Source: Chloroflexota bacterium (lineage in GTDB: Bacteria > Chloroflexota > Anaerolineae > Aggregatilineales > Phototrophicaceae). From it: a DNA stretch of 64,000 nucleotides. Location: contig JACRPS010000005.1 of NCBI GenBank assembly GCA_016223085.1, forward strand, positions 124,001 through 188,000, in the 5' to 3' direction. Of this stretch, positions 1 to 64,000 are shown piece by piece (the first letter of the stretch is position 1; every line of letters begins with the position of its first letter). The notes under the pieces are model-generated. The model did not search any database. It was not told where the DNA came from and saw nothing but the letters and a program-made list of their open reading frames with translations. Both the position numbers and the translations under genes were made by a program.

Positions 1-1
1 C

Positions 2-619
2 ACGCCGGAAGAAACCACCGGCAAGGTGTACATCCTGCTCGGCATTGACAGCATCTTCTCGCACCGCCGCACCGGCGGCTTCAAGGCCGGGCTGGAAAAG
101 GGCTGCCCGAACGTGGAAGTTGTGGGCGAGCAGACGGCGGAATGGCTGCGGACGAAGGGGCAGGAAGTAGCGGGTATCGCGCTCCAGCAGACGCCGGACA
201 TTGACGTGTTCTACGGCAACAGCGACGAGATGGCGATTGGCGCCGCGCTGGCCGCCGAAGGGCTGGGACTGACCATCAACGAAGACTTCTTCGCGGTTGG
301 GATTGACGGCAACCCGCCGACGCTTGACCTGCTGGGCGAGGGCAAGTTTAGCGCCACGCTGGGCGTGGACCCGTACCGCATGGGTGTGACCGTGATTGAC
401 CAGATGGCGAAGATTCTGGCGGGCGAAGAAGTGCCGCTCATCACCCTCACCCCGTCGGTGGTGGTGACGCCGGAAAACCTCGAAGCGTACCTGGCGGGCG
501 AATTGTGGACGGAGCCGGTGGCGGGCTTCCCCGAAGTGGACAATGACCTGCCAACCGTCCCCGAAGAGGGTATGGAAGCAACTCCCGAAGTCACGCCGGA
601 AATGACGCCGGGCAGCTAG
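2..619 (+). CDS. Sugar ABC transporter substrate-binding protein, C-terminal part
   Basis: The gene enters from the left edge, so its start, signal peptide and N-terminal lobe are not visible. The 205 visible residues match the second half of a type 1 periplasmic binding protein (RbsB/Peripl_BP_4 type): an [15 protein letters not shown] stretch, then a VGIDGNPP segment that normally contacts the sugar. The C-terminus ends in an acidic Thr/Pro/Glu tail ([14 protein letters not shown]), a style seen in other secreted proteins of this window. The expected role is capture of a sugar outside the membrane for an ABC importer. Its transporter partners must lie to the left. It is not the binding protein of the importer at 12.5-16.2 kb, which has its own. 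Substrate unknown. Confidence 0.85.
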
Positions 620-635
620 AATTATGTTGTTTCCT

Positions 636-664
636 GTAGGGACATGGCGGCGCCATGTCCCTAC
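636..664. repeat. GTAGGG palindromic repeat
   Basis: Two perfect 13-base arms (GTAGGGACATGGC and its complement) enclose GGC. It lies 16 bases after the binding-protein stop codon and can form a hairpin in RNA from either strand. Member of the dispersed family described in the findings. Confidence 0.9.
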
Positions 665-729
665 CGCTGAACGCCCCTGTTCCCGAAAGAACGGGGCGTT
701 TTGCTGCTATGATAATAATAATCCCTGCT

Positions 730-1322
730 TCATTCCACCCGCGCGGCCACCGGCACGGAATAGTCGCAGCTTCCTTCGGCGGCGAACTGCCGCGCCGCGC
801 GCACCACTTCCCGACCCAGTTGTTTGATCTGCTTGCCCAACTGCGGGTCACGCGGGTGGCCGGTGTCGTCAAACGCCTGCCATGCTTTTGAGATCGGCAT
901 GACCAGCGGCACGGCCCAGCCGCGCAGGGCGCGCACAACAAACTCCATCGAATTAATTGCCTGCAAGCCCTGCACGCCGCCCGCCGTGCTGATGAGGCCG
1001 ATAATCTTGTCGGTCAGATAGGGGGCAGATGCAGCCGGGCCAGCGTGTTGTTGAACGCGCCGCTGATGCCGCCGTGATACATGGGGCTGCTCCAGATCAG
1101 GCCATCCGCCGCGTAGACGGTTTCACAAAACTGCCGCGCGGCCTCCGGCACGTGGCGCAGTTCCGGGTCGTAAATTGGCAGGTTCAGCCGGCGGATGTCC
1201 AGCAGGCGGGTGTCGGCGCCGGCCTCCGCCGCGCCTTCCAGCGCAATCGTGAGCGCCGCCAGGCTGCTGGACGTGCTCGCCATCGAGCCGCCGACGCCGA
1301 CAATGGTTAGCGGTTGTATCAT
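730..1322 (-). pseudogene. NAD(P)H-dependent FMN reductase, frameshifted
   Basis: The first frame (1322 down to 1014) encodes a flavodoxin-like start (VGVGGSM), then the family motif WSSPMYHGGISGAFNN, and stops just after LARLHLPP. The rest of the protein (YLTDKIIGLISTAGGVQGL, then an NSMEFVVRALRGWAVP segment) continues in another frame to 730. The break lies at a run of five G at 1021-1025; one extra base there would restore a single frame of about 197 codons, the normal length for NADPH-dependent FMN reductases. These enzymes pass hydride from NAD(P)H to FMN or to small oxidised substrates in the cytoplasm. The two parts are otherwise intact, so this is either a recent mutation or a homopolymer sequencing error. 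The start at 1322 fits an upstream GAGG. Confidence 0.8.
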
Positions 1323-1403
1323 CGGTTCACCTCGTTTCCTCCCGCGTTAGGTTCAGCATAACAACCTTGTGCGGGAAAAACATTGGAAACGGTGATCACG
1401 CGC

Positions 1404-1814
1404 CTAACCCAACAGCGCCGTCAGACCAACGTGCGCCAGCGCCACGTCTTCGTCTTCCGACAGGCCGCTGACCCCCACACCGCCGATCACCTGCCCCTCG
1501 TAGACGACCGGCACGCCGCCGCCCCACGTTACGTAGCGCAGTTCGCCGAAGTTGGTCATGGGGAAGCCTTCTTCGCGCGCTTTGCGCCCGACTGCCGCCG
1601 ACTCTTTCCGTTCCCGGCTGGCGGTGTACGCCTTGTTGATGGCGATGGTGATGGACGCCAGCGGGCAGCCATCGGTGCGCAGGAAGGCCAGCAGTTCGCC
1701 GTGTTCGTCCACGACGGCAATCGCGCCGCCCCGCTGCTGCTGTTCCAGCGCAGCACGGATGGCGTCCACGATGATGGCGGCGTCACGGTGCGACAGGTGG
1801 GTTGCCTGATACAT
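1404..1814 (-). CDS. GlcG/HbpS family (DUF336) protein
   Basis: A 136-residue protein with the whole GlcG/HbpS fold: an N-terminal helix, a central strand IAVVDEHGELLAFLRTDG, the family segment ITIAINKAYTAS, and a glycine-rich C-terminal stretch that includes GGVPVVYEGQVIGGVGVSG. Family members bind haem or small ligands, or are encoded near glycolate and other oxidative enzymes; the exact reaction is usually unknown. No signal peptide is visible, so a cytoplasmic location is likely. It is read in the same direction as the FMN reductase, 80 bases upstream of it, and the two may share a transcript. The N-terminal Met at 1814 is the first in frame. Confidence 0.85.
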   Translation of the reverse strand: MYQATHLSHRDAAIIVDAIRAALEQQQRGGAIAVVDEHGELLAFLRTDGCPLASITIAINKAYTASRERKESAAVGRKAREEGFPMTNFGELRYVTWGGGVPVVYEGQVIGGVGVSGLSEDEDVALAHVGLTALLG

Positions 1815-1835
1815 GCTGCTTCTCCAGTGGTATCG

Positions 1836-3056
1836 TCAGCGCACGGTAAAGGTGCAGGTGCCGCTTTCGCTTGGCGTGTTGGTGCCCGGCCCAAACACAT
1901 CGTAGCCGTCGGTGATCTGGTTGCGCCACGTCAGGCTGTAGGTGATGGTGTACTGCCCGGCGGGCAGCGGGCCGTAGGGCACAAACCAGTAAATCCAGTA
2001 GTTGCCGTCCGACTGCTGGCGCACGCGCGTGGCGTACTGCCGCCAGTTTTGCAGCGGTGTGCCGTTAATGCGCACGTCGTAGATAGCGTTCTCCACGTGC
2101 TGCTGGATGTACTCGCGGTCGCTGGCGAACCAGCTCCAGAAGATGTCAATCGTCGCGCCCGCCTGCAGGCCGGTGGGCGCGGGGTTGCCAAACACCGGGT
2201 TATCGCAGTAGGCCAGCACGTCAACGCCCTGCTGCGAACTGCTGCTGCCCTCGCCACCGACGCCGGAACCGCCGACGGCCACCGGCGTAAACGTCGGCGT
2301 GCCGCTGCCCGGTGTTTGGGCGGGTGTGGTCGCGCCGGATTGGGGCGGCGGGGGCAGCGTGCCCCCGGACAGCGCGACGGCGGTCTGCCGGACGGCGGTC
2401 AGGTCAATCACGGGCAGCGCCAGCAGCGTGCCGGTGGTTTCCGGCGCTTCCGGCGCGGCGGTTTCCGAATCGACCGGCGTGGGCGACACCACCGAACGCG
2501 GCGGCGTGGGCGTGATCGTGCCGCCGCCCAGCACTGCCGTTGGCAGCGGCGTGCCCAGCGCCAGCGCGGTTAAATCGGGCGAAGGGGTGGACGTGGGGAA
2601 CGGCGTCGGCGTGGGGTTCACCCGCACCAGGCTGGTCGCAATCCAGCCCTCGGTGCCATCCTCCATTCTGATGTTGAGCCAGTTGCCATCTTCGTTCTGA
2701 CCCAGGATTTCCACGCCGGTGCCCGGCACCAGCGCCCGTATCTGGCTGAAGTTCACGCCCGGCCCCTGGCGCACGTTCACCGTTTGCAGCGAGGCGACGA
2801 TGCCGGTGATCGGCGGCGTCGGTGACGGCGTGAAGGTGTCGGAGGGCGTCGGCGTGATCGGCGTCGGTGACGGTGTATAGGTATCGGTCGGCAGCGGCGT
2901 CCGCGATGGGACGGGCGTGGCGGTGAAACGTGGCGTCATGCTGACCAGCGGCGCCAGCGTGGCCGTCGGCAGGCTGGAGACGGTGTCGCCACCACCGCCG
3001 CCGCAGGCCGCCAGAGCCAGGGCGAAGGCCGGTAATAAACAACGTCGAATGTTCAC
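1836..3056 (-). CDS. SH3b-domain lipoprotein
   Basis: A GTG start at 3056, behind a GAGAGAA ribosome site, gives 406 residues. The N-terminus is a lipoprotein signal (FALALAAC followed by glycines), so the protein should be anchored outside the membrane. A Thr/Pro-rich linker follows, then one bacterial SH3 domain (about residues 95-160; VNVRQGPG, GWIATSLV), a second long low-complexity linker rich in Thr, Pro and Gly, and a C-terminal beta-rich domain with many aromatics (YWIYWFVPYGPLPAGQY). Bacterial SH3 domains usually bind cell-wall material. The C-terminal domain is not one I recognise. The frame stays open upstream of the GTG, but that part has no signal peptide and overlaps repeat DNA, so it was not taken. 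Confidence 0.8.
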   Translation of the reverse strand: MNIRRCLLPAFALALAACGGGGGDTVSSLPTATLAPLVSMTPRFTATPVPSRTPLPTDTYTPSPTPITPTPSDTFTPSPTPPITGIVASLQTVNVRQGPGVNFSQIRALVPGTGVEILGQNEDGNWLNIRMEDGTEGWIATSLVRVNPTPTPFPTSTPSPDLTALALGTPLPTAVLGGGTITPTPPRSVVSPTPVDSETAAPEAPETTGTLLALPVIDLTAVRQTAVALSGGTLPPPPQSGATTPAQTPGSGTPTFTPVAVGGSGVGGEGSSSSQQGVDVLAYCDNPVFGNPAPTGLQAGATIDIFWSWFASDREYIQQHVENAIYDVRINGTPLQNWRQYATRVRQQSDGNYWIYWFVPYGPLPAGQYTITYSLTWRNQITDGYDVFGPGTNTPSESGTCTFTVR

Positions 3057-3088
3057 GGCAGTTCTCTCAATGTCAAAAATGTTTTGGT

Positions 3089-3116
3089 GTACGGACACGC
3101 AATTGTGTGTCCGTAC
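3089..3116. repeat. GTAC-type variant of the palindromic repeat
   Basis: Arms GTACGGACAC and GTGTCCGTAC pair perfectly at the ends, with one mismatch near the centre. GTAGGG and CCCTAC of the main family are replaced by the matched pair GTACGG and CCGTAC, so both arms changed together. Confidence 0.8.
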
Positions 3117-3245
3117 CACACAGACCAGATTAGCAACGAATCGCCCGCCGCGCAAAAACCGTGCGGCAATCGTCGGGTTGCCGTACCGGGCGAAACGGGT
3201 TAAGAATGTGCTACCGACCGCCGTTTCTGGAAATTCGACCCAACC

Positions 3246-4904
3246 ATGAAAGCCCGCAACCGCCGTCTGCCTTCCCCGCCGCGCCCACGTGTGCCGCTGG
3301 ACATCCCGCCCATCAGCCTCATGTCTCCGACCGGACCTCCGGTTACCCCGGCGGCTGTCCCATCCAACTGGCCGGACGACCTGGGGTTGAACGAACTGGC
3401 GAACGCGCTGGCGCTGCACCGGCGTTACCTGCCGTTTGTGCGGCAAACGCTGTCCGCGCTGACGACGGACGCGGCGGTAATCGCCTGGCGGCAGGCGGTG
3501 CTGGCGGACTTCCGCCGCAGTCCGGCGCTGGTCGAACGGGTGGAAGCGCTGCTGCCGCGTCTGGCGGAACTGCGCGAAGGCCGCGCGCTGCTTGGTGGCC
3601 GCCAGCGCCACGTGCTGCTGCAAACCGCCGACCGGCTGGCCGAACTCGATTTATACACCGGCGTGGTGCAGGAACTGCACGATGCCTTGCAGGTGGCGCC
3701 GCTGGAATCCCCGGCGCTGGTGGCCCTGCGCGCCGGCGTTGCCACGCTGCTGGAGGACGCGGCGTTTCAGGAACTGCGGCGCGATCTGCCGCAACTGCGC
3801 GCCCCGCTGGAAAACATTCGCAGCATCACGGTGGGCATCAACCTCGACACACAGCTTTTACCGGCCTCGGCGGTGCTGCTGGCGGTGAACGACGTGAAAC
3901 TGGGCGAAGCGGCGTCGCTGTTCAACCGTCTGATCGGCGCGCGGGACGGTGACGAGGACAGCGGCATCGCGCCGCTGCACACCGTGCCCGCTAACCCTGA
4001 CGAGCGCCCGCTGTCGCCGCTGTTCCAAGATTTGGACCGGATTCTGGCACAGGTGGCACAGCCGGTCGCCCGCGCCCTGACGCGCTACGTCAAAACCGGC
4101 AGTAGCTGGCTGGCGAATCTGGAATACGAATGTGCCTTTTTTATCGGCGCGACGCGGCTGATGGAACGGCTGGCGGCGCAGGGGGTGCCGCTGTGCCAGC
4201 CGGACAGCGCGCCGGTTGAGGAACGAAACACGACGCTGGATGGACTGGTCAACGTGGCGCTGGCGCTGCGCGGCGGCCCGCCGCCGGTGCCAAGCGACGC
4301 GCGTCTGGATGCGGATGGACGGATCGCCATCCTGACCGGCCCCAACAGCGGCGGCAAAACCACCTATCTGCGCGGCGTGGGGCTGGCGCAGGTGCTGTTC
4401 CAGGCCGGGTTATGGGTGACGGCGCGAGCAGCGCGGTTAAGCCCGGCAGACTACATCCTGACCCATTTCCCCGCGCTGGAAACGCGCCAGCAGGGACGGC
4501 TGGCCGAGGAAGCGGGACGGCTGCGCCAGCTTTTCCAGCAGGCAACGGCGCACAGTCTGGTGCTGCTGAACGAAACGTTCTCCAGCACCGCGTCCGGCGA
4601 GGCGCTGTACCTGGCGCAGGATGTATTGGCGGCACTGCGAGTCATTGGCGCGCGGGCGGTGTTTGCCACACACCTGTCCGAACTGGCGGCGCGTATCCCG
4701 GACATCGAAGCCGCCGTCACCGGCGACAGCCGGCTGGTCAGCCTGGTAGCCGGCGTGCGGCTGGCCGATGACGGGCAGGCCGTGCCAACATTTGTGATTG
4801 CGCCGGGGATACCGCTGGGGCGAAGTTACGCCCAGGAGATCGCGCGGCGGCACGGCATCAGCCTGGAGCAAATTCTGGCGGCGCGCCGGGATAATGGCGA
4901 CTGA
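3246..4904 (+). CDS. MutS-related ATPase (domain III and V only)
   Basis: 552 residues. The N-terminal two thirds is helical, like the MutS lever and clamp. The C-terminal third is the MutS ATPase: Walker A GPNSGGKTT at residues 365-373, then a Walker B-like VLLNETFSST, and an ATHLSELA segment corresponding to the switch histidine. The mismatch-recognition domains of MutS1 are absent, so it is not classical mismatch repair MutS. MutS-like proteins of this layout act on branched or recombining DNA or have unknown roles. The Walker B Asp is Asn here (LLNE), as I recall also from other short MutS-like families. It starts at an ATG just behind the divergently read lipoprotein gene and is probably transcribed alone. 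Confidence 0.85.
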   Translation: MKARNRRLPSPPRPRVPLDIPPISLMSPTGPPVTPAAVPSNWPDDLGLNELANALALHRRYLPFVRQTLSALTTDAAVIAWRQAVLADFRRSPALVERVEALLPRLAELREGRALLGGRQRHVLLQTADRLAELDLYTGVVQELHDALQVAPLESPALVALRAGVATLLEDAAFQELRRDLPQLRAPLENIRSITVGINLDTQLLPASAVLLAVNDVKLGEAASLFNRLIGARDGDEDSGIAPLHTVPANPDERPLSPLFQDLDRILAQVAQPVARALTRYVKTGSSWLANLEYECAFFIGATRLMERLAAQGVPLCQPDSAPVEERNTTLDGLVNVALALRGGPPPVPSDARLDADGRIAILTGPNSGGKTTYLRGVGLAQVLFQAGLWVTARAARLSPADYILTHFPALETRQQGRLAEEAGRLRQLFQQATAHSLVLLNETFSSTASGEALYLAQDVLAALRVIGARAVFATHLSELAARIPDIEAAVTGDSRLVSLVAGVRLADDGQAVPTFVIAPGIPLGRSYAQEIARRHGISLEQILAARRDNGD

Positions 4905-4936
4905 AAGGGTTTCCCACTCCCGGCCAATTTCCCTGG

Positions 4937-4965
4937 TTGTGTAAATTCTTTAAATTGTGCATAAT
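4937..4965 (+). promoter_or_regulatory. Sigma-70-type promoter
   Basis: TTGTGT at 4937-4942 and CATAAT at 4960-4965 are separated by exactly 17 bases. There is no reading frame until recX at 5299, so the start point near 4972 would begin an RNA of about 315 bases or a very long leader. Confidence 0.55.
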
Positions 4966-4971
4966 AGGAAG

Positions 4972-5286
4972 CAGTGGTGTTTGGTGCAAGTGACCAAACC
5001 ACGGTTGAGCCTTGTAGAACGAGTGCTTGAGTTGTAGACCGTCCTGGGAAGGGCGGATAGAAACCGGTGCCGAACCTGAAACGTGGGTGGCGAGCGATCC
5101 GCTTTATTGACGTTATCCGCTCCTGCCCCGGTGTTCATCCAACGATGTGTTCGTCTGGATGGTTGAGCGATGTAGTACCTGTCCACCTGGACGCCCACAG
5201 CGTGCGGCGCAACTGCATACCCGTTCTCAACTGAGCAGGCAGGCCCAGCCGTGGTTGCATTGATCGAATCACGGCTGTTGCTATTT
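4972..5286 (+). ncRNA. Candidate structured RNA between mutS-like gene and recX
   Basis: About 315 bases with no reading frame, behind a good promoter and ending in a hairpin. Stems visible: 4977-5002 (TTTGGT/ACCAAA with outer GTG/CAC), 5039-5056 (CCGTCCT/AGGGCGG closing a GGGA tetraloop of the GNRA type), 5136-5161 (CATCCA-ACGA paired with TCGT-C-TGGATG), and a terminal stem CAGCCGTG/CACGGCTG at 5246-5277 followed by TTGCTATTT. The base composition is more mixed than in the neighbouring genes. I looked for hallmarks of 4.5S RNA, RNase P RNA, tmRNA and cobalamin riboswitches and saw none. It could be 6S RNA, a family of its own, or a structured recX leader. Confidence 0.5.
5246..5286 (+). terminator. 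Probable intrinsic terminator
   Basis: Perfect 8-base stem CAGCCGTG (5246-5253) and CACGGCTG (5270-5277), loop of 16, then the T-rich tail TTGCTATTT. It ends 12 bases before the recX start and would close the candidate RNA. Confidence 0.5.
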
Positions 5287-5298
5287 CGGTTAAAGCGC

Positions 5299-5964
5299 AT
5301 GGGTATCGTAACCGCTATCGAAGTGCAAAAGCGCAACAAAGCGCGCGTCAACGTTTACATAGACGGTGAATATACCTTCAGCCTGAGCCTGATTGAAGCG
5401 GCGCGGCTGCATAAAGGCCAACAGCTTTCGGAAGCGGAAATCGCCGCCCTGCGTGACGAAGACGCTGTTCAGAAAGCGGTGGACAGCGCCGCCCGGTTTT
5501 TGGGTTACAGGCCGCGCAGTCTGGCCGAGGTTCGGCGGAATCTGGCGGAGAAAGAGATGCCGCCGGCGGTCATCGAGGCCGCGCTGAACCGGCTGACGGC
5601 AATGGGCTACCTGGATGATGAAGCCTTTGCCCGCTACTGGGTGCAGAGCCGGGGCGAATTTAAACCCCTCAGCCCGCGTGCCCTGCGCGTGGAGTTAAAG
5701 CAAAAAGGTGTCCCTGACGCCATCATCAGCGCCGTGCTGGATGAACTGGATGCCGATAGCCTGGCGTACCGCGCCGGGTTGGCCCAGGCGCGCAAACTGC
5801 GCCAGCCGACGCGACCGGAATTCCGCCGCAAAATCGGTGATCTGCTCCGACGCCGTGGTTTTAGCTACAGCACCATTCACGATGTGGTCGAACGTTTGCT
5901 GGACGAACTCGAAACGTCCGACCCGGACTACTTTAATCAGACTACGGAGTCGAATGAGGAATGA
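5299..5964 (+). CDS. recX: Regulatory protein RecX
   Basis: RecX binds RecA filaments and restrains RecA activity in the cytoplasm. The protein begins MGIVTAIEVQ, followed by a small beta domain with YIDGEYTFSLSL, then three-helix RecX repeats: LGYRPRSLAEVRRNLAEK, GYLDDEAFARYWV, LRVELKQKGVP and LLRRRGFSYSTI. At 221 residues it is of normal length. The frame is open further upstream, but the ATG at 5299 is the family start and keeps the upstream hairpin outside the gene. recA is not nearby. rny follows after 6 bases, so the two are probably co-transcribed. Confidence 0.9.
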   Translation: MGIVTAIEVQKRNKARVNVYIDGEYTFSLSLIEAARLHKGQQLSEAEIAALRDEDAVQKAVDSAARFLGYRPRSLAEVRRNLAEKEMPPAVIEAALNRLTAMGYLDDEAFARYWVQSRGEFKPLSPRALRVELKQKGVPDAIISAVLDELDADSLAYRAGLAQARKLRQPTRPEFRRKIGDLLRRRGFSYSTIHDVVERLLDELETSDPDYFNQTTESNEE

Positions 5965-5970
5965 AACAAC

Positions 5971-7512
5971 ATGGAAATCGGTGCTGCCCTATTACTGCTG
6001 GTTGTTAGTCTGGTCGTCGGGGTAGCCATTGGGGTTGCCGGGCTGACCTACTACCAGAATTCACGCGGCCAAAACCGCCGGCTGCAGGCCGAAACCGAGG
6101 CCAAAACCCTGGTTGACCGGGCAACCGACCAGGCCCAGGTGGCGCTCAAGGAGGCCGAGGATAAGGTCAAAGCGATTCTGGACGAAGCGGAGCAGAACAC
6201 CATCCGCCGCCGCCGCGAACTGGACAAGGAAGACGAGCGCCTGCAGCGCCGCCGCGAGGAACTCGACAAACGGCTGGAACGGCTGGAACAGCGCGAGCAG
6301 AACCTGAACAAGCGCCAGAGCCGGATGGACAAGCAGCAGAACGACCTGCTTAAACTCGAATCGCAGCGTATGGAAGAACTCCAGCGCATCGCCCAGATGA
6401 CCACTGACGAAGCCAAAGCCGAACTGATGAAGGCGGTCGAAAACGAAGCCCGCGCCGACATGGCGCGTGTCATCCGCCAGGTGGAGGCCGAAGCCCGCGA
6501 GGAGGCTGACAACCGCGCCCGCGATGTGATTTCGCTGGCGGTGCAGCGGCTGGCATCAGAACACGTCAGCGAGATCGCCGTGAGTGTCGTGCCGCTGCCC
6601 AGCGACGAGATGAAAGGCCGCATCATTGGCCGCGCCGGGCGCAATATCCGCGCCTTTGAACTGGCGACCGGCGTGGATGTGGTGGTGGATGATACACCGG
6701 AAGCCGTCACGATCAGCAGCTTCGACCCGGTGCGGCGCGAGGTTGCCAAGCGGGCGCTGGCGAAACTGGTGCTGGATGGCCGGATTCACCCGGCGCGCAT
6801 CGAAAAGCTGGTGTCGGACGCGAAGGCCGAAGTCGAAGCCGCCATCCGCGAGGAAGGCGAGCGCGCCGCTTACGAAACCGGCATCCCCGGCCTGCATCCC
6901 GAAGTGCTGAAGCTGGTGGGGCGGCTGAAGTTCCGCACCAGCTACGGCCAGAACCAGCACGCCCACGCGATTGAAACGGCGCACATCGCCGGCATGATCG
7001 CCGCCGAACTGGGCGCGGACGTGATGACCGCCAAAATGGGCGGCCTGCTGCATGATATCGGCAAGGCGATTGACCACGAGGTTGAAGGCACGCACGCCAT
7101 GATCGGCGCGGACTACGCCAAACGCTACGGCGTTCCGGCCAAAGTGGTGAACTGCATCGCCAGCCACCACCACGAAGTTGAGCAGGAATGTGTCGAAGCC
7201 TATATCGTTGAAGCGGCGGACGCGATCTCCGGCGCGCGTCCCGGCGCGCGGCGTGAAAGCCTGGAAACCTACATCAAGCGGGTGAAGATGCTGGAAGACA
7301 TTGCCAACTCGTTTGATGGCGTGGAGCAGAGCTACGCCCTGCAGGCCGGGCGCGAGGTGCGGATTCTGGTGCGGCCTGAAGTGGTGGACTACCTGTCGTC
7401 GCTGCGGCTGGCGCGGGACATCGCCCGCCAGATCGAGGAGACGATGCAGTATCCCGGCCAGATCAAGGTGCAGGTCATCCGCGAAACCCGCGCCGTGGAT
7501 TACGCGAAGTAA
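5971..7512 (+). CDS. rny: Ribonuclease Y
   Basis: RNase Y is the membrane-anchored endoribonuclease that starts mRNA decay in many bacteria. The 513 residues follow the family order: one N-terminal membrane helix (ALLLLVVSLVVGVAIGVAG), a long Glu/Arg/Lys-rich coiled coil (about residues 30-190), a KH RNA-binding domain (IIGRAGRNIRAFELATGVD), and an HD phosphohydrolase domain with LLHDIGKAIDHE (His about 361, Asp 362) and IASHHHEVE. The C-terminus YPGQIKVQVIRETRAVDYAK is the family ending. A GAGGAATG sequence precedes the ATG. It lies directly behind recX; the hairpin at 7580-7602 may end the message. Confidence 0.97.
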   Translation: MEIGAALLLLVVSLVVGVAIGVAGLTYYQNSRGQNRRLQAETEAKTLVDRATDQAQVALKEAEDKVKAILDEAEQNTIRRRRELDKEDERLQRRREELDKRLERLEQREQNLNKRQSRMDKQQNDLLKLESQRMEELQRIAQMTTDEAKAELMKAVENEARADMARVIRQVEAEAREEADNRARDVISLAVQRLASEHVSEIAVSVVPLPSDEMKGRIIGRAGRNIRAFELATGVDVVVDDTPEAVTISSFDPVRREVAKRALAKLVLDGRIHPARIEKLVSDAKAEVEAAIREEGERAAYETGIPGLHPEVLKLVGRLKFRTSYGQNQHAHAIETAHIAGMIAAELGADVMTAKMGGLLHDIGKAIDHEVEGTHAMIGADYAKRYGVPAKVVNCIASHHHEVEQECVEAYIVEAADAISGARPGARRESLETYIKRVKMLEDIANSFDGVEQSYALQAGREVRILVRPEVVDYLSSLRLARDIARQIEETMQYPGQIKVQVIRETRAVDYAK

Positions 7513-7525
7513 ATGTAGCGAGATC

Positions 7526-7553
7526 GTAGGGACACGATAGATTGTGTCCTGAC
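7526..7553. repeat. Degenerate GTAGGG repeat
   Basis: GTAGGGACACGATA is followed by a decayed right arm (GATTGTGTCCTGAC). It lies 14 bases after the rny stop codon. Confidence 0.6.
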
Positions 7554-7579
7554 CCGTTTACACTTGTTAAACAGGTTCT

Positions 7580-7602
7580 GGGGCGACCAGTTCGGTCGCC
7601 CC
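7580..7602. terminator. GC-rich hairpin between converging genes
   Basis: Perfect 9-base arms GGGGCGACC and GGTCGCCCC around AGTTC, between rny (right-reading) and the polymerase gene (left-reading). There is no T-run. It could act as a two-way stop or RNA end, and it also resembles the GGGGCGA members of the palindrome family. Confidence 0.5.
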
Positions 7603-7651
7603 GACGATTCAGGACAGCGAACCAGCGTCAGCATTTGGGGTTACAACCTGG

Positions 7652-9520
7652 CTATCCCCCTGGATGCCACTGCCCAAAGCCCCACTTGCGGCGGTTGTCG
7701 TCCAGCTTCGGCTGCGCCAACCAGCGAATCGGTGGCGTCGTCCGCTGGTGCAGGGCTGCCGGCGTGACGCCTGACATCACACGCGAGGCGAGGTCCAGCG
7801 CCTGCCGCCATTCCTCATGCGCCACTTCGAGGATCAGCGCGTCGTGCATATCCAGCGCCACCCGCGACCGCATCCCCCGGTCACGGTACGCCTCCGACAG
7901 CAGCACAATTGCCCGCTTCAGTGTCTCGCCCACTCCCCCCTGGCACAGGTAATTCCAGGCCACAAACGGCGACGGCACGGCCACCGTGCGCCCGGTCCAC
8001 AGTTGCAGCAGACCCGTTTCCCGCGCCTGGCGCTGTGCCGCCCGTCGCATCCGCGTCACACGGGCAAAGGCCGCATCCTTCGCCGCCATCAGCCGCCGCG
8101 CTTCTTCGGTGGAGACACCGATGCTTTCTCCCAGGCGTTCCGCGCCCATACCATAGGCCGTGCCATAGGTGATCTTCTTGGCAAAATTACGCAGCCGCTT
8201 GCGTTCATCGGCGTCGGCCTGCTCCCATGCCGCACCGAAATACTGCGCGGCCATCGTGGCGTGGAAGTCTTCTGCCGCGCAGGCCGCCGCCAGGTTGTTA
8301 TCGCCGGAGATGAGCGCGGCCATGACGTTTTCGGCGTTGCTGTAGTCAATTTCCACCAGCGTAAACCCCTCATCGCCGGTTGCAACACCCGCCATCGCCG
8401 GCATCTTCCAGTTCTGCATGTGGGGATAGCTGGAGGCGCGCCGGCCTGATTCGGTCGCAATCGTCACCAGACTGTGCAGCCGGCCATCCACCACCGCATG
8501 TTCGACCAGTCCTTTCAGCGTGGAGATCAGCCAGTCCACTTCCATATAGGCGGCCAAATCCTTCAACGGCTCGCGGTAGGGGCTGTCCGCTTCCAGATAC
8601 GACTCGATCACGCCGGAACGGGTGCTCAGGTCGGATAGCTGAACTTCTGCGCCGGGCTGGCTGCTCAGGCGGTGGCGACCGGCGCGGGTGAAGTAGCCGG
8701 ATTTGGGATTCCAGGCGGGCAGGGGGATACCTTTGGTTTCGTACAGGTAGCGCGCCCGCGCCTGCGGGCTGCCCGGCGTCATCAGGCCATCGGCGCGCAG
8801 CCGCGCCGCCAGTTCGTCGCGCTGCCGGCTCAGTTCGTCCAGCCGCCGCTCAACCAGCGGCATGTTGAGGCGGATGCCGGTGACGGCCATGCGGCAGTAT
8901 TCACGGATGGCACGGCATTCCCAGTCTATCAGCACGCTGTCACCGGGCAAAACACGCTGCTTCCGGTAAAGCTGGAGCGCCAGCCGCGCGTCATCCTGCG
9001 CGTATTGCAGCGCCAGCGTCAGCGGCAGCGTGTGCAGTTTGCCACGCTGCGCCTTCATGGCCTGCTGCCGTTCCGGGACGGCGATGTTCAGCGCCGCTGC
9101 GACCGACAGCAGGCTGTAGCTGGCGTTCACCGCCGGATGCAGTAGCCGCGCCATCGTCTGCGTGTCCCAGATGTGCTCTGGCATCACGCCGCCGGTAAGT
9201 TTGCTCAGTTGGCGGATGTCAAACACGGCGTTATGTGCGACGATCAGCCGCGACGGCTGGAACAGCGCCTGCAAGAACTGGCGGATGCGCTCCCCAAACG
9301 GGGCGGCGAGGACGGTGGTCTGGATGCCGGCATTTTCCTCCCACGCCAGCGCAATAATCGTTACGGCGGCGGGGTAGCTGAGGCCGTAGTCCACGCGCGG
9401 GCCGCTGCCCGGCCAGCGGGTTTCCGTCTCCACATCCACCGCGACAACTCCGGCCTGCAAACAGCGGTCGAGGGCGTGGGGATCGGGTTCGTGGGTTTCC
9501 TGAAACAGAGGAAGCTGCAT
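7652..9520 (-). CDS. Family A DNA polymerase with 3'-5' exonuclease domain
   Basis: 622 residues. The N-terminus (1-190) is a DnaQ-like 3'-5' exonuclease: VVAVDVETETR, LIVAHNAVFDIRQL and YAQDDARLA supply the DEDD acidic residues. The rest is a Pol I-type polymerase: motif A VEIDYSNAENV, motif B RLRNFAKKITYGTAYGMG, and motif C MHDALILEV. There is no 5'-3' nuclease domain, so this is not the housekeeping PolA; it resembles phage or accessory family A polymerases. Motif A has SNAEN where SQIEL is usual and lacks the following Arg; motif C has Ala where the Glu after the catalytic Asp is usual. Both catalytic Asp residues remain, so activity is plausible. No phage genes lie next to it. Confidence 0.9.
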   Translation of the reverse strand: MQLPLFQETHEPDPHALDRCLQAGVVAVDVETETRWPGSGPRVDYGLSYPAAVTIIALAWEENAGIQTTVLAAPFGERIRQFLQALFQPSRLIVAHNAVFDIRQLSKLTGGVMPEHIWDTQTMARLLHPAVNASYSLLSVAAALNIAVPERQQAMKAQRGKLHTLPLTLALQYAQDDARLALQLYRKQRVLPGDSVLIDWECRAIREYCRMAVTGIRLNMPLVERRLDELSRQRDELAARLRADGLMTPGSPQARARYLYETKGIPLPAWNPKSGYFTRAGRHRLSSQPGAEVQLSDLSTRSGVIESYLEADSPYREPLKDLAAYMEVDWLISTLKGLVEHAVVDGRLHSLVTIATESGRRASSYPHMQNWKMPAMAGVATGDEGFTLVEIDYSNAENVMAALISGDNNLAAACAAEDFHATMAAQYFGAAWEQADADERKRLRNFAKKITYGTAYGMGAERLGESIGVSTEEARRLMAAKDAAFARVTRMRRAAQRQARETGLLQLWTGRTVAVPSPFVAWNYLCQGGVGETLKRAIVLLSEAYRDRGMRSRVALDMHDALILEVAHEEWRQALDLASRVMSGVTPAALHQRTTPPIRWLAQPKLDDNRRKWGFGQWHPGG

Positions 9521-9554
9521 TGAGAATCGCTCAAATCGAGTCGTGTGTATTTTT

Positions 9555-9583
9555 GTAGGGACATGGCAGCGCCATGTCCCTAC
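9555..9583. repeat. GTAGGG palindromic repeat
   Basis: Perfect 13-base arms GTAGGGACATGGC and complement around AGC, 35 bases upstream of the polymerase start. Confidence 0.9.
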
Positions 9584-9792
9584 TATTGTAGCCCACCTGT
9601 TCGAGCAGCAGAAGGGTGCAGGCCGCCGCCGCGAACCAGGCGCATTGTCGGGAAGCGCGATTCAGGCTACGATTCAGACACCGACGGAGTGCCCGGCCAA
9701 TCGCTTAATGACCAACGCTGGCAGCCACGCCAGCGTTTTTTGCGCCTCGCGCCGTCTGTTAAGGTGATAAACACTCTGCGTGAGGAGTTGTG

Positions 9793-11931
9793 ATGACCAC
9801 TTTTCCCCCGAATTATCTGGAGCGCGTGTATGCCGGCGTGCTGGGAAAAATCATCGGCGTGTATCTGGGACGCCCGTTTGAAGGCTGGACGCACGAACGC
9901 ATTCTGGAACGTTACGGCGAAATCCGCTATTACGTCAACGACGATCACACGCCGCTGGTAGTCACCGACGACGACATTTCCGGCACGTTTACGTTCCTGC
10001 GCGCCCTGCCGGATCACAACTGTGACCCGAACCTGACGCCGGAGCAGATCGGCCAGACGTGGCTGAATTACATCATTGAAAACCGCACCATTCTCTGGTG
10101 GGGCGGGCTGGGCAATTCGACCGAACACACGGCGTATCTGCGCCTCAAACACGGCATCCCCGCCCCGCGCAGCGGCTCGATGCAGCAGAACAGCCAGGTG
10201 GTCGCGGAACAGATCGGCGCGCAGATTTTTATTGACGGCTGGGGTTTGGTCTGCCCTGGCGACCCGGAACGGGCGGCGGATTTCGCCCGCCGCGCCGCCA
10301 GCGTCAGCCACGACGGCGAAGCGATTTACGGCGCGCAGGTGATCGCGGCGATGGAGGCGCTGGCATTTGTCGAGCGCGACCGGGATAAGCTGCTGGACGC
10401 GGCGCTGGCGCTGATTCCCACTGACTCGCTCATCTACCGGCTGATCGGCGACCTGCGCGACTGGCACACCGCCGAACCGGACTGGTACGCGGCGCGGGCG
10501 CGGATTGCGGCGGAGTACGGTTACGACCGCTACCCCGGCAACTGCCACATCATCCCGAATCACGCGCTGGTGGTGCTGGCGCTGCTGTACGGCGGTGGCG
10601 ACTTCCAGCAGTCATTGATGATCGCCAACACCTGCGGCTGGGATACCGACTGCAATTCCGGCAACGTCGGCTGCCTGCTGGGCATCATGAACGGGCTGGA
10701 CGGCATCAACACCGGGCCGGACTGGCGTGGGCCGGTGGCCGACCGGCTGTTTCTGTCGGCGGGCGACGGCGGGCGGGCGATCACCGACGCGGCGCGTGAG
10801 GCGGTATTTATCGTCAACACGGCGCGCGGGCTGGCGGGTCTGCCGCCGCTTGCGCCCAAAGACGGCGCGCGCTTTCACTTTGAGCTGCCGGGCAGCGTGC
10901 AGGGTTTCCGCCTCAACCCGGACAGCGCCGCATTCGCGCGAGTGGAGAACGTGGCCGGGCACAGCCAGCGCGGGCAGCGGTCGCTGGCCGTGCGCTGGCA
11001 GGAAGCGCGCGCAAGGACCATTCAGGCGAGAACGCCGACGTTTATCCAGCCAGATGAGATGACCATGCCCGGTTACGCGCTGATCGCGTCGCCGACGGTG
11101 TACGCCGGGCAGACGGTGCGCGCTGGCCTGAGCGCCGATGCCGCCAACGCCAGCGCCGTGAGCGTGCGGCTGGTGGCGCGGGCATACGACAGCGCCAGCC
11201 TGCGCGTAACCGTGACAGGCGAACCCGTTACCCTACCCCCCGGCGGCGATCAGGAATTATCGTGGCGCGTGCCGCAGGAACTGCAAAGCTGGCCGATTTT
11301 TGCGATTGGGCTACAGGTGGACACGCGGGAAGCTGCTGCCGGCGCGGTCTACCTCGATGACCTGACGTGGGACGGCGCGCCGGACGTGCTGCTGCAAAAT
11401 CCCATACCGGCGGCGGGGCCGGTGGCGGCGTCGGCGGCCTGGCGGCGCGCCTGGGTGGACGGCGTGCAGCAATGGGAACTGTGGGGGGCGGAGTCCTTCC
11501 GGCTGACGCAGAACGAAGGGCGCGGCCTCATTTCACAGGGTACGGCAGACTGGCAGGATTACACCGTGAGCGCGGACGTGATGCCGTCACTGGCGCGGAT
11601 GGTCGGGATCGGTGCGCGGGTGCAAGGGCTGCGGCGCTATTACGCGCTGGTGCTGTGCGACGACGGCAAGGCACGGCTGCTCAAAACGCGGCACGATGAT
11701 ACCGTGCTGGCGGAGGCCGATTTTGTGTGGTCAGGGTGGCAGACCTATGCGCTCCGGCTGGATGTTCAGGGCGCGCGGCTGCGCGGCTGGGTGGATGGCC
11801 GCCGGCTGTTCGATCTGGAGGACACGGACGACCCGCTGCCGGGCGGCGGCGTGGCGCTCATCGTGGACGAGGGACATCTACGCTGTCCGGCAGTGCGGGT
11901 GAGGCCGGTGGAAGCAGAAAACAAGGGTTGA
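9793..11931 (+). CDS. ADP-ribosylglycohydrolase-family protein with C-terminal accessory domains
   Basis: 712 residues from an ATG behind GAGGAG. Residues 1 to about 345 match the ADP-ribosylglycohydrolase (DraG/ARH) fold: an AGVLGKIIGVYLGRPFEG start, the metal-binding VTDDDISGTF, a second metal site in NTCGWDTDCNSGNVGCLLG, and GDGGRAITDAAR. These enzymes use two Mg ions to remove ADP-ribose or related groups. The C-terminal half (about 360-712) holds beta-sandwich-like segments, the last resembling a LamG/DUF1080 sugar-binding fold (GIGARVQGLRRYYALVLCDD, LRLDVQGARLRGWVDGRRL). Carbohydrate-binding extensions suggest a glycan-linked substrate rather than a protein. No signal peptide is visible. 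It is a single-gene unit. Confidence 0.85.
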   Translation: MTTFPPNYLERVYAGVLGKIIGVYLGRPFEGWTHERILERYGEIRYYVNDDHTPLVVTDDDISGTFTFLRALPDHNCDPNLTPEQIGQTWLNYIIENRTILWWGGLGNSTEHTAYLRLKHGIPAPRSGSMQQNSQVVAEQIGAQIFIDGWGLVCPGDPERAADFARRAASVSHDGEAIYGAQVIAAMEALAFVERDRDKLLDAALALIPTDSLIYRLIGDLRDWHTAEPDWYAARARIAAEYGYDRYPGNCHIIPNHALVVLALLYGGGDFQQSLMIANTCGWDTDCNSGNVGCLLGIMNGLDGINTGPDWRGPVADRLFLSAGDGGRAITDAAREAVFIVNTARGLAGLPPLAPKDGARFHFELPGSVQGFRLNPDSAAFARVENVAGHSQRGQRSLAVRWQEARARTIQARTPTFIQPDEMTMPGYALIASPTVYAGQTVRAGLSADAANASAVSVRLVARAYDSASLRVTVTGEPVTLPPGGDQELSWRVPQELQSWPIFAIGLQVDTREAAAGAVYLDDLTWDGAPDVLLQNPIPAAGPVAASAAWRRAWVDGVQQWELWGAESFRLTQNEGRGLISQGTADWQDYTVSADVMPSLARMVGIGARVQGLRRYYALVLCDDGKARLLKTRHDDTVLAEADFVWSGWQTYALRLDVQGARLRGWVDGRRLFDLEDTDDPLPGGGVALIVDEGHLRCPAVRVRPVEAENKG

Positions 11932-11973
11932 CCTCGTGGGAGACGCCACGACAGGGTGCGCCAGGGGATAATC

Positions 11974-12180
11974 TTACCGGAACTCCGGCGGGCGTTCCTT
12001 CCAGTAACCGCCGTGTGGTAGCAGATGGCGAGGCACCTTTTGCCCGTTTTCCTTCAGTTGATACCGCTGGCATTCCCAGTACGCGCACAGGCAGTACGTC
12101 CCCGCGAACACGTCTCGAAGCCGGGGGTCAGCGCCGTTGAAGAACGGGCAGCGAGTGATCTGCGGGCAAAACTTTTCCAT
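11974..12180 (-). CDS. Small cysteine-containing protein
   Basis: 68 residues starting MEKFCPQITRCPFFNG, with an ATG at 12180 six bases behind GAGG. It contains five Cys: two near the start (C5, C12) and three in a TYCLCAYWEC segment. This pattern matches a widespread family of short uncharacterised proteins of the form 'CPFFN...YC....CARY' found in anaerobes, which may bind a metal or iron-sulfur cluster. The function is not known. It is convergent with the ADP-ribosylglycohydrolase-like gene, with 42 bases between the stop codons. Confidence 0.7.
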   Translation of the reverse strand: MEKFCPQITRCPFFNGADPRLRDVFAGTYCLCAYWECQRYQLKENGQKVPRHLLPHGGYWKERPPEFR

Positions 12181-12354
12181 TCTCAACCTCTTACAAACAA
12201 CTGCTATTCCCCGGTAATCGAGGAATAAAAGTTTTTTAACCTAATACTTTTTTAAGGCTAAAAGTGGGGGTGATGACTTTACGTTAGGTAAATTTTTCAT
12301 GAAATTCGTACATTTTTGCTGGCGGAAATCGCCAATAGCCTGCTGCCTGAATCA
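12181..12354. other. AT-rich upstream region
   Basis: Clearly AT-richer than its surroundings. TTAACCTAA near 12237 and TTAGGTAAA near 12283 form an inverted pair, which could be a regulator site in the promoter of the small cysteine protein. No gene is visible. Confidence 0.3.
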
Positions 12355-12391
12355 AAAAGAGAATGCCCTCACAGCGAGGACAGTCTCTTTT
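12355..12391 (-). terminator. Terminator of the sugar ABC operon
   Basis: AAAAGAGA (12355-12362) pairs with TCTCTTTT (12384-12391), and an inner CCTC/GAGG stem closes ACAGC. The T-run lies on either side, so it can end transcription in both directions. It is 102 bases beyond the binding-protein stop. Confidence 0.6.
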
Positions 12392-12430
12392 GAAATCCCT
12401 GGCGCCTATCTGGCGGCTCCGCTAAACAAC

Positions 12431-12459
12431 GTCGGGACATGGCGCCGCCATGTCCCGAC
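12431..12459. repeat. GTCGGG palindromic repeat
   Basis: Arms GTCGGGACATGGC and complement around GCC. Compared with GTAGGG copies, A at position 3 became C and the paired T became G. It is followed by TTTACGGATAG, the outer box of the longer terminal-repeat elements. Confidence 0.9.
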
Positions 12460-12492
12460 GCATTTTACGGATAGAGATATTCCGGCTGATCT

Positions 12493-13539
12493 TTATTCGT
12501 ACAGCAGCGGCTTGATGGTTTCGTCGTCAATGTTGGTGGCGTCGTACCAGTGGAAGCCGGTGTCAATCGTCTTTTCCAGCTCTTCCCCGCGCAGCGCCTT
12601 CACTGCCGCTTCAACCGCCTTGTAGCCGATGCCGATGGGGTCCTGGGTGATCGCGCCGGCTTCAACGCCTTCGCGGATGGCGTCCATCTGCTGCTTGCCA
12701 GAGTCGTAACCGATGACTACGATCTCGCCTTCCTTGCCCAGTTCCACCACCGCGTTCAGCACGCCGATGATCGAGCCTTCGTTCGCGCCGAAGAAGCCCT
12801 TCAGGTTCGGATGCGCCAGCATGATGGCCTTCGCCAGGTCGGTGGACTTGAGCTGGTCGCCCGCGCCGTACTGGGTGTCAACAATCGTGATATTCGGATA
12901 TTCTTCCGCGATGCGCTCGGTGAAACCGGCCACACGGTCAATGCCGGTGCGGCTGGTCTGGTCGTGGGCGATAATGGCAACTTCGCCTTCGCCGCCGATC
13001 AGTTCGGCCATCTTGTCAGCAGCCAGCGCCGCAGCCGCCACGTTGTCGGTCGCGGCGGTCGCCAGCGGGATGTCGCTGTCCACGCCGGAGTCAAACGCGA
13101 TCACCGGGATGCCGGCTTCCTGCGCCTGCTCCAGCAGCGGGATGGCGGCCTTGCTGTCCAGCGCGGCGAACACCAGCGCGTCCGGCTGCTTGTCCAGCGC
13201 GGTCTGGAGCATTTCGATCTGCTTGTCCACCATCGCCTCGGTCTCCGGCCCTTCAAACGTCACGGTGACGCCGCAATCCTCGGCGGCCTGCTCCGCGCCG
13301 GCCTTCACGGCCTGCCAGAACTGGTGCTGGAAACCCTTCGAGATGATCGGGATGTAAATGTCCTGCCCGGCCATTTCCTCACGGATTTCTTCGGTGCAGT
13401 ACGGCGGCGCCGCCGGTTCTTCGGTGGCTTCCATCGTCGCTTCCGGCGTCGCTTCCTGCGCCAGTGTGACTACCGCGCCCAGCAGCAGCACCGTTATCAG
13501 CAGCGCCAGAAGGAGGGCAAACTGTTTGGTGATTTTCAT
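12493..13539 (-). CDS. Sugar ABC transporter substrate-binding protein (RbsB type)
   Basis: 348 residues: a signal peptide (KQFALLLALLITVLLLGAVV), an acidic EATPEATMEATEEP linker, then a complete type 1 periplasmic binding protein with IYIPIISKGFQHQFWQAV at the N-lobe, IPVIAFDSGVDSD at the hinge, and GYDSGKQQMDAIREG in the C-lobe. It is the extracytoplasmic sugar receptor of the importer encoded just upstream (permease 13652-14668, ATPase 14671-16224). It is the last gene of that leftward operon, separated by 112 bases holding two hairpins. Such hairpins often protect or boost the binding-protein part of the message. Substrate cannot be told from sequence; ribose, galactose-like sugars and autoinducer-2 are all possible for the family. 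Confidence 0.92.
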   Translation of the reverse strand: MKITKQFALLLALLITVLLLGAVVTLAQEATPEATMEATEEPAAPPYCTEEIREEMAGQDIYIPIISKGFQHQFWQAVKAGAEQAAEDCGVTVTFEGPETEAMVDKQIEMLQTALDKQPDALVFAALDSKAAIPLLEQAQEAGIPVIAFDSGVDSDIPLATAATDNVAAAALAADKMAELIGGEGEVAIIAHDQTSRTGIDRVAGFTERIAEEYPNITIVDTQYGAGDQLKSTDLAKAIMLAHPNLKGFFGANEGSIIGVLNAVVELGKEGEIVVIGYDSGKQQMDAIREGVEAGAITQDPIGIGYKAVEAAVKALRGEELEKTIDTGFHWYDATNIDDETIKPLLYE

Positions 13540-13574
13540 ATCCTGCTCCTTGTATCAATCGTTATATCAAAAGC

Positions 13575-13640
13575 GTTAAGTTCCCAACGGGAACGCTTAA
13601 CCCACGTTATTCCGTCGGGCGCACGGCGGTGCGCCCCGAC
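13575..13640 (-). repeat. Two intercistronic hairpins
   Basis: Hairpin one (13575-13601): GTTAAG-TTCCC pairs with GGGAA-CG-CTTAAC around AAC. Hairpin two (13614-13640): GTCGGG-CGCAC pairs with GTGCG-CCCCGAC, with one bulge. The second resembles the dispersed palindrome family. Both lie between the permease and binding-protein genes. Confidence 0.6.
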
Positions 13641-13651
13641 GAGGTACATCA

Positions 13652-14668
13652 TTACCCCTTACGCCGGCGCAGAATGTCCAGATACACGGCCACGATAATG
13701 ATGCCGCCCGTCACCACCGTCTGCCACTCCTGCGGCACGGACAGGATGCGCAGACCGTTGACCAGCACGCTCATCACAAAGGCGCCGATGATCGTGCCCT
13801 GAATCGTGCCCTCGCCGCCGCTGAGCGACGTGCCGCCGATGACGACCGCCGCGATCGCGTCCAGTTCGTAACCCTGTCCCAGCGCCGGCTGCGCCGAGTT
13901 CAGACGCGAGGCCATCATCACGCCGCCCAGCCCGGCAAACGTACCGCACAGGGTGTACACGGCGATCTTCCAGCGGTCCACGTTGACGCCGGACAGCCGT
14001 GTGGCTTCTTCGTTGCTGCCGAGCGCGAAGGTGTACCGGCCTAAAATCGTCTTGGTCAAAATCAGGCTGGCGATGATCGCCGCGCCGAACAGGATAAACA
14101 CCGCGTTTGGGATTTGCAGGAATTCCACGTTAGGGAACACCGACCCCAGCGCCGACCCCATTGTGATCGGGCGGAACTCCGGCGTATCGTTGAAATAAAT
14201 CGGCTTGAGGCCGGAGATCACCAGCGACAGCCCCTTCGCCACGTACATCATACCTAGCGTGGAGATAAAAGGGGGGATTTTCATCTTGGCAATGATCGTG
14301 CCGTTGATAACCCCCGCCAGCGCGCCGGTTAAAATGCCGCCCACCAGTCCAACCGGCACGGGCAGCCCCCAGAAGGTGATAAACACGCCGGTCATCACTG
14401 CCGAAAACGTCATGACCGTGCCGATGGACAGGTCAATGCCACCGGTGATGATAACGAAGGTCACACCCAGCGCCAGCACGCCGTTGACGGCGGTCGCCAG
14501 CAGGATGCCGACAAGGTTGTTGAACTGGAGGAAGTTGGGCGACGCGGCAGAAAAGAAAATAATCAGGATAATCAGCGCGCCAAAGGCCAGCAGCCGCTGC
14601 GTTGCATCCGACCGGAACCATGACCGGGCCGGCGTCACTTTTTCTTTTGGGGCAACAGAAATGTCCAT
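13652..14668 (-). CDS. Sugar ABC transporter permease (RbsC type)
   Basis: 338 residues, with about eight to ten membrane helices, of the BPD_transp_2 family. Family landmarks are VLALGVTFVIITGGIDLSIG near residue 75, the GLPVPVGLVGGILTGALAGVING region, LGSNEEATRLSGVNV in the cytoplasmic coupling loop, and a late GGTSLSGGEGTIQGTIIGA. It forms the membrane channel of the importer together with the ATPase. The start lies two bases beyond the ATPase stop, so translation is probably coupled. Only one permease gene is present, so a homodimer is expected, as in RbsC. Confidence 0.94.
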   Translation of the reverse strand: MDISVAPKEKVTPARSWFRSDATQRLLAFGALIILIIFFSAASPNFLQFNNLVGILLATAVNGVLALGVTFVIITGGIDLSIGTVMTFSAVMTGVFITFWGLPVPVGLVGGILTGALAGVINGTIIAKMKIPPFISTLGMMYVAKGLSLVISGLKPIYFNDTPEFRPITMGSALGSVFPNVEFLQIPNAVFILFGAAIIASLILTKTILGRYTFALGSNEEATRLSGVNVDRWKIAVYTLCGTFAGLGGVMMASRLNSAQPALGQGYELDAIAAVVIGGTSLSGGEGTIQGTIIGAFVMSVLVNGLRILSVPQEWQTVVTGGIIIVAVYLDILRRRKG

Positions 14669-14670
14669 AG

Positions 14671-16224
14671 TTAGGCAGTCCCGACTTGACTAAGGGTTGG
14701 GGCGGATTCCGTCGTCTGGATGATACCGCCGCGCTGGGTGGCATAGGTCATAATTTTTTCCTGCGTGGCTTCCGCCGCGCTCAGTTCCCCCGTGATGCGG
14801 CCTTCACACATCACGATTATGCGGTGGCTCATGCGCAGGATTTCCGGCAGTTCGGACGAGATCATGATGATGGATTTACCCTGGTGGGCGAGATCGTTCA
14901 GCAGCTTGTAAATTTCGCTTTTTGCGCCCACGTCAATGCCGCGCGTTGGCTCATCGAAGATCAGGATGTCGGTATCGGCGGTCAGCCACTTGGCGATCAC
15001 CAGCTTCTGCTGGTTGCCGCCCGACAGGTTTTTCACCTTCTGCTGCAAGCTGGGCGTGCGGATGGCCAGCATCTTCACAAAATGTTCCGCCGTCGCCCGG
15101 GTTTTGCTGCGTTTGACCACCCCCAGCGCACCGAGGAACTTGCGAAACGACGCCAGCACGATATTCGTTTCCACATCCATGCCCAGCGTCAGCCCATACC
15201 GTTTGCGGTCTTCGGACAGGTAGCCGATGCCGTAGCGCACCGCATCGCTGGGGGTGTGGATATGGGCGCGTTTGCCCTGCACATAGACTTCAATTGAATC
15301 TACCGGGTCAGCGGCGATGATGGCGCGCGCCACTTCGGTGCGCCCCGCGCCCATCAGCCCGGCGAAACCGAGGATTTCGCCGCGTTTCAGATAGAAGTTG
15401 ACGTTCTTCAGTACCCGTCCCCGGTTGAGGTTTTTCACTTCCAGCACGATGTCCTGTTCCGGGCGCTCCAGGATGTCCGGCGCGGTTTCGTAGATGGTGC
15501 GGCCCACCATCATGCGAATGACTTCATCGCGGGTGGTGTCGCTGGTTTTCACCGTGCCGACGTACTGGCCATCACGCATGACCGTCACCCGGTCGGAGAT
15601 GGTGAACAGTTCTTCCAGCCGGTGCGTGATGTAGACAATGCCCACACCCTGGTCGCGCAGTTTGCGGATAATGCGGAACAGCTCGTCAATTTCGGATTCG
15701 GTCAGCGCCGCCGTTGGCTCGTCCATAATCAGCACTTCGGCGTTAAACGACAGCGCCTTCGCAATTTCAACCATCTGCTGCTTGGCGACGGTTAAATCCG
15801 CCACCTTCGTGCGCGGGTCGAGATTGAGGTGCAGCATGTCCAGAAACTGCCGCGTCTGGGCGTTGATGGCTGCGTCGTCCAGGACGAACTTCACGCCTCG
15901 CCGGGGTTCGCGCCCGATAAAGATGTTCTGGGCAATCGTGAGGTGCGGCATCAGGTTGAGTTCCTGATGAATCATGCTGATGCCGAGGTGCTGCGCCGCG
16001 CGAGGATTGGGGATGTCCACTTCGCGCCCCTTGAGCAGGATGCGCCCGGCGTCCTTGGAATACACGCCGGCGAGGATTTTCATCATGGTGGATTTGCCGG
16101 CGCCGTTTTCGCCCACCAGGGCATGGACTTCGCCGGGGCGCAGTTCAAACCGGCTTTGCGACAGCGCGTGAACCCCTGGAAAGCTCTTTTCGATGCCTTC
16201 CATCACGACCAGCAGTTCGCTCAT
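14671..16224 (-). CDS. Sugar ABC transporter ATP-binding protein (RbsA type, two ABC domains)
   Basis: 517 residues with two fused nucleotide-binding domains. The N-terminal domain has Walker [13 protein letters not shown] and Walker [14 protein letters not shown]; its signature region lies in [16 protein letters not shown] and is degenerate. The C-terminal domain has the atypical Walker A region [11 protein letters not shown], signature [15 protein letters not shown] and Walker [14 protein letters not shown]. The unequal domains are normal for RbsA/MglA proteins. It drives sugar import with the permease and binding protein downstream and is first in the operon. The ATG at 16224 is preceded by GAGGATTTTC. 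Confidence 0.95.
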
Positions 16225-16313
16225 GAAAATCCTCGGTACCTATCAATAAAAACGACTTTTTGAACCTGCGCAAACCTGACTATAACGCCAATCAGGGCGG
16301 CAGCGCAAGCGAG

Positions 16314-16331
16314 CCGGGAGGGTCCTCCCGG
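16314..16331. promoter_or_regulatory. Perfect inverted repeat upstream of the ABC operon
   Basis: CCGGGAGG-GT-CCTCCCGG, 90 bases upstream of the ATPase start. It could be a hairpin in the leader or a protein site. Confidence 0.4.
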
Positions 16332-16370
16332 TCAGGTTATGACAGCTATTATTCAACTGGTAACGGTAAC

Positions 16371-16386
16371 ATGTTATCCATAACAT
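16371..16386. promoter_or_regulatory. Operator-like palindrome ATGTTAT-CC-ATAACAT
   Basis: Perfect 7-base arms with a two-base centre in an AT-rich stretch 147 bases upstream of the ABC operon and 179 bases upstream of the divergent glycosyltransferase. Half-sites like this suit a dimeric repressor such as a LacI- or GntR-family sugar regulator; no such gene lies in the window. Confidence 0.45.
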
Positions 16387-16476
16387 ATCACATATTTAGA
16401 GGGCTGTCAAATGAGTGGTGTACGTCTCTCGTATACGTTCAGGCGTCATTAAAAGGCTGAGCACGCTGTAACCTTG

Positions 16477-16493
16477 CAAAATCTTGGATTTTG
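16477..16493 (+). promoter_or_regulatory. Hairpin in the leader of the glycosyltransferase
   Basis: CAAAATC-TTG-GATTTTG, perfect 7-base stem, 72 bases before the start codon. Role unknown. Confidence 0.35.
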
Positions 16494-16564
16494 GCGCTTG
16501 TAAGGAAACGAGCCTTAACTTAGACTCAAGTCAACGCAAAAACCCAGTTGCAGGAACACGCGCG

Positions 16565-17326
16565 ATGCCAAAAACAATGGTGGTGCTGCCGACCTATAAC
16601 GAAATCGAAAATCTGCCGCTGATTGTCAAGGCGCTGTTTGAACTGCCGGTTGAAGACCTGAACATCCTCGTTGTGGACGATAGTTCGCCGGATGGCACCG
16701 GGCGGCTGGCCGATGATCTGGCAGCCAATACCTATCCCGGACGGCTGTTTGTCCTGCACCGCACCGAAAAAGCCGGACTGGGACCGGCCTACCGCGCCGG
16801 CTTTAAAGAGGCGCTGCGGCTGGGTGCGGATTACATCATCCAGATGGACGCCGACTTCTCCCACCAGCCGAAGTACATTCCCGAACTGCTCAAGGCGATT
16901 GAAACCAAGGACCTGGTGATCGCCTCCCGCTTCGTTAAAGGCGGCAGCGTGGACGAAAACTGGAGCTTCTACCGCAAGCTGTTGAGCTGGTTCGCCAACC
17001 GCGTTTACACGCCGCTGATTCTGGGCATCAAGGTTTACGACGCCACCGCCGGCTACCGTATCTGGCGGCGGCAGACGCTGATCGGTCTTGACCTCGACCG
17101 GATTCGGTCCAACGGCTACGTCTTTCAGGTGGAGATGGCTTACGTCGCCTGCCGCCTCGGCTTCCGCGTTGGTGAAATCCCCATTTACTTCCCGGACCGG
17201 CGTCTGGGTAAATCGAAGATGGACATTCGCATCCAGATCGAAGCCGCCATCCGCGTCTGGCAGGTGATGATGCGCCACCGCTCGCTGACGCCGCAGAGCC
17301 GCCGCACGAAGGCGTATACCGTGTAA
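16565..17326 (+). CDS. Polyprenol (dolichol) phosphate mannosyltransferase-like GT2
   Basis: 253 residues from an ATG behind AGGAAC. It is a DPM1-type family 2 glycosyltransferase: VVLPTYNEIENLPLIVKAL, the nucleotide-binding VVDDSSPDGTG, DADFSHQP at the DxD metal site, and DATAGYRIWRRQTL with GKSKMDIRIQIEAA at the acceptor end. It should transfer a sugar, often mannose, from a nucleotide donor to polyprenyl phosphate at the inner face of the membrane, supplying lipid-linked sugar for surface glycans or glycoproteins. There is no C-terminal membrane helix, as in the soluble DPM1 class. Monocistronic, with a terminator at 17379. Confidence 0.92.
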   Translation: MPKTMVVLPTYNEIENLPLIVKALFELPVEDLNILVVDDSSPDGTGRLADDLAANTYPGRLFVLHRTEKAGLGPAYRAGFKEALRLGADYIIQMDADFSHQPKYIPELLKAIETKDLVIASRFVKGGSVDENWSFYRKLLSWFANRVYTPLILGIKVYDATAGYRIWRRQTLIGLDLDRIRSNGYVFQVEMAYVACRLGFRVGEIPIYFPDRRLGKSKMDIRIQIEAAIRVWQVMMRHRSLTPQSRRTKAYTV

Positions 17327-17376
17327 CTGCCACCGGGTTCAAATCTTTTCTCCTGCCCCGGTAGTATCTGGTCTTT

Positions 17377-17432
17377 CCAGCCACCTTCGCGGTGGCTTTT
17401 TCGTTCAGCCGTCCGGCTTTCAGCGTCCCGCG
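17377..17432 (+). terminator. Terminator that is also a dispersed composite repeat
   Basis: AGCCACC-TTCGC-GGTGGCT followed by five T is a textbook intrinsic terminator for the glycosyltransferase. It continues into GTTCAGCCGTCCGGCTTTCAG, and the same order of parts recurs at 47658-47715 and, inverted, at 53216-53272. Confidence 0.8.
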
Positions 17433-17532
17433 CCCCGGCGTTATCCCCATTTCAACAGATTGGGAATCGACCTCGTTCCCGTTTCGCCTATAATCAAACC
17501 GTATTGCAACGAAGCGCGATTTGAGGCGGTTC

Positions 17533-18798
17533 ATGCGCCGTTTAGGGCTGGTGATCGGCGGGCTGCTGCTGGCGGCCTGCGCCGGGTGTTATACGCAGGG
17601 CTTTCAGGACTCGCCGCCGCTGGTCGCGGCGCTGCCGGTGCCGCCCGCGACGGCTGACGCTGCCGCTGCGGCCAGCCCAACCGGCGTGCCGCCTGGCGCG
17701 GAAACGCCCATCGCTTCCAGCGATCCGTCACCGTCGAGTCCGGTATCCCCGCCGGGCAGCCGCCTGCACGCGGTAAAACCGGGCGAAAACCTGTACCAGA
17801 TCGCGCAGTTGTACGGTGTCAGTGTGGATGCGGTGATTGCTGCCAACGGCATCAGCACGCCGGACCGGATTCTGGTCGGGCAGACGCTGGTCATCCCCGG
17901 CGGTCAGGGTATCGTGCCGACGGTCGCCATGCCATCACCACAGATCGTCGCCGTACTGCCAACACAGCCGCTGCCAACGGTTGCGCCGCCAACGACGGTC
18001 GGTTCCCAGCCAACGCTGCCCTGGATGCCACCGCCGCCGACCACGCTGAACGGTATCCTGCTGGACCAGATCATCGTTGTGCCGGAACTCACGCGCCAGA
18101 ACGTCGCCAATATTTTTATGATCGGGCAGGCGTTGGGCCGCAATCCGCGCGCCTTCTCCAAGCTAGGCGACAGCATCATCGAAAATCCGCACTTTCTGGC
18201 ACGGTTCGACGGCGGACCATACAACCTGGGCGAGTATGCCTATTTGCAGCCGGTGGTGGAATATTACGCCGGCTCGTTCAGCCGGCAGGGGGTGGCGGTG
18301 CGGCGCGGGCTGCATTCGTGGTCGGTGTTTGACCCGATGTTTGCTACCACCGGCTGCGCGCCGGGGGAGCACATGGTCGCCTGCGAGTTCCGCCTGAATA
18401 ATCCGAGCGTGCTGTTTATCCGTCTGGGCACCAACGACGTGGGCGTGCCGGAATCGTTTGACCGCAACCTGCGCCAACTGGTGGAATACTGCATCACCAG
18501 CGGCGTGATTCCGGTGCTGGGCACCAAGGCCGACCGCTTCCGCGACCCGGCGGATACCAACAACAGCCTGATTCGCCAGATCGCCGCCGACTACCACGTA
18601 CCGCTGTGGGATTTTGACCGGATTGCCCAGACGCTGCCCAATCGCGGCCTCGACCGGGACAGCGTGCATCTGTCCACATTTTTCGCGCACGATTACACCC
18701 AGGCGAACGCGCTCCAGCGCGGACACGGCGTCAACAACCTGACGGCGCTGATGATGCTGGACGCCATCCTGCGCGTCACCACGCAGATCAATCGCTAA
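17533..18798 (+). CDS. LysM and SGNH-hydrolase lipoprotein
   Basis: 421 residues from an ATG behind GAGG. The order is: a lipoprotein signal (IGGLLLAAC), a Pro/Ser/Thr linker, one LysM domain (HAVKPGENLYQIAQLYGVSV) that should bind peptidoglycan or chitin-like glycans, a Pro-rich linker, and a C-terminal SGNH (GDSL-like) domain from about residue 180. That domain holds KLGDSIIENP (catalytic Ser), FIRLGTND (the Asn block) and DRDSVHLS (the Asp-x-x-His block). It should cut or transfer acyl esters on surface polymers. A related SGNH protein with an SH3b domain lies at 35385-36533 beside an MBOAT acyltransferase, which suggests an acetylation role here too. Confidence 0.8.
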   Translation: MRRLGLVIGGLLLAACAGCYTQGFQDSPPLVAALPVPPATADAAAAASPTGVPPGAETPIASSDPSPSSPVSPPGSRLHAVKPGENLYQIAQLYGVSVDAVIAANGISTPDRILVGQTLVIPGGQGIVPTVAMPSPQIVAVLPTQPLPTVAPPTTVGSQPTLPWMPPPPTTLNGILLDQIIVVPELTRQNVANIFMIGQALGRNPRAFSKLGDSIIENPHFLARFDGGPYNLGEYAYLQPVVEYYAGSFSRQGVAVRRGLHSWSVFDPMFATTGCAPGEHMVACEFRLNNPSVLFIRLGTNDVGVPESFDRNLRQLVEYCITSGVIPVLGTKADRFRDPADTNNSLIRQIAADYHVPLWDFDRIAQTLPNRGLDRDSVHLSTFFAHDYTQANALQRGHGVNNLTALMMLDAILRVTTQINR

Positions 18799-18814
18799 CG
18801 GGAACATCATAAAT

Positions 18815-18843
18815 GTCGGGACATGGCGCCGCCATGTCCCGAT
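18815..18843. repeat. GTCGGG palindromic repeat
   Basis: GTCGGGACATGGC-GCC-GCCATGTCCCGA, between the converging SGNH and lon genes. Only the outermost base pair is lost. Confidence 0.88.
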
Positions 18844-18855
18844 TTATACGATTGG

Positions 18856-21438
18856 CTATGATGATGCGTTCATCGGTGCGGGCTGCTCTGGTTCGCGCAC
18901 TGGCGCGGCGGCCTGACCTTCCGGCAGAATCACTTCGGGCTGCGGAATTTGCTGCTGCGCCGGTTCAAGCGCCGCCGCCAGCACCTCATCCACATTCTCG
19001 ACCAGCACAAACTTCAGTTCGCCGCGCACTTCTTCCGGCAGGTCTTCGAGATCGTTTTCGTTTTTCTTCGGCAGAATCACCGTATCCACGCCGAAGCGGT
19101 GCGCGGCCAGCACCTTGTCCTTGATGCCGCCGACCGGCAGCACCTGCCCGCGCAGTGTGATTTCGCCGGTCATGGCGACGTTCTTACGCACCGGGCGCGT
19201 CGTCAGCAGCGACGCCAGCGCCACCGCCATCGTAATGCCCGCCGACGGACCATCTTTGGGAACAGCGCCCGCCGGGACGTGCATATGAATGTCGCCGCGC
19301 TCGAAGAAGGCGGGGTCAATGCCCAGGTCAATCGCCTTCGAGCGAATGTAGCTGAAGGCGATCCGCGCGCTTTCCTGCATCACCTCGCCCAGTTGACCGG
19401 TGTACTGGAAACCTTTCGCGCCCGGCATCCGCGCCGCTTCGACAAACAGCACGTCGCCGCCGACCGGGGTCCACGCCAGGCCGGTCGCCACGCCGGGCAG
19501 ATCGGTGCGCTCCTCGATCTCCTCGCGGTAGCCGTAGCGCGGGCGGCCCAGCAGGTCGCGCACCAGCTTGTCGTCAATTACCACGCGGTCGGTTGTGCCC
19601 TCCGCGATGCGCGTCACCACCTTGCGCGCCGCCCGCCCGATTTCACGTTCCAGCGTGCGGACGCCGGCCTCGCGGGTGTAATCGCGCACGATCAGTTGCA
19701 GCGCGTCGCGCGTGAATTCGATTTCTTCCGGCGTCAGGCCGTTTTCCCGAATCTGACGCGGCACCAGATACTGTTCCGCGATAGCGACTTTCTCCTGCTC
19801 GGTATAGCCTGACAGTTGGATGATCTCCATGCGGTCACGCAGCGGCCCCGGAATCGGTTCGAGTTCGTTGGCCGTCGTGATAAAAAACACCTCGCTCAGG
19901 TCAAATGCCACGTCCAGATAATGATCGCGGAACTCGGCGTTCTGTTCCGGGTCGAGTACTTCCAGCAGCGCCGAGGCCGGGTCGCCCCGGAAGTCGCGCC
20001 CCAGCTTGTCCACCTCGTCCAGCATAATCACTGGATTGCGCGACTCCACCCGGCGAATCGTCTGGATGATACGCCCCGGCATTGCGCCGATGTAGGTCCG
20101 GCGGAAGCCGCGAATTTCGGCCTCGTCACGCACGCCGCCCAGGCTCATGCGGATGAACCGGCGGCCCATGGCGCGGGCAATCGAAGCGCCAAGCGAGGTT
20201 TTACCGACGCCGGGCGGGCCGATGAAGCACAGAATCGCGCCGCGCCGTTCGCGCCGGATGGTATAGTCGCTGGCCTCTTTTTCGAGTTTGTCTATGTCCC
20301 GTTCCTGGCGCAGCTTGCGTACTGCCAGGTATTCGAGGATGCGTTCCTTGATGTCCTTCAGCCCATAGTGGTCTTCGTCCAGCACCTTACGGGCTTCGGC
20401 GATATTCAGATGATCGTCGGTGCGCTTCGACCAGGGCAGGCTGACCAGCCAGTCGAGGTAGGTGCGGATCACGCCGTATTCCGCCGCCGCCGTCGGTAGC
20501 TTCGACAGGCGGTCGAGTTCGCGCTCCGCCTCTTTCCGCGCTTCCTCGGTCATGCCGGCTTCGGCAATGCGCTGGCGGAAGTTTTCGATCTCGGCAGTCT
20601 GCTCGTCGCCTTCGCCCAGTTCGCGCTGGATGGCCTTCAACTGCTCGCGCAGGAAGTATTCACGCTGGACTTTTTCCATCTCCGACTGGGCTTCAGTCTG
20701 GATTTTGCGACCCAGTTCCAGCACTTCCAGTTCCTTGGTGAGGATACCCATCAGCCGCCGCAGCTTGGCGTCGGTGCTGTCCAGTTCCAGGATTTCCTGC
20801 GCGTCTTCCAGGTTGATGCGGATATAGGTCGCCACCGCGTACACCAGTTGCAGCGGGTCGTCCACGTTCAGCGCCGACGAGATGAGTTCGCCGGGGATGC
20901 TCGGCACCAGGTCGGCCAGCCGCGTGAACTGGTTGACGACGTTCCGCACCAGTGCCTCGACTTCCAGCGTATCTTCCGTGCGCTCTGGAATCGGGTGAAT
21001 CTTCGCCCGCAGGTACGGTTCAGTCTCGGTATATTCGTCAATCTGGATGCGCGCCAGCCCCTGCACCAGCAGGCGGATCGTGCCGTCCGGCGCGCGGAAC
21101 AGGCGGTGAATCGACGCCAGCGTGCCGATCTGGTACACATCACCCGGACCCGGCGTTTCCATGTTCGGGTCTTTGGCCGCGACCAGCCCGATCAGCCGGT
21201 CGCCGGACACCACATCATCCACCAGCTTGATGCTGCGCGGCTGTCCCACTGTCAGCGGAATCGCCGTTTGGGGGTAAACCACCAGCCCGCGCAGAGGCAG
21301 AATCGGCAGTTCAGTGGGGATTTCCGCTTCCGGTCGAGCGCCGTCTTCTTCCGGCTCGTCGCTTACGGTTACACCCAGCTCACGCTCCGGCATTGCCTCG
21401 TCGAAGGCATGATAGAGCTTTCCGAATTCGTCAGTCAT
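18856..21438 (-). CDS. lon: ATP-dependent protease Lon
   Basis: 860 residues in the full LonA order: an N-terminal substrate-binding domain ([19 protein letters not shown]), a helical middle part, the AAA+ module (Walker [10 protein letters not shown] near 405, Walker [12 protein letters not shown]) and the serine protease domain with catalytic Ser in PKDGPSAG (about 731) and Lys in [10 protein letters not shown] (about 773). It degrades damaged and regulatory proteins in the cytoplasm. Just before Walker A, a linker with [15 protein letters not shown] stands where most Lon proteins have a shorter sequence. The C-terminus adds about 45 Pro/Gln-rich residues. The start lies one base beyond the hsp20 stop, so the two form a stress operon. 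Confidence 0.97.
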
Positions 21439-21439
21439 G

Positions 21440-21838
21440 TTAGGGGTTATCCTGTTGCTCGGTTGTATTGAGGTCCACGACTGGAATCTGCCGCACGGGT
21501 TTGCGGGGCAGTTCCACCTTCAAAAATCCGTCGTCATAGTTGGCGACCACCGCATCCGAGTCCACCGGCCAGGGCAGCACTACGTCTACCCGGAATTCAC
21601 CAAAGAAGATTTCAACCTGATGATAGGCCGAAGCGGCGTGCTGTGGCCGTTCCCGAACGCCGGTAATCACCAGGTGCTGATTGTTTAAGGTGATCTTCAG
21701 TTCCTCGGAGCGAATCCCGGCGATTTCCACCAGCACCAGAATCTTGTCCGCCAGTTCAATCACATCGGTCGGCGGATTAAACGGTCGGTAGGCATGTCTG
21801 GTGATGTAAACCATCGAAAGTCCTGGTTTGTTCATCAT
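21440..21838 (-). CDS. Hsp20/alpha-crystallin small heat-shock protein
   Basis: 132 residues. The alpha-crystallin core runs from about residue 20 to 110: [20 protein letters not shown], the strand [17 protein letters not shown], and the late [20 protein letters not shown] with [12 protein letters not shown]. These ATP-independent chaperones hold unfolded proteins. A C-terminal IPV (I-x-V type) motif that links dimers is present. Co-transcription with lon is expected. The first ATG (21838) is used here; the ATG at 21814 has a better-spaced AGGA and is an equally good start. Confidence 0.9.
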
Positions 21839-21876
21839 ATGTTCCCGGCAAATATGAGAGAGGCAGGCGCGGGCCC

Positions 21877-21905
21877 CGGTATACCGTACCTTAGGCGAGA
21901 GTATA
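21877..21905 (-). promoter_or_regulatory. Candidate promoter and operator of hsp20-lon
   Basis: On the minus strand a TATACT box (21900-21905) is followed after about 13 bases by the perfect palindrome CGGTATACCG (21877-21886), placed where a repressor would block RNA polymerase. It is not the CIRCE element. Weak evidence without a clear -35 box. Confidence 0.35.
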
Positions 21906-21993
21906 ACACGGGCCGGTAAGAATTCTATTAGATGGGATAAGTTCGGGGTGAGCCTGGTACACTGTACAACTGTTAATCCTGGCTGCCATTGCG

Positions 21994-22539
21994 CTATCCT
22001 CCAAACAGCGCCTTCACCTCAACGAGTTTCCCGCCCAGCGCCGCCGATTCAAAGGTTTCGCCCGGCTCGTACACGCCTTGCGGCACGTAGCGCCCGTTTT
22101 CCAGCCGGTGCACTTCGATGTAACGTTCCAGCGGGTCCATCATCCAGTATTCCGGCACGCCGTATTTCTGGTAAAGCTGGAATTTCTGCCTTTTGTCCTT
22201 ACGCACGGTTCCCGGCGAAAACACCTCGACGACCAGATCAGGCGGGCCTTCCAGCCGTTTTTCCCCGACGATACAGCGGCTGCCTTCCGCCACCCACATC
22301 ACATCCGGCTGCGGCACGTTGTCCTCGTCCAGATACACATCCAGCGGCGCGATAAAAACTTCCCCGTTGGGAGCAAGCCGCTCAATCACTTTTGCAGTAT
22401 GGAAAACCACACGCTGATGATTCGGGACCGGGGTGGGACTCATAATCAGCTCGCCTTCCAGCAGTTCAATTGGCTGTTTCGATTCCGGCAGTTCAAAAAA
22501 CTCTGCCGCCGTCATCCGGGTTTCAACCTGTGCCGCCAT
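21994..22539 (-). CDS. Uma2-family (DUF820) putative endonuclease
   Basis: 181 residues of the PD-(D/E)xK fold: an N-terminal MTAAEFFELPES helix, an IELLEGELIMSPTP strand, the active-site Asp in PQPDVMWV, then DLVVEVFSPGTVRKDKRQKF holding the E-x-K pair, and YGVPEYWMMDP. Uma2-like proteins are greatly expanded in Chloroflexi and Cyanobacteria; their biological role is unsettled (restriction-like or mobile). A second member is divergently encoded 115 bases away. Confidence 0.85.
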   Translation of the reverse strand: MAAQVETRMTAAEFFELPESKQPIELLEGELIMSPTPVPNHQRVVFHTAKVIERLAPNGEVFIAPLDVYLDEDNVPQPDVMWVAEGSRCIVGEKRLEGPPDLVVEVFSPGTVRKDKRQKFQLYQKYGVPEYWMMDPLERYIEVHRLENGRYVPQGVYEPGETFESAALGGKLVEVKALFGG

Positions 22540-22654
22540 CTGTCATATCCTCGCAACTCATCTTCCCTAATTATGCCACAAAGCGGGCGGAGAATTATCG
22601 GTATTGATTTGGAAACAGGTATAATCGGGGTAATCACAGGAATGGAGTGCGGGC

Positions 22655-23212
22655 ATGGTTGCACAGGAAAGAGTATACACGGCAGAGGAATTTGAACGGT
22701 TTGCCAATCTGCCGGAGAATGCGGATAGGCTCTTTGAATTCATCGGGGGGGAGATTGTCGAAGTGCCGTCAAATGCGTTTGTCTCAGCCATTTCAATTAC
22801 AATTGCATTCTTTATCAAACTGTTTATTCGAGAGCATAACATTGAGGGGTTCGTCACGGGCGAGGCCGGCGGGTACATGGTTTTTGGCGAACGCTACGCG
22901 CCAGACGTAGCGTTTATCTCAAAGGTTCGTCAGCCAGAACTGGCGCAGGAAGGCTATAACCCGAATCCCCCTGATTTGGCCGTCGAAGTTGATTTCCCCT
23001 CTACCCATGCTTCGCAAAGCAAATTGATGATTAAGCTGGCATATTATCTGGCTGCCGGCACGACGGTCCGGATTGTTTACCCCGAAACGAAACAGGTGCA
23101 GGTGTACGCGCCGGGTCAACCCCCAAAAATCCTCGGTATCAACGACACGCTCGACGGCGGCGACGTGCTGCCCGGCTTCACGCTGGCCGTGAAGGATATT
23201 TTCCCGGCGTAA
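22655..23212 (+). CDS. Uma2-family (DUF820) putative endonuclease
   Basis: 185 residues: YTAEEFERFANLPENADRLF, FIGGEIVEVPSN, YAPDVAFISK with the active-site Asp, DLAVEVDFPSTHASQSKLMI with Glu and Lys, then a C-terminal half ending in a GDVLPGFTLAVKDIF tail. It shares the fold with the divergent neighbour at 21994-22539 but is only distantly similar, so the pair is not a recent duplication. The ATG at 22655 follows GGAGTGCGGGC. Confidence 0.85.
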   Translation: MVAQERVYTAEEFERFANLPENADRLFEFIGGEIVEVPSNAFVSAISITIAFFIKLFIREHNIEGFVTGEAGGYMVFGERYAPDVAFISKVRQPELAQEGYNPNPPDLAVEVDFPSTHASQSKLMIKLAYYLAAGTTVRIVYPETKQVQVYAPGQPPKILGINDTLDGGDVLPGFTLAVKDIFPA

Positions 23213-23251
23213 GATCGGGACATTTGTCCAGCCCGCTGACGCCGTTTTTCC

Positions 23252-23280
23252 TTGACATGCGTCTGACAGAGGGGTTACAA
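23252..23280 (+). promoter_or_regulatory. Promoter of apgM
   Basis: A perfect -35 TTGACA (23252-23257), 17-base spacer, and TTACAA (23275-23280). The transcript would start just ahead of the palindromic repeat at 23306. Confidence 0.55.
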
Positions 23281-23305
23281 CCGTAGGGTGATTTGAGCAA
23301 ATACG

Positions 23306-23333
23306 GTAGGGGCACGGCATGCCGTGCCCCTAC
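23306..23333. repeat. GTAGGGGC palindromic repeat (perfect)
   Basis: A perfect 28-base palindrome with half-site GTAGGGGCACGGCA, placed between promoter and start codon of apgM, so it would be transcribed as a 5' hairpin. Confidence 0.95.
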
Positions 23334-23360
23334 ACAGGCATAGCGAGAAAGGACTCGACA

Positions 23361-24575
23361 ATGGCGAACTTTGAACTCATCAGCCGGCTGGCGCATGAAA
23401 CCGGCGGCAAGATCATCCTGCTGGTGATGGACGGCGTGGGCGGCCTGCCAATGATCCCCAACGGCCCAACCGAACTGGAAGCGGCCAACACCCCCCACAT
23501 GGACAGGCTGGCGCGCGAGGGTAGCACCGGCCTCAGCATCCCGGTGACGCGTGGTGTGGCCCCCGGCAGCGGCCCGGCGCATCTGGCGCTGTTTGGCTAC
23601 GACCCGATTCAGTACGAGATCGGGCGCGGCGTGCTGGAAGCGACCGGCATCGGGCTGGAAGTGCTGCCGGGCGATGTGGCGATTCGTGGCAACTTCGCCA
23701 CGGTGGATGCCAACGGTCTGATTACCGACCGCCGCGCCGGGCGCATCTCGACCGAAGAAGGTGCGAAGCGGGTCGAACTGCTCAAGCAGATCAGGCTGCC
23801 GGGCGTGGAAACGATTGTCGAGCCGGTACAGGATTACCGCTTCGCTCTGATTTTGCGTGGGCCGGGGCTGAACGGCGACATCGCCGATACCGACCCGCAG
23901 GTGACGGGCAAGCCCACGCTTCCCGCCGTCGCCCAGTCGCCGGAAGCCGAACACACGGCAAAACTGGTCAACCAGTGGCTGGACGAAGCACGCAAGGTGT
24001 TAAAAGGCCACGAACCGGCCAACATGGTCACGCTGCGGGGCTTTGCGATGGAGCCGGGGCTGCCGAAGTACAAGGACGTGTACAAGCTGAAAGCGGCCTG
24101 TGTCGCCGTGTACCCGATGTACAAGGGCGTGGCGCGGCTGGTTGGCATGGACGTGATCCAGACCGACTCGCACGATACCCCCGCCGACGAGTTCAACCAC
24201 GTTGCGCGCGTCTACGACGACTACGATTTTATCTTCTGCCACATCAAATACACCGACAGCCGGGGCGAAGATGGCAACTTTGATGCCAAGGTGAAGGTGA
24301 TCGAACAGGTGGACGAGGCGCTGCCGATTCTGCTGGGGCTGAATCCCGACGTGCTGATTATCACCGGCGATCACTCCACCCCGGCCAAGCTGAAATCGCA
24401 TAGCTGGCATCCGGTGCCGACGCTGCTGTACGCGCCGGGCACGCATATGCCCGACCGGGCGCAGGTGTTTGGCGAGCGTGAATGTATGTGCGGCGCGCTG
24501 GGGCAGTTCCCGGCCACCGACCTGATGCCGCTGGCGCTGGCGCACGCGGGCCGGCTGGCGAAGTTCGGAGCGTAG
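23361..24575 (+). CDS. apgM: 2,3-bisphosphoglycerate-independent phosphoglycerate mutase, archaeal type
   Basis: 404 residues from an ATG behind AAAGGA. It interconverts 3- and 2-phosphoglycerate in glycolysis and gluconeogenesis. This is the short ApgM class of the alkaline phosphatase superfamily: metal site LLVMDGVGGLP, AANTPHMDRLAREGSTGLS with the region of the nucleophile, GSGPAHLALFGYDP, and the later FCHIKYTDSRGEDG and ITGDHSTPAKLKSHSWHPVP metal ligands. It is unrelated to the GpmI class. Monocistronic, ending before the palindrome at 24594. Confidence 0.95.
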   Translation: MANFELISRLAHETGGKIILLVMDGVGGLPMIPNGPTELEAANTPHMDRLAREGSTGLSIPVTRGVAPGSGPAHLALFGYDPIQYEIGRGVLEATGIGLEVLPGDVAIRGNFATVDANGLITDRRAGRISTEEGAKRVELLKQIRLPGVETIVEPVQDYRFALILRGPGLNGDIADTDPQVTGKPTLPAVAQSPEAEHTAKLVNQWLDEARKVLKGHEPANMVTLRGFAMEPGLPKYKDVYKLKAACVAVYPMYKGVARLVGMDVIQTDSHDTPADEFNHVARVYDDYDFIFCHIKYTDSRGEDGNFDAKVKVIEQVDEALPILLGLNPDVLIITGDHSTPAKLKSHSWHPVPTLLYAPGTHMPDRAQVFGERECMCGALGQFPATDLMPLALAHAGRLAKFGA

Positions 24576-24593
24576 GATAGTCGTCAGTCTTTA

Positions 24594-24621
24594 GTAGGGA
24601 CACGATATATCGTGTCCCTAC
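24594..24621. repeat. Palindromic repeat with ATATAT centre
   Basis: A perfect 28-base palindrome with half-site GTAGGGACACGATA, between converging genes. Its right end supplies the TAG stop codon (24618-24620, minus strand) of the DUF4037 gene. Confidence 0.95.
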
Positions 24622-25709
24622 GCTGTATACAACTGCTTTAGCTGCTGGCGCAGGCGGATGTTTTCCAGCAGGTCGGTCGAGTCGGAGAACTGGTCAATCG
24701 AGCCGATCAGCGGCAGGCGGCGCAGGGTTTCATCTTCGATGGCAGCTTGCAGGGCGGCGGCGAAACGGTCGCCGTGAATGACCTGGAACGGACGGCCAAA
24801 AAACGGCGACACGGTTGTAGGCAGCGGTTCGGTAACGCCCAGCGCGTTGTGCATCTGTGCCAGCGTTTCGTAAGCGGGCGACAGGCACTCCTCGCGCTCG
24901 TGCCAGGTCTGAGCGAGCATTGCGCCACGCAGCAGCGGCAGCAGCCGGGGCGCGCAGTCCAGCCGGGCAAACGCCGTGCCGAGCCACTTTGAGTACGGCG
25001 CGTACTGGCGCTCCATCAGGAAGGCCAGCCGTATCACGTCTCGGCACAGGCGCGCCGCCAGCACCTGCGATCCCACGTCGTCGCCCACCGAGCCGGTGCG
25101 CCCAACAAAGGGTTCTTCCTGACCGATGCGCGCCCAGCCGGACGCCAGCAGATATAACCACAGGTCACGCGGATAAAAGGTAAAGCGGGCGCGGGCGGCT
25201 TCCAGCCCCACGTCGTCGTGATACACCGCGCCGCGCGTGATGCCGAGCAACCGCTGCTGCGGGAAGGTCAGCCAGTCGGCGGGTTCGATGTCGCTGTCCA
25301 GATCAAAATCGAGCGCGCTCTTAAAAAACTGGCGCAGCGTCAGCATTTCGACGCGGTGGTTGACCGGCCCGCTGCTAATGGTTTGCAACAACTGCGTCCC
25401 GTTGTCGTCGGGGTTGGGCGGCGTGAAGTGCGTCGAGTAGCCGCGAAAGGTGTAGGGAAGCTGCCAGGCCAGCACGTCATGGATGTTCTGGCGCAGCCGG
25501 TCGTAGTCAGCCTCATTCAGAAACAACAGCAGGCGCGGCCCCCAGTGGTGGTCGGTGGACATGGGGGTATCGTAACCCAGGACTTCCGAACCGGAGCCAA
25601 CCAGCGCGGCGGCATATGGCAAGCCGGGGAAATGCCGGTCGAGGATGGGCATAACGGCTTCGCGGTAAAACAGTTCGCCCAGCACCAGGCCGGGAATGAA
25701 GTCAGGCAT
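24618..25709 (-). CDS. DUF4037-domain nucleotidyltransferase-like protein
   Basis: 363 residues. The start is typical: FIPGLVLGELFYREAVMPIL, then AAALVGSGSEVLGYDTPMS followed by TDHHWGPRLLLFL, which is the nucleotidyltransferase-like GS...D...W layout of DUF4037 proteins. A helical C-terminal part (LCRDVIRLAFLMERQYAPYS, GRPFQVIHGDRFAAAL) completes the family. Its substrate is unknown; relatives are tentatively linked to antibiotic or small-molecule modification. The frame is open to 25841, but that would overlap the glucanase gene, so the ATG at 25709 is preferred. The stop codon lies inside a repeat. Confidence 0.8.
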   Translation of the reverse strand: MPDFIPGLVLGELFYREAVMPILDRHFPGLPYAAALVGSGSEVLGYDTPMSTDHHWGPRLLLFLNEADYDRLRQNIHDVLAWQLPYTFRGYSTHFTPPNPDDNGTQLLQTISSGPVNHRVEMLTLRQFFKSALDFDLDSDIEPADWLTFPQQRLLGITRGAVYHDDVGLEAARARFTFYPRDLWLYLLASGWARIGQEEPFVGRTGSVGDDVGSQVLAARLCRDVIRLAFLMERQYAPYSKWLGTAFARLDCAPRLLPLLRGAMLAQTWHEREECLSPAYETLAQMHNALGVTEPLPTTVSPFFGRPFQVIHGDRFAAALQAAIEDETLRRLPLIGSIDQFSDSTDLLENIRLRQQLKQLYTA

Positions 25710-25730
25710 GGCGGCAACACCTGTGACATA

Positions 25731-25754
25731 GGGGTGAGGACGTCCCCTCACCCC
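25731..25754. repeat. GGGGTGAGG/CCTCACCCC hairpin
   Basis: Perfect 9-base arms around ACGTCC, between the glucanase stop and the DUF4037 start. The arms equal the outer arms of the element inserted in folC at 54406-54499. Confidence 0.75.
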
Positions 25755-25768
25755 AGCGCATGTTCGTA

Positions 25769-27415
25769 CTATGGCATCTGTTCGCGGGCGCCGGTCAGCA
25801 GCCACCAGAACCAGCCCTGTGGATCCCACGCCCAGGCGCATGAGTAATTATCAACAATCGTCTGGAACGCCTCGCGCGCTGCGCTAGGCTGCCCTGCTGC
25901 TTTCAACCGCATCCCCAGATTGAAATAACCAATGGCGATGTCGGTCAGCGCCCAATTGTCTTTGAAATATGGCTCCAGTTGGTCAGGCATCGGCTGAATG
26001 TTACAGCTACCATTCTGCAAGCGGATGGCCTGCTGATCGGCGGCCTCGGCTTTCCAGCGCAGCAGGTGATTGAGACAGGATGCCGCGCCGATCACATCCG
26101 TCGTGCCCCACGACTGGCCGGAAATCGCCTCGCTGGTGGCGCCGGTACACAGGTCCGCGCGGACGCAACTGCCGAGCGTGCTGGATAGTGTAGTTGGGTC
26201 GCAAACCGTAATAGCCGTTGCTGGCGGCGCTTCAGTTGGCGTAGTCGGCGTTTCCACCACCACTGTTACCTGGGTGGTTGGCGCTACCACTACCGGCCCA
26301 CTGCCGGTCAGACTTTTGTGAACCCAGCACAAGTTGTCGCCAACCTGAACCTGCAACCAGTCGGTCGTGCTGTCCAGGACGTTGACTTCCGTACCGCTGG
26401 GAATCGTGGTCATCAGACTGCTTTCCCGGTCGGCTTCGGCGCGGCAGTTGGCCGGGCTGCCGTCATCGGTGCGCACCATGATCGTTTCCACTTCAGCGGA
26501 AGCCGACAGCGCGTCCCAGGCCGGTTTCGGATTGCGATTCACGTCCACCAGCCCCCAGCGGCAGCCGTAAACCGGCTCGCCGCCGGTGTAACACTTCCAG
26601 GGTTCATCAGCAAATTCAAACAGGAACAGATCAAGCGATTGGCTCTGCGCGGCGGTCATCACATCGCGAACGAACTGCGCCTGGCTGGCATCGCTGCCAC
26701 TCGTGTTTGGGTTATCATCGCATTTGGCGCCGGCGGTTGGCCAGCCGGTTTCAAAGATGGCGATCTTTTTATCCGTGTAGGCCGGGTTTTCGCGGAGCAT
26801 CTGGACGTGCTTCAACGGGAAAGCGCCGGCCTCGCTGACCGGCTGGCAGCTAAAAAAGCCGTAGCTGTGCAGGCCAACAAAATCAACCACCTCCGCCAGT
26901 GACGGATTTTTATCCCACGAATCAAAGACATCGGCATAGCCTACCGGAATCCCCTCCGGCACATTCTGGCGGACGTAGCGCAGGTACAGCAGCAGTTCAT
27001 CAATGGATACGTCCCTGCGCAGCAGCGCTTCGCTGCCGACCAGCACCGCCGCCACGTTCGGGGCGGTGTTTGCCAGTTCGATGGCTTTCCCGATTTCGAC
27101 CGCATTATTGGCGCGGTCAGGGCCAATCCAGGCCTGAATGACAACCTGCAAATCCTGATCGTTGGCAAGCTGGATGACCTGTTCCGCAATTCCCAGCGAG
27201 CTGTACAGCCGCAGGGTAGAGAATTTTGCGGCGATCAGCGCCATATCCTGCGTGATGTCCGCTTCCGACGGCGCTGGCCCACCGGGGTACTGGCCGTCGC
27301 GGTACGGGCCGTAGTTGATGCCCAGCACCGGCGCGTCATCCTGCCCGGCCACCGGAGAAATGAACAGGCACACGACGATAATTAAAAGTGGTATTTTCAG
27401 CATCCGCAAAAACAT
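25769..27415 (-). CDS. Secreted GH17-like beta-1,3-glucanase with SH3b and shared C-terminal module
   Basis: 548 residues from an ATG seven bases behind GGAGG. A signal peptide (IPLLIIVVCLFISPVAG) is followed by a family 17 glycosidase barrel at about 28-305: INYGPYRDGQYPGG, FSTLRLYSS, VLVGSEALLR (acid/base Glu129), VGLHSYGFF and IAIFETGWPTAG (nucleophile Glu222). Residues 312-368 form a bacterial SH3 domain. After a Thr/Pro linker comes a cysteine-containing module (about 405-540) that is also present in the TIR protein encoded just upstream. It should cut beta-1,3-glucans outside the cell, such as fungal or algal wall material. It lies 21 bases behind the TIR gene and is almost certainly co-transcribed. 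Confidence 0.88.
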   Translation of the reverse strand: MFLRMLKIPLLIIVVCLFISPVAGQDDAPVLGINYGPYRDGQYPGGPAPSEADITQDMALIAAKFSTLRLYSSLGIAEQVIQLANDQDLQVVIQAWIGPDRANNAVEIGKAIELANTAPNVAAVLVGSEALLRRDVSIDELLLYLRYVRQNVPEGIPVGYADVFDSWDKNPSLAEVVDFVGLHSYGFFSCQPVSEAGAFPLKHVQMLRENPAYTDKKIAIFETGWPTAGAKCDDNPNTSGSDASQAQFVRDVMTAAQSQSLDLFLFEFADEPWKCYTGGEPVYGCRWGLVDVNRNPKPAWDALSASAEVETIMVRTDDGSPANCRAEADRESSLMTTIPSGTEVNVLDSTTDWLQVQVGDNLCWVHKSLTGSGPVVVAPTTQVTVVVETPTTPTEAPPATAITVCDPTTLSSTLGSCVRADLCTGATSEAISGQSWGTTDVIGAASCLNHLLRWKAEAADQQAIRLQNGSCNIQPMPDQLEPYFKDNWALTDIAIGYFNLGMRLKAAGQPSAAREAFQTIVDNYSCAWAWDPQGWFWWLLTGAREQMP

Positions 27416-27436
27416 TGTTGAACCTCCATGAATTAT

Positions 27437-28696
27437 TTATGGCTGCGGCGTCAGCAGAATCAGCCGCTTTTGTGCTTCCTCTGCGGGACTCCACATTGTA
27501 ACCCCATCGCCCACCCAGGCGCAGTGATACGCTTCAATAAGCGCGTTCCACACTGCCGCCGCGTGGGTTAAATCGTTCAGCGCGCGGTAGCTTTTGCCCG
27601 CCACGTACAGACTGTTGCCGACATTTGACAGCGCCATATAGTTATCCAGATACGGCTTGCCGCCCAGGCCACCGGGCATAGTTGGATTCTGGCACTGGCC
27701 GAGTTCGACCAGCCGCTGCTGGTCGTGGCTGGCCTGGTCGCCCTGCAACTCGTAAACCCGCCGCGCGCAGCCGAGCGCCCGATCATGCTGCTCCCGGTCA
27801 AAGTACAGGTTCACGTTCCCCCTGGCGGCATCGGCGTTACTCCCCGCCTCGACGCAGCCGGGCAACTCCGCCGGGAACAGGCGGCTTAATTCGGCGGTTA
27901 GCGTTCCCGGCGGCTGCGGGCTGGCTGCTGCTCCTGGAGCAGGGATGGCCGTAACGGGGAGATTTGAAATTGGCACTTGCGTCGTAACCTCGACACCGGG
28001 GGATGACGGAGGAGTAGCCAACAGCGCAAGCGTGTTTGTCGGCGCCAGAAGCGTCGGCGTGTTATTGGCATTGTTGAGCAGCGTAAATGCCCCCCCTATG
28101 ACAGCTACGATCAGTGGCACGAGAATCGCACTGACAATAAAGCGCGAGTCCCGATACCAGGATATTTCCTGGCGGGGGTTTACGGGAACATGCAGATTTG
28201 GCGTGACCACATCAGGGGTGTTGGCAGGCCGGGACTGTTCTTTCGTCAGTACGGGTTTTGGCGTGCGCGGCTGCCACAAAGGGCGTTTTTTGCGCGCTTT
28301 GGAAAGCTGTAAACGGACTGCGCCCCCCAGCCGCGTCAGTACCTCCGGGTCGTCTACACCGGCTTTCATGTCCACATACTGAATATCATCCAGATCATCG
28401 GTCAGTTCGGTGCGGTCCCGTATCTGAACGGTAATCACGCGCTTTTGAAGCCGCCGCGCCTCTGTGAACTCCGCCTGACAGTAGGCGGACTGGACGGACT
28501 CGTTGGACAGCAGGTAGATAAACACGTCGCAGGCCGCGATCTGGTTGATGATTTCGTCCCACCACAGTTCACCGCCGTGTAACTCGTCGTCGTACCAGAT
28601 TTCCACGTCCGGGAACAGACGGCGCAAACGCGCGATAAAATGTTCGGTGAATGATTTGTCTACCCGGCTGTAGCTGATGAAGATGTGCGGGGACAT
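27437..28696 (-). CDS. Transmembrane TIR-domain protein with extracytoplasmic sensor-like module
   Basis: 419 residues. Residues 1-135 form a TIR domain: HIFISYSRVDKSFTEHF, VEIWYDDELHGGELWWDEI, CDVFIYLLSNESVQSAYCQAE with the Glu (76) that is catalytic in NAD-cleaving TIRs, and KRVITVQI. A linker leads to one membrane helix (about 186-207), then a Thr/Pro linker and a C-terminal module (270-410) with Cys281, Cys310, Cys335 and Cys392, the last in EAYHCAWVGD. The same module ends the neighbouring glucanase. The layout suggests a receptor with its sensor outside and a TIR effector or adaptor inside. Bacterial TIRs usually serve defence or signalling; a membrane receptor paired with a glucanase is unusual. 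Confidence 0.85.
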   Translation of the reverse strand: MSPHIFISYSRVDKSFTEHFIARLRRLFPDVEIWYDDELHGGELWWDEIINQIAACDVFIYLLSNESVQSAYCQAEFTEARRLQKRVITVQIRDRTELTDDLDDIQYVDMKAGVDDPEVLTRLGGAVRLQLSKARKKRPLWQPRTPKPVLTKEQSRPANTPDVVTPNLHVPVNPRQEISWYRDSRFIVSAILVPLIVAVIGGAFTLLNNANNTPTLLAPTNTLALLATPPSSPGVEVTTQVPISNLPVTAIPAPGAAASPQPPGTLTAELSRLFPAELPGCVEAGSNADAARGNVNLYFDREQHDRALGCARRVYELQGDQASHDQQRLVELGQCQNPTMPGGLGGKPYLDNYMALSNVGNSLYVAGKSYRALNDLTHAAAVWNALIEAYHCAWVGDGVTMWSPAEEAQKRLILLTPQP

Positions 28697-28769
28697 GTGT
28701 ATTTTCCAGAAATCAATCTATTTTCTATCTGTTTATGTTACAGGACTTTGCATTACAGGCAAATAAAGT

Positions 28770-28790
28770 CGCAGGGGACAAAACCCTGCG
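28770..28790. terminator. Hairpin CGCAGGG/CCCTGCG
   Basis: Perfect 7-base arms. On the minus strand it lies about 90 bases beyond the nitrilase stop and has T-rich DNA in the loop, so it may act as an RNA end. Confidence 0.35.
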
Positions 28791-28877
28791 GCCACCAACA
28801 AGTGTTATTCTTCACAAAAGGCGGTGTATAAAATCACGTCCGGCGGTCTGCGCCGGAAGCGGGGACACATCCTGCGC

Positions 28878-29660
28878 CTAATACACGTCGTCGCGGCGGT
28901 CGTCAAACACCGGGATGCGGCGGCGCACCTCGTCTACCACGTCCATTTCGATCTCGGCGGTCAGCAGCAGCGGCGCTTCGCCGCCTTCAACGACGGTTTT
29001 GCCCCAGGGGTCAATAATCATCGAGTGCCCGCCAAACACCGTTTCGCCGGTTTGGCCGGCAGCGTTGCAAGCGACGATGTAACACTGGTTTTCAATCGCC
29101 CGCGCCCGCAGCAGCGCCCGCCAGTGTTCCACCCGTTCCAGCGGCCATTCCGCCGGGATAACGATCAGCCGCGCACCTTCGACCGCGTAGCGGCGGAACA
29201 GCTCCGGGAAGCGCAGATCGTAGCAGATCGCCAGTGCGGTATTGCCCCAGGGCAAATCCATCGCCAGCGGCGACTGCCCCGGCTGCAACCACTTGTCTTC
29301 GTCCATCAGGCGGAACAGGTGCAGCTTGCGATAAATGCCGAGCATCCGGCCATTCGGCGCAAAAAACGGTGCGCTGTTGGAGACTTCCTGCCCGCGCTTT
29401 TCCAGTATCGAACCGACCAGCGCGATTTTGTTCTGCTGCGCGACCGTACCCATCTGCGTGAACATGCCGGTGTTCAGCACGGCGGCCAGTTCCCTGCTCT
29501 GGTCGAGCGCGTAGCCGGTTGACCAGAGTTCCGGCAGCACCAGCAGATGCGACCCGCGCCGCGCTGCTTCCACCGCCCAGCGTTCCATCACCAGCGCATT
29601 TTTGCGTTCGTCACCCAGCGCGATATTCATTTGCGCCAGACTGATAATCAGTTTTGCCAC
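28878..29660 (-). CDS. Carbon-nitrogen hydrolase (nitrilase superfamily)
   Basis: 260 residues with the full catalytic triad: Glu44 in VLPELWSTGY, Lys112 in YRKLHLF and Cys146 in AICYDLRFPEL. The sequence fits the omega-amidase/YafV-like branch, which hydrolyses small amides such as alpha-ketoglutaramate in metabolite repair. Late family features are NQCYIVACNAAGQTG and GGHSMIIDPWGKTV. No signal peptide; cytoplasmic. The true substrate cannot be told. Probably a single-gene unit. Confidence 0.92.
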   Translation of the reverse strand: MAKLIISLAQMNIALGDERKNALVMERWAVEAARRGSHLLVLPELWSTGYALDQSRELAAVLNTGMFTQMGTVAQQNKIALVGSILEKRGQEVSNSAPFFAPNGRMLGIYRKLHLFRLMDEDKWLQPGQSPLAMDLPWGNTALAICYDLRFPELFRRYAVEGARLIVIPAEWPLERVEHWRALLRARAIENQCYIVACNAAGQTGETVFGGHSMIIDPWGKTVVEGGEAPLLLTAEIEMDVVDEVRRRIPVFDDRRDDVY

Positions 29661-29790
29661 TCTGCAATCCCCTTGAACGTGAGCCGGTAGCCAATAGCCT
29701 TCAGCCTTCAGTCAAAACATTTTGCTTTAATAAAACGGCTACAGGCTGTTAAAGTACGTTCTCAAATAAAGGTTATCTAAAGGTGTGCCG

Positions 29791-29819
29791 GTAGGGACGA
29801 ACCGCCGGTTCGCCCCTGC
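29791..29819. repeat. GTAGGGACGAACC palindromic repeat
   Basis: GTAGGGACGAACC-GCC-GGTTCGCCCCTGC, one of the ...CGAACC subfamily (others at 45945 and 60981). Two mismatches in the arms. Confidence 0.8.
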
Positions 29820-29862
29820 ACGGATTTACCAGCAGTAAACGCGAACTGCCAGCCGCCAACCG

Positions 29863-30483
29863 CTAGACGCCAACCGCCACCTGCTGCCACAGACCGATCA
29901 CCGCGTCCACGATCTCGCTGTCGGTCAGCGTGGTGGTATCCAGTTCGTGTACAAAATCGAGCTTGCGGACGGCCCATTCACGCTTCAGACTGCCGATGGC
30001 AAGGGCGCGTTCGTGCGGGTTATGATACCGCGCTCCCATGGCGACGTGCAACCGCCGCAGCACTGCGTCCAGCGCCGCCACCAGGCAGACGATGGGGCCG
30101 GTTTCCGCCAGCCGCCGGCTGTAATCGCCATGCAGCAGTGTCTGCCCGCTGATGCGGATGACCGCGCCGCGATACAGCAGTACGTCCTGCATCACGTCGG
30201 TTTCAACCGTTTTCAGCCGTGTTTCGCCGTAGCGCGCCCGCAGTTCGTCCGGCGACATCCCGGCACGCGCTTCGATCTGCCGTTCCACGTTGACGTAGCG
30301 CAGTTTCAGCCGGTCGGCCACCTGCTGGCCGATCAGCGGCGGGTTCGGGCCGATGTAGCCGGTGATAATCAGGTTCTGGTCGGCGGGCAGCAGCAGGGCG
30401 CTGGTCGCGCCATTGTCGTGCCTGCCGTTGGCACCATTACTGCCGTTACTGCCGTTGGTATAGGTCTTCAGGACACTGCTCAT
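29863..30483 (-). CDS. Shikimate kinase-like protein without a P-loop
   Basis: 206 residues. After an Asn/Gly-rich N-terminus, the protein follows the shikimate kinase fold: LIITGYIGPNPPLIGQQVAD, LKLRYVNVERQIEARAGMSP, ELRARYGETRLKTVETDVMQ, and a C-terminal GSLKREWAVRKLDFVHELDT corresponding to the family end. But the Walker A sequence (GxxGxGKS) is replaced by GYIGPNPPLIG, with no Lys or Ser, and the shikimate-site GGG is ISGQ. It probably does not phosphorylate shikimate and may bind a nucleotide or partner only. The ATG at 30483 overlaps the stop of the upstream HAD gene (ATGA), so the two are translationally coupled. Confidence 0.75.
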   Translation of the reverse strand: MSSVLKTYTNGSNGSNGANGRHDNGATSALLLPADQNLIITGYIGPNPPLIGQQVADRLKLRYVNVERQIEARAGMSPDELRARYGETRLKTVETDVMQDVLLYRGAVIRISGQTLLHGDYSRRLAETGPIVCLVAALDAVLRRLHVAMGARYHNPHERALAIGSLKREWAVRKLDFVHELDTTTLTDSEIVDAVIGLWQQVAVGV

Positions 30484-31265
30484 ACACGCCAGCCTGGATA
30501 CCACTCGTCGAGGATGCGGGGCAGTTCTTCCAGACTGTTGATGGCGGCGTCCGGTACGATCAGTCCGCTTAACATTGGCTGCATGGATTGGGTGACGCGC
30601 AGGATGCCACGCAGCCCGGCGGCCTGTGCCCCGGCGATGTCCGCCGTCGGGTTGTCGCCCACAAACACCGCTTCTTCCGGCTGGATGTCCAGCACCTTCA
30701 GCGCAGCCCTGAAGATGGCGGGATGCGGCTTGAGATAGCCCACGTCAGCGGCGGAAATGCGGCAGTCGGGGAAGTATTCCAGCAGGCCGTGCTGTTCGAT
30801 CTCCACGTCCCGCATCCACATCGGCTGGTAAGCGTTAGTGACAATGCCAACCTTAATGCCGCTGTCACGCAGCAGCGACAGCACCGCCGGCACTTCCGGG
30901 AACAGCCGGCAGCCCGGCACTGCCTTCCAACCGTAAACTTCCAGGCAGCGGCGGTCGTCCAGGCAGCCGGTTGGCGCGCCGGAAGCTTCCGCCGCCTGTA
31001 CCAGAATCCGGCCCAGATGCGGTGCGATAAACGTGCTGCGCCCGGCGCTCCAGCCTTCGCGCGTCAGGCGGTGGAATTCGTCTATAAACGCCTGCATATC
31101 CGGCAGGGGATGAACTTCCTGACAGATGTAATCAAACACGCGCTGCAAAAACTGCTGCTCGTAGGCCAGCCAGTCGGTCTGCTCATCGCTCCAGTCCAGC
31201 AGCGTATCGTCCAGATCAAACAGGACAGCTTTTAAGGTTTGGGTTGTTTCCAGTGTATCTGTCAT
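30480..31265 (-). CDS. HAD-family hydrolase (phosphatase)
   Basis: 261 residues with all HAD motifs: LFDLDDTLLDW (nucleophile and general acid Asp), VGIVTNAYQPMW (motif II Thr), YLKPHPAIFRAAL (Lys) and AVFVGDNPTADIAGA (motif IV). A helical cap lies between motifs I and II. It likely removes phosphate from a small metabolite. An ATG at 31283 is also in frame; 31265 was chosen because the upstream residues are not family-like. It is the first gene of a pair with the shikimate kinase-like protein. Confidence 0.9.
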   Translation of the reverse strand: MTDTLETTQTLKAVLFDLDDTLLDWSDEQTDWLAYEQQFLQRVFDYICQEVHPLPDMQAFIDEFHRLTREGWSAGRSTFIAPHLGRILVQAAEASGAPTGCLDDRRCLEVYGWKAVPGCRLFPEVPAVLSLLRDSGIKVGIVTNAYQPMWMRDVEIEQHGLLEYFPDCRISAADVGYLKPHPAIFRAALKVLDIQPEEAVFVGDNPTADIAGAQAAGLRGILRVTQSMQPMLSGLIVPDAAINSLEELPRILDEWYPGWRV

Positions 31266-31342
31266 TGCTAGCGGTACAATCACGTCTCACAGAGCTGCGG
31301 GGCGCGGCGTAACCGCGTCCCGTCGAACGGGGATGATGGTTT

Positions 31343-31370
31343 GTACAGACACGATATATCGTGTCTGTAC
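31343..31370. repeat. Palindromic repeat with compensatory change (GTACAG)
   Basis: A perfect 28-base palindrome with half-site GTACAGACACGATA. Compared with the copies at 24594 and 35343 (GTAGGGACACGATA), two bases differ in each arm and pairing is kept. Confidence 0.95.
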
Positions 31371-31389
31371 AGGTGTTCCGTAATAATAT

Positions 31390-32349
31390 TCACCCACGCA
31401 CGGGTGCTTCCGCCCGCCACACCAGCAGGGTCTGGTCCAAACCGGCGCGATAGGTGGGATAGCGGGGAGTCCAACCGAGTGTCTGTTTGGCCCTGTTGTT
31501 ACGCAGCCGCGCGGACGTGCCCAGCAGCGTATCTACCACGGTGTTGGTCAGGTTGCGCAGCAGCAGCGCCGGTGGCTTGCCCGGCTCTGGCAGGCCCAGG
31601 TTGTTTGCCAGATAGCGGATAAACTCCGCCGGCGCGACCGGCTCGTCATCGGCCACGTTGAACACCTGCCCGGCGGGCATCTGCTCCGCCGCCAGCGCCA
31701 GCGCCTCCGCCAGATCGGCGATATGCACCCAACTGGTTACGGCGTTCGCGTCGCCGGTGTAAACGGGGCGTCCGCGGCGCAGCGCCTCCACCAGCGCGGT
31801 TGTGCCGTCTTCGAAGCCGCCGTACACCCGCCCGGCGCGCAAGACAACTGCCGGGACGCTGCCACCGAGCACCGCGTCTTCGACTTTTGCAATCGGACGC
31901 AGCAGCGCGGGGGGCCTGCGCGGCGACTCCTCATCCACCCATTCGCCGTGATGATCGCCATAAACAAAGGCAAAACTGGGATAGACAAAAAACTTCACAC
32001 CCGCTTCCGACGCGGCCTGCAGCAGCGCCGGGGTGCCTTCAGTAATGGCGCGGCTCAGGTCATCCCAGGCCAGGTCACGGCGCGGGAAACTGTTGGCAAG
32101 CTGGGGTGTCAGGTGCATGACAACAGCCGTCTGTGCCGCCCGGAGCAGGCTTCGCCACTCGCCGGCGCGGAACGGGTCGGTGATGAAAGCCGGGATGGCC
32201 CCGTCCTGGCGCGCCCTGGCCGCGTTGTTGGAGCCGTCCACAACGCCGGTCACCTGATGGCCGCGCGCCTTCAGCCGGCGCGTCACTTCGCGTCCCAGGG
32301 CGGTCGCCGCCCCGGTGATAAATACGTTCACGGGATTTGCTGTTTGCAT
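31390..32349 (-). CDS. NAD(P)-dependent epimerase/dehydratase-like SDR
   Basis: 319 residues. An extended short-chain dehydrogenase: VFITGAATALGREVTRRLKA (Rossmann glycine motif), VVMHLTPQLAN, a VYPSFAFVYGDHHGEW region, VVLRAGRVYGGFED, and a VTSWVHIADLAEALALA segment typical of the C-terminal half. The usual YxxxK reads RPIAK here (Arg in place of the catalytic Tyr, Lys kept), so activity is uncertain; another Tyr (in VYGDHH) lies upstream. It probably acts on or senses a nucleotide sugar or other NAD-bound substrate. No clear partner genes. Confidence 0.85.
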   Translation of the reverse strand: MQTANPVNVFITGAATALGREVTRRLKARGHQVTGVVDGSNNAARARQDGAIPAFITDPFRAGEWRSLLRAAQTAVVMHLTPQLANSFPRRDLAWDDLSRAITEGTPALLQAASEAGVKFFVYPSFAFVYGDHHGEWVDEESPRRPPALLRPIAKVEDAVLGGSVPAVVLRAGRVYGGFEDGTTALVEALRRGRPVYTGDANAVTSWVHIADLAEALALAAEQMPAGQVFNVADDEPVAPAEFIRYLANNLGLPEPGKPPALLLRNLTNTVVDTLLGTSARLRNNRAKQTLGWTPRYPTYRAGLDQTLLVWRAEAPVRG

Positions 32350-32658
32350 GTCCGTTCTCTCATCTGGGCAGGCTGAACTCCGCTTATTATGCCATAGAAA
32401 CCGGTACGGTGGTACGGTGCGTCACAAATTGAAAGATTGAACGTGAAGTGATGGATGAGGCGACCGCTGGATAAAAGCTACGCACTCCGGGCTGCTGTAG
32501 TGGTCGCCGTCACCGGCAGCGAGTCCACCCACAGCAGCACCGGCCTGCTGGGGTCAGGCAGCACGTATACCGGCTGCGCGCCGACCACCCAGCTAAAGTC
32601 ATCCTGTGAGGAGTGCAAGCAGGAACAGCACAATGCCACACTCCAGAACCCCTATCCC

Positions 32659-32688
32659 CCCCCTTTCCCCGTACACGGAGAAAGGGGG
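32659..32688. repeat. CCCCCTTT/AAAGGGGG hairpin
   Basis: Perfect 8-base arms around CCCCGTACACGGAG. It resembles the CCCCTCTCC...GGAGAGGGG hairpins in the folC element and is followed 65 bases later by GAGAGTGAGGG. Confidence 0.6.
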
Positions 32689-32773
32689 AGAAAAACCTGC
32701 CTTAAGCCTCCTCTACGAGTTCGGGGACTGACAGAGGCACCTGTGGGAGGAGAGTGAGGGAAATCACGGTCAC

Positions 32774-32799
32774 GTAGGAGCACGGCATGCCGTGCCCCA
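32774..32799. repeat. Decayed GTAGGGGC repeat
   Basis: GTAGGAGCACGGCA with TGCCGTGCCCCA; the core palindrome is intact and the outer bases are lost. Confidence 0.75.
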
Positions 32800-32835
32800 T
32801 ATGCAGAAACTTAGTGATACGGCCTGCGTCACCAG

Positions 32836-32961
32836 GCGTTCAAGCGTCCGGCTACCAAAGTGCCACGCCCGCTAAAGGGGTTGGAACCCGCAAACCAACG
32901 GCTAAGAAGCCCCTTCAGTGGGCTTTCAGCAGCCTTCAGGCTGCCGGGTTCAGCCAGGGGT
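32836..32961 (-). repeat. Partial composite repeat
   Basis: Read on the minus strand it contains CCCCTGGCTGAA, a GCAGCCT-GAAGGCTGC hairpin and AGCCCACTGAAGGGGCTT in the same order as at 47591-47715 and 53216-53350, but the last part (GCCAGCC terminator) is missing. Confidence 0.6.
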
Positions 32962-33010
32962 TTGAACCTCCCATTTGGCTTTGGGAAGGAAAGGCAAAAC
33001 AAGGCGAAAC

Positions 33011-33253
33011 TTACGCATCCGGTTCACCGGGAATTACATAACCGTGCTGCTGGAGTTTCTGCTTTACTTCGTTTGCCATTGCGTGCAGAAAACCACTTGT
33101 CGCTGGCATCATAGCATTCTTGCCGCGCGCATAATGATCGAGACAATCGCCAATGCTGGTTATGCCCACTCGCTTCAATTCCTGTAGTGCGTCCTCTGAT
33201 AAACCGAGCGTTTCTATCGGTACATCATACAAAGGGGAATTTTCGTCAAACAT
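33011..33253 (-). CDS. Stand-alone RNA polymerase alpha-CTD-like protein
   Basis: 80 residues. The core VPIETLGLSEDALQELKRVG followed by ITSIGDCLDHYARG matches the start of the alpha-subunit C-terminal domain of RNA polymerase (two helices of an HhH-like fold that binds UP-element DNA or activators). The rest is short and helical. There is no alpha N-terminal domain. The gene starts 5 bases behind the MBOAT stop and is the last member of that operon. It may bind DNA or a protein partner; its link to acyl transfer is unclear. Confidence 0.65.
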   Translation of the reverse strand: MFDENSPLYDVPIETLGLSEDALQELKRVGITSIGDCLDHYARGKNAMMPATSGFLHAMANEVKQKLQQHGYVIPGEPDA

Positions 33254-33258
33254 AGTCG

Positions 33259-34809
33259 CTAAATCCTAATCCCAAACAAGCCCAGGAATACCCGCCAGGC
33301 CGATTCGACGGGCAGCGCGAACCAGACCCAGCCGAGCAGCACAAAATGGAACGTCAGCAGCACACCCGCAAGCGTCCAGACGGTTTTCAGGCGCGGCTGC
33401 GCGTTCAGGCGGAGGAACCATTTGCGTGTGCGGTCGCTCCAGGTTTTATGCGCGAACAGTCCCAGCCCGTGCCACAGCCCCCACACGGCAAAGCCGAGCG
33501 TGACACCGTGCCACAGGCCGATGACCAGCATGGTCGTCATCTGCGCGAGGAACACCGCCGTCTGCGAGTCCACCTTACGTTTCAGCAGCGCCCGCGACAG
33601 CGGCGAAAACACGTAAAAACGCACCCAGTTGCTGAGGGTCATGTGCCAGCTTTGCCAGAACGCCGCCAGGTTGTTTTTGAGATAGGGGCGGTCAAAGTTT
33701 TTCGGCAGTTTGAAACCGCACAGGATGCCGATGCCGATAGCGATGTCGGTGTAGCCGCTGAAGTCGAAAAACAGCCGGAAGGCGTAAGCATACAGCAGCA
33801 GCCACAGCGCCCCGGTAGTCTGCGCCTGCCCGGCGTTGGTGCTGTTCAGCGCCACCAGCGCCAGGCTGTCCGCAATCACAAACTTCTTGAACAGCCCCAG
33901 GCTGATACGTCCACCCGCTTGCACCAGTCGCGGCGCGGTGAAGAGGCGCATCCTGTTGCAGGGGTGACCTACTAGGTCGCCCCTACCGGAAATATCCTGA
34001 TACTCGGTTATCGCCCGTTCATCCTTCACAAACCGTTCGGCGCGGTCAATCGGCCCTGCTGTGATCGCCGGGAAAAAGATCACGTAGGTGACGTACTCGC
34101 GCAGCGACAGCGCCGGCAGTTTGCCCATCTGCCGTTCGCGCAGGGTGTGAATCAGCCGGAAGGCCACATACGAAAAACCAAGCCATTCCAGATCAACCGG
34201 GCTGGCGAGTTCGACCGGCTGTCCGCTGAGGCCGCGCAGGGCGGCGGCCATGCCGGCGCTGAACGGCGGCGTTTTGAGCAGCACAAACAGCACGACCATA
34301 AACAGGATCCCGCCGGTCAGCAGGCCGCGCCGTTGGCCGAACGTTCGCCATAGCGCCAGCAGCGCCGCGCCAACCAGCAGCAGCGCCAGCGCCACCGGCA
34401 GCACGTCCGGTGCGCGGGAGGCGGTCGGACGCAGTTCCGGCACGAGATAGCGCGTGGCCGCCAGCGCCAGCACCAGCGCGGTGATAACCAGCAGCGTTAG
34501 CCAATCATCACGATTGACCGTTCCCAGAAATGCCCATCGTTTCGACAGAGGTTGTAGGGGCACGGCATGCCGTGCCCCTACGGGTTCAACAGTATCGTTT
34601 GGCCTTGTTACCCACCACATGGCGACGGTTAAAACGAGCGTCGCCGTCGGCAGCGCGAAATCCAGGTAGCGGATCGTCAGCGTAGCTTGCAGCCAGTACA
34701 GCGCCACCACGCTCCCAACCAGCAGCAGCCAGCCCCGCCAGCGCGGCGGCGCAAAAGCCGCGTACAGCAGCGCGGCGACGATAAACACGGCGATGTGATG
34801 CAGTTGCAT
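33259..34809 (-). CDS. MBOAT-family O-acyltransferase (AlgI-like)
   Basis: 516 residues, with about ten membrane helices. Family landmarks: IFFPAITAGPIDRAERF, FDFSGYTDIAIGIGILCGF, NFDRPYLKNNLAAFWQSWHM, and TMLVIGLWHGVTLGFAVWGLWHG with the catalytic His. AlgI/DltB-type enzymes move acyl groups across the membrane to an SGNH or similar partner for polymer O-acetylation. The partner is probably the SGNH protein four genes earlier (35385-36533). Two dispersed palindromes are read in frame as loops: VGARHAVPL near residue 80 and GRGDLVGHP near 280. An ATG at 34836 is in frame but lies in a repeat, so 34809 was chosen. Confidence 0.9.
   Translation of the reverse strand: MQLHHIAVFIVAALLYAAFAPPRWRGWLLLVGSVVALYWLQATLTIRYLDFALPTATLVLTVAMWWVTRPNDTVEPVGARHAVPLQPLSKRWAFLGTVNRDDWLTLLVITALVLALAATRYLVPELRPTASRAPDVLPVALALLLVGAALLALWRTFGQRRGLLTGGILFMVVLFVLLKTPPFSAGMAAALRGLSGQPVELASPVDLEWLGFSYVAFRLIHTLRERQMGKLPALSLREYVTYVIFFPAITAGPIDRAERFVKDERAITEYQDISGRGDLVGHPCNRMRLFTAPRLVQAGGRISLGLFKKFVIADSLALVALNSTNAGQAQTTGALWLLLYAYAFRLFFDFSGYTDIAIGIGILCGFKLPKNFDRPYLKNNLAAFWQSWHMTLSNWVRFYVFSPLSRALLKRKVDSQTAVFLAQMTTMLVIGLWHGVTLGFAVWGLWHGLGLFAHKTWSDRTRKWFLRLNAQPRLKTVWTLAGVLLTFHFVLLGWVWFALPVESAWRVFLGLFGIRI
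33958..33986. repeat. Palindromic repeat inside the MBOAT gene
   Basis: GCAGGGGTGACCT-ACT-AGGTCGCCCCTAC, translated as GRGDLVGHP. One arm mismatch and one changed end. Confidence 0.8.
34554..34581. repeat. Perfect GTAGGGGC repeat inside the MBOAT gene
   Basis: The same 28 bases as at 23306 and 47296, here translated as VGARHAVPL between two membrane helices. Confidence 0.95.
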
Positions 34810-34822
34810 GGGTGTGTCATTT

Positions 34823-34849
34823 GTAGGGTACGGCACGCCGTGCCCCTAC
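34823..34849. repeat. GTAGGG repeat between the 37-aa gene and the MBOAT gene
   Basis: GTAGGGTACGGCACGCCGTGCCCCTAC, one base shorter than the consensus in the left arm. It would be a hairpin in the operon message just before the MBOAT start. Confidence 0.85.
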
Positions 34850-34862
34850 GCCCCTTTATCCC

Positions 34863-34976
34863 CTAAAACCCCTGGTAAATCCACGTCGGCGCGGAGTCGG
34901 TCGTGGCGATGACCAGCAGAAGCACCAGCAGGCACAGGCCGAGCGCGAACAGGTTTTCCCGCGTCAGCAGGCGCAT
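34863..34976 (-). CDS. 37-residue single-helix membrane peptide
   Basis: ATG at 34976, one base beyond the stop of the lipoprotein gene, with GGGGAGG 8 bases upstream inside that gene. The peptide has a charged start (MRLLTRENLF), one hydrophobic helix (ALGLCLLVLLLVIATT) and a short outer tail (DSAPTWIYQGF). Size, spacing and ribosome site argue for a real gene. It could be a small subunit of the acyltransferase machinery; small membrane partners are known for DltB-type systems (DltX), but this is only an analogy. Confidence 0.65.
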   Translation of the reverse strand: MRLLTRENLFALGLCLLVLLLVIATTDSAPTWIYQGF

Positions 34977-34977
34977 G

Positions 34978-35388
34978 TTACCCGGCCTCCCCGCACCATT
35001 TCCACTCGCCGCCTTCCTGCACCACCTTGTACGCGCCCAGCGGGAAGTCCATGTTTTCCGTGCCATACACGGCGACGATCTTGCCGGCGCAGCGCACCAC
35101 GTCGCTACTGCCGTCGCGCTGGCAGTCCATACCTTCCAGCGACGCGTCCACCGCCGCAAACGAATTGGCCTCGCGGTCGAGGTCCGCTTCCATCGCGCTG
35201 CACAACAGCGCCTTCACGCCGTCGGCGTCGCCGGCAACTTTCGACGTCAGGTACTTCTCGACTGCATCCGCCGGGTCGCCACCGCCGGCCTCACCGCCCG
35301 CGCAGGCCGCCAGCAATAGAACCAGAACCAGCATGAGGACTTGTAGGGACACGATATATCGTGTCCCTACAGCAAACCATTTTCTCAT
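34978..35388 (-). CDS. Small lipoprotein of the acylation operon
   Basis: 136 residues. The ATG at 35388 overlaps the stop of the SGNH gene (ATGA), so translation is coupled. The N-terminus carries the in-frame palindrome (VGTRYIVSLQ) before a lipoprotein signal VLVLLLAAC. The mature part has paired Cys residues (in ALLCSAM, MDCQRD, VRCAG, KWCGEAG) and looks like a small beta-rich domain (KIVAVYGTENMDFPLGAYKV). The family is not recognised. If the repeat is a late insertion, the older start may be the Met in VLMLVLVLLLAAC. Confidence 0.75.
   Translation of the reverse strand: MRKWFAVGTRYIVSLQVLMLVLVLLLAACAGGEAGGGDPADAVEKYLTSKVAGDADGVKALLCSAMEADLDREANSFAAVDASLEGMDCQRDGSSDVVRCAGKIVAVYGTENMDFPLGAYKVVQEGGEWKWCGEAG
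35343..35370. repeat. Palindromic repeat inside a lipoprotein signal peptide
   Basis: The perfect 28-base palindrome with half-site GTAGGGACACGATA, identical to the copy at 24594. It lies in frame six codons after the start and lengthens the basic region of the signal peptide. Confidence 0.95.
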
Positions 35389-36533
35389 CCGTCCGTCTCC
35401 AGAATCACCGTATGCAAAATCTCGTCCAGCATCACCAGCGACAGCAGATTACGCAGGCTGGTGCCATACAAGGACTCGTGGCCGGTTGAATACTTGAGAT
35501 ACAGAAAACCGCTGTTTTTCATGTGCACGTGGTCAGCATCCAGCCCATAATCCGGCAGCGGGCGCGCCGCCGCCCACAGGTTAATCAACGGCACGTCATA
35601 CTGCCAGGCCACGTCAACAATCGCCAGATTAAAGATCACCGCTTCGTCCCAGTAGCGGCGGTTCGGGTCGGCGCTGAAGGTGGACAGCACCGGGATAATG
35701 CCGCGCTGTTCGGTTTCCTCCACAATCTTCTGCATCTGGGTACGGAACTTGTCCACGTTGACGGCGCGCACGTCATTTGGCCCAAACAGGATGAAGGCCA
35801 CGCCCGGCTGTTTTTGCCGGTATTCACACGCCAGCGGCGACTCGTTGGCGCGGCACTGCGCCTTTCGCTTCCAGCCAGGGTCAAATACCGAAAAGACGTT
35901 GAGGCCGATGCTGGCCGCCGCGCTTGGGGCTGCCGATGGGCCGAAGTATGTCAGCGCGTCCGCCAGATAATCATACGGCCCCAGGTCGTTGTCGTTCCGG
36001 CTCATCGGTTCAAGATACATCGGGTTAAACGACAGGCTGTCGCCAACTTTGGTGATGACGTAGCTGTGCATACCGAGCGTTTGCCCCAGCCGGTAGACCT
36101 GGCGCATCCGGTCGCTGACATCGGAGATGACCGGTACGGCGTACAACTGCTGGAGCAGCGCGTTATCCACGTTCGACGGGTCAGCGTCCGGCAGCGTGAT
36201 GTTCACCGGCACCTGACTGAAACGCACTTCGGGGGGCAGCGTCAGGCTGCCGGTCATCACCCAGCCATCCAGCCTGACAAAGCCGTTGCGGTCGTTCTGC
36301 CGGATGTGGAGCCAGTTGCCGATGCGGTTACGTTCAACAAGTGCGACCGAATGTCCCGCCCGCAGCACGCCAAGCTGCCGGAAGGTGTCGCCCGGCCCGG
36401 CATAAACGATGGCAGTCCGGTTCATCACCGTCTGGCCGGTAGGGGATGCCGGGGCTGCTTCCTGGGCAATGATCGGCGCGATACCAATCACCATCAACAG
36501 CAGCAGACACAGACGGGGCAGTACACGCAGCAT
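35385..36533 (-). CDS. SH3b and SGNH-hydrolase-like secreted protein
   Basis: 382 residues. A signal peptide (LPRLCLLLLMVIGIAPIIA) is followed by an SH3b domain (about 35-95; IVYAGPGDTFRQLGVLRAG, GNWLHIRQNDRNG), then an SGNH domain from about 130: YVITKVGDSLSF (Ser), FILFGPNDVRAV (Asn block) and GLDADHVHMKNSG (Asp/His). Next to an MBOAT gene this is the layout of AlgJ/AlgX or PatB partners that attach acetyl groups to surface polymers. SH3b would tether it to the wall. It resembles the LysM-SGNH protein at 17533-18798 through its whole C-terminal half. First gene of the operon. Confidence 0.82.
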   Translation of the reverse strand: MLRVLPRLCLLLLMVIGIAPIIAQEAAPASPTGQTVMNRTAIVYAGPGDTFRQLGVLRAGHSVALVERNRIGNWLHIRQNDRNGFVRLDGWVMTGSLTLPPEVRFSQVPVNITLPDADPSNVDNALLQQLYAVPVISDVSDRMRQVYRLGQTLGMHSYVITKVGDSLSFNPMYLEPMSRNDNDLGPYDYLADALTYFGPSAAPSAAASIGLNVFSVFDPGWKRKAQCRANESPLACEYRQKQPGVAFILFGPNDVRAVNVDKFRTQMQKIVEETEQRGIIPVLSTFSADPNRRYWDEAVIFNLAIVDVAWQYDVPLINLWAAARPLPDYGLDADHVHMKNSGFLYLKYSTGHESLYGTSLRNLLSLVMLDEILHTVILETDG

Positions 36534-36601
36534 AGGTGTCCATAAGGCTGGCCGACCATTCAGCGCCGATTATAACACACTCCAACAGGTGTCCAGCGCG
36601 A

Positions 36602-36631
36602 GGAGGGGCACAGCCGACGCCGCGCCCCTCC
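36602..36631. terminator. GC-rich hairpin after the CARDB lipoprotein gene
   Basis: GGAGGGGC and GCCCCTCC, perfect 8-base arms with a 14-base loop, 14 bases beyond the stop (minus strand). No T-run. Confidence 0.35.
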
Positions 36632-36644
36632 GCTGGAGGCGGTT

Positions 36645-37880
36645 TTAGCAGCCGCCCTTTTCGAGCGTGAAGGTGATTTCCGAGCGGTTGTCGTTTTCGT
36701 TGGTTTCGGGAATCACGTTATTCGGGTCCACGATGGCAACGATCTTATGCTGTTCGGCAAAGTAGGTGCTGGACGTGATCGGGATATTGCCGGAGTTCAC
36801 CGTCGCCCCGGCGGGGACGGCAGGGAAGCCCGCCGGCACGCTCTGCTGCACCGAGCCATCGCGCACGGCGATGTCCTGTATCGTCAGGCTGCCGCTGGGC
36901 GCTTCGGTGCTGCCCAGGTTAGCCACGTCCACCGTCACCTGATACGTTTCCTTGCAGCGTGGACTGCCAGGGTTCAACCGGATCGCGCCCGCCACCAGAT
37001 TGATTGTCGTGACCGGCGTTGGCGTCACCGGCACCGGCGTGGCGGTTGGGATGGGCGTGGGCGGGCCGGGATCAACCGGCAGACTGGAGACATCGCCGGA
37101 GACGGTCACCAACTGCCCGAACACCCAGCCTTCGGCGTTGTAATACCGCACCTTGAACCACGTGCCGTCCGGCGATTTCGCCAGCACATCGGCGGTCTGA
37201 TTGGCGGCAAACGCGCCGATAGGCGGGTTAAATATCGTTCCCGGCCCGCTGCGGACGTTTACACCCTGGTTGAAGGTCGCCACCGGCTTGCTGGGTGTGG
37301 GGGTGTTGGTGGGCGGCGGGGGATTGGTCGGCGGCGCGTTGGTAGCCGTCGCGGGCGGATTGGTCGGTGCGGCATTGTTGCTGCCGGCGCTCTGGCCTCC
37401 CGGTTCGTTGCCGATGCCACCCGGCGGATTGCCACTGCCGGCGGTGGTTGGCGCGGGCGATGGGGTGGTGCCCGGCGCGACGACGTTCACGTTAACGGTC
37501 GCCGGCGTGCTGCTGGAGCCGTCGGCGCGGAAAGCGGTCACGCTGATGCTGTGCTGGCCAACGCCTGCCGCCTTCCACGATTGTGACACGGTAAAAGCCG
37601 GCGCGCCGGAGGAATTCGGCTGCTGCTGGGTGGCGATAATCGAGCCGTCTACCACCACTTCCACGCGGTCAACGTCCGTACCGGCATTCGTCACCTGCGC
37701 CTGGATATTCACTGACACGCCTTCCAGATAGGTCGCATTGGGCAACGGCGACGCCAGCCGCACTACCGGCGGCCCGCTGATGACCGTCTGGCCGCCGCCC
37801 GGCTGATTCAGCAGATTACACGACGACAGCGCCAGCATCAGCCCGAAGGCGAAGGCTGTACGCCATACGCGATTAAACAT
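36645..37880 (-). CDS. Lipoprotein with SH3b and CARDB-like domains
   Basis: 411 residues from an ATG eight bases behind AGGAG. A lipoprotein signal (FAFGLMLALSSC) is followed by an Ig-like beta domain (about 30-130; PLPNATYLEGVSVNIQAQV, GVGQHSISVTAFRADG), a long Pro/Thr/Asn linker, an SH3b domain (NQGVNVRSGPGTIFNPP, WVFGQLVTV), another Pro/Thr linker, and a CARDB-like domain (YQVTVDVANLGSTEAPSG, IVDPNNVIPETNENDN) near the end. All parts are surface-adhesion or ligand-binding modules; the protein probably sits on the outer face of the membrane bound to wall or substrate. No enzyme domain is seen. Confidence 0.85.
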   Translation of the reverse strand: MFNRVWRTAFAFGLMLALSSCNLLNQPGGGQTVISGPPVVRLASPLPNATYLEGVSVNIQAQVTNAGTDVDRVEVVVDGSIIATQQQPNSSGAPAFTVSQSWKAAGVGQHSISVTAFRADGSSSTPATVNVNVVAPGTTPSPAPTTAGSGNPPGGIGNEPGGQSAGSNNAAPTNPPATATNAPPTNPPPPTNTPTPSKPVATFNQGVNVRSGPGTIFNPPIGAFAANQTADVLAKSPDGTWFKVRYYNAEGWVFGQLVTVSGDVSSLPVDPGPPTPIPTATPVPVTPTPVTTINLVAGAIRLNPGSPRCKETYQVTVDVANLGSTEAPSGSLTIQDIAVRDGSVQQSVPAGFPAVPAGATVNSGNIPITSSTYFAEQHKIVAIVDPNNVIPETNENDNRSEITFTLEKGGC

Positions 37881-38071
37881 AACCCAAACTCCTGTCAACA
37901 GCAGTGTGTCAAAGAGGTAAATTTAACGCATCCCTGCTGTTTGTGCGAACTTCCGGCGGCAAACCGGCGGGCAAGCGGCGAAAACAGGACGTTCGTCCGG
38001 GGTGTTTCTTTCATTTTTCTGATGTCGCTTTTTGGGTTACACTGGCGGCCTGAACCAGGGGAGGGATACGC

Positions 38072-38347
38072 ATGTTACGGGACAAAATCGAACGCATTGG
38101 CAAACAGGTGGCGGCGGAAGTCGAGGCCGAGCACGACGACGTGCGGGTGAGCTTCTCCGTGACCGAATCAGTATCTGGCGACCTGAAGCTCTCGGTGTGG
38201 GTGTCATCGGTATCCGACGACCGCGAACAGGTGTATGATTTTGCGCCGCCCGCGCCGTTTTACAACTACGACGAGGCGCGCATGACCGCCGAAATCAAGG
38301 CCAAACTGACGGATTACGTGCGTAAGTTCGCACGCAGGCGGCGGTAA
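38072..38347 (+). CDS. Conserved-looking small hypothetical protein
   Basis: 91 residues from an ATG behind GGGAGGG. The start MLRDKIERIGKQVAAEVEAE is an amphipathic helix; the middle is acidic and beta-like (VRVSFSVTESVSGDLKLSVW) and the end is strongly basic (VRKFARRRR). I do not recognise the family. The clean ribosome site and the balanced codon use favour a real gene. A hairpin at 38367-38393 may end its message. Confidence 0.6.
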   Translation: MLRDKIERIGKQVAAEVEAEHDDVRVSFSVTESVSGDLKLSVWVSSVSDDREQVYDFAPPAPFYNYDEARMTAEIKAKLTDYVRKFARRRR

Positions 38348-38366
38348 CAGCGCCCAAATCGCGCCA

Positions 38367-38393
38367 CAGGGACACAGCGTTGTCGTGTCCCTG
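38367..38393. repeat. CAGGGACAC hairpin, decayed palindromic repeat
   Basis: CAGGGACAC and GTGTCCCTG, perfect 9-base arms; the centre has diverged. It follows the stop of the small gene by 20 bases. Confidence 0.7.
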
Positions 38394-38440
38394 CCCGGTG
38401 ATCTGCCTCATCCTGTTTCCATTTCCTCCACAATCCCCCC

Positions 38441-38471
38441 TTGAGCCTCACGTGACGTGAGCCTTTACACT
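38441..38471 (+). promoter_or_regulatory. MerR-type promoter with embedded operator
   Basis: A -35 box TTGAGC (38441-38446) and -10 box TACACT (38466-38471) are 19 bases apart, and the spacer holds the perfect dyad CTCACG-TGA-CGTGAG (38447-38461). The long spacer with a centred palindrome is the hallmark of promoters untwisted by MerR-family activators. No MerR gene lies in the window, so the regulator is elsewhere. It should drive the metalloprotease at 38522. Confidence 0.7.
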
Positions 38472-38521
38472 GGTCGCGTTCGAAAGCCGCTCACGGGCGG
38501 CGCAGCGTGAGGAGGAACACC

Positions 38522-39424
38522 ATGCAATTCCAGATCGTAGATACCGAAAGCATTTACCGGCGGCTGCTGGATGAGCCGGACGCGGCGGCGCGCGAGGCCA
38601 TCTTCACCAGCGAACTGGTTGAACCATTCCGGGGACTCGTCAGCGTTTTTGGCGGCGGTGATGGGCTGGCACTCTTTCGGATGTGGGGCCTGTCGCCGGA
38701 CCACTTCGCGGGCGAGAAACGCGACTGGATGGCGGCGACCGTTAACGCGCTGGCGGCAGCCGATGCCTGGACGCAGGCGGCACAGGCGCTGGCAGACGGA
38801 TACGCTGCCTTCGCGCCGCTGCATGACCGGATTGCCCTGGACAGCATTGTCTTTGGGCTGGTAATTGCGGACATGAGCAGCGCGCCGGGCCAGCGCCGCT
38901 ATACCGGCTTCGGCGGTATTCCCGGCTGGATTATGACCGTCTACGGCGAAGCCAACGACTACACCCTGCCCCGGGTGAAAGCGGTCACCGCCCACGAACT
39001 GCACCACAATCTGGCCGCCGCGATTGGCATGGGCATGGGCGGAAACACAAACATCATGACCACCAGCGTCGGGGAGTATATGGTTGGCGAAGGGCTGGCG
39101 GAATCGTTCGCGGTGGAGCTGTACGGCGAGGACAAGGTCAGTTTCTTTGTCACCGAGTTTGAGCCGTCACGGCTGGAAGAAACCAAACGACTCATCCACG
39201 ACGGGTTGGAGAAAACCGGCTTCAACGTGGTACGGGGTTACATCTTCGGCGACGACATCGCCGGAACGATGGGGCTGCCACAGGCCGGCGTTCCGGCATA
39301 CGCCGGGTACGCCATCGGCTATCAGGTGGTACAGGCCTATCTGCGGCGCACGGGCAAAAGCGTGGTCGAAGCGACGCTGGTGCCGGCGCGGGAGATCATC
39401 GCAGAGTCGCACTTCTTCGCGTAA
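38522..39424 (+). CDS. DUF2268-type putative zinc metalloprotease
   Basis: 300 residues from an ATG behind GAGGAGGAAC. The Zn motif HELHH (HExxH, residues 158-162) and a downstream Glu in VGEGLAESFAVEL fit gluzincin-like DUF2268 (YjaZ-type) proteins. Other family parts are GFGGIPGWIMTVYGEANDYT and a late AGYAIGYQVVQAYLRRTGKS. No signal peptide, so cytoplasmic. The substrate is unknown. The MerR-type promoter upstream suggests that it responds to a small molecule or stress. Confidence 0.82.
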   Translation: MQFQIVDTESIYRRLLDEPDAAAREAIFTSELVEPFRGLVSVFGGGDGLALFRMWGLSPDHFAGEKRDWMAATVNALAAADAWTQAAQALADGYAAFAPLHDRIALDSIVFGLVIADMSSAPGQRRYTGFGGIPGWIMTVYGEANDYTLPRVKAVTAHELHHNLAAAIGMGMGGNTNIMTTSVGEYMVGEGLAESFAVELYGEDKVSFFVTEFEPSRLEETKRLIHDGLEKTGFNVVRGYIFGDDIAGTMGLPQAGVPAYAGYAIGYQVVQAYLRRTGKSVVEATLVPAREIIAESHFFA

Positions 39425-39444
39425 GCGCGACGTGACGCGATGTT

Positions 39445-39906
39445 TTACGGCTTCCCCGCCAGCGCCAGCCGCGTTCGCAGATGCCGGTAGAAAAACAGAA
39501 TCCGCAGCGGTAGACCGTCAAACACCAGCCGCGTCAGCAGCCCCGGCAGGCCGGGCCTGTGCGCGTAGGTCACGCGGTCAGTCAGTTCCACGCCGCCAGG
39601 CACCTCGCGGAAGATGTGTTCATGCCGCCAGTAGGCCAGCGGGCCGGCCAGCATCTTATCAGCAAACGATGTGTCGCTGGGGCCGGGTTCGTGCCGCGCC
39701 ACCCAGCGCACGCCCACCGGCCCGAACCACAGCATAAATTCGCGCTCGCCGCTGGTCAGTGAGCGCATGTCATCCCGCAGCGGACGCAGGAAGATCGGCG
39801 GCGGGGTCAGCCGGTACAGCGCCTGCGCGTCTTCGTGGAAGGCGATCATCCGGCTCATACTGGTCGGGATGACCGAACGCTGTTCAAACACTTTGGTGGT
39901 GGGCAA
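39445..39906 (-). CDS. SRPBCC (START-like) ligand-binding protein
   Basis: 153 residues of the SRPBCC/polyketide cyclase-like fold: VFEQRSVIPTSMSRMIAFHE at the start, LTPPPIFLRPLRDDM, FADKMLAGPLAYWRHEHIF and GGVELTDRVTYAHRPGLPG, with FYRHLRTRLAL at the C-terminal helix. The fold has a deep hydrophobic pocket for lipids or small molecules. The ligand cannot be told. Convergent with the metalloprotease gene, 20 bases between stops. Confidence 0.82.
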   Translation of the reverse strand: MPTTKVFEQRSVIPTSMSRMIAFHEDAQALYRLTPPPIFLRPLRDDMRSLTSGEREFMLWFGPVGVRWVARHEPGPSDTSFADKMLAGPLAYWRHEHIFREVPGGVELTDRVTYAHRPGLPGLLTRLVFDGLPLRILFFYRHLRTRLALAGKP

Positions 39907-39941
39907 GGTGGTTGCTTCTCCAGGCAGTTAGGGGACAATTT

Positions 39942-39969
39942 GTAGGCGCACGGCAGGCCGTGCCCCTGC
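39942..39969. repeat. Decayed GTAGGGGC repeat
   Basis: GTAGGCGCACGGCA with GGCCGTGCCCCTGC: three arm changes, core intact. It lies upstream of the SRPBCC gene. Confidence 0.7.
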
Positions 39970-40083
39970 CGCCTCACATTATATTTCGCCAGCCTTAAGC
40001 CGCCCTCGAACAGGTATGAGGCATGGATGAATGTCTGTTCTGGCAGCACGGAAATGTTGGGGCGACCTGCCGGTTCGCTCCAT

Positions 40084-40968
40084 CTACACCCTCATCACGT
40101 GCAGCGCGTCCCACACAGCGCGCAGCACATCGGCATTGGGTGTTTCCAACGGGATTTCGACGCTTTCTACCGCCTCACCACCCAGATCGAGTCGTATCCA
40201 GGATAGATCATCGGATTGGCGGAAGGCCACCTGACGCACCCGGTCGAGCGGCACGAAGCCGGTGATGATGCCGTAAGTGGTTTTGCGCCGGCGTTCCGGT
40301 TCTTCCAGCAGCAGCAGGAAGCGGTCGGTCACGGCAATGGTGCGATTGGGCGAGAGGTATGGCTGAAGCCAGCCGTCACCACGTTTGATTGCCGGCTGGT
40401 GCACCGCTGCCAGCACCGGCTCGCCGGGTAGCAGGCTGTATTTGAGGTAGTTGTTGAACTTAAACGGCAGGTGCGCGGTGCTCGCCAGCGGCGGCAGTGG
40501 AGCAGGCGGCAGGCGGTTGCTGATGGTCTGCCGCGCGCGGTTGACCTGCTGGCGGATAAGCTGTTCGCCAACCGCGTTGTATTCGATGAGCCGCTTTTCG
40601 ATGTGCTGGCCGTCCAGCCACGCCAGTTCAAGGTAAGCGTACAGCAATATCGTGCCCAGCCGGACATACACCAGACAGTCCAGCGGGATGACGCGGGTGT
40701 TGATCGCGCCGTTATTGTCGGCTTCAACCAGCACGATCTGCCGGCTGCCAAAAGCCAGCGTGCGCTGCGGCGTCATGCGCCAGCCAAACGGCAGGTTCTT
40801 TTTCCAGCGGGCTTCGCGGTGGATGGCGTAATCCTGGGGCGGAATCACAATAATGGAACGGATGTCAGCTTCCGCCAGATGCCGGCGCAGCGCGTCACCG
40901 ACGGGTGCTGGCAGATCGTCCAGCGCGCGAACCGGGTACAGGAAATAGTGAATCGCCTTGCGGAACAT
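40084..40968 (-). CDS. Hypothetical protein with possible PH-like domains
   Basis: 294 residues. No motif that I can name with certainty. Two similar beta-rich segments are visible: one near 65-120 (TLAFGSRQIVLVEADNNG, IPLDCLVYVRLGTILLYAYL) and one near 200-285 (TIAVTDRFLLLLEEPERRRK, VPLDRVRQVAFRQSDDLSW). Both have the pattern 'computed threshold, then PLD-x-V' seen in bacterial PH-like (YdbT/bPH) domains. No signal peptide or membrane helix. It may be a lipid- or membrane-surface protein; this is a guess from pattern only. Confidence 0.6.
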   Translation of the reverse strand: MFRKAIHYFLYPVRALDDLPAPVGDALRRHLAEADIRSIIVIPPQDYAIHREARWKKNLPFGWRMTPQRTLAFGSRQIVLVEADNNGAINTRVIPLDCLVYVRLGTILLYAYLELAWLDGQHIEKRLIEYNAVGEQLIRQQVNRARQTISNRLPPAPLPPLASTAHLPFKFNNYLKYSLLPGEPVLAAVHQPAIKRGDGWLQPYLSPNRTIAVTDRFLLLLEEPERRRKTTYGIITGFVPLDRVRQVAFRQSDDLSWIRLDLGGEAVESVEIPLETPNADVLRAVWDALHVMRV

Positions 40969-41130
40969 AAGCGCCGTCCTGTTACAAAATATATTTAGGC
41001 TTTAGATTATAACGCTGTCAGTGGCTGGAAGGGTGATGATGGCAGGGGTGACATTCATCCTTACCTTTGATGATATTGCTCACTGGCAGGCCGATATTAC
41101 GATGATTGCGGTGAGACAATAGACAGGCCG

Positions 41131-43443
41131 ATGACAGGCCGCGCCATGATGACAGCTACTGACAGCCTGCTGGCCGAATTTCAACGCCTCGAAGATGCGC
41201 TTCATTTCCGCCTGGAACTGGAAGCCGTCCTCGCACGCATATCCACCAGCTTTATCAACCTGCCGGAAGACGAGATTGACCGGGGAATCCTGCGCGCGCT
41301 GGAACAAATCGGGCGTTTTGCCGGCGCCGACCGCAGCTTTCTGGCACAGTACACCGACGATGGCCTGTGGCTGAATGGCACGCACGAATGGTGCGCCGAC
41401 GGCATCCCGCCGCAGGCCGGACGGCTGCAAAAGGTTTCAATAGAAGCCTATCCCTGGTTTAACCTGCACATCCTGCGGCGCGAAACGGTCTTTTACGTGC
41501 CGGGCATCGTTGACCTGCCGCCCGAAGCCAATGCCGAACGGGGCGAGTTTGCAGCCGAAGGCATCCGGTCGCTGGTGGCCGTGCCGATGGAAAGCCGGGG
41601 GCAGATCGTGGGCTTCATCGGCTTCAGCTCCCACAGCAGCCCGAAAATCTGGCCTGATGATGCGGTTGACCTGCTGCGTATGATGAGCAGCGTGTTTGTC
41701 AACGTACTGGAACACCAGCGCGTGCAGGCGATCCAGACCGGGCAGCGCCGTTTTCTCGAACTGCTGGCGACCGAAGGCACGCTGTCGGAAACGCTGCGCG
41801 CGCTGGTGCAGATCATCGAGGAGCAGTCGCCGGGGATGCTGGGGCTGGTGCTGTTGCTGGATGGCACGAGGCTGCATCTCGGGGCGTCGGTCAGTCTGCC
41901 GCAGGACTATCTGGACACGATTGAAGGGCTGGAAATCGGGCCGCTGGTCGGTTCGTGCGGGACGGCGGCGTATCTCTGCCAGCCGGTCATCGTGGAGGAC
42001 ATCGCACAGGACCCGCGCTGGGACGGGCTGCGCTCGGTAGCACTCCAGTATGGCCTGCGGGCGTGCTGGTCAGAGCCGGTGTTGTCGTCGGCGGGTGACG
42101 TGCTGGGCACCTTCGCCATGTATTACCAGTCACCCCGGTCGCCAACCGACACCGAGCAGCGCACGATTCAAACCGCCGCGCATCTGGCGGGCGTCGCCAT
42201 CGAACATAAGCGCGCCCAGGAGGCGCTGCAGCAGGCCAACCTCGATCTCGAACGGCGGGTACAGGAACGCACCCGCGAACTCCAGCGGCGGCGGCAGGTG
42301 GCGGAAAGCCTGCGCAGCACGATTGCCATCATCAATTCAAACCGGTCGCTGGCAGACATCCTCAACTTTATCGTCGCGCAGGCCAAAGACCTGCTGATGG
42401 CAGAGGCCTGCGTGCTGCACAGCGTTGATCTGGATAACGACAGCGTGACGCTGGAAGCCAGTTGCGGCTGGCCGGACGAACTGCGCCAGCCGGCGACGCT
42501 GCCGCTGGCCGCGCCGGAGAATGCCCGTGATACGCTGCTGCTACGGCAGATTCGCTTTGGCAACTATCCGCCGGATTATGCCGACCAGGCACTGCGTGAC
42601 CCGGCGCTGGATCCCAAAACCCGGCAGCGTAAGGCGTTTATCCGCACGCGCTACGCGGCGTCGTTGTCCGTGCCGCTGGTGATCGCCGGGGAGCTGTTTG
42701 GCAGCCTGATTTTTTATTACACCGTGCCGCAGCAGTTTTTGGACGAACAGCTTGAAGTTGCGGCCACCTTCGCCGAACAGGCAGCGCTGGCGATAGAAAA
42801 CGCCCGCCTGCGCGAACGGGTACAGCGCAGCGCGGCGGAAGCCGAACGCGGGCGGCTGGCGCGTGATCTGCACGACTCAGTCACGCAGACGCTGTTTTCC
42901 GCCAGTCTGATCGCGGAAGTGCTGCCGCGCGTGTGGCAGGATAACCCGGACGAGGGGCGCGGCCTGCTGGAAGACGTGCGCCTGCTGACGCGCGGCGCGC
43001 TGGCAGAGATGCGCACGCTGCTGCTGGAACTGCGCCCGGCGGCGCTGCTCCAGTCCGAGTTAAGCGACTCGCTGCGCCACCTGGCAGACGCGGCGACGGC
43101 GCGGGCGGGCATCCCGGTGAAACTGGAAGTCCGGGGGCGCGAACCACTGCCGCCAGACATGAAGCTGGCGCTGTACCGCATCGCGCAGGAGGCGCTCAAC
43201 AACATCGCCAAACATGCCGACGCCGGTCACGCCGGCGTCGTGCTGGACAGCCAGCCCGGCTGCGGCGAACTGGTCATCAGCGACGATGGCTGCGGCTTCG
43301 ACCGCGCGGCAGTCTCCCCCGATCATCTGGGCCTGGGGATTATGGCCGAACGCGCCCAGGCCGTCGGCGCGCGCACGATGATTGACAGCCGGCCCGGTCA
43401 GGGCACTTGCATCACCGTCCGCTGGTCAGAAAAGGAAATTTAA
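41131..43443 (+). CDS. GAF-domain sensor histidine kinase (NarX/LiaS type)
   Basis: 770 residues without membrane helices, so a cytosolic sensor. Three GAF-like domains: about 40-200 (GADRSFLAQYTDDG, SLVAVPMESRGQIVGFIGF), 210-365 (GPLVGSCGTAAYLCQPVIVE) and 400-560 (SLSVPLVIAGELFGSLIF). A coiled coil (RVQERTRELQRRRQVAE) joins the second and third. The C-terminus holds HisKA_3 (ERGRLARDLHDSVTQTLFSA, His about 581) and an ATPase domain (YRIAQEALNNIAKHADA, ISDDGCGFD, GLGIMAERAQ). GAF domains bind small ligands such as nucleotides, haem or gases. The response regulator follows after 5 bases. Alternative starts are the ATGs at 41146 and 41149. Confidence 0.93.
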   Translation: MTGRAMMTATDSLLAEFQRLEDALHFRLELEAVLARISTSFINLPEDEIDRGILRALEQIGRFAGADRSFLAQYTDDGLWLNGTHEWCADGIPPQAGRLQKVSIEAYPWFNLHILRRETVFYVPGIVDLPPEANAERGEFAAEGIRSLVAVPMESRGQIVGFIGFSSHSSPKIWPDDAVDLLRMMSSVFVNVLEHQRVQAIQTGQRRFLELLATEGTLSETLRALVQIIEEQSPGMLGLVLLLDGTRLHLGASVSLPQDYLDTIEGLEIGPLVGSCGTAAYLCQPVIVEDIAQDPRWDGLRSVALQYGLRACWSEPVLSSAGDVLGTFAMYYQSPRSPTDTEQRTIQTAAHLAGVAIEHKRAQEALQQANLDLERRVQERTRELQRRRQVAESLRSTIAIINSNRSLADILNFIVAQAKDLLMAEACVLHSVDLDNDSVTLEASCGWPDELRQPATLPLAAPENARDTLLLRQIRFGNYPPDYADQALRDPALDPKTRQRKAFIRTRYAASLSVPLVIAGELFGSLIFYYTVPQQFLDEQLEVAATFAEQAALAIENARLRERVQRSAAEAERGRLARDLHDSVTQTLFSASLIAEVLPRVWQDNPDEGRGLLEDVRLLTRGALAEMRTLLLELRPAALLQSELSDSLRHLADAATARAGIPVKLEVRGREPLPPDMKLALYRIAQEALNNIAKHADAGHAGVVLDSQPGCGELVISDDGCGFDRAAVSPDHLGLGIMAERAQAVGARTMIDSRPGQGTCITVRWSEKEI

Positions 43444-43448
43444 AGCGC

Positions 43449-44078
43449 ATGGCAATCCGTGTTCTCATCGTAGACGATCACAAAGTGGTGCGGAAAGGCT
43501 TAAAGGCGTTTCTGCTGTCGTTCAGTGACCTGGAACTGGTGGGCGAGGCCGGCAGCGGCGACGAGGCCGTGTGGGCGTGCCAGCAGTTGAAACCTGACGT
43601 GGTGCTGATGGACCTGGTCATGCCGGGCATGGACGGCGCGGCGGCGACGGCGGCCATCCGCGCGGCGTGCCCGCACATCAAGGTGATCGCGCTGACCAGT
43701 TTCCCGGAGGAAGACCTGGTGCAGCAGGCGCTGAAGGCCGGGGCGATCAGCTATCTGCTGAAAAACGTCGAGGCGGACGAACTGGCGAACGCCATCCGCG
43801 CCGCCCACATCGGGCGTTCCACGCTGGCGCCGGAAGCGGCGCAGGCGCTGATTCACGCCACGACGCGCCCGCCGGAGATCGGCCACGACTTAACGCCGCG
43901 TGAACGCGAAGTGCTAAACCTGATGATCGAAGGGCTGAACAACAACGACATCGCCGGACGGCTGACGTTAAGCGATTCAACCATCAAATTCCACGTCAGC
44001 AATATCCTGTCGAAGCTGGGCGCGGACACCCGTACCGAGGCGGTCGCCATCGCCCTGCAGCACAACGTGGTCAGGTGA
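43449..44078 (+). CDS. LuxR/NarL-family response regulator
   Basis: 209 residues. The receiver domain (1-120) has the acidic pocket VLIVDDHKVVRKG and phosphoacceptor Asp55 in VVLMDLVMPGMDG; the switch Thr and Lys lie in VIALTSFPEEDL and SYLLKNVEADEL. The C-terminal GerE helix-turn-helix (about 145-205) reads LTPREREVLNLMIEGLNNND and STIKFHVSNILSKLGADTRT. It is the DNA-binding partner of the kinase just upstream; target genes unknown. Confidence 0.95.
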   Translation: MAIRVLIVDDHKVVRKGLKAFLLSFSDLELVGEAGSGDEAVWACQQLKPDVVLMDLVMPGMDGAAATAAIRAACPHIKVIALTSFPEEDLVQQALKAGAISYLLKNVEADELANAIRAAHIGRSTLAPEAAQALIHATTRPPEIGHDLTPREREVLNLMIEGLNNNDIAGRLTLSDSTIKFHVSNILSKLGADTRTEAVAIALQHNVVR

Positions 44079-44098
44079 GGCCGTCCGTTTAGAAACAC

Positions 44099-44127
44099 GT
44101 AGGGGCGGGTCTGAGACCTGCCCCTAC
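44099..44127. repeat. GTAGGGGCGGGTCT palindromic repeat
   Basis: GTAGGGGCGGGTCT-G-AGACCTGCCCCTAC; a single G-T wobble in 14 pairs. Between converging genes, so it may serve as a shared terminator. Confidence 0.9.
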
Positions 44128-44146
44128 ATGGTTACATTGCGTCCGG

Positions 44147-44806
44147 TTACTGCGCCGGCGCGGCTTCCATCACCACGCCACAGGCCAGCCGGTCACCGCC
44201 GTCGCAAGCATCGAGCGTTTCTTCATCGGGCGTGCCGTAACGCTCCGGGATATGCGCCAGGTTATCCGGGTTGGCGTGGATCACCACTGCCGTGCCATCC
44301 GCGTCAAACAAGTCGCCAATGGTGAAGCGGTCGGTCTCAAACGCCAGCCGCGCGGTGCCATCCTGCCCGGTCAGCAGCGGCGGCATATCGCCGGTGTGGT
44401 TGGGATGCGCTTCGCCGCCCATCGTCCAGTGGCCGCCCGCCGATGCAAACGGCTGATCGCCGGCGGCGTCGCACGTGCCGGTTTCATGCAGATGGAACCC
44501 GTGCCAGCCCGGCGGCAGATTCGTTACCTGTATCTGAATCACGGTTTTGCCGTTGCCAGCATCCACCAGAATCATCTGGCCGATGGTGTTTCCATTCACA
44601 TCCAGGATATCCGCCTGCCCGCCGGACATCACGGCGCTGGTAGTCGCTTCGGCGGTGGCCTCCGCGCCGGTTGTGGTCTCAGCGCCAGCAGTCGCTTCGG
44701 CGGTGGCGTCAGCGGTCGCCTCTGGTGTGGCTTCCTGCGCCACTACCACCAGGCCAGCCGTAATCAGCAATCCAACGATCAATACTGCCAGTATCGCCTG
44801 TCTCAT
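44147..44806 (-). CDS. sodC: Copper/zinc superoxide dismutase, secreted
   Basis: 219 residues: a signal peptide (LAVLIVGLLITAGLVVVA), an Ala/Thr/Glu-rich linker of about 35 residues, then the SOD barrel. Metal ligands are all present: His105 and His107 (GFHLHETG), His126 (SAGGHW), His134, His137 and Asp140 (EAHPNHTGDMP), and His177 (VVIHANPDN). Cys112 and Cys209 can form the usual disulfide. It removes superoxide outside the membrane. The acidic linker is the same style as in the sugar-binding proteins of this window. Single-gene unit. Confidence 0.95.
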   Translation of the reverse strand: MRQAILAVLIVGLLITAGLVVVAQEATPEATADATAEATAGAETTTGAEATAEATTSAVMSGGQADILDVNGNTIGQMILVDAGNGKTVIQIQVTNLPPGWHGFHLHETGTCDAAGDQPFASAGGHWTMGGEAHPNHTGDMPPLLTGQDGTARLAFETDRFTIGDLFDADGTAVVIHANPDNLAHIPERYGTPDEETLDACDGGDRLACGVVMEAAPAQ

Positions 44807-45161
44807 CCACTCTACCTTTCACTGATTCTGTTGGGTAGCGATCTTCTTTTTCACTGTAAATTCAAGCCCATTGGAAATCTATAGGAGCAGAGCATAGATT
44901 TCCGGTAGGCAAGCGGGCACGTCCTTAATAGGTCAAATGGCCTAAAGGAGTTATCAGCGGCCAGTTTTCAGCTCAGTCAACGATTTGTGTGGCGGCATGA
45001 TGGATAAACCGCCGGTGCATACTGACCGAGTGGCCAGGGGGCGGCCTGCCGCTTTATCCAGTCTGTAATCTGGCAGGTTGGGTGTTACGGCGGGCGTGCT
45101 TCGGGTCTATCGTAAGGGTGTCAGACGAAGCAAAGGCCAGTGGCCTTCGGAGGGGAAAATC
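44807..45161. other. Upstream region without a clear gene
   Basis: 355 bases between divergent genes. Weak hairpins are visible (for example GGCGG/CCGCC near 44991-45015) and the inverted repeat at 45133. No tRNA, riboswitch or reading frame that I can defend. Confidence 0.4.
45133..45147 (+). promoter_or_regulatory. Hairpin directly before a ribosome site
   Basis: AAGGCC-AGT-GGCCTT, three bases ahead of GGAGGGG of the 55-residue gene. It could modulate access of ribosomes. Confidence 0.35.
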
Positions 45162-45329
45162 ATGAACGAGAAACCGGCATCTGAACATCCGTGCGCGGCC
45201 TGTCAGCTTCGTGCCCAGGCAGAAGCGCATCCCAAAACGTGGAAGGCGCGCCTCTGGCGCTTCCATACCCGGTTTTGCCCTGGCTGGAAGTCCTACCAGG
45301 TGGCGCTGGCGAAGCAAGCCATGAAGTAA
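45162..45329 (+). CDS. Small CxxC protein
   Basis: 55 residues from an ATG behind GGAGGGG. Contains HPCAACQLRAQAEAHPKTWK followed by ARLWRFHTRFCPGWKSYQ: a CxxC near the start and a third Cys in FCPGW. I believe similar very short proteins with CPGWK endings occur in several phyla, but no function is known to me. It may bind a metal. The strong ribosome site and the codon pattern favour a real gene. Confidence 0.6.
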   Translation: MNEKPASEHPCAACQLRAQAEAHPKTWKARLWRFHTRFCPGWKSYQVALAKQAMK

Positions 45330-45447
45330 GCCATCATCGAACGCTGGTCGGGCAAACGCTAGTGGGCGCTGTCCGCCGAATAACGTAGCTGGACATCGGG
45401 GAGTGATCTCAACGGTGGGGAGAACGCCATTTCAGGAGGCTTTGAAC

Positions 45448-45921
45448 ATGGCAAGGAAACTGCTGCTGATCGTCGTCGCGCTGTCGCTGCTGGCGCTGCC
45501 CGCGCTGGCACAGGACTCCGCTGAAACCGTCAGGCCGGAAAGCGTGGCGGAACTGTTCTACAACCTGTACGCGGCTTACACCCGCTTCGGCATCCAGAAT
45601 GAAGCCGACTGGGACGCGCTGGTGGATTGGGGCGTGAAGTGGGATGAGTTTCTCAGCGACGACCTGCTGGCGTCCCTGACCGAACAGTATGCCAGTGACG
45701 ATCTGATGGCTGACCCGGTGCTGTGCGCGCAGGACATTCCGACTCACATCACGGTCGAAATCGTCAACCCGGAACAGAGCAAGTCCGTCAGCGTGCTGGT
45801 GCGCGGGGACTTCCCCAGTGATGAGAACGAGTACATCATGTACGAGCTGGCGACGGTTGAACTGCTGCCGGCAGACGACGGCATGTGGCAGCTGGTGCGC
45901 ATCACCTGCGCCGGACGGTAA
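45448..45921 (+). CDS. Secreted hypothetical protein
   Basis: 157 residues from an ATG eight bases behind AGGAGG. A clear signal peptide (LLLIVVALSLLALPALA, cut before QDS) is followed by a helical, acidic domain (SVAELFYNLYAAYTRFGI, DDLLASLTEQYASDD) and a beta-rich end (ITVEIVNPEQSKSVSVLVRG, MWQLVRITCAG). Two Cys (in PVLCAQD and RITCAG) could pair. It resembles small NTF2/DUF3828-like periplasmic proteins in outline only. Function unknown. Confidence 0.75.
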   Translation: MARKLLLIVVALSLLALPALAQDSAETVRPESVAELFYNLYAAYTRFGIQNEADWDALVDWGVKWDEFLSDDLLASLTEQYASDDLMADPVLCAQDIPTHITVEIVNPEQSKSVSVLVRGDFPSDENEYIMYELATVELLPADDGMWQLVRITCAGR

Positions 45922-45944
45922 CGTCATTATCCTACGAACGGTGC

Positions 45945-45969
45945 AGGGGCGAACCGCCGGTTCGCCCCT
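45945..45969. repeat. AGGGGCGAACC palindromic repeat
   Basis: Perfect 11-base arms AGGGGCGAACC and GGTTCGCCCCT around GCC, 24 bases after the secreted-protein stop. Confidence 0.85.
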
Positions 45970-46095
45970 AAAAATATCCATCCTATCTATTACCTGAGAA
46001 TGTTGCCGGAAATGTGTTCACCGCGCTCCTGCCGGGGAGACAGAGGCACACCGCCAGCGGTCTCTCGCGGCGTTTTCCAGGTGCGAACAAAACAA

Positions 46096-46117
46096 AAGCC
46101 AGCGAAGGTGCTGGCTT
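46096..46117 (-). terminator. Intrinsic terminator of tRNA-Val
   Basis: On the minus strand AAGCCAGC-ACCTTC-GCTGGCTT is followed by TTGTTTTGTTC, 25 bases beyond the tRNA 3' end. Perfect 8-base stem. Confidence 0.8.
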
Positions 46118-46141
46118 GTGTTCGGATTGGATCCTGGATTG

Positions 46142-46214
46142 TGGGCAATATAGGACTCGAACCTATAACCCCTCCCACGTCAAAGGAGTGCTCTGCCAAT
46201 TGAGCTAATTGCCC
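46142..46214 (-). tRNA. tRNA-Val (anticodon GAC)
   Basis: 73 bases folding as a full cloverleaf: acceptor GGGCAAT/ATTGCCC, D-stem GCTC/GAGC, anticodon stem CTCCT/GGGAG with loop TTGACGT (anticodon GAC), T-stem ATAGG/CCTAT with loop TTCGAGT, discriminator A. The CCA end is not encoded. It reads GUC and GUU valine codons. No integrated element is visible next to it. Confidence 0.95.
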
Positions 46215-46409
46215 GTGTGAGTACCAGTATAGCGTATTCCTGGCCGTTTTCAAGAGGGCGTTTGGCACTTGGCGGCTGGCAGTTAGCAATTGGGACATGG
46301 CATGTGGGATACCCAGGGATGTGCCTGTCTGCGTACCCTCTTCGGGGAAGAGTCGTCAATACTAACGTTCAGTCACCGACCCTTAGCCAAAGCCAACCGC
46401 CATTAACCG

Positions 46410-47099
46410 CTAGGGTATCGTATCGCCTTCCCAGCCTGGACACGCCAGGTTGATTGTGATCTCGTCGCCGGCGCGAATCCTGCCGCGATTGGCGCCGATC
46501 TGCGGGTTGGTTTCCAGCAGGCACGACAGCGCGATGCCGAAGTCGCAGGCGATAAAGTCCAGCGTATCGCCGGCGCGAATCGTGTACACCCCGCCCGGCG
46601 CGACCCGTCCCGGATAGCGGTCGAACTGGCACTGGCCGCTGCCGGTGATGCCCGCGCTGGTGACGGTGGCGGTTGAGGTCGTCGGGGTGGTTTCACCGCC
46701 GCCCTGACCGGTGCAGTTAACTGGAATCAACAGCCGCTGGCCGATGAAAATGAGGTTGGGATTGACAATACGGTTGGCGCGCGCCAGACAGTCCAGTGAA
46801 ACACCAAAGCGGTCGGCGATTTTGAGCAGCCGGTCGCCGCGAACGACGGTATAAGTCTGGTCGTGCAGCGGGCGGGATACCGTCTCGGCGGTGGCTTCGG
46901 GGGTCAGCAGGGGCAGCGGTTCGAGTGTGGCTTCTGCCGTCGCTTCGGTCGTCAGCCGCGTTTCAGCGGTGGGTGTCGGCTGAACGGCGGGCTGCGGTTC
47001 AGGCGTAGTCTGCGGCTGCTGCGCGCTCAGGAGGCCCGCGCCAGTCACGAGAAACGCCGCCAATCCAAGTACCAGCACAAATTGAGCAAACTGGCGCAT
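46410..47099 (-). CDS. Secreted protein with two LysM domains
   Basis: 229 residues from an ATG nine bases behind GGAGGG. A signal peptide (FVLVLGLAAFLVTGAGLLSA) and a Pro/Thr/Glu linker precede LysM 1 (about 85-128; YTVVRGDRLLKIADRFGVSL) and, after a Thr/Gly linker, LysM 2 (YTIRAGDTLDFIACDFGIAL). Each has an added Cys pair, which is common in secreted LysM proteins of this group. It should bind peptidoglycan or chitin-like glycans. No catalytic domain. Upstream in-frame Mets lack a ribosome site. Confidence 0.88.
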   Translation of the reverse strand: MRQFAQFVLVLGLAAFLVTGAGLLSAQQPQTTPEPQPAVQPTPTAETRLTTEATAEATLEPLPLLTPEATAETVSRPLHDQTYTVVRGDRLLKIADRFGVSLDCLARANRIVNPNLIFIGQRLLIPVNCTGQGGGETTPTTSTATVTSAGITGSGQCQFDRYPGRVAPGGVYTIRAGDTLDFIACDFGIALSCLLETNPQIGANRGRIRAGDEITINLACPGWEGDTIP

Positions 47100-47271
47100 C
47101 GCTGTCATCCCTCCGTTGATCGTGTTGAGGCCAGCAGAGCAGGGAAAGGCTGCCCGGCGGTTCCGGTTTTTATTATAAACCGAATTCAAACCATTGGCTG
47201 CAAACTGGCGAAGGTCATAAGCAGGGTGGCTTCAACTGACCGCCGGTAGACATTAACTGAAGCGTTTGCGC

Positions 47272-47357
47272 TAAGTGTCTATCCATAAACCCTTCGTAGG
47301 GGCACGGCATGCCGTGCCCCTACCGACAAATAAAAGAGGTTTACGGATAGGTTCTTA
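47272..47357. mobile_element. MITE-like element, copy 1
   Basis: 86 bases with imperfect terminal inverted repeats of about 20 bases (CTATCCATAAACC and GGTTTACGGATAG) around a perfect GTAGGGGC palindrome at 47296-47323. A spacer CAAATAAAAGAGG precedes the right end. Copies 2 and 3 (55571, 57190) share ends, core and spacer. No coding capacity. Confidence 0.75.
47296..47323. repeat. GTAGGGGC palindromic repeat (perfect)
   Basis: Identical to the copies at 23306 and 34554; forms the core of the MITE-like element. Confidence 0.95.
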
Positions 47358-47564
47358 GCTCGACTTTGCACATCTTTATTCTGAGATTTGCGCTCAGGGA
47401 GAACCAATCAGATATTTTCTGCATATCATTGTGAAACAGCGATGTTCGAAAAGTCTGACAGCATTTGATAGCACTCCTTGAGCAGAGAGTATTCGTTAAA
47501 TTTGATAGCACTCCTTGAGCAGAGAGTATTCGTTAACCATTGTCATGTGCAAAGTCGAGCTAAG
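47354..47564. mobile_element. 211-bp element with perfect 20-bp terminal inverted repeats
   Basis: The 20 bases CTTAGCTCGACTTTGCACAT at 47354-47373 recur exactly, inverted, at 47545-47564. The interior is AT-rich, unlike the surrounding DNA, and has no reading frame of note. It contains a 37-bp tandem duplication. It touches the right end of MITE-like copy 1. A non-autonomous transposable element is the simplest reading; no transposase is in the window and no clear target duplication is seen. Confidence 0.65.
47463..47536. repeat. Perfect 37-bp tandem duplication
   Basis: Two adjoining identical units (47463-47499 and 47500-47536) starting ATTTGATAGCACTCC and ending ATTCGTTAA, inside the 211-bp element. 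There is no spacer between them. Confidence 0.9.
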
Positions 47565-47590
47565 GGAATATTCGTACCTGTTCGGCTCAG

Positions 47591-47715
47591 GCCCCTGGCT
47601 AACCCTTCACTGTAAGCCCGCTGAAAGAGGGCTGAAGAACACGGATTGTCCTGACTTGCCAGCCACCTTCCAGGTGGTTTTTTCCGTTCAGCCGGACGGT
47701 TTCCAGCGTCCGGCG
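47591..47715 (+). repeat. Composite repeat, near-complete copy
   Basis: In order: GCCCCTGGCT, AGCCCGCTGAAAGAGGGCT hairpin, AGCCACCTTCCAGGTGGTT followed by T (terminator-like), and GTTCAGCCGGACGG with CAGCGTCCGG. The same parts in the same order, inverted, lie at 53216-53350. Confidence 0.7.
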
Positions 47716-47738
47716 AAGCCAACCGAAATGAAGACGAA

Positions 47739-47762
47739 GGGGCGACCCGATGCAGTCGCCCC
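47739..47762. repeat. GGGGCGAC/GTCGCCCC hairpin
   Basis: Perfect 8-base arms around CCGATGCA, 13 bases beyond the maeB stop. Resembles 7580-7602. Confidence 0.6.
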
Positions 47763-47775
47763 GACTCATCCCTTG

Positions 47776-50028
47776 TTACTTCTTCCGGCTCTGCGCGTCC
47801 ATCGCTGCCACCGCCGCGATAGCCACGATGTCTTCCACATCGTCACCCGCCTGCAGGACATGCACCGGCGCGCCCATGCCCAGCAGCACCGGTCCAATTG
47901 TTTCCGCACCGCCCAGCCGCGCCAGCAGCTTGTAAGCGATATTGGCCGCTTCCAGATCGGGGAAAACCAGAACGTTGGCGTCCTTCACCCGGCTGAACGG
48001 GAAACGCTGCTCCACGATGTCGCCGACGGTGGCGGTATCGGCCTGCATTTCGCCGTCAACCGGGATGTCCGGGCGCTTCTGGCGCACCAGCCCAACCGCA
48101 CAGCGCACCTTGTCCGCCAGCGGGTGCGGCGTGCTGCCAAAGTTCGAAAACGACAGCATGGCAACGTGCGGGTCAATCTCCAGCGTCCGCGCGAAGTCCG
48201 CCGCCAGAATGGCGATCTCCGACAGGGTTTCCGCATCGGGGTCAATATTCACGGTGGCGTCAGTGAACAGGTAGACGCGCCCTTTGGCGATCATCAGGTA
48301 AACGCCGCTGGCGCGGGTGGCGCCGGGGCGGGTATGGAAGATTTGCAGCGCCGGGCGGATAACCTCCGGGTATTCGTGGGTCACGCCGTTCACGTAAGCA
48401 TCGGCGTCGCCCATCTTCAGCATCATCAGGCCGAAGTGGGTACGGCTGCTCATCAGATTACGCGCCTGCGCGCGGTTCAGCCCCTTGCGCTGGCGCAGTT
48501 CAAACAGGGCCGCTTCGTAGCGCGGGCGGTAGGTTTCGTCGGAATACGGCTCGATGATGCGCGGATTAAACTGCAAGCCGAGTTCCTCAATCAGCCGGCG
48601 CACCTTCTCCACGCGCCCCAGCAGAATCGGCGTGCCGATACCTTCTTCTTCCACCCGTGCGGCGGCGCGAATGATCTTGGGGTCGTCGCCTTCGGGGAAC
48701 ACAATGCGCTGCTTCGCGCCCATCCGGGCTTTGTTGATAATCGTGCTGCGGATGCGCCGCCCGAAGCCCTGCCGCCGGATAAGCTGCTCGCGGTACTCGT
48801 TGATGTCAATCTGCCGCCGCGCCACACCGGACTGCATGGCGGCCTCGGCGACTGCCGGCGATACCCACAGCAGCACGCGCGGGTCCAGCGGCTTGGGAAT
48901 CAGATAGTCGCGCCCGAACTTGATCGAAGTCTTGCCATAGGCGGTTAACACGCTGTCCGGCACATCCTCGTGCGCCAACTGTGCCAGCGCCTTCGAGGCG
49001 GCCATCTTCATCGCCTCGTTGATTTCGCTGGCATACACGTCCAGCGCGCCCCGGAAGATAAACGGGAAACCCAGCACGTTATTGATCTGGTTGGCGTAGT
49101 CGCTGCGCCCCGTGCCCACAATCGCGTCCGGACGGACATCCAGAGCGTCTTCCGGCCTGATCTCCGGGTCGGGGTTCGCCAGCGCGAAGATGATCGGGTC
49201 TTTCGCCATCAGCTTAACCACATGCGGCTTCAGCGCCCCGGCGACCGACAGCCCCAGGAACACATCGGCGCCTTCCATCGCGTCTTCCAGCGTGCGGGCG
49301 TCGGTAGCGGCGGCAAATTCCGCCTTGTATTTGTTAACCCCGTCACGGCCCTGGTAGATCACCCCTTTGGAGTCACACATGATGATGTTGTCGCGCCGGA
49401 CGCCGAGACTGACATAAAACTTGGCGGTCGCAATCGCGCTGGCACCCGCGCCGGAGACAACCACTTTTAAATCGGCCAGTTTTTTGCCGGTGATCTCGCA
49501 GGCGTTTAGCAGCGCCGCGCCGGAAATGATCGCTGTGCCATGCTGGTCATCGTGGAACACCGGAATCGGCAGCATGGCTTTCAGCCGTTCTTCCACCTCA
49601 AAACATTCGGGCGCTTTGATGTCTTCCAGGTTGATACCGCCAAAGGTGGGCGCGATGGCCTGCACGGCGCAGACGATCTCATCCACTGTACGGGCATCAA
49701 TCTCGATGTCAAACACGTCCACGTCAGCAAACCGTTTAAACAGCACGCCCTTGCCTTCCATCACCGGCTTGGACGCCAGCGGCCCCCGGTCGCCCAAACC
49801 GAGGATAGCCGTGCCGTTGGAAACCACCGCGACCAGATTCGATTTCGCCGTCAGTTCATAGGCGCTGAGTGGGTCAGCTTCAACTTCCAGCACCGCTTCG
49901 GCCACGCCGGGGGAATAGGCCAGCGACAGATCGCGCTGTGTGGTGAGCGGTTTGGTGGGGGTAACTTCGATTTTGCCGGGGCGGCCCATCTTATGATAGG
50001 CCAGCGCATCCTGTTTCGTAATTGCCAT
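47776..50028 (-). CDS. maeB: NADP-dependent malic enzyme with phosphotransacetylase-like domain
   Basis: 750 residues. The N-terminal half (1-420) is malic enzyme: [61 protein letters not shown] and the NAD(P) site [16 protein letters not shown]. The C-terminal half (430-750) is a phosphate acetyltransferase-like domain ([34 protein letters not shown]). It converts malate to pyruvate and CO2 while making NADPH; the second domain usually serves allosteric control by acetyl-CoA. Acetyl-CoA synthetase at 62776 may be metabolically linked. Monocistronic. Confidence 0.97.
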
Positions 50029-50399
50029 CTTGAAAAAACCCTTCTCTATACAATCGTGTATTCAGGCTGAAGGACAGCCGGCGGACATCTGCCCTGTTTG
50101 TATTGTAACGCGGCTGCGACCGAGTGGGGCGTTAACCTTCCCGTGAGGAATATCCGCTGAAAAAGTGACAGAAGTCCGCTCTTAGACGAGTCGGTTTTGC
50201 CTATTCTGTAGAAGTTCGCCGTTTCATCCTGCCGTGCAGGAAACAAAATTGTAACGCTGACAGTACTTTATTCATATTTCCCTTGAATAACCCAATTTTT
50301 TCCGAAAAAATAGGTTGGGCAATTGTCAAAATGATAAATTTAGTGTTATCATGGCTTCATGATTTTCATTAATCAACAATGGTTCATGAGGGTGGCGTC
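50029..50399. other. Divergent upstream region
   Basis: 371 bases between maeB and the gene at 50400. It becomes strongly AT-rich towards the right, where the promoter and operator-like dyad at 50323-50352 lie. No gene is visible. Confidence 0.5.
50323..50352 (+). promoter_or_regulatory. Promoter with overlapping dyad
   Basis: TTGTCA (50323-50328), 17-base spacer, TTATCA (50346-50351). The perfect inverted repeat ATGATAA-N8-TTATCAT (50331-50352) covers the spacer and -10 box, as expected for a repressor site. It drives the unknown gene at 50400. Confidence 0.55.
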
Positions 50400-51179
50400 A
50401 TGTCCTACTTTACGGTTCAGAATCACATGGCTTTGACCGCAGGTCACGGTCAGGCCGACGAGGCGTTCCAGGCGGCTTACAACAAGCTGCTCGAACTCCA
50501 CAACGCCGTGTATCCCCGGCTGCGCAATCACGGTGTGGATTTACATCCCCGCTGGCAGAAGGCGTCGGTCGTGGTGCAGGAATCGGCGGCAGCGCTGGAA
50601 CAGAGCAGCGCGCTGGTGCTGCCATATTTCCGGTCACGGGAACAGGCGGAGATGGTGGAACGGCTGATGGGCAAGGAAAATATCGCCCAGTCCGGTGGGG
50701 TGGATACTTTCCGCCATCCGGTGATTGAACTGCGGCTGACGCCTTATTCATTCGCCATCGAACTGATTCTGTCCCCGTATGCCTGGTGGGACCAGCAGAA
50801 TTTCATCGGCAAGCTGGAACTGCCGCACCACCGCGCGACCTTCCGCCAGATTCTGATGGAGATGGACGGCGATTACTGCTTTGGCTTCTGGCAGGGGTTG
50901 GAACTGAGCGAGATGCACCTGTGCAATGCCCAACTCCGCCGGGGCAACATCCTCGACGAGTGGATGAACACTTTCGCCGATGGGCAGGACTGGCTGCGCG
51001 TGGGCCGGTGGTACGAACCGGAAGCATCGGCGCTGCATCCGTCGTACATCACCAGCGAAGTGCTGAATACCATCAAATCGCTGAACCGGCTGTACCACTT
51101 CCTGCTGTGGACGAGCAACAATAATTTCCAGGACTTTTACGAAAAACGCCAGCGTTACGCCAAGCGCCTGTACGCCTGA
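50400..51179 (+). CDS. Conserved-looking protein of unknown function
   Basis: 259 residues from an ATG seven bases behind GAGGG. I do not recognise a family. The N-terminal half is helical (DEAFQAAYNKLLELHNAVYP, VVVQESAAALEQSSALVLPY); the middle holds beta segments rich in aromatics (VIELRLTPYSFAIELILSPY, FRQILMEMDGDYCFGFWQG); the end is a basic helix (FYEKRQRYAKRLYA). No signal peptide or membrane helix. Codon use matches the neighbours. The promoter with an operator-like dyad suggests regulated expression. Confidence 0.7.
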   Translation: MSYFTVQNHMALTAGHGQADEAFQAAYNKLLELHNAVYPRLRNHGVDLHPRWQKASVVVQESAAALEQSSALVLPYFRSREQAEMVERLMGKENIAQSGGVDTFRHPVIELRLTPYSFAIELILSPYAWWDQQNFIGKLELPHHRATFRQILMEMDGDYCFGFWQGLELSEMHLCNAQLRRGNILDEWMNTFADGQDWLRVGRWYEPEASALHPSYITSEVLNTIKSLNRLYHFLLWTSNNNFQDFYEKRQRYAKRLYA

Positions 51180-51229
51180 CTCGACAGCGATGACGCGCTG
51201 GAAGACGACGACACACTCTTAAAAGAAAC

Positions 51230-51256
51230 GTAGGGACGAGGTAAGCCTCGTCCCGA
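51230..51256. repeat. GTAGGGACGAGG palindromic repeat
   Basis: GTAGGGACGAGG-TAAG-CCTCGTCCCGAT, flanking the lysE gene on its 3' side. The partner copy lies at 51934 on the other side. Confidence 0.85.
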
Positions 51257-51266
51257 TACGTGAATC

Positions 51267-51905
51267 TTACAGCAGCAAATCCAGCGCGGCCCACCACGCG
51301 CTCAGGCCGTACAGCACCAGAAACAGGCCGCTGGCAATCGAACCCCAGCGCAGCAGGCGCGGGTTGAGCAGCCGCCGCAGTGTGCTGAAGATCAGCGCCA
51401 GCAGCACCACCCACACCAGCGCGCCAACCAGCATCGCCGCCATCGCTATCAGCCCAACCGCCTCCATCGGCGGCCAGTGTTCCGGCCACGCCATAAAGAA
51501 ATTGCCGGCGATGGCAATCCAGCTAATCACCGCCACCGGGTTAAACAGCGTCATCAGCAGGCCGGAACGCAGCGCCTGCCAGCTTTTTTCTTCCCGGACG
51601 CCGCCTTCCAGCCGCCGGACTTCCACGCGGGAGCGCATCGCTTCCAGCCCCAGGTAGATCAGCCAGCCGCCGCCCAGCGTCCACAAACCCAGCCGGAACA
51701 GCACGCTGTCCGCCAGCAGCGCCGCCAGCCCGAAGTAGACCATCAGCGCGTACAGTGCGTCCGCAAGCGTGGAACCCAGATTGAAGGTCAAGGCGTCCCG
51801 GAAACCCCGTGAGATGGCTCGCTGTCCGGTCGAAATCGTGACCGGCCCCGGCGGCATGGCAACCACCAATCCAACAACAAAAGCAGCAGTGATCATGGCG
51901 AGCAT
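51267..51905 (-). CDS. LysE/RhtB-family exporter
   Basis: 212 residues with six membrane helices in the LysE layout: ITAAFVVGLVVAMPPGPVTI (the PGP motif), RAISRGFRDALTFNLGSTLA, GGGWLIYLGLEAMRSRVEV, and GLLMTLFNPVAVISWIAIAG (the NP motif). Exports amino acids or related small molecules. Substrate unknown. It is bracketed on both sides by related palindromes 25-30 bases away. Confidence 0.92.
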   Translation of the reverse strand: MLAMITAAFVVGLVVAMPPGPVTISTGQRAISRGFRDALTFNLGSTLADALYALMVYFGLAALLADSVLFRLGLWTLGGGWLIYLGLEAMRSRVEVRRLEGGVREEKSWQALRSGLLMTLFNPVAVISWIAIAGNFFMAWPEHWPPMEAVGLIAMAAMLVGALVWVVLLALIFSTLRRLLNPRLLRWGSIASGLFLVLYGLSAWWAALDLLL

Positions 51906-51933
51906 CAGAAAACCTCCATGTACAATGCAGACT

Positions 51934-51961
51934 GTAGAGACGAGACATGCCTCGTTCCTAC
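51934..51961. repeat. GTAGAGACGAG palindromic repeat
   Basis: GTAGAGACGAGACATGCCTCGTTCCTAC, a diverged member of the same subfamily as 51230. Confidence 0.75.
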
Positions 51962-51977
51962 ACCGGCAACCAGATAA

Positions 51978-52014
51978 ACAAAAAGCCCGGTATCCACATA
52001 CTCGAATACCGGGC
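51978..52014 (-). terminator. Intrinsic terminator reading leftwards
   Basis: On the minus strand GCCCGGTAT and ATACCGGGC form a perfect 9-base stem followed by TTTTTGTTT. It lies 26 bases beyond the stop of the 52-residue gene at 52040-52198 and has no other leftward gene to serve. Confidence 0.85.
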
Positions 52015-52039
52015 CGGCTGAACCAGATGTGATCGGACG

Positions 52040-52198
52040 TTATGCAGGATCAACGTGTCGCCCGACGCCGACGCCGGTGACACGCTGCTGGTTATTTGTG
52101 TCAATCAGAACCAGTAACCGTTTCATACCGGTGATGATAAAAAGGATGAGCGCGGCTGTCAAGAGTCCACTGACCGCCGCAGGCTCAACAAGCATCAT
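52040..52198 (-). CDS. Possible 52-residue membrane protein
   Basis: A short leftward reading frame that ends just ahead of a strong intrinsic terminator. The product has an N-terminal hydrophobic stretch (VSGLLTAALILFIITGMKRL) and a polar tail with VTGVGVGRHVDPA. No good ribosome site is seen, so confidence is limited; the isolated terminator is the main support. It lies divergently next to the DUF692-like gene. No family recognised. Confidence 0.45.
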   Translation of the reverse strand: MMLVEPAAVSGLLTAALILFIITGMKRLLVLIDTNNQQRVTGVGVGRHVDPA

Positions 52199-52349
52199 TC
52201 AGGTTTGTCAGTCTGCTTCAGCGGGCTTTTTTGTTTAGCCGGATGCTTGAACATCTGGCGTCGGCTGCGCCAAAACGGTCAGCCCTGTGTATAGATGTTA
52301 CTGATGCGGCTGTGATAGACTAGGCCGGATGGCAGCCAAAGGAGCCATG

Positions 52350-53174
52350 ATGCAACTGGCCGTAAATTATTCGCCCCAGGCAGCAAAACTGCTGGACGCA
52401 GGCGCAATCGCGTTTGATCTGTACAAATGCCCGGACTGGCCGGAGATGATCGCAACCGCGCGGATACAGCGCCCGGTGTACGTGCATTTCCCGCTGATGG
52501 CCGGGCGCAGCAACATTGATGAGATCGGCTGGGATACGATTAGCCATCTGTTAGCGGATACGGGCACGCGGTTGGTGAACACGCACCTCGCGCCGCGCGC
52601 CGCGGATTTTGGCGTGGCGCTGGACAGCACCGATGTGAACGATGCCGATGCGTTAATCCGCGCCATGCTGGCGGACATCCAGCCGCTGGCGCGCCGGTTT
52701 GGCCGGGAACGGGTGATCCTCGAAAACGCCAACTGGGACCCCAACTATGACATTCCGCGTCTGGTGCTGGACGCGGATACGATCTGCCACGTCGTTGCGG
52801 AAAGCGGCTGCGGCTTCCTGCTTGATCTGGCGCACGCGCGTATGGCAGCGGCCTACCTGGGGCTGGATGTGCGTGACTATATCGCCAGCCTGCCGGTAGA
52901 CCGCCTGCGCGAACTGCACATCACCGGCACGCGCTACGATGACAGCGAGGCGCGGCTGGTAGATCACTTCCCGATGACCGACCCCGATTGGGAACTGGCA
53001 GCGTGGGCATTCGAGCAGCTTCACCAGGGCGAGTGGCGTAAACCGGACATCGTGGCGCTGGAATACGGTGGGACCGGGCCAGCCTTCGGCTGGCGCAGCG
53101 ATGCCGACGTGCTGGCGGCGGACGTACCGAGGCTGCTGGAGCTGGTGAAAAGTATCGTGCAGGGGCGGGTTTAG
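52350..53174 (+). CDS. DUF692/MNIO-like TIM-barrel protein
   Basis: 274 residues from an ATG behind AAAGGAG (an ATG three bases earlier is equally possible). Sequence order fits the DUF692 (multinuclear non-haem iron oxidase) barrel: VNYSPQAAKLLDAGAIAFD, VYVHFPLMAG, RVILENANWDP (metal Glu), GFLLDLAHARMA (Asp, His), RELHITGTRYDD (His), DHFPMTDPDWELA (His, Asp) and VALEYGG (Glu). Known members MbnB and TglH modify cysteines in ribosomal peptides. No RiPP precursor with a Cys core is evident here, and the usual partner protein is missing. It could equally be a xylose isomerase-like sugar barrel. The stop codon lies in a repeat. Confidence 0.7.
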   Translation: MQLAVNYSPQAAKLLDAGAIAFDLYKCPDWPEMIATARIQRPVYVHFPLMAGRSNIDEIGWDTISHLLADTGTRLVNTHLAPRAADFGVALDSTDVNDADALIRAMLADIQPLARRFGRERVILENANWDPNYDIPRLVLDADTICHVVAESGCGFLLDLAHARMAAAYLGLDVRDYIASLPVDRLRELHITGTRYDDSEARLVDHFPMTDPDWELAAWAFEQLHQGEWRKPDIVALEYGGTGPAFGWRSDADVLAADVPRLLELVKSIVQGRV

Positions 53175-53187
53175 AAACCCGCCCCTG
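53160..53187. repeat. CAGGGGCGGGTTT hairpin spanning a stop codon
   Basis: Perfect 13-base arms with a two-base loop. The stop codon TAG of the DUF692-like gene (53172-53174) lies at the loop, so its last four residues are read from the repeat. Confidence 0.92.
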
Positions 53188-53215
53188 TACATCAATTTAA
53201 CATTTCGGTGTGCGT

Positions 53216-53350
53216 CGCCGGACGCTGAAAGCCGTCCGGCTGACCGAAAAAAGCCGCCTTCAGGCGGCTGGCAAAACGTTTCTCACAGCTTTCAGCCTGC
53301 TTCAGCAGGCTTACCAAAACGATTCAGCCAGGGGACTTCTAGCCCCTGGC
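53216..53350 (-). repeat. Composite repeat, near-complete copy (inverted)
   Basis: Read on the minus strand: GCCAGGGGCTAGAAGTCCCC, AGCCTGC-TGAA-GCAGGCT, GCCAGCCGCC-TGAA-GGCGGCTTTTTTC (terminator-like), GTCAGCCGGACGGC and CAGCGTCCGGCG. Compare 47591-47715 and 17377-17432. Confidence 0.75.
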
Positions 53351-53414
53351 AGTGCAAACGCTTAACTTGATGCCTATGGGCTGGTTTCAAAACCTGCCCC
53401 TACAGACCAAAACC

Positions 53415-54173
53415 ATGAACTACTCATCTGCCGTCTTTTTCGATCTCGATCACACCCTGATTAGCGGGCCGTTTGGCATTGGCGTGTGGCCGACCGTGTT
53501 AAGCGAACTGGCCGAAAAAACCGGCCTTGACCGCCAGGAGATTTACCGCCTGCTACTGGACGAAAACGAAACGCGCCAGCTTGACGATGCGATTCCGGCG
53601 GTGGTAGCGATGGACTGGGACGACATCACGCAGTCGGTGGCGCGCCGCCTGGGGGTGACGCTGGCCGCCAGCGTGCGCGAACTGGCAGCCGCCCACGCCG
53701 CGCAGTCTGCCGTGCTGGACGATGGCTGCGCCGTGCTGCGGGAATTGGCCGCGCCGCACCGGGCGCTGGTGGTGGCAACCAAAGGGCTGGCGAAGTACCA
53801 GCAGCCGGTGCTGGACGCGCTGGGGCTGACGCCACTGTTCGACGCCGTACTGACGCCGGACCGCTATGGCGCGCTTAAAAAAGACCGCGCCTTCTGGGGC
53901 GATTGGCCGGGGCGCGTTCGGTTAGGCATCATGGTTGGCGACCGCCACGACGATGACGTGGCCGGGCCGGCGGCTGTCGGCTTCAAAACGATCTGGAAAG
54001 TGGACGATCTGCCCGACCGCCTGCAGGCCAAAGACCCGTTCGCCCGCGCCCTGTTTTATCCCTATGCACCGGACCAGACACCGCCCGCCGATGCGATCAT
54101 CACCACGCTGGCGGACGTGCCGGACGTGGTGCGCCGGCTGGAACTGGCCGTACTGGGATTCACCGATGGGTAG
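53415..54173 (+). CDS. HAD-family hydrolase (phosphatase)
   Basis: 252 residues. HAD motifs: VFFDLDHTLISG (nucleophile and acid Asp), ALVVATKGLAKYQ (motif II Thr), LKKDRAFWG (Lys) and GIMVGDRHDDDVAGPA (motif IV). A helical cap lies between motifs I and II (LDRQEIYRLLLDENETRQ). It probably dephosphorylates a small metabolite. The frame is open to 53352 but that part crosses repeat remnants. It ends within a decayed repeat that supplies the TAG stop, and folC begins 31 bases later, so they may be co-transcribed. Confidence 0.88.
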   Translation: MNYSSAVFFDLDHTLISGPFGIGVWPTVLSELAEKTGLDRQEIYRLLLDENETRQLDDAIPAVVAMDWDDITQSVARRLGVTLAASVRELAAAHAAQSAVLDDGCAVLRELAAPHRALVVATKGLAKYQQPVLDALGLTPLFDAVLTPDRYGALKKDRAFWGDWPGRVRLGIMVGDRHDDDVAGPAAVGFKTIWKVDDLPDRLQAKDPFARALFYPYAPDQTPPADAIITTLADVPDVVRRLELAVLGFTDG

Positions 54174-54197
54174 GGACACGGCGGCGCAGTGTCCTAC
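54170..54197. repeat. Decayed GTAGGGACACGG repeat
   Basis: GTAGGGACACGGCG with GCGCAGTGTCCTAC; the first bases hold the TAG stop of the HAD gene. It lies between the HAD and folC genes. Confidence 0.75.
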
Positions 54198-54204
54198 GTG
54201 GCTT

Positions 54205-55524
54205 ATGGTCGAAACCGCTTATCTCAACGCCCTTCGTTCCCTGTGCCAGCCGGTGCGCGCGGCAGATTTCCCGCGTTCGCTCGACCCGATGCGCGCGCTG
54301 CTGGCCGAACTGGACAATCCACAAACGCGCTTCCTGTCGGTCGTCGTGGCCGGGTCGGTTGGCAAGGGCACGACCTGCTGGAGAATCGCACAGGCGCTGA
54401 GGTCACCTCACCCCAACCCCTCTCCATCAGGTGGAGAGGGGCTTCAAACGCTTTCTTCTCCCCCTCTCCATACAATGGAGAGGGAGACGGGGGGTGAGGT
54501 TCGGATTGGTCTGTACACTGGCCCGCACCTGCACAGCTTCCGCGAACGGTTTGTCATCAACGGCGCGATGATCTCCCATACGGAATTCATCGAAGGGGCA
54601 AAAGCCGTCACCATAGCGGCGGCGCGGCTGGATTATCCCTACAGCACGTTTGAACGGGCGACAGCATTGGCGCTGTGGTGGTTCGCGCAGCAGCGGGTGA
54701 GCATTGCCGTGCTGGAAGTGGGCATGGGCGGGCGCTGGGACGCGGTGAACGCCGTGCCGAACGTGCTGGCCCTGATTACGCCCATCGAAAAAGAACATCT
54801 CGCCATGCTGGGCGGTTCGCTGCAAACGATTGCCTGGCATAAAGCGGGCATCATGCAGCCGGGCGGACAGGCAGTGACCGGTACGCAGGACGAAGTGGTG
54901 ATGGACGTGCTGCGAATGGAAGCCGCGCGCGCGGGCGTTTACCTCAACGTGTCGCCGGACGTGGTGATGGCAGCCTGTCGCAACCTGCACGAGCGCAATC
55001 TTACCCAGTGTTATTCCGTATCAACCGAAGCGCCAACCCTGCCAGGCCGTCTGGAAGCTGTCACCGTCGGCAGACGAACGGTGCTGATTGACGGTGCGCA
55101 TACACGGGAATCAGCCGAACGGTTGCGAGCGTGGATGAAACGATACGGAGGCGAAACCGACCCGGTGAGGGTGATTATCGGTATGTTGGGCGACAAAGCC
55201 GTAAACGACGTGCTGGCTGTGTTCGATCAACCGCACTTTCACGTCGTTCTGACGCAAGCGCCGAGCCACCGCGCGCTGTCGCCGGATGCGCTCAATGCAC
55301 AGGCACGTCTGCAACACGCCAGCGTCGAAATCGTGCCCGAACTGAACGACGCGCTGGCGCAGGTTCACACTGCGCCCGAAAGCCTGTTTGCCGTCACCGG
55401 GTCGCTGCGGATGGCCGCCGCCGCGCGGGAGGTGTTTGGTTTACTGTCCCCGGACGAACTCGAAGAAGCGCGGGCGACACGGGCGATTTTTGAGGGTGAG
55501 GATTATCTTCGTAAACTGGTGTAG
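54205..55524 (+). CDS. folC: Folylpolyglutamate/dihydrofolate synthase with an in-frame repeat insertion
   Basis: 439 residues. FolC joins glutamate to folates (and dihydropteroate) using ATP. Landmarks are the P-loop VVAGSVGKGTTCW, RIGLYTGPHLHSFRERFVIN, ALALWWFAQQRVSIAVLEVG with GMGGRWDAVN, ALITPIEKEHLAMLGGSLQT and VLIDGAHTRESAERLRAWM. Between the P-loop helix (RIAQAL) and RIGLYTGPH, 33 extra residues (SPHPNPSPSGGEG...) are read from the repeat at 54406-54499; in other FolC proteins these parts are separated by only a few residues. The insertion is near the active site, so function must be tested. Stop codon TAG lies in another repeat. Confidence 0.88.
   Translation: MVETAYLNALRSLCQPVRAADFPRSLDPMRALLAELDNPQTRFLSVVVAGSVGKGTTCWRIAQALRSPHPNPSPSGGEGLQTLSSPPLHTMERETGGEVRIGLYTGPHLHSFRERFVINGAMISHTEFIEGAKAVTIAAARLDYPYSTFERATALALWWFAQQRVSIAVLEVGMGGRWDAVNAVPNVLALITPIEKEHLAMLGGSLQTIAWHKAGIMQPGGQAVTGTQDEVVMDVLRMEAARAGVYLNVSPDVVMAACRNLHERNLTQCYSVSTEAPTLPGRLEAVTVGRRTVLIDGAHTRESAERLRAWMKRYGGETDPVRVIIGMLGDKAVNDVLAVFDQPHFHVVLTQAPSHRALSPDALNAQARLQHASVEIVPELNDALAQVHTAPESLFAVTGSLRMAAAAREVFGLLSPDELEEARATRAIFEGEDYLRKLV
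54406..54499. repeat. CCTCACCCC nested palindromic element inside folC
   Basis: 94 bases. Outer arms CCTCACCCC and GGGGTGAGG enclose two inner hairpins, CCCCTCTCC-N7-GGAGAGGGG and CCCTCTCC-N7-GGAGAGGG. Read through in frame without a stop. The outer arms recur at 25731-25754. Confidence 0.85.
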
Positions 55525-55549
55525 GGACATGGTGACGCCATGTCCCTAC
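55521..55549. repeat. GTAGGGACATGG palindromic repeat at the folC stop
   Basis: GTAGGGACATGGT-GAC-GCCATGTCCCTAC. The folC stop codon TAG (55522-55524) is bases 2-4 of the repeat. Confidence 0.9.
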
Positions 55550-55570
55550 GATTAACCGCCACAAAAATCC

Positions 55571-55653
55571 AAGTGTCTATCCATACTTCGTAGGGGCACG
55601 ACGGCATGCCGTGCCCCTACTGGCAAATAAAAGAGGTTTACGGATAGGTTCTA
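55571..55653. mobile_element. MITE-like element, copy 2
   Basis: Begins AAGTGTCTATCCATA, core GTAGGGGCACG-ACGGCATGCCGTGCCCCTAC (55590-55620, a 3-base insertion in the left arm), ends CAAATAAAAGAGGTTTACGG and ATAGGTTCTAA. Nearly the same as copy 1 outside the core. Confidence 0.75.
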
Positions 55654-55735
55654 ACCGAAACTTAAATGAACGTGATATGTTCCTGACCAAAAGTATGATA
55701 CAGTGATAACGCTGTTGGACGCTGGGATAGTTTCC

Positions 55736-56329
55736 GTGAACGATTCAAGATTTTACTGGGCGCGCCTCATTTCCGATCTGATCAGCCCGCCGGTGGTGTG
55801 GGCGGTGCTGATTTTCCCGATTGCCTTCCGGGAAGCGCACTCGCAGGCGCAGGCACTACTGTGGGGCCTGACCTATGGCGTGCTGGTCTGCCTGCTGCCG
55901 GCGCTGTATATCGGCTGGATGGTGCGGCGCGGCAGCATCAGCGATATTCATATGCGGCTGCGGGAAGAACGCCTGCGCCCGTTCCTCGTATCCATCGGCT
56001 GCACCGGGCTGGCGTGGCTGGCACTGCGGCTGATGGGCGCGCCGTCGGTTGTGCCGCTGGTAGCGATCTCGACGCTGGTGCAGTTGGCGGCGATGGCGCT
56101 GATTACCCTCGTCTGGCAGATCAGCATCCACGCCATGAGCATCACCAGCGCGGTGGTGGCAACCGGCATCCTGTTCGGTATCGGTCCGGCGCTGCTGGTA
56201 TCGCCCCTCGTCCCGCTGGTAGGCGCGGCGCGGCTGAAACTCAACCGCCATACCCCGGCGCAGGTGCTGGCCGGAATGCTGCTGGGGGCGGTGGTGACGG
56301 TGATGCTGTACGCGGTGGCGGTGGCGTAA
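55736..56329 (+). CDS. PAP2-like membrane protein
   Basis: About 197 residues from a GTG at 55736; an upstream GTG at 55703 is also in frame. Five to six membrane helices. Sequence pattern fits the PAP2/phosphatidic acid phosphatase superfamily: ARLISDLISPPVVWAVLIFP at the start, RLREERLRPFLVSIG (the K/R-x6-R-P block), WQISIHAMSITSAV (the S-x-H block) and LNRHTPAQVLAGMLLG (the final R/H-x-x-x-Q/D block). It may remove phosphate from lipid or polyprenyl pyrophosphates. The last block has Gln for the usual Asp, seen in some members. Confidence 0.78.
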   Translation: MNDSRFYWARLISDLISPPVVWAVLIFPIAFREAHSQAQALLWGLTYGVLVCLLPALYIGWMVRRGSISDIHMRLREERLRPFLVSIGCTGLAWLALRLMGAPSVVPLVAISTLVQLAAMALITLVWQISIHAMSITSAVVATGILFGIGPALLVSPLVPLVGAARLKLNRHTPAQVLAGMLLGAVVTVMLYAVAVA

Positions 56330-56335
56330 GACACC

Positions 56336-57190
56336 ATGCCGCTTCAACCGCCGGTATCACCCAGGCTGAAGTATTATCTGGATGCGTGGGCGCTGTCCGA
56401 TCCCCTGCCGCTGGCTGAAACCGTCACCAGTCAGGTCTACTCCGTCCTCTGTGATGGCACGCGTGTTGTCCTGAAACTGCTGACTCCGATTGGCATCGAG
56501 GATGAACAAACCGGCGCGGTCGCCCTGCGCTATTTTAACGGTCAGGGTGCTGTGCATCTGCTGCGGCATGACGGGCAGGCGCACCTGCTCGAATACGCGG
56601 AAGGGGAAAACTTAACCGCGCTGGTCGAACGGGGTGAGGATGAACAGGCGACGATCATCATTGCCGGTATCCTCAACCAGCTTCACGCCGTGTCTGCCGA
56701 TGTGCCCTCCATCGGCCTGACACCCTTACGCGTTCGTTTCGCTTCGCTGTTCCGAAAAGCGGAAACGGATAGAACCAATGGCACAAACTCCGTTTTTGTG
56801 AGAGCCGCGCGAGTCGCCGAAGATCTGCTGGCTCACCCCCGCGACGTGCGCGTGCTGCACGGCGACATCCATCACTACAACATCCGGTACAGTGACCGGC
56901 GCGGCTGGTTGGCCTATGACCCGAAGGGCTGCCTGATTGGCGAACGAACCTACGATGCCGCCAATACGCTGAGTAACCCAGACGGTGTGCCGGAGCTTGT
57001 CAGGAACGAGGCGCGCCTGCTGAAACATGCCGGGATTCTGGCAGAAGCGATGGGGTGCGATGTGTCGCGCCTGCTGGCGTTTTTTTATGCCTACGTCTGT
57101 CTGAACGCAAGCTGGTACATTGACAGCGGACCGTATCCTCACCACGATCTGACAATGGCGGCGCTGGTCGAACCGCACGTCCTGCGCTAA
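56336..57190 (+). CDS. APH-like phosphotransferase (kinase)
   Basis: 284 residues. It follows the aminoglycoside phosphotransferase fold, closest to the APH(6)/hydroxyurea-kinase type: nucleotide lobe VYSVLCDGTRVVLKLLTPIG with the Lys, catalytic loop VLHGDIHHYNIRY (175-185; Asp177), and metal motif AYDPKGCLIGERTYDAAN (Asp195). These kinases phosphorylate small hydroxylated molecules; resistance is one of several possible roles and cannot be assumed. It starts 6 bases after the PAP2-like gene, so the two probably share a transcript. Confidence 0.85.
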   Translation: MPLQPPVSPRLKYYLDAWALSDPLPLAETVTSQVYSVLCDGTRVVLKLLTPIGIEDEQTGAVALRYFNGQGAVHLLRHDGQAHLLEYAEGENLTALVERGEDEQATIIIAGILNQLHAVSADVPSIGLTPLRVRFASLFRKAETDRTNGTNSVFVRAARVAEDLLAHPRDVRVLHGDIHHYNIRYSDRRGWLAYDPKGCLIGERTYDAANTLSNPDGVPELVRNEARLLKHAGILAEAMGCDVSRLLAFFYAYVCLNASWYIDSGPYPHHDLTMAALVEPHVLR

Positions 57191-57273
57191 AAACCTGTCC
57201 GTAAACCTCTTAATCTGGCGGTAAGGGCACGGCATGCCGTGCCCCTGTGACGGGTTTATGGATAGATGCTAAG
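57190..57273. mobile_element. MITE-like element, copy 3 (inverted)
   Basis: In reverse orientation: ends CTATCCATAAACCCGTC and GAGGTTTACGGACAGGTT around the core GTAAGGGCACGGCATGCCGT (57231-57258), with the AT-rich spacer present. It begins at the stop codon of the APH-like gene. Confidence 0.7.
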
Positions 57274-57344
57274 CCTACCAGAGTTGTGGATAAGTGGTTT
57301 GGAGAAAGCAGTCACCATTGCGTAACCAGCGTTTAGCCTTCAGC

Positions 57345-57379
57345 GTCAGCAAACAACAAAAAAGCTGACGGCTGACCGC
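57345..57379. terminator. GTCAGC/GCTGAC hairpin
   Basis: Arms of six bases around an A-rich loop, about 15 bases beyond the TolB-like stop on the minus strand; the loop has no T-run outside. Weak terminator candidate for either strand. Confidence 0.3.
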
Positions 57380-57391
57380 TAATCCTGGATG

Positions 57392-58462
57392 TTAAGGCCG
57401 CCAGACCGGATTCACGTTGGACAGGCCGCGCAGCCGGAGAGGCCGGAATTCGCCGCTGACCGTATCCACCACGTACAGATCAGACCGCCCGCCCCGTGTC
57501 AGATCGGACTCAAACGCCAGATGGCGGCCATCGGGCGACCAGACCGGCAGATGCCCACCGATGCCCACGTCCGTCAGCCGGCGGATATGACCGGTTTGCG
57601 TTTCCATCAGGTACAGATCAGACCGTCCTTCCCGGTTGGAAATAAAGGCGATACGCTGGCCGTCCGGCGACCAGGCCGGGTAGCGGTTATTGGTATCGCG
57701 GTCGGTCAGGGCGCGCAACCCGCGCACGCAGTCGGCAGGCTGTTCGGTACAGATGATATCCGCCGCGTACAGCGCCGACTGGCCGCGCAGTAGCCGGATA
57801 AACACCAGCACCCGCCCATCCGGCGACCAGCTTACCGGCCAGCCGACGGACATGCTTGTAATCACCAGATCATCGTTGTAGCGGCAGCCACGCGGCAACG
57901 GCTGGCAGTTGGGATTAACGGCGTACAGGCGCGGATTGCCGTCACGGAAGGACACGTACAGGATCCAGTTGCCGTCCGGCGACCAGACCGCCGGGCTGTC
58001 GGCGGCGCCGGTGAGGTTGACAATATAGGCCGGCGAACCGTCGAGGCCAACAACGGCGATCTTCGGACTGCCCTTCACCATCACCCGGAAGGCAATCCGC
58101 CGGCCATCCGGCGACCAGGCTGGACGATCATCGGCCTGGAACTCCGGCGCGAGCGCGCGGCGGTGGCGGCCAGCCGCATCCATCACGTAAAGCTGGAATT
58201 CGCCGTTGGTGGCGGACAAAAACGCAATCTGGCGACCATCCGGCGACCAGACCGGGGAACTGTTGGTATCCTTGCCGGGGGTCAGGTTGTGCGTCAGGCC
58301 GCGCTCCACGTCCAGCCGGTAGATGTCGCTGCCGCCGGGACGCAGTGACGTGTACACCAGTTCGCTGCCGCGCGGGGCTGCTGCGCCCAGCGCGACGGCG
58401 CTGCCGATGGCGGCCACGTTTGCCAGCCAGATACCAATGATAAACGCGACAATTCTAACCAT
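57392..58462 (-). CDS. TolB-like beta-propeller protein
   Basis: 356 residues. An N-terminal membrane helix or signal (IVAFIIGIWLANVAAIGSAV) is followed by six propeller blades, each with the WD40-like PD40 signature WSPDG (in SSPVWSPDGRQIAFLS, RPAWSPDGRRIAFRV, SPAVWSPDGNWILYV, PVSWSPDGRVLVFIR, YPAWSPDGQRIAFIS and LPVWSPDGRHLAFES). Such propellers bind partner proteins or surface ligands. The gene's start overlaps the end of recF by 8 bases on the same strand, so it is downstream of recF and translationally coupled, which is an unusual partnership. Confidence 0.9.
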   Translation of the reverse strand: MVRIVAFIIGIWLANVAAIGSAVALGAAAPRGSELVYTSLRPGGSDIYRLDVERGLTHNLTPGKDTNSSPVWSPDGRQIAFLSATNGEFQLYVMDAAGRHRRALAPEFQADDRPAWSPDGRRIAFRVMVKGSPKIAVVGLDGSPAYIVNLTGAADSPAVWSPDGNWILYVSFRDGNPRLYAVNPNCQPLPRGCRYNDDLVITSMSVGWPVSWSPDGRVLVFIRLLRGQSALYAADIICTEQPADCVRGLRALTDRDTNNRYPAWSPDGQRIAFISNREGRSDLYLMETQTGHIRRLTDVGIGGHLPVWSPDGRHLAFESDLTRGGRSDLYVVDTVSGEFRPLRLRGLSNVNPVWRP

Positions 58463-59669
58463 TGCTCACGCTAATTTGCCCCTCGACCACGTGCCAGATC
58501 ACGGCTCGGTCCAAAAAAGTTTTGGGGAAAATGTCGAGTTCGGTGGTGGTCAGCAGCGTCTGGGTCGCGCCGGTGATGCGTTCCAGCAGATAGGCACGGC
58601 GGTGAACATCCAGTTCCGCGATCACCTCATCCAGCAGCAAAATCGGCCATTCGCCGATGCGGTCTTTCATCCATGCCAGTTCCGCCAGCTTGAGCGCCAT
58701 CACGGCGGTGCGGGTCTGCCCCCGGCTGCCGTACAGCCCCACGTCGCGGTTGTTGATAAACAGCCGCAGTTCGTCGCGGTGTGGGCCGGTCAGCGTCACG
58801 CCCCGGCGAATCGACTCCGCCTGCGTTTCCTTCAACCGTTCGGCGAACTGCGGCGCAATCTGCTCCGGCGTTAGCTCCCGATGTAAGTCTAAACCGAGTG
58901 TGTTAAAGGAAAGTTGGCCGTCATTCTCAGCGGTCGGGGTGAAGTTCGGCAGATATTGCAGCGTCAGCGTTTCGCGCCGGCCCGTCAGCGCCAGATGTTC
59001 GGTCTGGGCGCTGGCTTCCAGTTCCCGCAAAAACCGCTGCCGCCCCGCGATCAGGATGCTGCCGGCCTGCACCAACTGTTCGTCCCAGTAAGCCAGTTCG
59101 TTCGGGCTGGCCTGCTTATCCGCGATGCGCCGCAGCAGGGCGTTACGCTGTGGCAGCACCTTATCGTAAACATGCAGCGCCCGCAGATACTCTTTTTCGA
59201 CCTGCGTCAGGGTGTTGTCCATGAAGCGCCGCCGGTCGGCGGGTGGGCCTTCCACCAGCGCCAGTTCCTGCGGCAGGAACAGCACCACCGCCAGCAGACC
59301 GACCATATCCATCACGCGCTTATCCGCGCCGTTGAGCTTGATGTTCTTTTTGAAGCGCACCCCGCCATCAGGCAGGCGTTCGAGGAATAGCGTCATGTCA
59401 ACCCGGTCGAGCATTCCGCGCTGCGTGGTGATTTCCGCCGACAGCCGCGCGAACGGAATCGGGTCATCCTCGGCGCGCCAGTGGATGAGCTGCCGGTCGC
59501 TCATCGTGTACGGCGAGCGCGAGGTGGCGAGGTAATAGATCGCTTCCAGCAGGTTGGTTTTACCCTGGGCGTTTTCACCGTGCAGCACAATCGGTCGCTC
59601 TGCCGGGAGGCTGACTTCCAGCCGCGCGTAGTTGCGGAAATTGGTGAGGGACAGGTATTCGAGGTGCAT
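58455..59669 (-). CDS. recF: DNA replication and repair protein RecF
   Basis: 404 residues. RecF loads RecA at single-strand gaps with RecO and RecR. Landmarks: MHLEYLSLTNFRNYARLEVS, Walker A LHGENAQGKTNLLEAIYYL, PADRRRFMDNTL, the ABC signature region GSRGQTRTAVMALKLAE and Walker B WPILLLDEVIAELD. It is slightly longer than usual. No dnaA, dnaN or gyrB is nearby, so this is not the classical origin cluster. recX lies far away at 5.3 kb. Confidence 0.96.
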   Translation of the reverse strand: MHLEYLSLTNFRNYARLEVSLPAERPIVLHGENAQGKTNLLEAIYYLATSRSPYTMSDRQLIHWRAEDDPIPFARLSAEITTQRGMLDRVDMTLFLERLPDGGVRFKKNIKLNGADKRVMDMVGLLAVVLFLPQELALVEGPPADRRRFMDNTLTQVEKEYLRALHVYDKVLPQRNALLRRIADKQASPNELAYWDEQLVQAGSILIAGRQRFLRELEASAQTEHLALTGRRETLTLQYLPNFTPTAENDGQLSFNTLGLDLHRELTPEQIAPQFAERLKETQAESIRRGVTLTGPHRDELRLFINNRDVGLYGSRGQTRTAVMALKLAELAWMKDRIGEWPILLLDEVIAELDVHRRAYLLERITGATQTLLTTTELDIFPKTFLDRAVIWHVVEGQISVSNG

Positions 59670-59834
59670 CAGGGCACGGCTTTTTGGGCAAGATTAATTG
59701 ATTTATTGTACCAGACTTAGAACATAATTTCTATCTCTGAAGCTATCTGAACTATTATAGCTGATGAGGCCGAAAAGAACGGAGTGAAGCAAGGACACGA
59801 TCAAAAAATGATGAAGCAACATGGAGGTGGAGTG

Positions 59835-59945
59835 ATGGTATCACAACTGCTACGTACGATTTATCGTGAGGGTCAGCTTCGCCTGCTCGATCCGGTGGAT
59901 TTATCGGAGGGTCAGGAAATTCAACTGATGATACTTTCCGATTAG
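59835..59945 (+). CDS. AF2212-like (DUF104) antitoxin-type small protein
   Basis: 36 residues from an ATG behind GGAGGTGGAG: LLRTIYREGQLRLLDPVDLS followed by EGQEIQLMIL. This matches the core of AF2212-like antitoxins (I-R-A-x-Y-E-x-G-x-L-x-P-L-x-P-x-D-L-x-E-G). Typical members are 60-75 residues and sit before a PIN-domain toxin. Here the frame stops after the core, another frame stays open just beyond it, and no toxin follows. It looks like an orphan or the remains of a toxin-antitoxin pair. Confidence 0.65.
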   Translation: MVSQLLRTIYREGQLRLLDPVDLSEGQEIQLMILSD

Positions 59946-60073
59946 GAACAGGCGCTGGCGCGAAATTGAGGAAGGCTTTAGAAGCCAGCCGCCGCAGGGT
60001 GTCTGGCTGCTGGCGGTTAAAGCAGCATGAGCCTATACTGAGATCATGGGCGGTGTATAGGAGGGCAGAATAT

Positions 60074-60973
60074 ATGGCGTTGAGTAAAGAACGGAGTTTT
60101 CTCGGTTCGCACTATGCCTTGCAGCTTGAAAACGTTACGTCCGGTTTTCTGCAATCGGTTGAGGGCGGCCATGCGACCGCCGACGTGGTGACGGAGCGCA
60201 GCGGGGCCGATTTTTTTGTCAGGAAACATCTTGGCCCGCTGAAATACGAGGACATCAACCTCCAGTGTGGGCTGGCGGCGGGACAGCCGTTTCTCGATTG
60301 GGTGAGCGCGTTCTGGAACAGGAACTTTCAACGCAAAAACGGCGCGATTGTCACGCTGGATTATAAACTCTCGGCGGTCAGCGCGCAGGAGTTTTTTAAC
60401 GCGCTCATCACAGAAATAGGCTTTCCGGCGTGTGATGCGTCGAACAAAGAACCATCATTTCTGATGGTTAAAATCAAACCGGAATACACGCGCACCAAAA
60501 AAATCAGCGGCAGGTTGAAGATTCCGCCGCAGAATAACGGTAAGAAAGCCTGGCTAACCAGCAACTTTCGGCTGAATATCGCCGGTCTGGACTGTACCAA
60601 AGTGTTTCGCATTGATGCGTTCACCGTCAGGCACCTGACACCAGAATCGGAGACAGGCGACCACCGTGATTACGAGCAGTTGCGGCAAATTGTCGAGTTC
60701 CCGAATCTGAGAATCACATTCACCGCGTCAGTGGCGCAAAGCTGGCATGACTGGTTTGAAGATTTTGTCATCCAGGGGAACTGCGCCGAAGACCGGGAAA
60801 GAAGCGGCACGCTGGAACTGCTCTCGCCGGACTTACAGTCGGTGCTGATGCGCGTTCAGTTCGCCAACCTGGGTATTTTCCGGTTAGCCCCGAAGCCAGC
60901 AAAAGACCCGAATCAGAGTGAGCGCGTTACCGCTGATCTTTATTGCCAGCAGATGAGCCTGGAATTCCTGTAG
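60074..60973 (+). CDS. Phage tail-tube-like protein (double gp19-like domain)
   Basis: 299 residues from an ATG behind GGAGGG. The first half (1-150) fits the T4 gp19/tail-tube fold: HYALQLENVTSGFLQSVEGG, FFVRKHLGPLKYEDINLQCG and FLDWVSAFWNRNFQRKNGAI. The second half (165-299) repeats the outline: SNFRLNIAGLDCTKVFRIDA, NLRITFTASVAQSWHDWFED and LMRVQFANLGIFRLAPKPA. Tube proteins form the inner tube of contractile tails and injection systems. No sheath, baseplate or ATPase gene is near, so this stands alone. A weakly similar non-phage fold cannot be ruled out. Confidence 0.6.
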   Translation: MALSKERSFLGSHYALQLENVTSGFLQSVEGGHATADVVTERSGADFFVRKHLGPLKYEDINLQCGLAAGQPFLDWVSAFWNRNFQRKNGAIVTLDYKLSAVSAQEFFNALITEIGFPACDASNKEPSFLMVKIKPEYTRTKKISGRLKIPPQNNGKKAWLTSNFRLNIAGLDCTKVFRIDAFTVRHLTPESETGDHRDYEQLRQIVEFPNLRITFTASVAQSWHDWFEDFVIQGNCAEDRERSGTLELLSPDLQSVLMRVQFANLGIFRLAPKPAKDPNQSERVTADLYCQQMSLEFL

Positions 60974-60980
60974 CCTGCAA

Positions 60981-61009
60981 GCAGGGGCGAACCGGCGGTT
61001 TGCCCCTAC
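60981..61009. repeat. GCAGGGGCGAACC palindromic repeat
   Basis: GCAGGGGCGAACC-GGC-GGTTTGCCCCTAC, between converging genes; two arm changes. Confidence 0.8.
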
Positions 61010-61027
61010 GTGTGGGCGGCGGCGGCG

Positions 61028-62044
61028 TTACTTCGCGTACCGCTGCTCGATAGCGGCGATTTCCGCCTCGGTGTTCTTCAGCAGCTTCTGCGTCATCTCC
61101 AGGCCGAACTGCTGCCCGGCAGGTTTGGAAGCCAGCGTGGCAACCTTCTGCCGGTAGAGCGAGGCGGCGGCGTACAGTTCCGCCAGCTTCTGGTTGACCT
61201 CCGGCGGCGCGTTTGGCAGCAGGATTTGCGGTTCTGGCACCGGTTCGGGCGGTGGGGGCGGCAGGGGTTCCAGCGGCAGCGACGAGCGCGGCGTAAACGG
61301 CGGCGGGGCGTCCGCGCGTTCCGAGGCGGTGGCCGGCGGGGCAGCCTTCTGTCCCTCGCGTTTTTTCTGTTCCAGCTTCTTGCTGGTCACGCTCATGGCA
61401 AACACCGCTATACCCTGAATGTCCGGGTCATAGCTGGCCGTGCCTTCGATAATCAGCGTGTCGTCCGGGTCCTGCGCCGCATCTTCCACGCGCCGCCACT
61501 GCTTGGCCGCGATGTACACCGTGTACAGCGTCGGCGTCGGCGGTGGCATGGGTACGCCCTTGGGCAGCGTAGGCGATTTGGCGACGTGAGTCATGGTTGT
61601 GATAACCAGGTCTTTGCGCGTTTCGATTTTACCGGGGCGGCCAATCAAGGTGATTTTCACGGTACTGATCTCTCCTGACTCGGCAAGCAAGGGCTGGATG
61701 AGCGCGACCCGTTCCTTCCAGTTAAAGGCGGGGACCGGCGGCGGGGGCGGTGGTTTGGGCTTATCCGACTGCTGGACGCCAAAAATCTTGGTGCGCAGCC
61801 TGTGGGAAACTCGCCCGCGCGCCAGGTAAAAGAACACGCCGCCGGTCGTCCGGCGGCGCTGGCCGCTTTTGACCATCATGCCGCCCTGGGCTTCGATTTC
61901 CTGCGTTTCCTTCAGAAGCTGCCGGGCAAAGTCCACGCCGCAGTTTTCAACCACTGCCGTCAGCAGTTGAATCGGCTGCTCGTCGGTTTCGCCAAGTTGG
62001 GCGGCTAACTCCTGGACAAACGCCTGTAGTTCATCCTGCGCCAC
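61028..62044 (-). CDS. PHAX RNA-binding-domain protein
   Basis: 338 residues. The N-terminus (1-90) matches the PHAX RNA-binding domain (PF10258): LLTAVVENCGVDFARQLLKE, TQEIEAQGGMMVKSGQRRRT, TGGVFFYLARGRVSHRLRTK. In eukaryotes this domain binds snRNA for nuclear export; bacterial versions exist, with unknown role. The middle has an SSB-like or OB-type beta segment (STVKITLIGRPGKIETRKDL, DDTLIIEGTASYDPDIQGIA), the next part is Pro-rich, and the end is a coiled coil (NQKLAELYAAASLYRQKVAT). An RNA-binding function is likely. No signal peptide; probably a single gene. Confidence 0.82.
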   Translation of the reverse strand: MAQDELQAFVQELAAQLGETDEQPIQLLTAVVENCGVDFARQLLKETQEIEAQGGMMVKSGQRRRTTGGVFFYLARGRVSHRLRTKIFGVQQSDKPKPPPPPPVPAFNWKERVALIQPLLAESGEISTVKITLIGRPGKIETRKDLVITTMTHVAKSPTLPKGVPMPPPTPTLYTVYIAAKQWRRVEDAAQDPDDTLIIEGTASYDPDIQGIAVFAMSVTSKKLEQKKREGQKAAPPATASERADAPPPFTPRSSLPLEPLPPPPPEPVPEPQILLPNAPPEVNQKLAELYAAASLYRQKVATLASKPAGQQFGLEMTQKLLKNTEAEIAAIEQRYAK

Positions 62045-62167
62045 GTGGATTCCCCCTGATTACAATAAGGATAGGGCAAGTATAACGAAAAAGCCCCCCG
62101 GCGGCAATGTAGGGTACAATCCGTTGTCAGTTATCCGTTTTCAGTTGCCAGTGGAGCAGAGTTAACC

Positions 62168-62449
62168 GTGAGTGATGAAGCACAGCGATTACACGCCATC
62201 GTCAGCGGGCGGGTGCAGGGCGTGAACTTCCGCTATTATACAATGCTGACGGCCAACGAGATTGGCGTGACCGGCTGGGTGCGCAACCGCATCGAAGGCA
62301 CGGTCGAAGTGACCGCCGAAGGCCCACGCGCGAAGCTGGAACGCCTGCTGCGCTTCCTGCACCGGGGGCCGGCCAATGCCCGCGTCGAGGACGTGGACAT
62401 CGAATGGGGCGCGGCCACTGGCGAGTTTGAGGGCTTTCACATCCGCTGA
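62168..62449 (+). CDS. acyP: Acylphosphatase
   Basis: 93 residues from a GTG start behind GGAGCAG. It hydrolyses acyl phosphates such as acetyl phosphate. The signature RLHAIVSGRVQGVNFRYYTM holds the phosphate loop and the catalytic Arg, and GVTGWVRNRIEGTVEVTAEG holds the catalytic Asn. Length and order are standard. Its presence near acs may be a coincidence. Confidence 0.95.
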   Translation: MSDEAQRLHAIVSGRVQGVNFRYYTMLTANEIGVTGWVRNRIEGTVEVTAEGPRAKLERLLRFLHRGPANARVEDVDIEWGAATGEFEGFHIR

Positions 62450-62615
62450 TTAAGCGTCGTGCCGCCGCCAGACCTTCGTGCCGGTTTCCATTGATTCTGA
62501 TGGGAACGTCACCAGGTCCGCTGCTGGCGGTCAACCGTGGCCGCGCTCACCACACCATCGTGTGTATGCGCTCGATAAACTCGGCTTCGATGTCGGCAAA
62601 ACGGGTCACTTCCAT
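62450..62615 (-). pseudogene. Remnant of a pyridoxamine 5'-phosphate oxidase-like gene
   Basis: The start MEVTRFADIEAEFIERIHTM and VW, then after a one-base loss SAATVDRQQRTW, matches the N-terminus of PPOX-family flavoproteins of the FADIEAEFIERxH...VWCxxATVD type. Then the frame ends, and the last residues ETGTKVWRRHDA followed by a stop look like the family C-terminus. About two thirds of the gene is missing. It fills the gap between acyP and acs. Confidence 0.6.
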
Positions 62616-62705
62616 CCGAATTCACTCGTGTTTTCTGTCAACCGGTAAACCCTTTTTCATTTTATGGAATTTAGAGCATCAGACAATACGGTGCAGCCTG
62701 CCGCG

Positions 62706-62734
62706 TTGTCACTGCCGCGCATTGTCCTTATAAT
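62706..62734 (+). promoter_or_regulatory. Near-consensus promoter of acs
   Basis: TTGTCA (62706-62711), 17-base spacer, perfect TATAAT (62729-62734). The best promoter match in the window, 42 bases upstream of acs. Confidence 0.75.
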
Positions 62735-62775
62735 CGTTGGTGTGGAATAGAGTACTTTCAGGAGAATCATTCATT

Positions 62776-64000
62776 ATGATGGAAGAAACCTTTGTCCCGG
62801 CAACAACGGAATGGTATTACCCCTCTGACGACGTGGTGAAAAATGCTTATGTGCCGGACTACGAAGCGACCTACGCCAAAGCCATGTCTGACATCGAAGC
62901 CTTCTGGGCGGAGCGCGCCAAAACCCTGCACTGGTTTGAACCCTGGCAGCAGGTGCTTGACCGCAGCAATCCGCCGTTTTACAAGTGGTTTGTTGGCGGC
63001 AAGATCAACATCGCCTACAACGCGCTCGACCGCCACGTCAAGACCTGGCGCAAAAACAAGGTGGCGCTGATCTGGGAAGGGGAAAACGGCGATCAGCGCA
63101 GTTTCTCCTACTGGCGGCTGTGGCAGGAAGTCAACAAGTTCGCCAACGTCCTCAAGAGCCTGGGCGTCAAAAAAGGCGACCGCGTGACCATCTACATGGG
63201 GCGCGTGCCGGAACTGCCAATTGCGATGCTGGCCTGCGCCAAAATTGGCGCCATTCACAGCGTCGTCTACGGCGGCTTCTCCGAACATTCGTTGGCCGAC
63301 CGCATCGAAGACGCGCAGAGCCGCGTGCTGGTGACGTGTGATGGGGCATGGCTGCGCGGCAACATCATCGAACTGAAAAAGATCGCCGACGAAGCCGTAC
63401 ACCGGTCACCAGTAGTGGAGCATGTTGTTGTGGTCAAACGCACCGGCCATGAGGTGAACATGCAGCATGGCCGCGACTTCTGGTACCACGACCTGATGAG
63501 TTTGCCGGTCGCCAACCCTAATTGCGAAACCGAAGTGATGGATGCCGAAGACCCGCTGTTTATCCTCTACACCAGCGGCACAACCGGCAAGCCGAAGGGT
63601 ATCCTGCATACGCAGGGCGGCTACCAGGTGTTCATCTCCACCACGCTGCAATGGGCGTTTGACCTGCGTGATGAAGACCGCTGGTGGTGCGCCGCCGACC
63701 CCGGCTGGATTACGGGCCACAGCTACATCGTCTATGCGCCGATGATTCTGGGCGCGACCAGCTTCATGTACGAAGGCGCGCCGAACTATCCTTACCCAAA
63801 TCGCTGGTGGCGGATGGTTGAGGAGTACGGCATCACCCACCTGTACACCGCGCCGACGGCCATTCGCGGCCTGATGCGTTTTGGCGACGCCTGGCCGAAC
63901 CGCCACAACCTCAGCAGCCTGCGGATGCTCGGCACGGTCGGCGAGCCGATTAACCCGGAAGCCTGGCGCTGGTACTATAATGTTATCGGCAAGGGCAAAC
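62776..64000 (+). CDS. acs: Acetyl-CoA synthetase, N-terminal part
   Basis: The gene runs off the right edge; 408 residues are visible from an ATG behind AGGAGA (a second ATG follows directly). It makes acetyl-CoA from acetate, ATP and CoA through an acetyl-adenylate. Landmarks: [38 protein letters not shown], the adenylation P-loop [11 protein letters not shown] (265-275), [34 protein letters not shown] and [17 protein letters not shown]. The C-terminal domain with the acetylated Lys is beyond the window. Confidence 0.96.

Follow-up and report, generated by a model that had tools for sequence, protein, structure and literature searches.

The FolC2 gene and its surroundings

In the window (the whole 64,000-nucleotide stretch that was analysed), a second FolC-like gene of the Mur ligase family, here called FolC2, occupies positions 54205..55524 on the plus strand and hosts the element described below. 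Its reading frame is unbroken from the ATG at 54205 to the stop codon ending at 55524, and the translation of its 439 codons gives a protein of 439 amino acids. Just upstream lies a gene for a HAD-type hydrolase (53352-54173), a relative of which occurs near FolC2 in 5 of the 20 loci examined, the window locus included and several loci ending before that place. An aminoglycoside/hydroxyurea kinase-like gene (PF04655, 204.6 bits) is found downstream at 56336-57190. Right after the FolC2 stop, at 55521-55619, there are two more palindromes, which start with GTAGGGACATGG and GTAGGGGCACG and end in the complement. Triplex-element copies in loci L007, L008 and L016 have a similar GTAGGGGCACGG...CCGTGCCCCTAC repeat next to them, and in L076 such a repeat lies within the copy.

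The original prediction named the host folC. The family assignment holds, as FolC2 reaches 244.2 bits in a profile search with TIGR01499 (FolC family), above the curated cut-off of 162.65, but the ordinary folC of this genome is another gene. This second, full-profile copy, which the prediction had allowed for, lies at C12:584015-585241 and scores 253 bits. About 40 positions of TIGR01499 (200-238) are unmatched in FolC2 and present in the genome's other FolC. Since the aligned FolC2 proteins all lack this segment, the gap is a family trait, and it suggests that FolC2 may use a substrate different from that of the ordinary FolC. Family membership would predict folate ligase activity, but in view of the missing segment folate is a candidate substrate of FolC2.

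We surveyed the family with the post-insertion part of FolC2 as the query, and 59 of the 61 genomes gave matches. From a reading of the match table, FolC2 is present in 20 of the 61 (this genome, 16 with near-complete matches, and three with fragments), and the remaining matched genomes contain just the weaker match to the ordinary FolC. The best segment of a named relative, a contig from an Aggregatilineales bacterium (Chloroflexota, Anaerolineae), is 70% identical. Outside the inserted loop, the dN/dS against a relative (L057, G060) is approximately 0.26, with 0.19, 0.28, and 0.26 in three segments. Because of its intact frame, this dN/dS, and its retention in 20 of 61 family genomes, FolC2 is, as judged from these comparisons, a conserved and maintained paralogue under purifying selection and not a decaying folC.

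Two inverted triplex motifs in a loop of FolC2

The P-loop of FolC2 (GSVGKGTT, 54352..54375, plus strand) and the strand and motif RIGLYTGPHL (54502..54531, plus strand), both located by translation and alignment, stand 5' and 3' of the inserted loop, respectively. The 96-bp element between them (54405..54500, assigned to neither strand) has the outer arms CCTCACCCC (54406-54414) and GGGGTGAGG (54491-54499), whose pairing extends by one base to 54405/54500, and two CCCTCTCC hairpins at 54417-54441 and 54461-54484. As single-stranded DNA, the region 54386-54519 folds with -34.2 kcal/mol against a shuffle mean of -19.1 (sd 2.5), corresponding to a z of -5.9, and 0 of 200 shuffles folded as well. 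The arms and the two hairpins in an open folC-like frame are thus where the original prediction had placed them.

Each half of the element has the layout of an intrastrand triplex motif. The left motif (54406..54441) reads on the minus strand and consists of a C-rich block (54433-54441), a tip, a G-rich block (54417-54425), a 2-nt linker, and a third block (54406-54414); its tip measures 7 nt with the 9-bp stem and 5 nt with an extra A-T pair counted. The right motif (54462..54500) reads on the plus strand with a C-rich block at 54462-54470, a 5-nt tip, a G-rich block at 54476-54484, a 7-nt linker, and a third block at 54492-54500. All nine base pairs and all nine purine-motif triads are present in the left half (18/18), and nine of nine base pairs with eight of nine triads in the right half (17/18), while the best triplex score among 200 shuffles of the region was 15/18. 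The published finder allows stems of 6-15 nt, tolerating a single mismatch in those above 7 nt, tips and linkers of 1-6 nt, and G-GC and A(T)-AT triads (PMC4666352). By sequence fit, the left half conforms to it in the purine-motif class, and the right half exceeds the linker limit, with 7 nt instead of 1-6 nt.

Each outer arm is the third block of the hairpin beside it, which explains why the two arms can pair, and the inverted orientation of the two motifs makes the element look like the nested palindrome of the original prediction. The inverted arms and hairpins of that description stand, but the structure is better described as two putative intrastrand triplex motifs in inverted orientation. 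Another inverted pair of CCTCACCCC arms occurs in the window at 25731-25754; the arms are 6 bp apart, with no CCCTCTCC hairpin between them.

In the window FolC2, 52 residues lie between the P-loop and GLYTGPHL, against 23 in 13 of the 18 FolC2 orthologues; three further orthologues have 22, 24, and 26 residues, and two have 40 (genome G060) and 38 (G045), where the extra residues are of unrelated sequence. Uninserted orthologues were thus found as sought, 16 of the 18 having no long insert at this place and none of the 18 containing this element. The loop thus exceeds that of most orthologues by 29 residues (+87 nt), so that the insertion itself is borne out and its size, put at 33 residues in the original prediction, is corrected. 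In an alignment with the solved FolC structure 1o5z, five residues separate the same flanks, against 34 in the window FolC2. An AlphaFold model built from two sequences had a mean pLDDT of 44, too poor to place the loop. Helix-to-strand loops of this kind generally lie away from the nucleotide site.

In the reading frame used, the element encodes PHPNPSPSGGEGLQTLSSPPLHTMERETGGE, and the resulting Pro/Gly/Glu-rich loop includes the stretch PHPNPSPSGGEG...GGEVR. Since this frame has no stop codon and the net gain is 87 nt, the element is predicted to be read as a loop that lengthens the protein by 29 residues, and the insertion is apparently tolerated, as had been proposed. Three of the six frames of the window element are open. 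An unusual scarcity of stop codons in the element was not supported: 3.45 of six frames are open, compared with 3.90 for shuffles and 3.92 for background segments. As a separate observation, a different repetitive tract (SVVSYQ, SVVSCQLSV, or SNQQSAIS) is found in the same kind of loop in the FolC2 of G045 (L029 2482-2580), a membrane protein of G060, and the second ValRS site of G152 (L129 and L294 are among these loci).

Copies of the element in genomes and in genes

Related copies elsewhere in the genome, as the original prediction had anticipated, were found in the form of 13 further matches at E <= 0.001. Perfect hairpins number 22 in this genome against one for the reversed pattern. The element was matched in at least 15 of the 17 genomes of the genus, and across the class (Anaerolineae) 66 of 150 genomes contain a stricter pattern, the reversed pattern giving 0 of 150. 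The genus sample comprises 120 distinct copies from 12 genomes, this one included, detected with gaps of up to 40 nt permitted; it derives from 80 regions taken about best first among the matches listed, plus this genome's own copies, and is not a random sample. Triplex scores in this sample are 18 in 77 copies, 17 in 34, 16 in five, and lower in four, so that 116 reach 16/18 or more; of these 116, 90 have a linker of 3 nt. Motifs are present on both strands in 23 of the 120 copies. Most two-armed copies are 65-98 bp long, and their outermost pair is complementary in 24 of 27, which gives them the terminal inverted repeats of a MITE. In addition, 67 of 82 perfect hairpins have complementary tip pairs, and copies are often located after stop codons. 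A search against Rfam returned five matches (three microRNAs, an antizyme frameshift element, and sX4), and we take them as chance because all score far below the gathering thresholds.

We classed the coding flanks of the genus copies with a codon model and kept 116 of them, leaving out three too near a contig end and one in a 35-aa ORF (L175), a false in-frame case whose removal brought the in-frame count from 28 to 27. These 27 copies have both flanks in one and the same open frame and are spread over 23 ORFs, which makes the element a palindrome in frame in unrelated genes, as in the Rickettsia type. Three copies have flanks on one strand in different frames, three lie between opposite genes, 47 have one coding flank, and 36 have none. 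Longer open frames run through several of the copies in the last two classes, which may hide more in-frame cases. Where both flanks are coding on one strand, 27 of 30 copies are in frame against an expected one third (p 1.7e-10). Genus copies are depleted in genes, with 27 of 116 in one frame against 1428 of 2000 random positions, which could contain internal stops (p 4e-25). Random positions keep one frame far more often than copies do, and most copies are therefore not in genes. The in-frame copies retain the triplex layout (27 of 27 at 16/18 or above) and do not differ in this from the other copies (p 0.18).

Outside the genus, we took 20 regions from each of three Anaerolineae genomes rich in matches. 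Copies with both flanks on one strand are in frame in 1 of 1, 6 of 7, and 10 of 14 cases (17 of 22 together), one of the last ten (L282) lying within the first 14 codons of a stop-to-stop ORF, where it may precede the true start. Among all classed copies, 1 of 23, 6 of 21, and 10 of 22 are in frame, against 759, 536, and 601 per 1000 random positions, and the depletion in genes is less clear than in the genus. The copies with flanks on one strand in different frames, three in the genus and five outside, could mark either gene junctions or broken genes.

Single domain or family matches cross the insertions in a variety of proteins. In the genus, these are a methyltransferase, an MBOAT protein, a DUF2298 protein, a TMEM260-like protein, an NB-ARC protein, and a type ISP protein, and outside the genus they include SecA (SecA_DEAD), ValRS (tRNA-synt_1), an M20 peptidase, and a prephenate dehydrogenase, among others. 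The genes for SecA and ValRS are essential. Genome G152 (99% complete) has one SecA_DEAD match, which carries an element copy, and in G125 (98% complete) the single ValS that exceeds the cut-off carries two, so that the hosts include what look like sole copies of essential genes.

Several sites recur in more than one genome. The linker of a GT4 glycosyltransferase contains a 92-bp copy in this genome (G000), a copy of approximately 70 bp in G065, which resembles the other copies of that genome, and in G060 a remnant. Of 15 orthologues, 12 had a readable linker, and 10 of these 12 are without the element. The same loop of an AAA protein bears copies in G000 and G060. TM-like peptides stand at matching positions in the SecA proteins of G152 and G125, only the G152 gene having a perfect hairpin there, and the ValRS proteins of the two genomes share one site, a second copy being present in G125 only. 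Such recurrence could reflect tolerant loops that are hit repeatedly, old copies, or copies converted in place. Unrelated tracts in loops of this kind (the FolC2 of G045 and the second ValRS site of G152) favour tolerance over need.

Relation to known repeats and interpretation

Holder et al. (2015) described an intrastrand triplex motif, TM/TMECO, in 262 proteobacterial genomes and related it to boxC; in its layout, a C-rich block, tip, and G-rich block are followed by a 3-nt linker and a second G-rich block that serves as the third strand, with the TMECO consensus CCCTCNCCCN3-6GGGNGAGGGN3GGGNGAGGG (PMC4666352). According to the same paper, the TMs of E. coli MG1655 are always intergenic, occur as inverted pairs at five sites, and are tied to genome rearrangement (PMC4666352). 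The Anaerolineae element likewise consists of a C-rich CCCTCNCC, a short tip, a G-rich block, a short linker, and a second G-rich GGGTGAGG, and inverted pairs are found in both. However, the ninth stem pair of the present copies is often A-T, and many Anaerolineae copies lie in frame inside genes, unlike the intergenic TMs reported for MG1655. The exact E. coli consensus matches 0 of the 120 genus copies and a relaxed form 36 of 120; we therefore regard the element as working like a TM and do not file it as TMECO.

Other repeats share part of these features. The Rickettsia palindromic elements (RPEs) are palindromic repeats of approximately 150 bp that lie in frame in many unrelated genes (reviewed in PMC10969869). 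The likeness is one of description, and we do not file the element as an RPE; RPEs probably belong to other sequence families and are longer than most two-armed copies, which have the triplex layout. Some GTAG/CGTC REPs, studied by the Di Nocera group (BMC Genomics 2013), lie inside ORFs and code for 20-30 residues, and these authors suggest that linkers and loops tolerate them (PMC3733652). Short hairpins, dimers, and locations within ORFs are common to those REPs and the element, which differs in having, as a rule, no GTAG or CGTC tag and, at the Y1 loci described below, no linked tyrosine transposase. The CCCTCTCCCXX(X)GGGAGAGGG repeats of Enterobacter sp. 638, of which there are about one hundred copies, often in duplicate or triplicate and mostly at the 3' ends of genes, are read as terminators (PMC2869309); they have the same hairpin core as the element, and the description of the repeats in that paper mentions no third block. 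Among the open-licence papers searched, we found no report of triplex motifs in coding regions or of such elements in Chloroflexota, PMC7015867 adding nothing. In-frame palindromes are already known from the RPEs and the intragenic REPs, and what appears new here is an element of the triplex type in frame inside genes.

We consider it likely that the element is a dispersed TM-like element inserted in frame in a tolerant loop of the second FolC paralogue. Its unit comprises a C-rich block, a tip, and a G-rich block, usually followed after 3 nt by a second G-rich block that can fold back as the third strand, and this strand may also pair in cells. An inverted copy of two such motifs would have entered the FolC2 loop that joins the P-loop helix to the strand after it, probably after the split from G060, with loss in G060 as the alternative, and the loop would be translated, tolerated, and near-neutral. 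Copies probably need no dedicated enzyme to spread. Replication may stall where the strand is folded and then switch templates, which is the weakest step of this account.

A role for the inserted loop, whether as a Pro/Gly/Glu-rich linker selected in the protein or as a folded nucleic acid that regulates the gene from within, seems to us considerably less probable. The triplex architecture kept by all in-frame copies would suit such a role, though it is like that of the other copies, and so would the sites shared between species in the GT4 linker, the AAA loop, SecA, and ValRS. On the other hand, 16 of 18 FolC2 orthologues lack such a loop, as do 10 of the 12 GT4 orthologues with a readable linker, genes are poor in copies, and the same loops take unrelated tracts, as in the FolC2 of G045 and G060 and at the second ValRS site of G152. 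Decay of the host, in which FolC2 would be redundant next to a second folC and the insertion would be one step in losing it, is very improbable. The original prediction had tied this outcome to a second intact folC together with loss of selection on this copy, and a full-profile folC does exist at C12:584015-585241, with profile positions 200-238 lacking from the FolC2 members, but the 439 intact codons, a dN/dS of 0.19-0.28 in all three segments, the retention of the gene in the family, and the shared nature of the missing segment all speak for maintenance.

There is a slightly smaller chance than for a functional loop that the element is an ordinary REP or MITE that a REP-associated transposase (Y1) or another one mobilizes in trans, its third-strand fit being incidental. 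It is short, palindromic, dispersed, and often found after stop codons; REPs commonly occur in inverted pairs; Y1 transposases gave three matches in this genome and are present in all six relatives searched; and a MITE or REP label is compatible with the triplex label. Yet no element copy lies within approximately 1.5 kb of 17 Y1 loci in seven genomes, where we found three lone motif hits only, and a GTAG or CGTC tag (or its complement) stands near the ends of just 2-3 of the 120 copies each. The combination of a tag with a Y1 gene flanked by repeats, which characterizes REPs with RAYTs, was not found among these 120 copies and 17 loci. The flanks of the copies have no common direct repeat by eye and no consistent target duplication, and the 3-nt linker with a third-strand match in most copies is unexpected for a plain hairpin. 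A candidate target duplication at folC, TGAGGT, was rejected, being absent from the flanks of other copies.

Beyond this locus, the TM-like reading leads to a more tentative proposal, which we hold to be possible rather than probable: across Anaerolineae, triplex-forming repeats may repeatedly enter coding genes with their layout intact, sole essential copies included, so that translated, structure-forming DNA would remodel protein loops and may act on transcription, translation, or genome stability within genes. Judging from the copies in frame in SecA, ValRS, MetH, and FolC2, a triplex-type motif can apparently reside in essential coding sequence and become protein. These copies are natural loop-insertion experiments in many enzymes, and they could show whether a triplex inside a gene impedes its transcription or translation. 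They also call for caution in annotation: where a Chloroflexota protein has a Pro-rich stretch of the type PHPNPSPxxGEG or PPLHxMERGxGGE, a repeat may be its source. In two of the ORFs, a DUF559-like sequence accompanies the copies: a DUF559 domain lies within an MmeI-like methyltransferase ORF (L172 3-2126, minus strand) and is directly followed by three triplex-like repeats, and a DUF559-like stretch stands between two element copies in the metH ORF of G152 (L268).
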